From IMG/VR virus record IMGVR_UViG_3300037504_000387, positions 1 through 23,188 of that record: DNA of 23,188 bases, one strand, 5' to 3'. The first letter of the stretch is position 1, and every line of letters starts with the position of its first letter. This document shows, one piece after another, positions 1-23,188 of this stretch. A model generated the notes under the pieces. The model was not told where the DNA came from, ran no database searches, and saw nothing but the letters and a program-made list of their open reading frames with translations. The DNA comes from a virus. The translations under genes were made by a program, and so were the position numbers.

Positions 1-485
1 AAGTGCGAAAAGCCCGCCAGATGGCTACTCAGGATCTGGCGGGTCGCGCGCACCGCGCAGCGGAAAATGTTCTTGATAGTATCGGCCCCGCAGACCTTGA
101 GTCTGGCCGTATTGTGGAGAAAGACGAGGATGGCAACGTTACGAACGTCAAGATGTGGGGGCCGTCACTTCTCCAGAAAGTCACTGCTGTGGGCATCTTG
201 GCGGATAAGACGAAGACGTTGCAGGATCTCCAGGAGCAGCTGGCTATCGAGGCCGGGCAAGCGGACGCCATGCCGTTGCCGGCCGACGTCAATCAAGCCA
301 TCTCACAGATCGCCAGCAAGGTGAAACGCCTGCGGTTGCTGGACGTCCAGTTCGAGGACAAGCAGCCCGAATCGCTCACGGATAAGCTGCAAGACGAAGC
401 TATCCGCCAGGCCGTCAACGAAACCCCGGAACCCGAGCCGATCGAGGCCGAGTTTTCTGTGATCGATGACTTTGACGGAGACTAG
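1..485 (+). CDS. Putative terminase small subunit (5' end cut by window)
   Basis: The frame is open from the window edge to a TAG at 483-485. The first in-frame start-like codon is a GTG at position 3 with no room for a ribosome site, so the gene probably begins upstream. The visible 160 residues are soluble and mostly helical. Residues 53-82 (with the string AVGILADKT) resemble the 'GILxDK' helix often seen in phage small terminase-like DNA-binding proteins. The C-terminus is acidic. The stronger argument is position: it lies directly upstream of the large terminase gene, where the DNA-recognition subunit usually sits. The N-terminal DNA-binding part, if there is one, is outside the window. 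An unrelated small packaging or regulatory protein remains possible. Confidence 0.55.
   Translation, partial: VRKARQMATQDLAGRAHRAAENVLDSIGPADLESGRIVEKDEDGNVTNVKMWGPSLLQKVTAVGILADKTKTLQDLQEQLAIEAGQADAMPLPADVNQAISQIASKVKRLRLLDVQFEDKQPESLTDKLQDEAIRQAVNETPEPEPIEAEFSVIDDFDGD
477..480 (+). promoter_or_regulatory. Ribosome binding site that sets the TerL start
   Basis: GGAG lies 6 nt before the ATG at 487. The in-frame ATG at 466 has no comparable site and would only add seven residues inside the upstream gene, so 487 is preferred. Confidence 0.6.
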
Positions 486-486
486 T

Positions 487-2142
487 ATGTACGAAGAGGA
501 TGTTGATGGGCCGGTGTCCAGTCTATCTTATGAAGAAGCAGTAGACTTACTACACGAACTGGAAGCCCTTGAAACGATCTATCAAACCAACAAGATCGTT
601 ACCTACCGGCCGCTGAAGCGTTCGGATGATCAAGACTTCCACAAAGACGGGGGGAAATATGGAGTACGCCTGGTCCTTGGATCCAATCGATCGGGGAAGA
701 CTGTGGCCGGTGTATGTGAGGCCATCGCGCATTCACTGGGATACCGACCATGGCTCGATCCCAACGACCCCAGCTACATCGTCCGACTTACAGATGGAAA
801 TCCCATTCCAGTGCCCAATGTCGGACGAGTAATCGCACAGGATTTCGAGCAGTCTGTACGCCAGACGATCTGGCCGAAATACGAAGAGTGGGCACCGAAG
901 CACATGATCAAGAAGGTGGTGCGGTCGCCGCGAAAGGTACCGCAGGTGCTGCATTGGGCCAACGGCAGCATCACTTACTTCATGTCCAACGACCAGGACG
1001 ACATGGCTTTCGAGGGGCCTAACGGTCACTGGGTGTGGGCGGACGAGCCGATTGACTACAAAAAGTACGTTGGCTTGAAGCGAGGCCTCATCGACTACTC
1101 CGGCGAGATGTGGATGACCATGACGCCACTTGCTCAGCCGTGGATCGCCGACGTCATCATGGCGCGTGCTAACGAACCGAATTCGGGCGCGAAAACCTAC
1201 AAGTTCTCCGTGTGGGACAATTGTACGGAGAACGGCGGGTTCTTGACGCGAGGAGCTATCGAAGAGTTTCTCAGCGACCTGCGAGAAGACGAGTTGGAGG
1301 CCCGACTGCACGGCAACTTCTTACACCTCGCCGGCCGGGTATACAAAGAATGGGAGCCGAAGCCCCCGTTTTGGATCGATCCCTTTGATGTACCGAAGAC
1401 ATGGCCGCGAGTTTGCCTGGCAGACCCCCACACCCGGAAACCCATCGCGGTGGCGTGGCTGGCCATCACACCAGATGATCAGGTGTACGTCTACCGCACA
1501 TTGTTCAACCGCCAGCTAAAAACCGTGGACGACGTGTCGGACGCCATCAAGCGTTACGAGGGTTGGAACCAAGACCCGGACGGACGTTGGATCTGGTCGC
1601 ACGATGCGGAGCCGGTGGTGCATCGCATCATCGACTGGAGCGCGAACGAACAGGAACGAATTGCCGGGCTGAGCATCAAGCGCCGGTTCGGCGAAAACGG
1701 CCTGTACTTCGACGAAGCGCGCAAACAGAACGCGGCGGCCGGGTACGATGCAATCCATCGCGCGCTACAGATCGGAAACTACGAGTGGAGCGAGCCGCAG
1801 TTGGTGGTCTTTAACGACTGCACGGAGATGAAGCAGAACTTTGAACACTTCTGCTACGAGGAATACGGCAGCAACCGCCAGCGCGATCTGTACGGCGACA
1901 AAGAAGCAATGCGCAAGGTTCACGACGATTTCATCGACTTGCTGCGATATTACTTCCAGTCTGGGTTGAGCTACAAGATTCTCAAGGGCTTCATGCGGCA
2001 ACAGCAGCGCGAGTCCTCGGACGAATTTCATATTGGCAAGTTGCGGTTGCCAGAGGTTGAGCGACTGCGCCAGCGACAGGAGATCATGAATGGCAGACGT
2101 CTTGAAACAGACTCTCGGGGTATCCGTATCCCTAGACCGTAA
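487..2142 (+). CDS. terL: Terminase large subunit (packaging ATPase and nuclease)
   Basis: TerL docks on the portal, pumps DNA into the prohead with ATP, and cuts the concatemer. The 551-residue product shows both halves. The ATPase has a P-loop GSNRSGKT at 65-72, a Walker B-like WVWADEP at 182-188 with catalytic-type D186/E187, and a motif III-like MTMTP at 210-214. The RNase H-like nuclease region starts near 308, with candidate metal-binding acids D313 (in LADPH), D373 (in SHDAEP) and the D480/D481/D484 cluster before a C-terminal helix; these three assignments come from spacing and are tentative. Length is normal for the family. It starts 1 nt after the previous stop and overlaps the next gene by 53 nt. 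An alternative start at 466 is less likely. Confidence 0.95.
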   Translation: MYEEDVDGPVSSLSYEEAVDLLHELEALETIYQTNKIVTYRPLKRSDDQDFHKDGGKYGVRLVLGSNRSGKTVAGVCEAIAHSLGYRPWLDPNDPSYIVRLTDGNPIPVPNVGRVIAQDFEQSVRQTIWPKYEEWAPKHMIKKVVRSPRKVPQVLHWANGSITYFMSNDQDDMAFEGPNGHWVWADEPIDYKKYVGLKRGLIDYSGEMWMTMTPLAQPWIADVIMARANEPNSGAKTYKFSVWDNCTENGGFLTRGAIEEFLSDLREDELEARLHGNFLHLAGRVYKEWEPKPPFWIDPFDVPKTWPRVCLADPHTRKPIAVAWLAITPDDQVYVYRTLFNRQLKTVDDVSDAIKRYEGWNQDPDGRWIWSHDAEPVVHRIIDWSANEQERIAGLSIKRRFGENGLYFDEARKQNAAAGYDAIHRALQIGNYEWSEPQLVVFNDCTEMKQNFEHFCYEEYGSNRQRDLYGDKEAMRKVHDDFIDLLRYYFQSGLSYKILKGFMRQQQRESSDEFHIGKLRLPEVERLRQRQEIMNGRRLETDSRGIRIPRP

Positions 2143-2470
2143 CGGACGGACGATGTATGATCAACGTTTCTATGCTGAAGACGAGTCGTTCAGCGAAAGC
2201 ACGCACCAGCGTATTGTACTGGCCACGAATATGGCCTCGCCGAGCGAGGTGGACTTGAGCGGCGTCACGGCCACCCCGTCCGTTACGCAGGGTGGCACGT
2301 TGTTCTTGGAGGCTGACCGCGCCATCAGCGTGGCGGTCAATAACTCCAGTTATTTGTGGCCGCTGAGCGCAAACGGGGCGCTGTTGCTGACCGGAACGAT
2401 CACGCATCTTTACGTGCAGAATGAGTCTACCACGAACACGGCAACCGTTGAATTGGTGGTGACAGGCTAA
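2090..2470 (+). CDS. Small beta-rich protein homologous to the C-terminus of the 762-residue tailspike
   Basis: A 126-residue protein of unknown role between TerL and the portal. It starts inside the end of terL (53-nt overlap) behind AGGAG at 2078-2082, and its stop overlaps the portal start (TAATG). Composition suggests a small beta-sandwich: Thr/Ser/Val-rich, no Cys, no signal peptide or membrane segment. Motifs ESTH (36-39), LATN (44-47) and LYVQN (107-111) recur in the tailspike encoded at 9866-12154 (ESTH 681-684, LATN 689-692, LYVQN 743-747), with the same spacing between the first two motifs and the same distance from LYVQN to the C-terminus. The shared domain suggests a virion part or an assembly/trimerisation module, but this is inference. 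No better-known family was recognised. Confidence 0.75.
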   Translation: MADVLKQTLGVSVSLDRNGRTMYDQRFYAEDESFSESTHQRIVLATNMASPSEVDLSGVTATPSVTQGGTLFLEADRAISVAVNNSSYLWPLSANGALLLTGTITHLYVQNESTTNTATVELVVTG

Positions 2471-4797
2471 TGCTGAAACTTAGTGATAACTTCAAGAAGG
2501 AACGCGGCAAGAAGTTACTGGAGGCCATCGCCCAGGACATCCGCGACCGCCAGCCGCGCATGCACAAGTTGACGATGCTGCGCGCGCTGTTCTACGGTGA
2601 GCGCGATGACTATATCGACGAGCCGTGGGAGGGGGCCAGCAATCTGCATCTGCCGGTGATCACCGAAAAGATCGAAGGTACGGTGCCGAAGCTGATCAAC
2701 GCCTTTTGGGGCACAGAACCAATTGTCCATGTGCGCCGGGTTGCCGAAGACTTCATGCCAGAGGAAACGAACCACGCCGAGTTGTACTTGAATTGGGGAC
2801 TAGAATCCGACATCCCGCATATGTACGACACAACGGAAAACTGGTTCCGTAACTGCTTGCTCGACGGCGTAGCGACGCTGAAGACCGTGTGGCGGCAAAA
2901 GTGGCGCAAGACGGTCGACGTGATGCAGATCAAACGCATGTGGGACGTCGACGAGATTGACCACACTGGCGAGCAGGTGCGCCAGCCGCGCCCGAAAACT
3001 TGGCTCGACATTCTGGTGGAGATTTTCGGCAAGCCCGACAATCTTTCGCGCGCCCTCGTGGACTACGACGAGAAAGAGAGCCCGGACGAATCGGGCGGCG
3101 TGGTCGGCGGCGAGTACGAGGTGGACTTTCTGGAGGACCGCCGCCAGCTGACAGCCAAGGTGCACATCGAAGACAGCGAGTTCGTCGACGAGGTGACGGT
3201 GCGCGTCTTCCGCGATTCGCTGATTCAGGACGGCCCGGCAGTGGATCTGCTGGAGTTCGAGGACATTATCGTGCCGTTCCGTACCCGCGACATCCAGAGT
3301 GCATCGCGTGTCACGCAGCAGTACTGGTTGACGCCGGATGAAATTAAAGACTTGGTGGATAAGGGCGAGTGGGATCTTAGTGAGGAAGACCTCGACTACT
3401 TGATGACTCGCAACGCGGTGCGGATGGAGGAGAACGAAGAGAACGACTTCCTGAAGCGGCAGAAAGATCATATCACTGGAGAGGGCACGCGCGATGTCGC
3501 CGACATCAGGATTAAGCTGCCGCAAAACTATCGCACGTACGATCCGAACAAGCTGCTGATCTACGAGATCCACATCCGCGACGACGTACACGGCGACGGT
3601 TCCGAAGTGGATGTTGTCTACCACATCCCGTACGATTTGTGCAAGATCGCCGGCGTAGCGTATCTGGACGAGATTTCCCCCAGTGGTAAGCGCCCGTTCG
3701 TGACGATCAAGTACCTGCCGATCTCGGATCGTTGGTACGCTTATGGCATGGCGGACCTGCTGTACGACATCAACCTGGAAGTCAACAACGTCCTGAACAG
3801 CGTCAACAACGCCCAGGAGTTGATCAACAATCCGTTCTTCTTCTATGTGCCGGCGGCTACGGCTGTGGACCCACAGATCCTGACCGGGGTCAAACCGGGC
3901 CAGGGTATTCCGATTCAGGATCCTAATGGTGTGGTGTTTCCACGGTTCGCGCAGGAACCGCTGGCGAACTTGTCGGCCATGGATTCGCTACTGTTGTTTG
4001 CGGACCGCATGACGATCAGTCCGATGATGGCCGGATCGCCTCAGGTGCGGAACGCGCCGCGCACCGCCAAGGGCACGCTGGCGCTGCTGAGCGAAGGTAA
4101 TGTGCGCACCGACGTCATGGTGACGCGTTTCCAGAAGACAGGCTGGGCGGAACTCATGCATCTGCTCATGGGCCTGTATCAGCGGTGGACGCCAGATGAG
4201 AAATGGTACTACGTCACCGGCCAGGAGCATCCGCGCCGCGTGCGGCCGGCTGACATTCGCGGCCGGTTCGAGTACAGTTTCACCGGCAACACCGTCAACA
4301 CGAACCGTGAGGTGCTGCGCGGCCTGGCTCAGGTGCGGTACAACACGATCATGACCCACCCGGACATGGCCCAGGATCCGTTTGCGCGCCGGGAGGCGTT
4401 GCGCGACTTCCTGCGGCACTGGAGTGAGGGCGTGGACATCGATCGTCTGATCCCGAAGATGCCGGGCATGGGTGCCTACAGCCATCCGCCGATGACGCAG
4501 AAGGATGAGAACCAGGCGCTAGCCATGGGTATTCCGGTGGATGTGCTGCCGACGGATAATGATGCCGAGCATCTGCAAGAGATGGAGAAGTTCGAGCGCA
4601 CCGCCGGCTTCGAGGCCATGACGACTGACGCGGCTTCGATCTATGCGATGCACAAGCGCCAGCACGTACAGCAGTTGCAGAGCAAGATGGCGCAGCAGGA
4701 AATGCAGCAAGCCCCCGGGCAGGGCAACAACGTCCCGGAAGGCCGCATGCTAAATGAAGGTACGGATTTGGATGCATTGGAGGGCGGCGTGCAGTAA
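2470..4797 (+). CDS. Portal protein
   Basis: The portal is the dodecameric ring at the unique capsid vertex through which DNA is packaged and ejected. At 775 residues it is in the range of large podovirus (P22-like) portals. Supporting signatures are the PWEGASN segment at 52-58 followed by a helix ending in a conserved-looking FWGTEP (79-84), the long central region around 420-460 with YGMADLLYDINLEVNN and an Asn-rich helix, and an RTAKGTLALLSEG-type stretch near 525-540. The C-terminal ~60 residues are Gln/Met-rich and helical, like a barrel or crown tail. The start overlaps the previous stop by 1 nt, so translation is probably coupled. The gene follows TerL, as expected. Family assignment rests on reading these motifs, not on a search. 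Confidence 0.9.
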   Translation: MLKLSDNFKKERGKKLLEAIAQDIRDRQPRMHKLTMLRALFYGERDDYIDEPWEGASNLHLPVITEKIEGTVPKLINAFWGTEPIVHVRRVAEDFMPEETNHAELYLNWGLESDIPHMYDTTENWFRNCLLDGVATLKTVWRQKWRKTVDVMQIKRMWDVDEIDHTGEQVRQPRPKTWLDILVEIFGKPDNLSRALVDYDEKESPDESGGVVGGEYEVDFLEDRRQLTAKVHIEDSEFVDEVTVRVFRDSLIQDGPAVDLLEFEDIIVPFRTRDIQSASRVTQQYWLTPDEIKDLVDKGEWDLSEEDLDYLMTRNAVRMEENEENDFLKRQKDHITGEGTRDVADIRIKLPQNYRTYDPNKLLIYEIHIRDDVHGDGSEVDVVYHIPYDLCKIAGVAYLDEISPSGKRPFVTIKYLPISDRWYAYGMADLLYDINLEVNNVLNSVNNAQELINNPFFFYVPAATAVDPQILTGVKPGQGIPIQDPNGVVFPRFAQEPLANLSAMDSLLLFADRMTISPMMAGSPQVRNAPRTAKGTLALLSEGNVRTDVMVTRFQKTGWAELMHLLMGLYQRWTPDEKWYYVTGQEHPRRVRPADIRGRFEYSFTGNTVNTNREVLRGLAQVRYNTIMTHPDMAQDPFARREALRDFLRHWSEGVDIDRLIPKMPGMGAYSHPPMTQKDENQALAMGIPVDVLPTDNDAEHLQEMEKFERTAGFEAMTTDAASIYAMHKRQHVQQLQSKMAQQEMQQAPGQGNNVPEGRMLNEGTDLDALEGGVQ

Positions 4798-4841
4798 ACT
4801 AATATATTCACGTAGCCAGTATTTGTTAAACCCAAACCCTT

Positions 4842-4876
4842 CTCCGAGTCTCGCAGAACCGATGCGTTATTCGGAG
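4842..4876 (+). promoter_or_regulatory. RNA hairpin upstream of the scaffold gene
   Basis: CTCCGAGT (4842-4849) pairs with ATTCGGAG (4869-4876), 8 bp including one G-U pair. Then comes a 2x2 internal loop (CT/TT), a 4-bp CGCA/TGCG stem and a 7-nt loop (4856-4862). No U-tract follows, so it is not a normal intrinsic terminator. The shape, a stem with an internal loop just before a strong ribosome site, recalls RNase III processing hairpins between T7 late genes; that function is inferred. Confidence 0.5.
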
Positions 4877-4877
4877 C

Positions 4878-4885
4878 GGAGGAGG
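4878..4885 (+). promoter_or_regulatory. Strong ribosome binding site of the scaffold gene
   Basis: GGAGGAGG offers two overlapping anti-Shine-Dalgarno matches 4-7 nt before the ATG at 4890, directly after the hairpin. It is among the strongest sites in the window and fits a highly expressed scaffold. Confidence 0.7.
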
Positions 4886-4889
4886 AATC

Positions 4890-5762
4890 ATGCCTGATAG
4901 GCTGGATAACCTAAAGGACGTAGAGCCGGATTCGTCCACCGGGCACGAAGACAATCACGACAGCGGACTGGGTGCTAGCCCCGATCCCGGTTCCGGTCCG
5001 GGTGACAAAACCGGTGAGGGCAAAGGCGACCAGGACAAAAGCGGTCGTACTGTCGACAATGTTCGTGGCGAGCTAAACCGCAAGCTGGAGCAGCAGCGCG
5101 AGTACTTCACCGGAGTCGTTTCGTCTCTGGAGCAGAAGATCGAGCGGCTGGTCGAAGCGCGCGGGGGCGGCGAGCCCGAGAAGCCGAAGTCTGCCAACAG
5201 TCTCGATGACTTGTCTGTGGCCGATCTTCGTAATCTCCGACCTCAGGTACCGGAGGAGCAGCGCGAGACGTTTGAGGCGTATCTGCGCGAGCGGGAGATT
5301 AAGGAGGAGGTGCAGTCTCAGGTCCAGCAGTACCAGAGCCAGCAGTCCTTCCAGCAGCAGGAGGCCGACGCTAACAAGCAGGCCGTATCGCGCTGGCCGG
5401 ATCTAAAGGACAAATCTTCTACGCTTTACGGCAAGACGAACGAGATTCTACAGCGTATGGGCAAAGCAGCGGATGAAAATCCTCGGGCTGTGCTGGATGC
5501 CGCCAACGAGGCCGGTATCGAGCTAGGCTTGAGTCCGCGCAGTTTTCACCAGCCCAAGGTCACCGGTGCGCGGCACACGGCCCCTGGCGGAAGCGCCCCG
5601 CCGCCCGGTGAGCAGCCGAATGTTGATCAGTCCCGGCTGGACGAGATCGCCAAGGGTCTTGGTGATGCGTTCAAGGGGGGTAAGATCAGCGATGAGGCTA
5701 TGGAGCGTATTCGTGAAAACACTGCCTTGTACCGACAGAATGTCGACAAGTTGCTGAAGTAA
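4890..5762 (+). CDS. Scaffolding-like capsid assembly protein
   Basis: A 290-residue, highly charged protein between portal and capsid genes, the usual place for the internal scaffold that guides coat assembly and then leaves. Residues 1-50 are Asp/Gly/Ser/Pro-rich and look disordered. About 55-95 and 105-165 are Glu/Gln/Arg-rich and read as coiled coil (many Gln near 140-160). A Pro/Gly-rich linker lies around 220-245. The last ~27 residues form a charged amphipathic helix ending KLLK, like the C-terminal coat-binding helix of known scaffolds. There are no Cys, no membrane segment and no protease motif. Sequence families of scaffolds diverge quickly, so the assignment rests on composition and position. 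Confidence 0.75.
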   Translation: MPDRLDNLKDVEPDSSTGHEDNHDSGLGASPDPGSGPGDKTGEGKGDQDKSGRTVDNVRGELNRKLEQQREYFTGVVSSLEQKIERLVEARGGGEPEKPKSANSLDDLSVADLRNLRPQVPEEQRETFEAYLREREIKEEVQSQVQQYQSQQSFQQQEADANKQAVSRWPDLKDKSSTLYGKTNEILQRMGKAADENPRAVLDAANEAGIELGLSPRSFHQPKVTGARHTAPGGSAPPPGEQPNVDQSRLDEIAKGLGDAFKGGKISDEAMERIRENTALYRQNVDKLLK

Positions 5763-5772
5763 GGAGATTATA

Positions 5773-6423
5773 ATGGCTGAGTACCGTAAGAAGGACGAGA
5801 TCGAGCAGGAGAATTCGGAACTGAAGAGCCAGATCGAGACGCTTCGTGAGGAGCGTTCCGAGTTGCTTGGTTCCTTGAATTCCTTGACCGAACGAGTTGA
5901 CGAGATGTCCAATCAGATGCAAGCTACTCGCGAATCGGATGGCGTCTATGATCCCGAGCCGGATCTGGTGTATGATCCGTTCGACGAGCAGAATCCTCAC
6001 GCGATTCGCAATCATCCTGAAGGTTGGGTGTTGTCCTGGAAGAATCCCGACTATCGCGCTCACCGAGGTTGGCGTGGGTGGGTTCCTGTTGAGCATGATG
6101 ATGAGATTGGCCAGAACCTGTCGAATTATCTGCAAGACCCGCCGACGCGCATGGAAGGTATGGCTCAGGTCGATAACTACGTGCGGCGTGGAACTGATTC
6201 TATTCTGTGTAAGATTCCCAAGGATATTTGGGATGCGCGCCAGCGCAAACGTACGCAGAATGCGAAGCAGCGATTCCGCGCCACGCAGCAGGCCGATAAC
6301 AGCCGGAGTTCCAAATACACAACCTACGGGGAGGGGGCAGTTGAGCGAAAATCCGGGGCCGACCCAATGGAATCGGGGGAACCAACCCCCATGGCGCGGA
6401 CGCCTTTGCTCCGCAACGACTAA
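5773..6423 (+). CDS. Unrecognised coiled-coil / Trp-rich protein of the capsid block
   Basis: A 216-residue protein behind AAGGAG (5761-5766), which overlaps the stop codon of the scaffold gene. Residues ~5-55 form a clear heptad-like coiled coil rich in Glu/Leu. Residues ~60-75 repeat YDPEPD/YDPFDE. Then comes a compact Trp-rich segment (about 84-104, containing GWVLSW and GWRGWVPV), followed by a basic helical tail and a low-complexity C-terminus. I do not recognise the family. Its position between scaffold-like and decoration/capsid genes suggests a head assembly or head-stabilising role, for example a second scaffold or a capsid-scaffold adaptor. There are no enzymatic motifs, signal peptide or membrane segment. 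Confidence 0.7.
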   Translation: MAEYRKKDEIEQENSELKSQIETLREERSELLGSLNSLTERVDEMSNQMQATRESDGVYDPEPDLVYDPFDEQNPHAIRNHPEGWVLSWKNPDYRAHRGWRGWVPVEHDDEIGQNLSNYLQDPPTRMEGMAQVDNYVRRGTDSILCKIPKDIWDARQRKRTQNAKQRFRATQQADNSRSSKYTTYGEGAVERKSGADPMESGEPTPMARTPLLRND

Positions 6424-6425
6424 TT

Positions 6426-6430
6426 GGAGG
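6426..6430 (+). promoter_or_regulatory. Ribosome binding site that sets the start at 6436
   Basis: GGAGG lies 5 nt before the ATG at 6436. The frame could also be read from a TTG at 6424, but that codon overlaps this site and has none of its own. Confidence 0.65.
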
Positions 6431-6435
6431 CCAAG

Positions 6436-6999
6436 ATGTCGAATGTCGACTCCCAGCTTGGGCTTCGTCCACTGAAGTCCAAGTACGGCACGGTCCCGCA
6501 GGTCGGCTGGTACACCCGTTCGGTTACCGGTGTCCTGTACGAGGGCCAGATCGTCTACCAGTCCGAGGTCGGTCCGCGTGCCTACAACGGCACCACGGCT
6601 GATACTGAGAATTCCATCATCGGTGTCACGGCAGCTTATTGCAAGGCCAGTGATACCGAGATCCCGGTGTACGATGACATCGAGCAGCTGTATGAGGTGC
6701 AGGCCGACGGTAACGCGATCAGCACCTCCACTCTCGTACTCATCTCCACCGGGCGATACTGTAATCTTGTTTCGCTGACCGACGGCAACACGCTGACCGG
6801 CCAGTCCAAGATCGAGCTGGACACCAGCGAGGTCACTTCGGTTCGTGCCGAGCATGACGTCGTGCAGCTGGTGGGTCTGAGTTCGGATCCGAACAACGAT
6901 TACACGTCCGCTAACGAGAAGTGGGTTGTGAAGCTCGCTCATAACGTTGGGCTGTTTGTCAACAACCGGACCGTGGTCAACATCACGGCCACCGGGTAA
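6436..6999 (+). CDS. Putative capsid decoration / head stabilisation protein
   Basis: A 187-residue beta-rich protein immediately upstream of the major capsid gene. The N-terminus (SQLGLRPLKSKYG) resembles the 'GLRPxxxxxG' opening of small head proteins commonly encoded next to capsid genes in marine and other environmental phages. The rest alternates short hydrophobic strands with Gly/Thr/Ser/Asp turns. Only two Cys are present, and there is no signal peptide or membrane segment. Such proteins often sit on or between hexamers and stiffen the shell. Gene order and composition support a structural role; the decoration assignment is a moderate inference, and it could instead be a head-fibre or completion protein. 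Confidence 0.65.
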   Translation: MSNVDSQLGLRPLKSKYGTVPQVGWYTRSVTGVLYEGQIVYQSEVGPRAYNGTTADTENSIIGVTAAYCKASDTEIPVYDDIEQLYEVQADGNAISTSTLVLISTGRYCNLVSLTDGNTLTGQSKIELDTSEVTSVRAEHDVVQLVGLSSDPNNDYTSANEKWVVKLAHNVGLFVNNRTVVNITATG

Positions 7000-7011
7000 T
7001 GGAGGTGTACA

Positions 7012-7926
7012 ATGGCTAGTGCCGGTAGTCTGATGATGCGCCAGCGGTATACCGACCAGTTTGTTGACCGCCTGGCGTTCCTGGATGAGCTTATGTTTGA
7101 GCGGTTCGACGCTCCTTCGCTCACTTATCCCATGTCTTTTAACGTTCGTACGTCCAGTCGTGCTTACGAGGAGATCACGGGCCTGACCGGGTTCGGGACT
7201 TTCTCGCAGAAGAACGAGGGTAGCGGTATCGAGTACGATACCCTGCTCCAGGGCTACGATAAGCGGTTCTCCCACGTCACGTTTGCCAAGGGCTTCCAGA
7301 TTTCCTTCGAGACGATGGATGACGATCTGGATGGTGCCCTGACGAATGCCGGTCCCGCGCTGGCGCGCGCCGCGCGCGTGTCCATCGAGACTTATATTTG
7401 GAACGTGATCAACGGGGGCTTCGACTCTACTACCACGCCGGACGGCATGTACCTGTTCGACACCGATCACCCGCTGGTCGGCGGCGGCACGTACGACAAT
7501 CTGATTTCCGGTGACCTGTCGCAGGCCAACCTGGAGTCTGCTGTCAACCTGATGGACAAGATGGTCGACGACCGTTCTCTGCCCATCGAGATGTCGGCCC
7601 ATAACTTGCTCATCCCCGTGGATCTGAAGTGGCTCGCCTACGAGATCCTGCGGAGCGAGTTGCGCCACAACACTGCCAACAACGCGGTGAACTCTCTCAA
7701 CCAGCATCCTATGGAGATTCTTCAGTCGAAGTACCTGACGGGCGACGACGACTGGTTCCTCCACGGTCCGCCGGAGGAGACTCGCGTGCTTGTGTACTGG
7801 CGCATGGAGCCTGTCACCGACCACACGCTGGATTTCGACACCGGCAACTGGAAGTCCAAGATGACTTACCGGCTGTCCGTTGGTGCCGCTGACTGGCGCG
7901 GTTGGATCGGAGGCCAGGGAGCTTAA
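7012..7926 (+). CDS. Major capsid protein (Mu gpT / HK97-fold type)
   Basis: This 304-residue protein should form the icosahedral shell. It follows scaffold-like and decoration-like genes and has a strong GGAGG (7001-7005) 6 nt before the ATG. The family signal is the stretch around 148-157 (LFDTDHPLVG), typical of Mu gpT-like major head subunits, and a preceding helical region (~105-135) like the HK97 spine helix. The C-terminal part (about 255-304) is strand-rich with WRMEP and WRGWIGG. There is no N-terminal protease-processed region, consistent with a separate scaffold protein. Size matches this coat class (about 300 residues). In this gene and the two before it, the codons TTA, CTA and TCA are absent, as expected for a highly expressed protein. 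Confidence 0.88.
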   Translation: MASAGSLMMRQRYTDQFVDRLAFLDELMFERFDAPSLTYPMSFNVRTSSRAYEEITGLTGFGTFSQKNEGSGIEYDTLLQGYDKRFSHVTFAKGFQISFETMDDDLDGALTNAGPALARAARVSIETYIWNVINGGFDSTTTPDGMYLFDTDHPLVGGGTYDNLISGDLSQANLESAVNLMDKMVDDRSLPIEMSAHNLLIPVDLKWLAYEILRSELRHNTANNAVNSLNQHPMEILQSKYLTGDDDWFLHGPPEETRVLVYWRMEPVTDHTLDFDTGNWKSKMTYRLSVGAADWRGWIGGQGA

Positions 7927-7931
7927 GGAGG
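7925..7931 (+). promoter_or_regulatory. Ribosome binding site that sets the start at 7937
   Basis: AAGGAGG lies 5 nt before the ATG at 7937 and overlaps the capsid stop codon (7924-7926). The same frame is open back to 7880, but that would overlap the capsid gene and has no site. Confidence 0.7.
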
Positions 7932-7936
7932 CTGTT

Positions 7937-8353
7937 ATGGGCAAGCTGACTTCGTTTTATGACCGAGAGAGCGGCCAGGCTGGTCCGGTTGACGGGGCGA
8001 TTGTTCCGATCATTATCCCGGTTGACCTGGCGGCCGGTTCTGGCACGTACACGTACACCGTGGACCTGCCCGCCGGCATGTCGATCGAGTTGACTGATGG
8101 CACGTTCCGAGCGGACGGCATCACCGCCACGCCAGAGCTTACGGTGGGCGATACGGCCGCCGGAACTCAGGTTGTGGCGGCGGTGACCTGCACCGCGAAT
8201 CTCGGTGCGTTGACTATTGTGGACGGTACCATCGACGCTGGTGGTATTATTTCGGTTGTTTTTTCTGCTACGGCTAGCGATGCCATCGCCAACGGCGTGC
8301 TGACTCTTGTGGGTCACGTCGCCGCTGCGCCGGACAGTATCGACGAGCGGTAG
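7937..8353 (+). CDS. Small beta-rich structural protein (function unknown)
   Basis: A 138-residue protein directly after the major capsid gene and before a strong hairpin, so it is probably co-expressed with the shell. It is Gly/Ala/Thr/Val-rich with alternating strands and contains one Cys, no charged coiled coil, no signal peptide and no membrane span. The stretch around 36-50 (SGTYTYTVDLPAGMS) and the repeated short Val/Thr strands suggest a small beta-sandwich such as a decoration or minor head protein. I do not recognise a specific family. The start at 7937 is chosen because of its strong ribosome site; an upstream extension within the capsid gene is unlikely. Confidence 0.75.
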   Translation: MGKLTSFYDRESGQAGPVDGAIVPIIIPVDLAAGSGTYTYTVDLPAGMSIELTDGTFRADGITATPELTVGDTAAGTQVVAAVTCTANLGALTIVDGTIDAGGIISVVFSATASDAIANGVLTLVGHVAAAPDSIDER

Positions 8354-8360
8354 TTAAGGT

Positions 8361-8388
8361 TAGGGGGCGGGGACATCTCCGCCCCCTA
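8361..8388 (+). terminator. Strong hairpin closing the capsid block
   Basis: TAGGGGGCGGGG (8361-8372) pairs with CTCCGCCCCCTA (8377-8388): 12 bp with one G-U, loop ACAT. It lies 8 nt after the stop of the last capsid-block gene. The following bases (TGCATGTTTCCT) contain only three U in a row, so termination may be partial, or the hairpin may instead protect the 3' end of capsid mRNA. It is G/C-rich and near-symmetrical, so it could also act on the opposite strand. Confidence 0.7.
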
Positions 8389-8400
8389 TGCATGTTTCCT

Positions 8401-8406
8401 GGGAGG
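8401..8406 (+). promoter_or_regulatory. Ribosome binding site that sets the start at 8413
   Basis: GGGAGG lies 6 nt before the ATG at 8413. An earlier in-frame ATG at 8392 would overlap this site and adjoin the hairpin, so it is unlikely to be used. Confidence 0.65.
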
Positions 8407-8412
8407 GATACG

Positions 8413-9864
8413 ATGTCTCAGACTGTTAACACTGATGATGCCGTCCTTGACGGCCACCCCGACATCCAGATTGCGCGCCGCACCTCCGTGAAGCTGGCGC
8501 AGAAGCCAAAGATTTACGTGGCGATTCCTATTGGCGCGAAGCCGGTTAACAATGTGTTGCCGTGCCCGGGTTGTGAGAAGACTTACGAGGTCAACGCCGG
8601 CCACACTTCGCCGTTCCTCGTGCCGGTCCACTTCATGCTGAACCACATGAATTGGGTGCCGCCGCTGAACGTTAGTATGTCCTACGGCATCAAGACGGGT
8701 GTGCGCTCCCCGGTGGCGCGCCAGATCATGACGCAGGAGGCTATTCGGCAGGGCGCAGAGTACATCTTTTACGTGGATGACGATACGCTGATTCCGCCGC
8801 TGGGGCTGTACACGCTGTACAACTTCATGGAGCGGAACCCCCACGCCGGCGCGGTTAGCGGTGTGTATACGACGCGCGAGAATCCCAACGAGCCGCTCAT
8901 CTACAAGGAGCATGGCCAGGGTTGCGCGTGGGACTTCGAAATGGGACCGGACGCCGAGCCGGAGTTGATCTTTGGGGCCGGCGCGGGCTGTCTGCTGGTG
9001 CGCGTGCAGGCGATCAAGGACTGGATGGCGGCCAATCCTGACGTGCCCATTTGGGCCGACTCCAAGGATGTCGGCAATAAGAAGGGCGAGCAGTCGGTCA
9101 TGTGGGGCCACGACATCCGGTTCTGCCGCGAGTTGAATAAGCACGGCTGGCCGGTCTATGTCGACGGTCGGGTGCTGTGCGGGCATTATGACATCAAGAC
9201 GGGTAAGTTGTTCGAGGTTCCGCAGGACGCGCCGGGTTTCCAGAAGGTGAAAAGTCGCAACATCAACACGGCCAGCTACTGGGATCAGGTGTATAGCAAC
9301 GAAGGCGCGGACACGTGGCGTAAGTATCCTGAGATGTTCCAGAAGATCACTGACGAGGTGATGGAATTCAAGAAGAAGGACATCGCCCCAGAGCACCACA
9401 CTGAGGTGATCGAACTCGGATGTGGGGTTGGAATCCTCGGAAGCAAGCTGACTGCTGAGACGGGGGTGGCTTGGCTCGGCTTCGACTTGTCCCCAGTGGC
9501 GGTCGAAATGTGCAAGGCACGTTTCTTGAATGCGCACGTTAAGGATGTGCGTGACATCGAAGCGCACCAGCTTGGCACGCATCGCCACACGTGCTTGGTT
9601 ATGTCGGAAACCCTGGAGCATCTGGACCGCGATGATGGCGTGCGGCTGCTGAGCAAAATGCGCCAAAGTGAAGCCAGCAAGATTATCCTGACTACGCCGG
9701 ATAACTGCATGGGGCCGGACGAGGTGCCGGAGCATACAGCAAAGTTCAACGAGTCTTATCTTGGTGGCATGTTGCTGGACGCCGGTTTTGACGCCAATAA
9801 TTGGGATATGCGCGTCGACAGTGCGGACAAGCATCACATGATCGCGACGCTGGAAAGGAAGTAA
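8413..9864 (+). CDS. Glycosyltransferase-like / SAM methyltransferase fusion
   Basis: A 483-residue soluble protein with two apparent enzyme domains. Residues ~33-265 read as a GT-A (family 2-like) glycosyltransferase. There is an acidic DxD-type VDDDT at 121-125 after a beta-strand, a helix with RSPVARQ before it, FGAGAGCLLV at 187-196, and a late WGHDIRFCRELNKHG (231-245) ending near LCGHY (255-259). Residues ~330-480 read as a class I methyltransferase: VIELGCGVG at 332-340 (motif I), GFDLSP with acidic D358, SETLEHL at 398-404, TTPDN at 427-431. CPGC at 51-54 may hold a metal but lacks a second Cys pair. The gene stands between a terminator-like hairpin and a tailspike gene (1-nt gap). 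A role modifying virion or host glycans is inference; donor and acceptor are unknown. Confidence 0.82.
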   Translation: MSQTVNTDDAVLDGHPDIQIARRTSVKLAQKPKIYVAIPIGAKPVNNVLPCPGCEKTYEVNAGHTSPFLVPVHFMLNHMNWVPPLNVSMSYGIKTGVRSPVARQIMTQEAIRQGAEYIFYVDDDTLIPPLGLYTLYNFMERNPHAGAVSGVYTTRENPNEPLIYKEHGQGCAWDFEMGPDAEPELIFGAGAGCLLVRVQAIKDWMAANPDVPIWADSKDVGNKKGEQSVMWGHDIRFCRELNKHGWPVYVDGRVLCGHYDIKTGKLFEVPQDAPGFQKVKSRNINTASYWDQVYSNEGADTWRKYPEMFQKITDEVMEFKKKDIAPEHHTEVIELGCGVGILGSKLTAETGVAWLGFDLSPVAVEMCKARFLNAHVKDVRDIEAHQLGTHRHTCLVMSETLEHLDRDDGVRLLSKMRQSEASKIILTTPDNCMGPDEVPEHTAKFNESYLGGMLLDAGFDANNWDMRVDSADKHHMIATLERK

Positions 9865-9865
9865 T

Positions 9866-12154
9866 ATGGCGACGTTGTGGGTCAGTACCAGCGGGAACAA
9901 TGCGAACAGCGGATTGACGTACGCGCTGGCCAAGGCGGACTTGTGGACAGCCATCGGGGCAGCGTCACAAGGTGATACGATCAACGTCGTGAACGACGGA
10001 GATCATGCTTTCACTGATTTTAATGGCTATTGGAATGTTGGTATTCTCGACAGCACTTTCGAAGGTACCAGCTGGTCTGACCCCGGCCTTGTGATTCGCG
10101 GAACGGACAGTAGTGGTAACAAAGCGTTGACTACGTTCAAGCCGGCGAATTCTTCTGATGTGTACGGCTTGCGAATCTTGTCCGGAGCATCAGCGAACTA
10201 TATTCACATCGAAGGCTTGAAGTTCGACTATTCTGACTTCATTGGAACCCAACTTGGCGAACAGGCTATTGAGCTAGTCGGTGCGACCGGTAATGTACGT
10301 ATATACGACTGCGAGTTCGTTAAAGGGTTTGATGTCAATACCAACACTGGTGACAACATCGGCGCATTCGGCATCATTCAGTCTGGTAGTGGTTTTTCCG
10401 CCAGTTCTCCCACAACGGTTGAAATTGCGCGATGCGTGTTCAACGGTCTTGTGCGTCCAGTGACTATTGGCTCTTATAACGACGATGTCGAATATGTTCT
10501 GCATCACTGTGTGTTTGTTTTCTATCCTGATTCCAGTGGGGCGCAAGAGTCGTTAGTTGTTATGCTTAACAACAACTTTGCGGATTCTCCCAGTCTAGGC
10601 CGTCGATACTATAAGAATACGTTTGTTGTGCGTTCGGTGGATGCCGAAGACTTGCAGTCCGTAATGGTTCATTCTTCTGGTGATGACACTTCTGGCCTGA
10701 GTATTTACGACAATCTTTTACTGGTGGACTGCGGCACGAGTGTCAGCAGTGATGGTCTTAGCGGTTCTATCATGCGCGGAGGCAGTTCGGCGTCTCAAAC
10801 AAGTGCGGTGACGTTTTCCAACAATGCATTCATTCTTGGACCCAACTTGGCTGCGAAAACTGGAACATGGAGTACCAACGGCTACGCTTCGTACCAGATG
10901 AACCATAATTACCGTGACGGTGTTTCTTGGAGTGCTGACGATGAAGATCCCGATCAGTTTTACTCTACGGCTTCGGGATTTCTGAGTGATGTCTTCAATA
11001 GTACGGCCGCGTGGACCTGGACGCCAGATGCGTATGATCACGACTTGCCGTTCGATGCGCGGCCAACGGTCTACCGAACTTCTGCCATTGATGGCGGTCC
11101 GGTTGGGGCAGTCTCCGAGGTCATTAATGAGCCGCCAGTAATTTCTAGTGACTGGAATAGTGCGCTGCTGCCTGAAACCCTTGGCCCCGGCGAAACGGTG
11201 ACGGTGACGGCCGGCGACGGACTGGCCACGGTTTGCTCGGACGCAGATAGCGCCACACTGACCTATGACGTTATCGATGATGTCACGCATGGCTCATTGA
11301 CTTTGAATACAACAGACGGATCGTTTGAATATACAGCCAACAGTACGTACGCTGGCAGCGATTCTTTTTCGTTCAAAGTATGCGATGCGTCGACTTGCAC
11401 GACCGAAATTGTGAGCATACCGGGGCAGAATCCCAAGGCTTTTTTCTCGGTCGAAAACACGCCTCCGTCCTTGTCTGATTATCTGATGTTCTCGGTCGGC
11501 GAGAATGGCGTGCTGACAGTGGGCGCGGCCAATGGTTTGCTGAGCGTGGCGTCGGATCCCAACAGCGAGCAGACCCTCAGCGTCACCAACGTCACCGGCC
11601 CCAGCAATGGCACCTTGACGTATAATTCGACGACCGGCGCTTTTGAATACACCCCCGACACGTTCTTTGTCGGCTCGGATCTGATCGAGTATTTCGTGAC
11701 GGACGGCATCACGAACTCCGGGACTGGACTGGTTTATCTCACGGTTAACGAGGCTGCTCCGGCTGCCCGGGCCGGCGACTTCATCGACACGGCCCCGTTC
11801 TTCCGGCCTATCTTGCGGCTTGATGCTAACGTGCGCTACCACGGAAAGCGGAATCGCCGCACCAAGCAGGATTTGCGCCGCTACATCGAGGGCGAGTTGT
11901 GGGAGGAATCCACCCACAGATACTTCAACTTGGCTACGAACACCACCCAAGAAATCAACTTGGGCGGAGTTGCCGACGCGCAGCACTTGATCGTCGAAAG
12001 CGACACTCAAATTGGGGTGTCCGTGAACAGCGCCAGTAATTTCGTCCAGGTGGATGGAGTACTGGGCATTTTGAATACTGCTGTTACTTCTCTTTACGTC
12101 CAGAACAGCAGCACTGACACAACCGCGCGAGTTGTCGTACTCGCCGTAGACTAG
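9866..12154 (+). CDS. Tailspike-like protein: beta-helix, two cadherin-like domains, conserved C-terminal domain
   Basis: A 762-residue protein likely exposed on the tail and binding the host. Residues 1-~410 look like a right-handed parallel beta-helix (opening with WVSTSGNNANSG, then many short strands with Asn/Ser/Gly turns). Residues ~422-515 and ~532-626 are two tandem cadherin/Ig-like repeats, each with a 'G(S/T)LT..(T)TG.FEYTP..(F/Y).GSD' pattern. Residues ~670-762 match the free-standing protein encoded at 2090-2470 (motifs ESTH, LATN, LYVQN). No catalytic residues were identified, so depolymerase activity cannot be claimed. The ATG is 1 nt after the previous stop, behind a GGAAAGGAAG tract (9852-9861). 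Codons in the beta-helix part are more A/T-ending than in the capsid block. Confidence 0.78.
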   Translation: MATLWVSTSGNNANSGLTYALAKADLWTAIGAASQGDTINVVNDGDHAFTDFNGYWNVGILDSTFEGTSWSDPGLVIRGTDSSGNKALTTFKPANSSDVYGLRILSGASANYIHIEGLKFDYSDFIGTQLGEQAIELVGATGNVRIYDCEFVKGFDVNTNTGDNIGAFGIIQSGSGFSASSPTTVEIARCVFNGLVRPVTIGSYNDDVEYVLHHCVFVFYPDSSGAQESLVVMLNNNFADSPSLGRRYYKNTFVVRSVDAEDLQSVMVHSSGDDTSGLSIYDNLLLVDCGTSVSSDGLSGSIMRGGSSASQTSAVTFSNNAFILGPNLAAKTGTWSTNGYASYQMNHNYRDGVSWSADDEDPDQFYSTASGFLSDVFNSTAAWTWTPDAYDHDLPFDARPTVYRTSAIDGGPVGAVSEVINEPPVISSDWNSALLPETLGPGETVTVTAGDGLATVCSDADSATLTYDVIDDVTHGSLTLNTTDGSFEYTANSTYAGSDSFSFKVCDASTCTTEIVSIPGQNPKAFFSVENTPPSLSDYLMFSVGENGVLTVGAANGLLSVASDPNSEQTLSVTNVTGPSNGTLTYNSTTGAFEYTPDTFFVGSDLIEYFVTDGITNSGTGLVYLTVNEAAPAARAGDFIDTAPFFRPILRLDANVRYHGKRNRRTKQDLRRYIEGELWEESTHRYFNLATNTTQEINLGGVADAQHLIVESDTQIGVSVNSASNFVQVDGVLGILNTAVTSLYVQNSSTDTTARVVVLAVD

Positions 12155-12157
12155 GAG
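12152..12157 (+). promoter_or_regulatory. Ribosome binding site that sets the start at 12164
   Basis: TAGGAG overlaps the previous stop codon and lies 6 nt before the ATG at 12164. An in-frame TTG at 12158 would directly abut the site and is not favoured. Confidence 0.6.
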
Positions 12158-12163
12158 TTGCAA

Positions 12164-12649
12164 ATGACTTATCCTTACAGTCATCGAAATCGAGCGCAGG
12201 GCGTTGATCCCGTTGAGTTGCACAAGCGTGGTCCGGACGGCGGCGGCGGCACTTCGATCAATGGCGTTGTCAGCGACAGCGTAGACGTGAACTTGCCATA
12301 TAATTCTTGGCAAGTGGCCGGCGTGTTTTGGGCTAATGAGTACGACCAGGATCTCACGATCAAAGTCGTCCCGTATATTGATCATGACCAGAACATTGAA
12401 GGTCCGGCGTACTTTCTCGCGCAGACCGGCAACACGACTGCAACGTCGGCCATCACGTTGTCGGCCACGGCTACTGGTTCGGACGGTGCGGTCTTCAATG
12501 TGCTGGGCGGCGCGAGTGGACCCATCGACACCCAGCAGTTCGCAAACATTGCACCCGTCCACGGCTTTAAGGTTACGGTGTCCAGCACCCTCGGCGTCAG
12601 TGCGGGCGCTACCATGGATTGGGAATTCGTCTGCGTCCCGGAGGCTTAA
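12164..12649 (+). CDS. Small beta-rich virion protein (unknown)
   Basis: A 161-residue protein between the 762-residue tailspike gene and the adaptor-like gene. The N-terminal ~30 residues are basic and Gly-rich (ending in GPDGGGG). The rest has short strands, aromatic residues around 48-75, and a C-terminal segment from about 120 with PIDTQQFANIAP and a closing beta-strand ending in VCVPEA. I do not recognise the family. Position suggests a minor tail or head-completion protein, or a chaperone/partner of the tailspike before it. There is no signal peptide, membrane segment or enzymatic motif. Confidence 0.7.
   Translation: MTYPYSHRNRAQGVDPVELHKRGPDGGGGTSINGVVSDSVDVNLPYNSWQVAGVFWANEYDQDLTIKVVPYIDHDQNIEGPAYFLAQTGNTTATSAITLSATATGSDGAVFNVLGGASGPIDTQQFANIAPVHGFKVTVSSTLGVSAGATMDWEFVCVPEA
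12640..12644 (+). promoter_or_regulatory. Ribosome binding site that sets the start at 12651
   Basis: GGAGG lies 6 nt before the ATG at 12651. The frame is open back to 12336, but that upstream part is an Arg/Ser-rich shadow of the previous gene with no start site of its own. Confidence 0.7.
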
Positions 12650-12650
12650 T

Positions 12651-13643
12651 ATGATCACCGGATTGGAGTTGATCAACGAGGTCGAAGATCGTCTGGGCTG
12701 GCGACAAACCAGTTCCTTGGACGGCGATTTGCGGCCTGATTCTAGAAAGCTGCTGCGCTTGCTTAACCGGGTAATGAAATCTATTCAGCGTCTGGATGAT
12801 TGGCCTTTGCTACGCAAAGAAGATCAGCTGGTGACGACGGCGGCTTTGGACAGCGAGGATTATTTCAGCATCACCAACGGCGAAGCCACCCTGGAGTTGG
12901 GGGCTTCGGCATCCGGTGATCTAGCATTTTCCGAGGAGATGAAGGGCCGGGCGGTGCAGATCGGCAGCGACGCCACGATTTATCGCATTGCTTCTGTGGA
13001 ATCGCCGACATCGGTGACGTTGAATAAGAAGTGGGTCGGTGATACCCTGAGCGACGAGGAAGTTTCGTACACCATCGCTCAGGACCAGTACGCGCTGCCT
13101 GTCGACTTCGACCGCCCGGCTAAGGGTTGGGAAACGTTTTTCGAGCCGTACGGAGTTGTGCCGGTGGGTCCGGATGAGTTTAAGAAGCGGCGCGTGAAGC
13201 GCGGCGGCTACATGCACGTGGACGCGCCGGAGTGCTTTACGATCTACGGCTACACCGATAACAACTATCAGCAGATTCTGCACATCGACCCGTTCCCGTC
13301 CTCGGAGCAGATTCTGAGCTATTCTTACTACTGCGACCACCCGGAGATCAACTCGGACAACGACCGGGTGTTGATGCCGGCGGCGAAGCTGGACGCGGTG
13401 ATTCAGGGCATGATTTATCTGGCGACGCGCGACTACACGGACGACCAGAAAATGCAGCTGGTCCTGCGCGACTACATGGACGCGTTGAACAAGGCCAGCG
13501 GATCGCCCAGCACTGCCGAGGACATTACGCAGATCACGCCCAGTATGACGCAGAAGTTTAAGCGCCGGAACCAGTGGGGTCGTGGCGCGCGCATCAATTG
13601 GGGCAGCCTGTTCAACCGTTCCGACCGTGTGGGGTTTGACTAG
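12651..13643 (+). CDS. Head-to-tail adaptor-like protein (tail tubular A / P22 gp4 role)
   Basis: A 330-residue protein directly before the nozzle-like gene. Residues 1-55 form helices (LELINEVEDRLG, then SRKLLRLLNRVMKSIQ) leading into DDWPLLRKED (49-58). The middle is beta-rich, and YALPVDFDRP (147-156) resembles the 'Y.LP.DF' signature frequent in short-tailed phage adaptor proteins. The C-terminus is again helical (~250-290) and ends in a basic, Gly/Arg/Trp-rich tail. In podoviruses such a protein forms the ring between portal and nozzle. The assignment comes from fold pattern and gene order, with no close sequence match claimed. Confidence 0.72.
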   Translation: MITGLELINEVEDRLGWRQTSSLDGDLRPDSRKLLRLLNRVMKSIQRLDDWPLLRKEDQLVTTAALDSEDYFSITNGEATLELGASASGDLAFSEEMKGRAVQIGSDATIYRIASVESPTSVTLNKKWVGDTLSDEEVSYTIAQDQYALPVDFDRPAKGWETFFEPYGVVPVGPDEFKKRRVKRGGYMHVDAPECFTIYGYTDNNYQQILHIDPFPSSEQILSYSYYCDHPEINSDNDRVLMPAAKLDAVIQGMIYLATRDYTDDQKMQLVLRDYMDALNKASGSPSTAEDITQITPSMTQKFKRRNQWGRGARINWGSLFNRSDRVGFD

Positions 13644-15818
13644 ATGGCTACTACCAGACAGGTTATTGAAGTTAACCCTGTTCGGTCCGGTTTAGCCACG
13701 GCCGGCAAACAGGGCGTGATCCAGGAAACGCAGCTGTGGCAGGCCAAAAACATCAGCGTCGGCTTGGACGGCGGCCTCATGAAGCGCCCGGGTCTGCGGA
13801 AATGGGGCCAGACTCTCAAGGTAGCGTCCGGGGAGATGATCTTTAGTCCGCTATTTTTTGATAACGAAATCCTCACGGAATACAAGCCCAGCGATTACGT
13901 GACGGCCAACAACCAGAATGGCTTGTGGCGGGTGTCGGTGGATGCGAACAGCGGGGCCGCCGAGACAGCTACGTACGGCAAGGCTCTCACGGAACCCAGC
14001 GGCTGGAGTACGTCGACGTGGGGCGTTCGGTGGGTGCATCGCGTCACGGACTGGCAGTCTGGCCAGTGGTACCAAGTCGGGGCTCGCGCGCAGACCACGG
14101 ACGATATGTACGCTGTGCGGATCTACGATGACGGGGTGTACCTCTACGACGGCTCAGATTGGCTTGTGTGCCACGCTGTGAACTTCCCGGACGTGGGGCC
14201 GTCCAGCATAGAGATCGTCTACGACGGCTCAAATCTGGCCGTGTACGTGAACGATGAGTTGGTTTGCACCGACAGCGCCCCAAGCGCCGTCACCGCCGAC
14301 GACTCCAGCACTCATATTGAATTCACGTTCTCAGCTGATTATGATGACCCGGCTACGCTGTACTTCTCCGACGTCCTCATGGGTACTGGCGACGAGCCAT
14401 TCACGGAAAGCACCGCCCGTGATGGAATCGATTACGAATTGTTCGCGGAGGACTTGACGCGGCGCAGGCGTCTCATTTTGGCTACAGATTCTCGTCTGTA
14501 CGTGGATTATGACCTGCGGAACGTGTGGACCCCGGTACTGGATCTGGATCAGGAGTCCATTTACCTGACGAAATTCAGCGACAAGATCATCGTATTCGAC
14601 AGCGGCAAGGTCTATGCTTGGGACACCACCGAGGCACCGACGTTGCTGGAGGATGCGCCGCCGGTGCGGTTTGGCGGCGAGTACAAGCGCCGCTTGTTTG
14701 CCGCCGGTAATCCGCGCCACCCGCGCCGCATTTACTTCACGGCCCTGAATCAGGAAGAGGTGTGGTTCTCGCCGGAAGATGACGTCACGGGCGAAGAGAC
14801 GGTGGACGAGGTGCTAGACGCCGGGTTTATTGCGGTGCCGGGCCAGGATGGCAGTATTGTGACGGCTGTGTACGGCGACTTCTACGGCACGTGCATCTTC
14901 ACGACGTTTACTGGCATTGGCCGCATCAACGGCTCCAGTCCGCTGTCGTTCACACTGGAGTACGTCAGCAGCAGCGACGGAGCCGCCGGACCGCGTTGTC
15001 TGGCGCGTGTTGGCAATGACCTGTGGATCGTGGGCCAGCGAGGTGTCACGACCTTGCAGACCGTCATGGAGTTCGGGGACATCCAGACCAAGCAGCCCAG
15101 CGCCACCATCGCAGATATGTGGTCGTCGTTTCCGAATTCGCCTATTCGTGTCGATTTGAATCGGCTAAGCGAGGCCAGCCTGACCTGGAGCCCCACCGAA
15201 AGCTTGGTGTATTTCTGCTTCCGACCAGTTGGGCGTAGTGGGGTCGATACGGTATATGTCTTCTCGGTCTTAAATGGTTCTTGGTACGGGCCGTGGACTT
15301 GCGACAGCACGTTCGTGCGCACGGTCGTGATCGACTCTCCCACGACTTATGTGGTGATGCACGGCACGACCGGGAAGGTGGGCACTACTAGTGCTTATTT
15401 GAAGAGTGACTACGGCAATCCCTACACGGCCACGGTCGAGTCGGCTCTTATGTCGGGGCGGTCGTTGGGCCAGCAATTGAATTCGCATCCCAAGCGGTGG
15501 CGGAGATTGCACTTGCACATCGCGCCGATGGGCGCATGGGATCTTAATATTGAATGGTATGTTGATAACGAAACGTCTGAAACCATCACCGAGACGCAGA
15601 ACCAGTATGACTCGCCGGTGCTTTCTGACGACTTTCGTTTGGATGTCGACAGACTGGGATCGCGTCAGTTGGTGTCCATTATCCCGGTGAAGCTTGATAT
15701 GCGCGGGCATTATTTCAAGTTCTCCGTCAGCACGGCCGACGATGAGGACAACGAAGATTTCGTGCTGCATGGGTACGAAGTAGAGTTCTTGGTGGATTCA
15801 GATGAGGAGATTGGCTAA
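13644..15818 (+). CDS. Tail nozzle-like protein (tail tubular B / P22 gp10 role) with inserted lectin-like domain
   Basis: A 724-residue protein right after the adaptor-like gene (stop TAG and start ATG abut; only a weak GTGGGG site). The N-terminus has the hallmark of short-tailed phage nozzle proteins: the 'NISVGLDGGLMKRPGL' stretch near 36-51, like the 'N....GGL.RRPG' signature. Residues ~270-600 show repeated beta-blades (LYVDYDLRNVWTPV, KVYAWDTTEAP, DLWIVGQRGVTTLQ, VYVFSVLNGSWYGPW), fitting the propeller-like nozzle core. Residues ~95-250 look like an inserted concanavalin/LamG-type sandwich (around WYQVGARA, MYAVRIYDDGVYLY, LAVYVNDELV). Such an insertion is not part of the minimal T7 protein and may bind host glycans; this is inferred. 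The next gene overlaps the stop by 1 nt. Confidence 0.78.
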   Translation: MATTRQVIEVNPVRSGLATAGKQGVIQETQLWQAKNISVGLDGGLMKRPGLRKWGQTLKVASGEMIFSPLFFDNEILTEYKPSDYVTANNQNGLWRVSVDANSGAAETATYGKALTEPSGWSTSTWGVRWVHRVTDWQSGQWYQVGARAQTTDDMYAVRIYDDGVYLYDGSDWLVCHAVNFPDVGPSSIEIVYDGSNLAVYVNDELVCTDSAPSAVTADDSSTHIEFTFSADYDDPATLYFSDVLMGTGDEPFTESTARDGIDYELFAEDLTRRRRLILATDSRLYVDYDLRNVWTPVLDLDQESIYLTKFSDKIIVFDSGKVYAWDTTEAPTLLEDAPPVRFGGEYKRRLFAAGNPRHPRRIYFTALNQEEVWFSPEDDVTGEETVDEVLDAGFIAVPGQDGSIVTAVYGDFYGTCIFTTFTGIGRINGSSPLSFTLEYVSSSDGAAGPRCLARVGNDLWIVGQRGVTTLQTVMEFGDIQTKQPSATIADMWSSFPNSPIRVDLNRLSEASLTWSPTESLVYFCFRPVGRSGVDTVYVFSVLNGSWYGPWTCDSTFVRTVVIDSPTTYVVMHGTTGKVGTTSAYLKSDYGNPYTATVESALMSGRSLGQQLNSHPKRWRRLHLHIAPMGAWDLNIEWYVDNETSETITETQNQYDSPVLSDDFRLDVDRLGSRQLVSIIPVKLDMRGHYFKFSVSTADDEDNEDFVLHGYEVEFLVDSDEEIG

Positions 15819-17437
15819 TGGCTATTGAATTCCCCACCTTCAGCACGAAAGAGCGGCTGACGGCCGAAAAGCTAAATGCCTGGGTGTCGACGCTGGAGGA
15901 CAAGTTCAACGCCGGCTTCGGCAGCACTGACATCACGTGGCCGTTGCTGGCCGACAACAACCTGAATATGGGCACCGGATCGGATGCGTACGCCATCCTC
16001 GGCGGGTCCAAGATCATGAAGGTTGTTAATGCCGCGTCGTATGCCACGCTTGAAGCCGCATGCGCGGAGGCTGGGTCCAGCGGGGCCGTGTTTATCCCTC
16101 CCGACACGACTGTACCGACAGATGGCGCGACTCTGCCCGCCACGGCTGCCATCATTGGTGCTGGACCCTCCTCCGTCATCAAAGCTAACGCCGGCGCGAC
16201 GTACATCATGCAGACGCCCAGCATGGGTAAGCTTTTTCTGGCGAATTTGAAGATCGACGGCAACTCGGCATCGGCCACGGCTGTGGGGTTGCGTCTGGTT
16301 AACGCGGCCCAGCCTATCATCAGTAATGTGATCTTCGACGATTGCGGCAGCTACAGCATTGAACTGGACACCACCCCGGATCAGGTGGTGATCAACGGAT
16401 GCCAGTTCCATGATGGCGGTACTGATTTCATTTACGGCGACTCTATTGATGGATTGTCAGTGACCGGTTGCGTGTTTGAAGATAATCCAGATTGCGCTAT
16501 TAATCTGGTGGCGGCCGGTGGATCTACGACTTTGCGCAATATCTCTATCGTAGGCAACTATTTCTTCGATATCGATGATGAAGTTATAAAGATCATTGGC
16601 AGCGGATCTTATAACCTACAGCGCGATGGCGTCAGTATCTGCAATAACCAGATTGATCATCGAGGTGATGCCGGAGACACAATTGTTTGCGGCAGTACTG
16701 CCGGGCAGATGCAGAATGTGAATATATCCGGCAATAACGTTACTGATCCTGCTAACAGCGGCATTTCCGTGTACGCCAGATATGCGTTGATTTCTAATAA
16801 TAACATGCCTAGCGCCGACCAGCACGGCTGCGACTGCACTTCGTCGGCGTATATGATGGTTAACGGAAATAACTTTTACAATGCCAGCAACGTAGGCGTG
16901 CGGGCCGTTAACGTTGGCACTGATGTAGTGGTATCCAACAATAACGTGTTGAGTTGCAACACCGGCATTACTTATCCGGCCGACATCACATTATTCAGTA
17001 ATGCCGGCGCAATTCCGGCCACCGGTTACTATTCGACTAATACCAGTTCTTTAAATATCCCAGCTAATAGTCTGGAAGTCGGCTCGCGTATTGTGATTCA
17101 AGCAACTCTGTCAATGGATGGCGGCACAGACACAGTTGATAGTGCTGATCTTAGCGTTGATTCTACTAACGTATTGAGCGGACCGGCTGTTGACACTACT
17201 ACGGTAGCTTCTTCAGATTATGATAGTTTCGCACATCTGGAGGGCATTGTTACGGACACCACCACCATCGAATATCATGGATTCGTTGTTGCTGATGATA
17301 GTGGAGCTTCGGCAAGATCGGGTTCCCTCAGCGGGCTGTCTTTCTCTTCAGATATTGCTGTGGGATTCTCCGCGTCGGCGGCCACATATACTTCTGGCAA
17401 CTTGTCCGTGAAAATCACGACCGCTGAGGAAGTGTAA
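15818..17437 (+). CDS. Second tailspike: N-terminal tail-binding segment, right-handed beta-helix, beta-sandwich C-terminus
   Basis: A 539-residue protein coupled to the nozzle gene by TAATG, with GAGGAG at 15804-15809. Residues 1-~35 (FPTFSTKERLTAEKLNAW) resemble the short N-terminal segment by which tail fibres attach to the phage. From about residue 67 the pattern 'SYATLEAACAEAG...AVFIPP' is the usual entry into a pectate-lyase-type beta-helix, continuing with regular Asn/Gly/Ile coils to ~400 (NISGNNV, VVVSNNNV). About 405-539 is a Ser/Thr/Asp-rich beta-sandwich, perhaps for trimerisation or host binding. Enzymatic residues cannot be assigned, so 'depolymerase' would be speculation. Much of the coil region uses A/T-ending codons, unlike the capsid genes, suggesting exchange of host-range modules. 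Confidence 0.83.
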   Translation: MAIEFPTFSTKERLTAEKLNAWVSTLEDKFNAGFGSTDITWPLLADNNLNMGTGSDAYAILGGSKIMKVVNAASYATLEAACAEAGSSGAVFIPPDTTVPTDGATLPATAAIIGAGPSSVIKANAGATYIMQTPSMGKLFLANLKIDGNSASATAVGLRLVNAAQPIISNVIFDDCGSYSIELDTTPDQVVINGCQFHDGGTDFIYGDSIDGLSVTGCVFEDNPDCAINLVAAGGSTTLRNISIVGNYFFDIDDEVIKIIGSGSYNLQRDGVSICNNQIDHRGDAGDTIVCGSTAGQMQNVNISGNNVTDPANSGISVYARYALISNNNMPSADQHGCDCTSSAYMMVNGNNFYNASNVGVRAVNVGTDVVVSNNNVLSCNTGITYPADITLFSNAGAIPATGYYSTNTSSLNIPANSLEVGSRIVIQATLSMDGGTDTVDSADLSVDSTNVLSGPAVDTTTVASSDYDSFAHLEGIVTDTTTIEYHGFVVADDSGASARSGSLSGLSFSSDIAVGFSASAATYTSGNLSVKITTAEEV

Positions 17438-20193
17438 TGGCTAGAGTCTTTGCAACCGACGATATAAACCTCCAGGGCCACCACATTGTGGACTGGCGTT
17501 GGTTGAATGATATCCCGACGTCGGGTGCCAGCAGCGGCCACGTACTGGCGTATATCGACGGCGACGTGCAGTGGGCGGCCGTCACCAGCGGCGGCATTGC
17601 GTCCGTCAGCTACGAGGATTTGGCAGATGTGCCGACGGAATTCACCCCGGAAGCGCATACGCATCCTTGGTCCGAGGTGACGGCCAAGCCCTCCACATTC
17701 CCGCCCAGCACGCACACGCACACGGTGGCAGAAGTGACCGACTTCCCCGCCACCTGGGCGTGGACGGACTTGACAGGCGTGCCAGATATCGTCAACGACG
17801 TGACGGCCGGTACTGGCATAAGTCTGAGCGGCAACACCGGGTCTGTGGCCATTATCTGCAATTTAACCTGGAGTGAACTTTCGGACAAGCCATCCGAGTT
17901 TACGCCCGAAAGTCATACACATACAGTGGCGGACGTGACGAACTTCCCCACCACGTGGGCATGGACAGATTTAACCGGAGTGCCCTCGCTGGTGAATAGT
18001 GTGTCGGCGGGTACTGGCATTGGCGTGAGTGCCACCACCGGCAACGTGACAATCACGAACGCCATGACCTGGGGCACGTTGCCCAACAAGCCCACGGAGT
18101 TCACGCCAGAGGACCACACGCACGTCGTCACGGACATCACCGACTTTCCCACCACGTGGGCCTGGACGGACTTGTCCGGCGTGCCGAATCTCGTCAACAG
18201 CGTGACAGGTGGTTCGGGCATCAGTTTGAGTAACAATACCGGCGATGTAACGATCACGAACTCGATGACTTGGGGTACGCTGCCCGACAAGCCAACGGAG
18301 TTCACCCCTGAATCCCACACGCATACGGTGGCTGACGTAACAAACTTTCCCACCACTTGGGCTTGGACCGATCTGACTGGCGTGCCGAGTCTGGTGAACA
18401 GCGTGTCGGGCGGGACGAATGTCAACGTGAACACTAGCACCGGCAACGTAGTGATCTCCGTCACCAATGTCGCGGTGACCTTGACGGCCGGCACCTATAT
18501 CGACATTAACGGCACGACCATTTCGGTTGACAGCACCAGCGTGGCTTCGTCCGGGCACACGCACACGACCGGTGACATCAGCGATTTCCCCACGGATCTG
18601 GTCAACACGATCAGCACGTCCGGTCCGTTGTCGGCCAGCACCAGCACAGGCAACGTGACGCTGACCAATAGCATGACGTGGGGCACTTTACCGAACAAGC
18701 CCAGCACTTTCAGTCCCAGCACTCATACGCACGGCTTTGACGACATCACCAATACGAACCTCAATAGTGCGGATGATTTGAACACGTTGACGACTCCAGG
18801 CATTTACAACTGGACTAGTAGTGTTCCGTCCAACGCTCCTGGAAGCGAGCCTTATAAAGTATTGATCGTCACGGAGGATGCGAGTCAGGCAATCCAGATG
18901 GTCTTCGGCGGTGCTGGCACTCAGCGGGTCCACTTGCGCCGGCGAGATAGCGGCACTTGGTCGGCGTGGTCAGAGACTTCGATGGTCGGCCACACTCACA
19001 CGACGGGCGACATCACGAACTTCCCCACGAACCTCATTCAGACAGGCGACGATGCTTCGTTGAATAGTCTGGACGTGAACCTCACCTTGGATGCGGGCAT
19101 TGTTCGTTCCGATGGCGATGTCTACGTCAACTACGATGGGGGAGACGCTGACAGCAACATCTACTTCTATGATGGCGGATCTTCTACAGGACAGAGGATT
19201 TATTGGGACGACAGCGCCAGCCGATTTGTTGTCACTGGGGATTGGATCAGTACTGGGGATTTTGGAGCAAACGGAAACCTTCGGGTTAATCGGGATGCTA
19301 CAACCAATGCGTTTGTGTATTTCACTCAGAACAATAACTATCTTCAGTGGGATGCTTCTCTTTCTGAGTTCGCATTCAACAACAGACTACGTATCGACGC
19401 TGGCTCGGTTAATCTGGCGTTGGCTTTGGAAAGTTCGGACAGTACCTGTAAAATTCAGATGGTGGATTCTGGTGGGTATGGCGATGTCAGTCTTACTGGC
19501 AACACCCTCTATCTTTATCCGGGCGGCAATGTGGCGCTCGCAGCGTATAATAATCAGAATGTTCGAGTGTACAACAACCTGCTGTGCGACGATGACATCT
19601 ACATTAACTACAATGGCCCAGAGGGCACCGGCAGGTTGTATTTTTATGACGGCGGGTCGATAAGTGGGGAATATCTTGAGTGGGATGATGCCAATGATCG
19701 GTTCGAGTTCAGTGACGACTTGACTGTTGCCGGAGACATTAGCTCTTCCGGTGATGTGTTGGTAAACGGGTATGCGGTGCCGAGTTCGGATTCGGACGTT
19801 GTTACCGCAAACACGGATAGCAGTGGCAGCAACGTCACCATCTTGGGTCCGTTGACTCTTGACGATGGTTATTGGATGTTCGAGGCGGTCTTTCGGATCT
19901 ATTCGTCTGCTGGAGAAAACACCATCATTGGGTTGTCCGCCGGTTCTAATATCACGTACGTGAATTGGACGGAGATGTCGAAGGCGGGAACCAACAATCA
20001 CATCTGGTACAATAAGTTCAATACCACATTCATCCAGATGGGTTCGGGGCAGAACAAGATGGCGATCATTAAGGGCAACATCACTTCCACCTCTACTGGC
20101 GACACGTTCAGCATCTACTTCAGGCGTGGGGGAACAAGCGGCTACAGTCGCGTCTACGCAGGGTCCAGTCTCAGGTGTTGGAAGGTTGGATAA
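17437..20193 (+). CDS. Long trimeric tail fibre with 67-residue repeats, HxH motifs, pyocin-knob-like domain and C1q-like end
   Basis: A 918-residue fibre, coupled by TAATG to the tailspike gene. The first ~60 residues should attach to the tail. Residues ~60-430 carry 67-residue repeats with His-Thr-His at 74, 93, 160, 227, 294, 374 and 430; an eighth is at 519. In fibres such as T4 gp37, HxH triplets from three chains bind a metal ion along the axis. Residues ~440-515 (LNTLTTPGIYNW to GTWSAWSE) match the pyocin-knob pattern, a glycan-binding fold. Residues ~559-780 hold three degenerate beta-repeats (DVYVNYDG, IYFYDGG, WDD..RF). Residues ~809-918 (DGYWMFEA to LRCWKVG) look like a C1q/TNF-type receptor-binding tip. 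No chaperone gene follows directly. Confidence 0.85.
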   Translation: MARVFATDDINLQGHHIVDWRWLNDIPTSGASSGHVLAYIDGDVQWAAVTSGGIASVSYEDLADVPTEFTPEAHTHPWSEVTAKPSTFPPSTHTHTVAEVTDFPATWAWTDLTGVPDIVNDVTAGTGISLSGNTGSVAIICNLTWSELSDKPSEFTPESHTHTVADVTNFPTTWAWTDLTGVPSLVNSVSAGTGIGVSATTGNVTITNAMTWGTLPNKPTEFTPEDHTHVVTDITDFPTTWAWTDLSGVPNLVNSVTGGSGISLSNNTGDVTITNSMTWGTLPDKPTEFTPESHTHTVADVTNFPTTWAWTDLTGVPSLVNSVSGGTNVNVNTSTGNVVISVTNVAVTLTAGTYIDINGTTISVDSTSVASSGHTHTTGDISDFPTDLVNTISTSGPLSASTSTGNVTLTNSMTWGTLPNKPSTFSPSTHTHGFDDITNTNLNSADDLNTLTTPGIYNWTSSVPSNAPGSEPYKVLIVTEDASQAIQMVFGGAGTQRVHLRRRDSGTWSAWSETSMVGHTHTTGDITNFPTNLIQTGDDASLNSLDVNLTLDAGIVRSDGDVYVNYDGGDADSNIYFYDGGSSTGQRIYWDDSASRFVVTGDWISTGDFGANGNLRVNRDATTNAFVYFTQNNNYLQWDASLSEFAFNNRLRIDAGSVNLALALESSDSTCKIQMVDSGGYGDVSLTGNTLYLYPGGNVALAAYNNQNVRVYNNLLCDDDIYINYNGPEGTGRLYFYDGGSISGEYLEWDDANDRFEFSDDLTVAGDISSSGDVLVNGYAVPSSDSDVVTANTDSSGSNVTILGPLTLDDGYWMFEAVFRIYSSAGENTIIGLSAGSNITYVNWTEMSKAGTNNHIWYNKFNTTFIQMGSGQNKMAIIKGNITSTSTGDTFSIYFRRGGTSGYSRVYAGSSLRCWKVG
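17713..18516 (+). repeat. Four 201-bp (67-codon) units within the tail fibre gene
   Basis: Units begin at the His-Thr-His codons at 17713, 17914, 18115 and 18316. The conserved AWTDL tryptophan codon recurs at 17761, 17962, 18163 and 18364, exactly 201 bp apart. The protein is highly similar between units; the DNA differs at many third positions. The second half of the last unit is divergent. Confidence 0.85.
19111..19740 (+). repeat. Degenerate beta-repeats in the distal shaft of the fibre
   Basis: Two clear copies (residues ~559-605 and ~718-768) share DVYVNYDG/DIYINYNG, IYFYDGG/LYFYDGG and a WDD..(S/D)RF motif. A weaker copy lies at ~613-658. They are similar at the protein level, not obviously as DNA. 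Confidence 0.65.
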
Positions 20194-20212
20194 CACTAAA
20201 TAAGGAGCAACC

Positions 20213-20812
20213 ATGGGCGATCAGACGGTTACTAGAGAGACTGAAATCGGCCAGCAGAGCCCGCAGGCCCAGCAACTTATGCAGTTGTTGACACAGCTGG
20301 CTCAGCAGTCTCAGGGACAGCTTGGCGATTTGTCGAGCTTGGCCGCCGGAAACATCCAGCCGAGCGAGGCGGATCAGAATCTAGTGGACCAGGCCACGCA
20401 GGCGTCAGCCGAGATGGCGCGCCAGCAGGCTTTACAGGACTACGAAACCACTTCACGCGAAGTCGAGGATACCCTTGTGGGGCGCGGCATGGATCAAAGC
20501 ACCATCGGCGCTGTGCAGAGCGCTTTGCAGGGCCGCCAGTACCAGCAGCAGCTGGGGCAGATCGGCTTGCAGCAGCAAGCCCAGAGTGCCGAGATGTTGA
20601 CGCAGCTTCCCATGCAGCGCGCGGAGACGCAGATCAGCGCCAACCAGGCAATTCTGCAACGCATCTTGGGCGGTTCGCGCAACATCATGAACTACGATCT
20701 TCAGGCGCGATTGGGCAACCGGGATGTCACGGAGACTAGGCCGTTTGACTGGAGTTCGGTGACGAATCCCTTGGGTCGCTTCGCGGCAGCTAAGTGGGGA
20801 GGTGGCGACTAA
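20213..20812 (+). CDS. Gln-rich helical protein, candidate internal (ejection) protein
   Basis: A 199-residue protein behind AAGGAG (20202-20206). Nearly all is helical and very rich in Gln, Leu and Ala (for example residues 14-36 and 85-125), with no Cys, signal peptide or membrane span. The last ~25 residues contain a short basic, aromatic tail (NPLGRFAAAKWGGGD). It is the first of three consecutive helical genes after the fibre, the position of the small internal/ejection proteins in several podoviruses (such as T7 gp14 or P22 gp7 by role). The sequence itself is not recognised. A fibre-assembly or scaffold-like role is an alternative. Confidence 0.6.
   Translation: MGDQTVTRETEIGQQSPQAQQLMQLLTQLAQQSQGQLGDLSSLAAGNIQPSEADQNLVDQATQASAEMARQQALQDYETTSREVEDTLVGRGMDQSTIGAVQSALQGRQYQQQLGQIGLQQQAQSAEMLTQLPMQRAETQISANQAILQRILGGSRNIMNYDLQARLGNRDVTETRPFDWSSVTNPLGRFAAAKWGGGD
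20796..20802 (+). promoter_or_regulatory. Ribosome binding site that sets the start at 20812
   Basis: GGGGAGG lies 9 nt before the ATG at 20812, which overlaps the previous stop (TAATG). An in-frame GTG at 20794 overlaps the site itself and is rejected. Confidence 0.6.
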
Positions 20813-22221
20813 TGGCTAGTAGACTTGATAGGGCTGTGCAGGGCGATACGGCCGAGGATAAGTTGGGGATCAAACTCGGCAAGACGACCGACCCGGAACA
20901 GCTTGCCCAGTCTTTACTGGCAGATGTGCAGAATTTGCAGCAGGCCAAGTCAAAAGACCCTGGTATGAAAGAACAGGTCGATTCCACTGGCGGACTGGTG
21001 GCGGCGCTGGCGGCCATCGGAGCGGCAGCGGCTGGTCGGCCAGAAGCCGGGGGCGGCCTGCTGTCGGGGTTCCTGGACCAGGCCGAGCAGAAGGTCGCGC
21101 TGGAGCAGCGAACCAAGGAAAAGGAAGTTGAGCAGCTGTCCGATGACATTGCGTCTAAGCGCGCGGCTCTTAACCAGGTCTTTCAGGCCAATCCCGAGTC
21201 GTTCTTGGACGAAGGGGGCAAGCAAACCATCGACGAGACGATGCTGGGCTATGCGCTGACCGGCCGGCCCATTGCAATAAGTGCGGCGTCGCGTGTTGCG
21301 ATTGACAGAAGAGGTCGGACGTACGAGCATCAGATGAAAGCAATACACGCCGCATTTAATAATGCTCAAACCCCGGCAGGCAGGGAGAGGGCATTGCGTC
21401 TTTGGGCTGATGCCGGCGGCTTTAGTTGGGATGACGAGGTATTTGCTGACATGGCTGCGTCGCCAGATATGAACAGTTTTCTGTTGAAGTTGATGCACCA
21501 CGCCGACGTTAATACGGTCCTAGACGCTTCGTTGTTTGCCGCCAGAGAAGGTATCGATAATGTTAATCATGAGCGATTCCCGGAGGTCATGGAATATATT
21601 GCTCCCAAGCTAGACGATGACAGCACAGCTAAAATCCCAGAAAAGTGGGAAACGGCTGCTACGCTTGTTACTCAATGGGTTATGCAAGATCCTCGGAATC
21701 GTCTGTCGTTGGATCCACAACGGCAGGCAGAGATGGCTTTGAATGATAGACCTGATTTGTTGGCGGAATGGCAAAAGCGGTACGGAGATGTTTTTTCGGA
21801 GGATCTTCCAGTATCGGGTGAAGAGCTGTTTGGTCATTACATGACGGCTGCTTTGAGAATGCTGGCTACTGGGAATTTCAACGAAGACCTCGTGCAGAAG
21901 CTGACTGATCCAGATTTTGTGGAACGATTCATTGGAGAGGCCGTTGATTCCAGTGTTAAGAATGTTCTAAAAATCAATAATGTTAAAAAGGCACAGTTCA
22001 TGAATGATCTGGAAGCTACTGCTCTTAAGATAATGATCGCGGAAGACGTCGAATATACGCCAGATAACATGGAAAAAATTGAAAACAAAATTATCAATTT
22101 GTACGCAACTCAGACTGATATAGGAGAGGCTACGCGTATTATAGCTGAACTGGTGGCTGAGATGGCCAAACCTGATCAGCCCGCAGACGTCGAACCGCCG
22201 CTAGCGCCGGAGGCGAAGTAA
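20812..22221 (+). CDS. Helical protein with Ala/Gly-rich segment, candidate internal (ejection) protein
   Basis: A 469-residue helical protein, coupled by 1-nt overlaps to both neighbours. Residues ~59-88 are Ala/Gly/Leu-rich and could enter a membrane; residues ~90-125 are a charged coiled coil; the rest is acidic, mostly helical, ending in a Pro-rich tail. This pattern (apolar Ala/Gly segment, then coiled coil, in a gene after the fibre) fits proteins that leave the head and form a trans-envelope channel, but the family was not recognised. From about 21290 to 22140 codons are clearly more A/T-rich than before and after, suggesting different ancestry or relaxed codon use in this part of the gene. 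Confidence 0.6.
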   Translation: MASRLDRAVQGDTAEDKLGIKLGKTTDPEQLAQSLLADVQNLQQAKSKDPGMKEQVDSTGGLVAALAAIGAAAAGRPEAGGGLLSGFLDQAEQKVALEQRTKEKEVEQLSDDIASKRAALNQVFQANPESFLDEGGKQTIDETMLGYALTGRPIAISAASRVAIDRRGRTYEHQMKAIHAAFNNAQTPAGRERALRLWADAGGFSWDDEVFADMAASPDMNSFLLKLMHHADVNTVLDASLFAAREGIDNVNHERFPEVMEYIAPKLDDDSTAKIPEKWETAATLVTQWVMQDPRNRLSLDPQRQAEMALNDRPDLLAEWQKRYGDVFSEDLPVSGEELFGHYMTAALRMLATGNFNEDLVQKLTDPDFVERFIGEAVDSSVKNVLKINNVKKAQFMNDLEATALKIMIAEDVEYTPDNMEKIENKIINLYATQTDIGEATRIIAELVAEMAKPDQPADVEPPLAPEAK

Positions 22222-23188
22222 TGGATCCCAGGCTGGAGCGCGTGAAAAGATTTTCCAAGATTATGTCCGAAGATGAAGCGTACATGGCCGTGTACGGGAT
22301 GCCCAAAGCGGAGGTGGAGGCGGCCCGGCAGTCGGGCACGCTTCCGCCGATGCGAGCGGACGAAGTTGAAAACCCCAGGGAAACACAAGCGGCTAAGGCG
22401 GCAGCGTCTGTGGCCGAGAACCAGGGTGTGAGTCCGTATCAGGCACAGGAGGATGTCAAGGTCGTGCAGAAAAAGGACGACCCTGACGGCATGGCGGGCC
22501 TGTACCATGACTTTCGTAACGTAACCATGCTGGCCAAGTCTATTCGCGAACAGCATGCACTGGACGTCACGCGCGAACTGTACGAATTTCGCCAGAAAGA
22601 AGGTGTGGCTGGCGCACTGGCTACATATGGTGGCCGCGCGACTGGAGTGTTTTGGCCGCTCATTGCCCCCACGGAAGTGGTGATGGGCAAGCTTCGCGGC
22701 GAGCCTTGGGTCGATGCGTTCGCCAGAATCAACCCGACTTGGATTGACCCGGTTACAGAGGAAGAGGAAAGTGCGTGGGCGGAATGGATAGAGGCGCTGG
22801 ACCACACCGTGTCCGATATGTGGGCAAACCTCAAGGATCCTGAAACCCTGCAAAGAATGTTTGGCATCGGCGGCAGTGCACCCCTGCCGGCCGTCTTTTC
22901 ACTTCTGCGCGCTCGGCCGGAAAATATCGAGGAGGCGCAGAAGCGCGCGCAAATGTATGAAGAAAACATGGTCAGCTTCGTCGATGTCATTAAGGCCGGG
23001 CGGGCCGAACACGGCATTTTCGGCGGCAATTGGGGGCAGCTTCCGGCACCCGATGCAGACGTTATGGATTATCTGATTCCTTGGGGCGAGCCTTTGTCCG
23101 GTGACCCTGAAGAACGCGAGCAGCAGGTCCAGAACATCGAACGGACCACCCAAGAATACTACCAGAGTATTATCGACGACCACGGCCC
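22221..23188 (+). CDS. Large helical protein, candidate internal (ejection) protein (3' end beyond window)
   Basis: An open frame from the ATG at 22221 (overlapping the previous stop; GGAGG at 22209-22213) to the window end, with 322 codons and no stop. The N-terminal ~90 residues are charged and helical. Residues ~128-156 are Gly/Ala-rich and apolar (around VAGALATYGGRATGVFWPLIAPTEVV), possibly a membrane-touching segment. The rest is acidic with several Trp. I do not recognise the family. By position, after two smaller helical genes at the end of the structural module, it matches the large ejection protein of short-tailed phages, some of which also carry a lytic transglycosylase; no such motif is visible in the part seen. 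Confidence 0.65.
   Translation, partial: MDPRLERVKRFSKIMSEDEAYMAVYGMPKAEVEAARQSGTLPPMRADEVENPRETQAAKAAASVAENQGVSPYQAQEDVKVVQKKDDPDGMAGLYHDFRNVTMLAKSIREQHALDVTRELYEFRQKEGVAGALATYGGRATGVFWPLIAPTEVVMGKLRGEPWVDAFARINPTWIDPVTEEEESAWAEWIEALDHTVSDMWANLKDPETLQRMFGIGGSAPLPAVFSLLRARPENIEEAQKRAQMYEENMVSFVDVIKAGRAEHGIFGGNWGQLPAPDADVMDYLIPWGEPLSGDPEEREQQVQNIERTTQEYYQSIIDDHG

Follow-up and report, generated by a model that had tools for sequence, protein, structure and literature searches.

Protein-identical repeats with saturated synonymous differences in a phage tail fibre gene

Results

The fibre gene and its repeat array

The window (the whole stretch of 23,188 nucleotides analysed here, positions 1 to 23,188 of the 23 kb virus record IMGVR_UViG_3300037504_000387) carries terminase, SU10-type portal (PF23899), major capsid and tail genes, including a tail fibre gene with a four-unit repeat array of 67 residues per unit (Table 1). 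The fibre protein scores 45 bits against PF12789 over its whole length, above the curated cut-off of 27, while no single stretch reaches this cut-off by itself, as expected of a short repeat. The array spans 17671-18474 and includes one unit (unit 0) upstream of those first described in the earlier note. Each unit carries a variant of the motif KP-x-E-F-x-P-x-x-HTH...FPTTWAWTDLTGVP...VN and continues into a glycine-rich linker. HxH occurs eight times in the fibre, where it is expected to form metal-binding sites of a trimer; an AlphaFold2 run on the array gave an unusable model (pLDDT 37).

Table 1 Positions of the fibre gene and its repeats in the window
Feature	Position	Strand	Basis or remark
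Tail fibre gene, 918 aa, PF12789 phage tail repeat-like	17437..20193	+	ORF; Pfam E 1.1e-11; tail PHROGs
Repeat unit 0, 67 aa, core 17695-17805	17671..17871	+	26/37 core residues match those of units 1 and 3
Repeat unit 1, 37-aa core 17896-18006 identical to that of unit 3	17872..18072	+	Sequence comparison of units
Repeat unit 2, core 18097-18207	18073..18273	+	29/37 residues match those of units 1 and 3
Repeat unit 3, 37-aa core 18298-18408 identical to that of unit 1, second half diverged from it	18274..18474	+	
Three more, divergent HxH motifs at 18556, 18724 and 18991	18556..18999	+	

Third-position GC (GC3) alternates along the cores of units 0 to 3 (0.84, 0.62, 0.89 and 0.68), the values of units 0 and 2 exceeding the expectation for the gene (P 0.03 and 0.005, respectively). 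A second, diverged type of repeat (VNYDG...YFYDGGS...WDD...RF) lies in the C-terminal half of the fibre at 19117-19230 and 19591-19704, and is found in the fibre of a relative too. The gene preceding the fibre (15818-17437) encodes a right-handed beta-helix domain of the kind typical of tail spikes, making the two genes adjacent candidates for receptor-binding proteins.

Repeated KP-x-x-F-x-P-x-x-HTH units are likewise found in other PF12789 fibre or minor tail proteins, such as those of Streptomyces phage Sentinel and Arthrobacter Marthavirus. There the unit is a bare 19 residues, whereas here it is 67 residues with a TWAWTDLTGVP extension and the glycine-rich linker. Cultured phages match this fibre only weakly (under 38% identity among the matches listed), and the sole sequence match in the PDB, to the tail collar fibre gp4 (9d93; E 1e-8), is short and partial and lies over the HxH units.

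Two units share an identical protein core

As the earlier note reported, positions 17908-18006 and 18310-18408 encode one and the same peptide, ESHTHTVADVTNFPTTWAWTDLTGVPSLVNSVS, with 18 of the 33 codons different, every change synonymous (76/99 bases identical), and with two serines that change codon box (AGT/TCC and TCG/AGT). The identity starts four residues earlier than was first noted, at EFTP, and thus covers 37 residues, with 21 codons different. It does not extend to the rest of the unit, which differs in protein (49/67 residues identical between units 1 and 3 overall). The middle unit (18109-18207) differs in both protein and DNA, as had also been observed: it matches either unit at 25 of 33 residues, of which 17 are recoded relative to unit 1 and 11 relative to unit 3. 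Across the array, sibling units differ at 8-13 of the 37 core residues.

The nearest relative that we found is contig IMGVR_UViG_3300017989_000188, whose portal is 75% identical. When the flanking genes of the two phages were compared in windows of 37 residues, 17 of 2,973 windows were identical, and at least half of the codons had changed in four of these 17, each of which lies in the portal gene. The notable feature of units 1 and 3 is an identical protein at saturated silent sites, a combination that is uncommon even among conserved genes.

Codon differences match random codon choice

We compared the units with 2,000 randomisations of synonymous codons within the fibre gene. Independent codon choice predicts 20.0±2.6 differing codons over the 33-residue stretch, where 18 are observed. 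Over the 37-residue core, 21 of the 35 degenerate codons differ, compared to 22.7±2.7 in the shuffles (P of at least as many 0.80), although a single pair of 35 codons gives low power to detect selection against DNA identity. The codon difference between units 1 and 3 is ordinary saturation, indistinguishable from random codon choice.

These comparisons bear on one of two explanations proposed in the earlier note, that synonymous changes were favoured because RecA-type recombination deletes identical repeats. Despite their identical proteins, the cores of units 1 and 3 share no DNA run longer than 8 bases, and exact direct repeats across the full fibre gene reach at most 14 bases. However, shuffled genes give similar runs, both in the core (mean 12.0, P(≤8) 0.23) and gene-wide (mean 16.7, P(≤14) 0.32). 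Nor do the differences between units 1 and 3 exceed random expectation, and the six unit pairs pooled fall below it (128/237 silent differences compared to 150.8±7.7, P 0.0045). Pooled silent sites are thus more alike than random, owing to residual homology. Units 0 and 2 also have more codons in common than random choice would give (7/22 differ, P 0.002) while differing most in protein (24/37 identical), and silent and protein distances rank the units differently.

A survey of 184 distinct related fibre-type ORFs, a convenience sample mostly collected with degenerate patterns, gave a similar picture. We identified 72 exact repeated peptides of at least 15 residues in 30 of these ORFs, ranging from DNA-identical to codon-saturated. 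The codon-saturated pairs (31 in 22 ORFs; pairs from the same fibre are not independent) were centred on randomness, with a mean z of 0.004 and two of 31 above 1.64. Non-saturated pairs are younger, and ten fibres retain shared DNA runs of at least 25 bases. A signal of diversification to avoid recombination, either differences above random or runs below it, was found neither in the shuffles nor in the fibre survey, and we consider selection against DNA identity highly improbable. The present case is ordinary except in one respect: its 37-residue peptide is the longest identity in the survey that is saturated over its entire length. An identical peptide in another fibre (L058) is longer but includes a 33-base identical run, and a further fibre (L152) has a 32-residue identical peptide with 21/29 codons different. 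Among the papers covered by a literature search, none gave a direct precedent for phage fibre repeats whose codons have diverged naturally.

Units are no closer at silent sites within the phage than between phages

Between this phage and its nearest relative, orthologues have 0.42-0.63 of their shared degenerate residues recoded. For units 1 and 3 the silent distance is 0.60, which falls inside this range and is therefore no higher than that of flanking genes, an outcome that the earlier note had set in advance as counting against its reading. The fibre of the nearest relative shares this N-terminus (74% over 53 aa) but contains only two HxH units and lacks the FPTTWAW array, and a more distant relative (3300040801_002304, L003) has three units before its contig end, compared to eight motifs here. 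Unit number therefore varies among relatives, as the note had proposed to examine.

At silent sites, unit 2 is as near to the last unit of L003 (L003_c; 13/30 differences) as to unit 3 (14/30), while units 1 and 3 differ at 21/38, although few units were available for this comparison. Concerted evolution or gene conversion is thus not supported: judged by silent sites, the units of this phage lie no nearer to one another than to those of other phages. A dimer duplication, with units 0-1 copied to 2-3, would suit the GC3 alternation and the codons common to units 0 and 2, but protein distances disagree. A tree of eight units (123 bases) had no supported branch from which to read the duplication order.

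Serine switches point to partial convergence

The two box-switched serines fall at positions that vary among units, with residues T/S/D/S and D/S/N/S across units 0 to 3; siblings and relatives together have T, D and A at one position and D, N, T and S at the other. A switch between serine boxes otherwise requires a two-base change (PMC6872785), while at these positions each box is one step from the codon of a neighbouring residue (for example, AAT to AGT). Because both serines occupy variable positions, at least these two are likely to be convergent rather than kept, and part of the identity between units 1 and 3 is probably convergent.

In 128 instances of the motif, core residues 14 and 16 covary (V14-N16 versus I14-D16; odds ratio 8.8, p 0.0005, uncorrected for relatedness), which suggests coupled subtypes, to one of which units 1 and 3 may both belong. 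A more speculative extension, which we regard as unlikely, is that discrete, internally coupled subtypes alternate along the shaft and that units of the same subtype converge from different codons, such that shaft geometry rather than ancestry sets the sequence.

Discussion

The best explanation, in which we have good though not full confidence, is that these repeats are old or separately acquired, with saturated silent sites and a favoured protein sequence that was either kept or restored. The fibre shaft would consist of homologous HxH units that are old on the timescale of silent-site turnover. Selection on the protein would favour a particular core, both for packing and for the metal-binding HxH turn that a trimeric fibre is expected to have, and units would have kept this core or returned to it while silent sites were randomised neutrally. 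Units may also have been gained, lost or exchanged over time by birth and death, without homogenisation by gene conversion, and selection at the DNA level would be unnecessary to account for them. Some observations count against this reading. Because sibling units differ at many core residues, constraint is not uniform across units, and the reading does not fully account for the match between units 1 and 3 wherever other units vary. The ranking of units 0 and 2, close at silent sites but most distant in protein, also fits it poorly.

The other proposal of the earlier note, an old duplication under very strong protein constraint, survives in part. Silent sites are indeed saturated, and as distant as those of flanking orthologues. 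However, a frozen constraint is incomplete, the serine switches point to convergence and the units may come from different phages.

This last scenario, in which units were acquired separately by recombination, codons reflect the donors and both units carry a similar preferred core, is possible but on balance doubtful. It overlaps with our preferred reading, which admits separate acquisition as one source of old units. In its favour, GC3 differs among unit cores, with units 0 and 2 above the gene expectation, unit 2 resembles the last unit of L003 as much as it does unit 3, and a contig that is otherwise unlike this one (L006) encodes HTHQVADVTNFPTTWAW in one of its units, a sequence near that of units 1 and 3. 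Conversely, GC3 of units 1 and 3 falls inside the range of the gene, and the search for a donor of the exact core was negative. Among other viral contigs the nearest unit agrees at 73% of 44 residues, and none of 26 candidate stretches from genome contigs could be confirmed as a relative.

Polyubiquitin, in which tandem units of identical protein carry many synonymous differences owing to purifying selection together with birth and death (Nei et al. 2000, as cited in PMC10457151), is a close parallel. As there, identical residues (37/37) coexist here with random-like codon differences (21/35), units of the same genome are not nearer at silent sites than those of other genomes, and unit number varies. 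The parallel is incomplete, as whole 76-aa polyubiquitin units are nearly frozen across species, whereas identity here covers part of the unit and two of four units. Concerted evolution is also documented for polyubiquitin in some species, with no sign of it in this fibre. The array is thus a clean, small example in which identical protein repeats need not imply recent duplication or gene conversion, and in which striking codon differences can be mere saturation. Codon shuffles within the gene, combined with a survey of like fibres, provide a simple way to tell saturation apart from selection against repeat recombination.

Two further features of the record lie outside the fibre. A single ORF at 8392-9864, with capsid genes on one side and tail genes on the other, fuses a glycosyltransferase family 2-like part to a methyltransferase part and is conserved in both relatives at about 70% identity. 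Lastly, a small ORF after the terminase (2090-2470) resembles the C-terminal part of a 762-aa ORF (9866-12154) that carries Ig/cadherin-like domains, a domain seemingly used twice in this phage.
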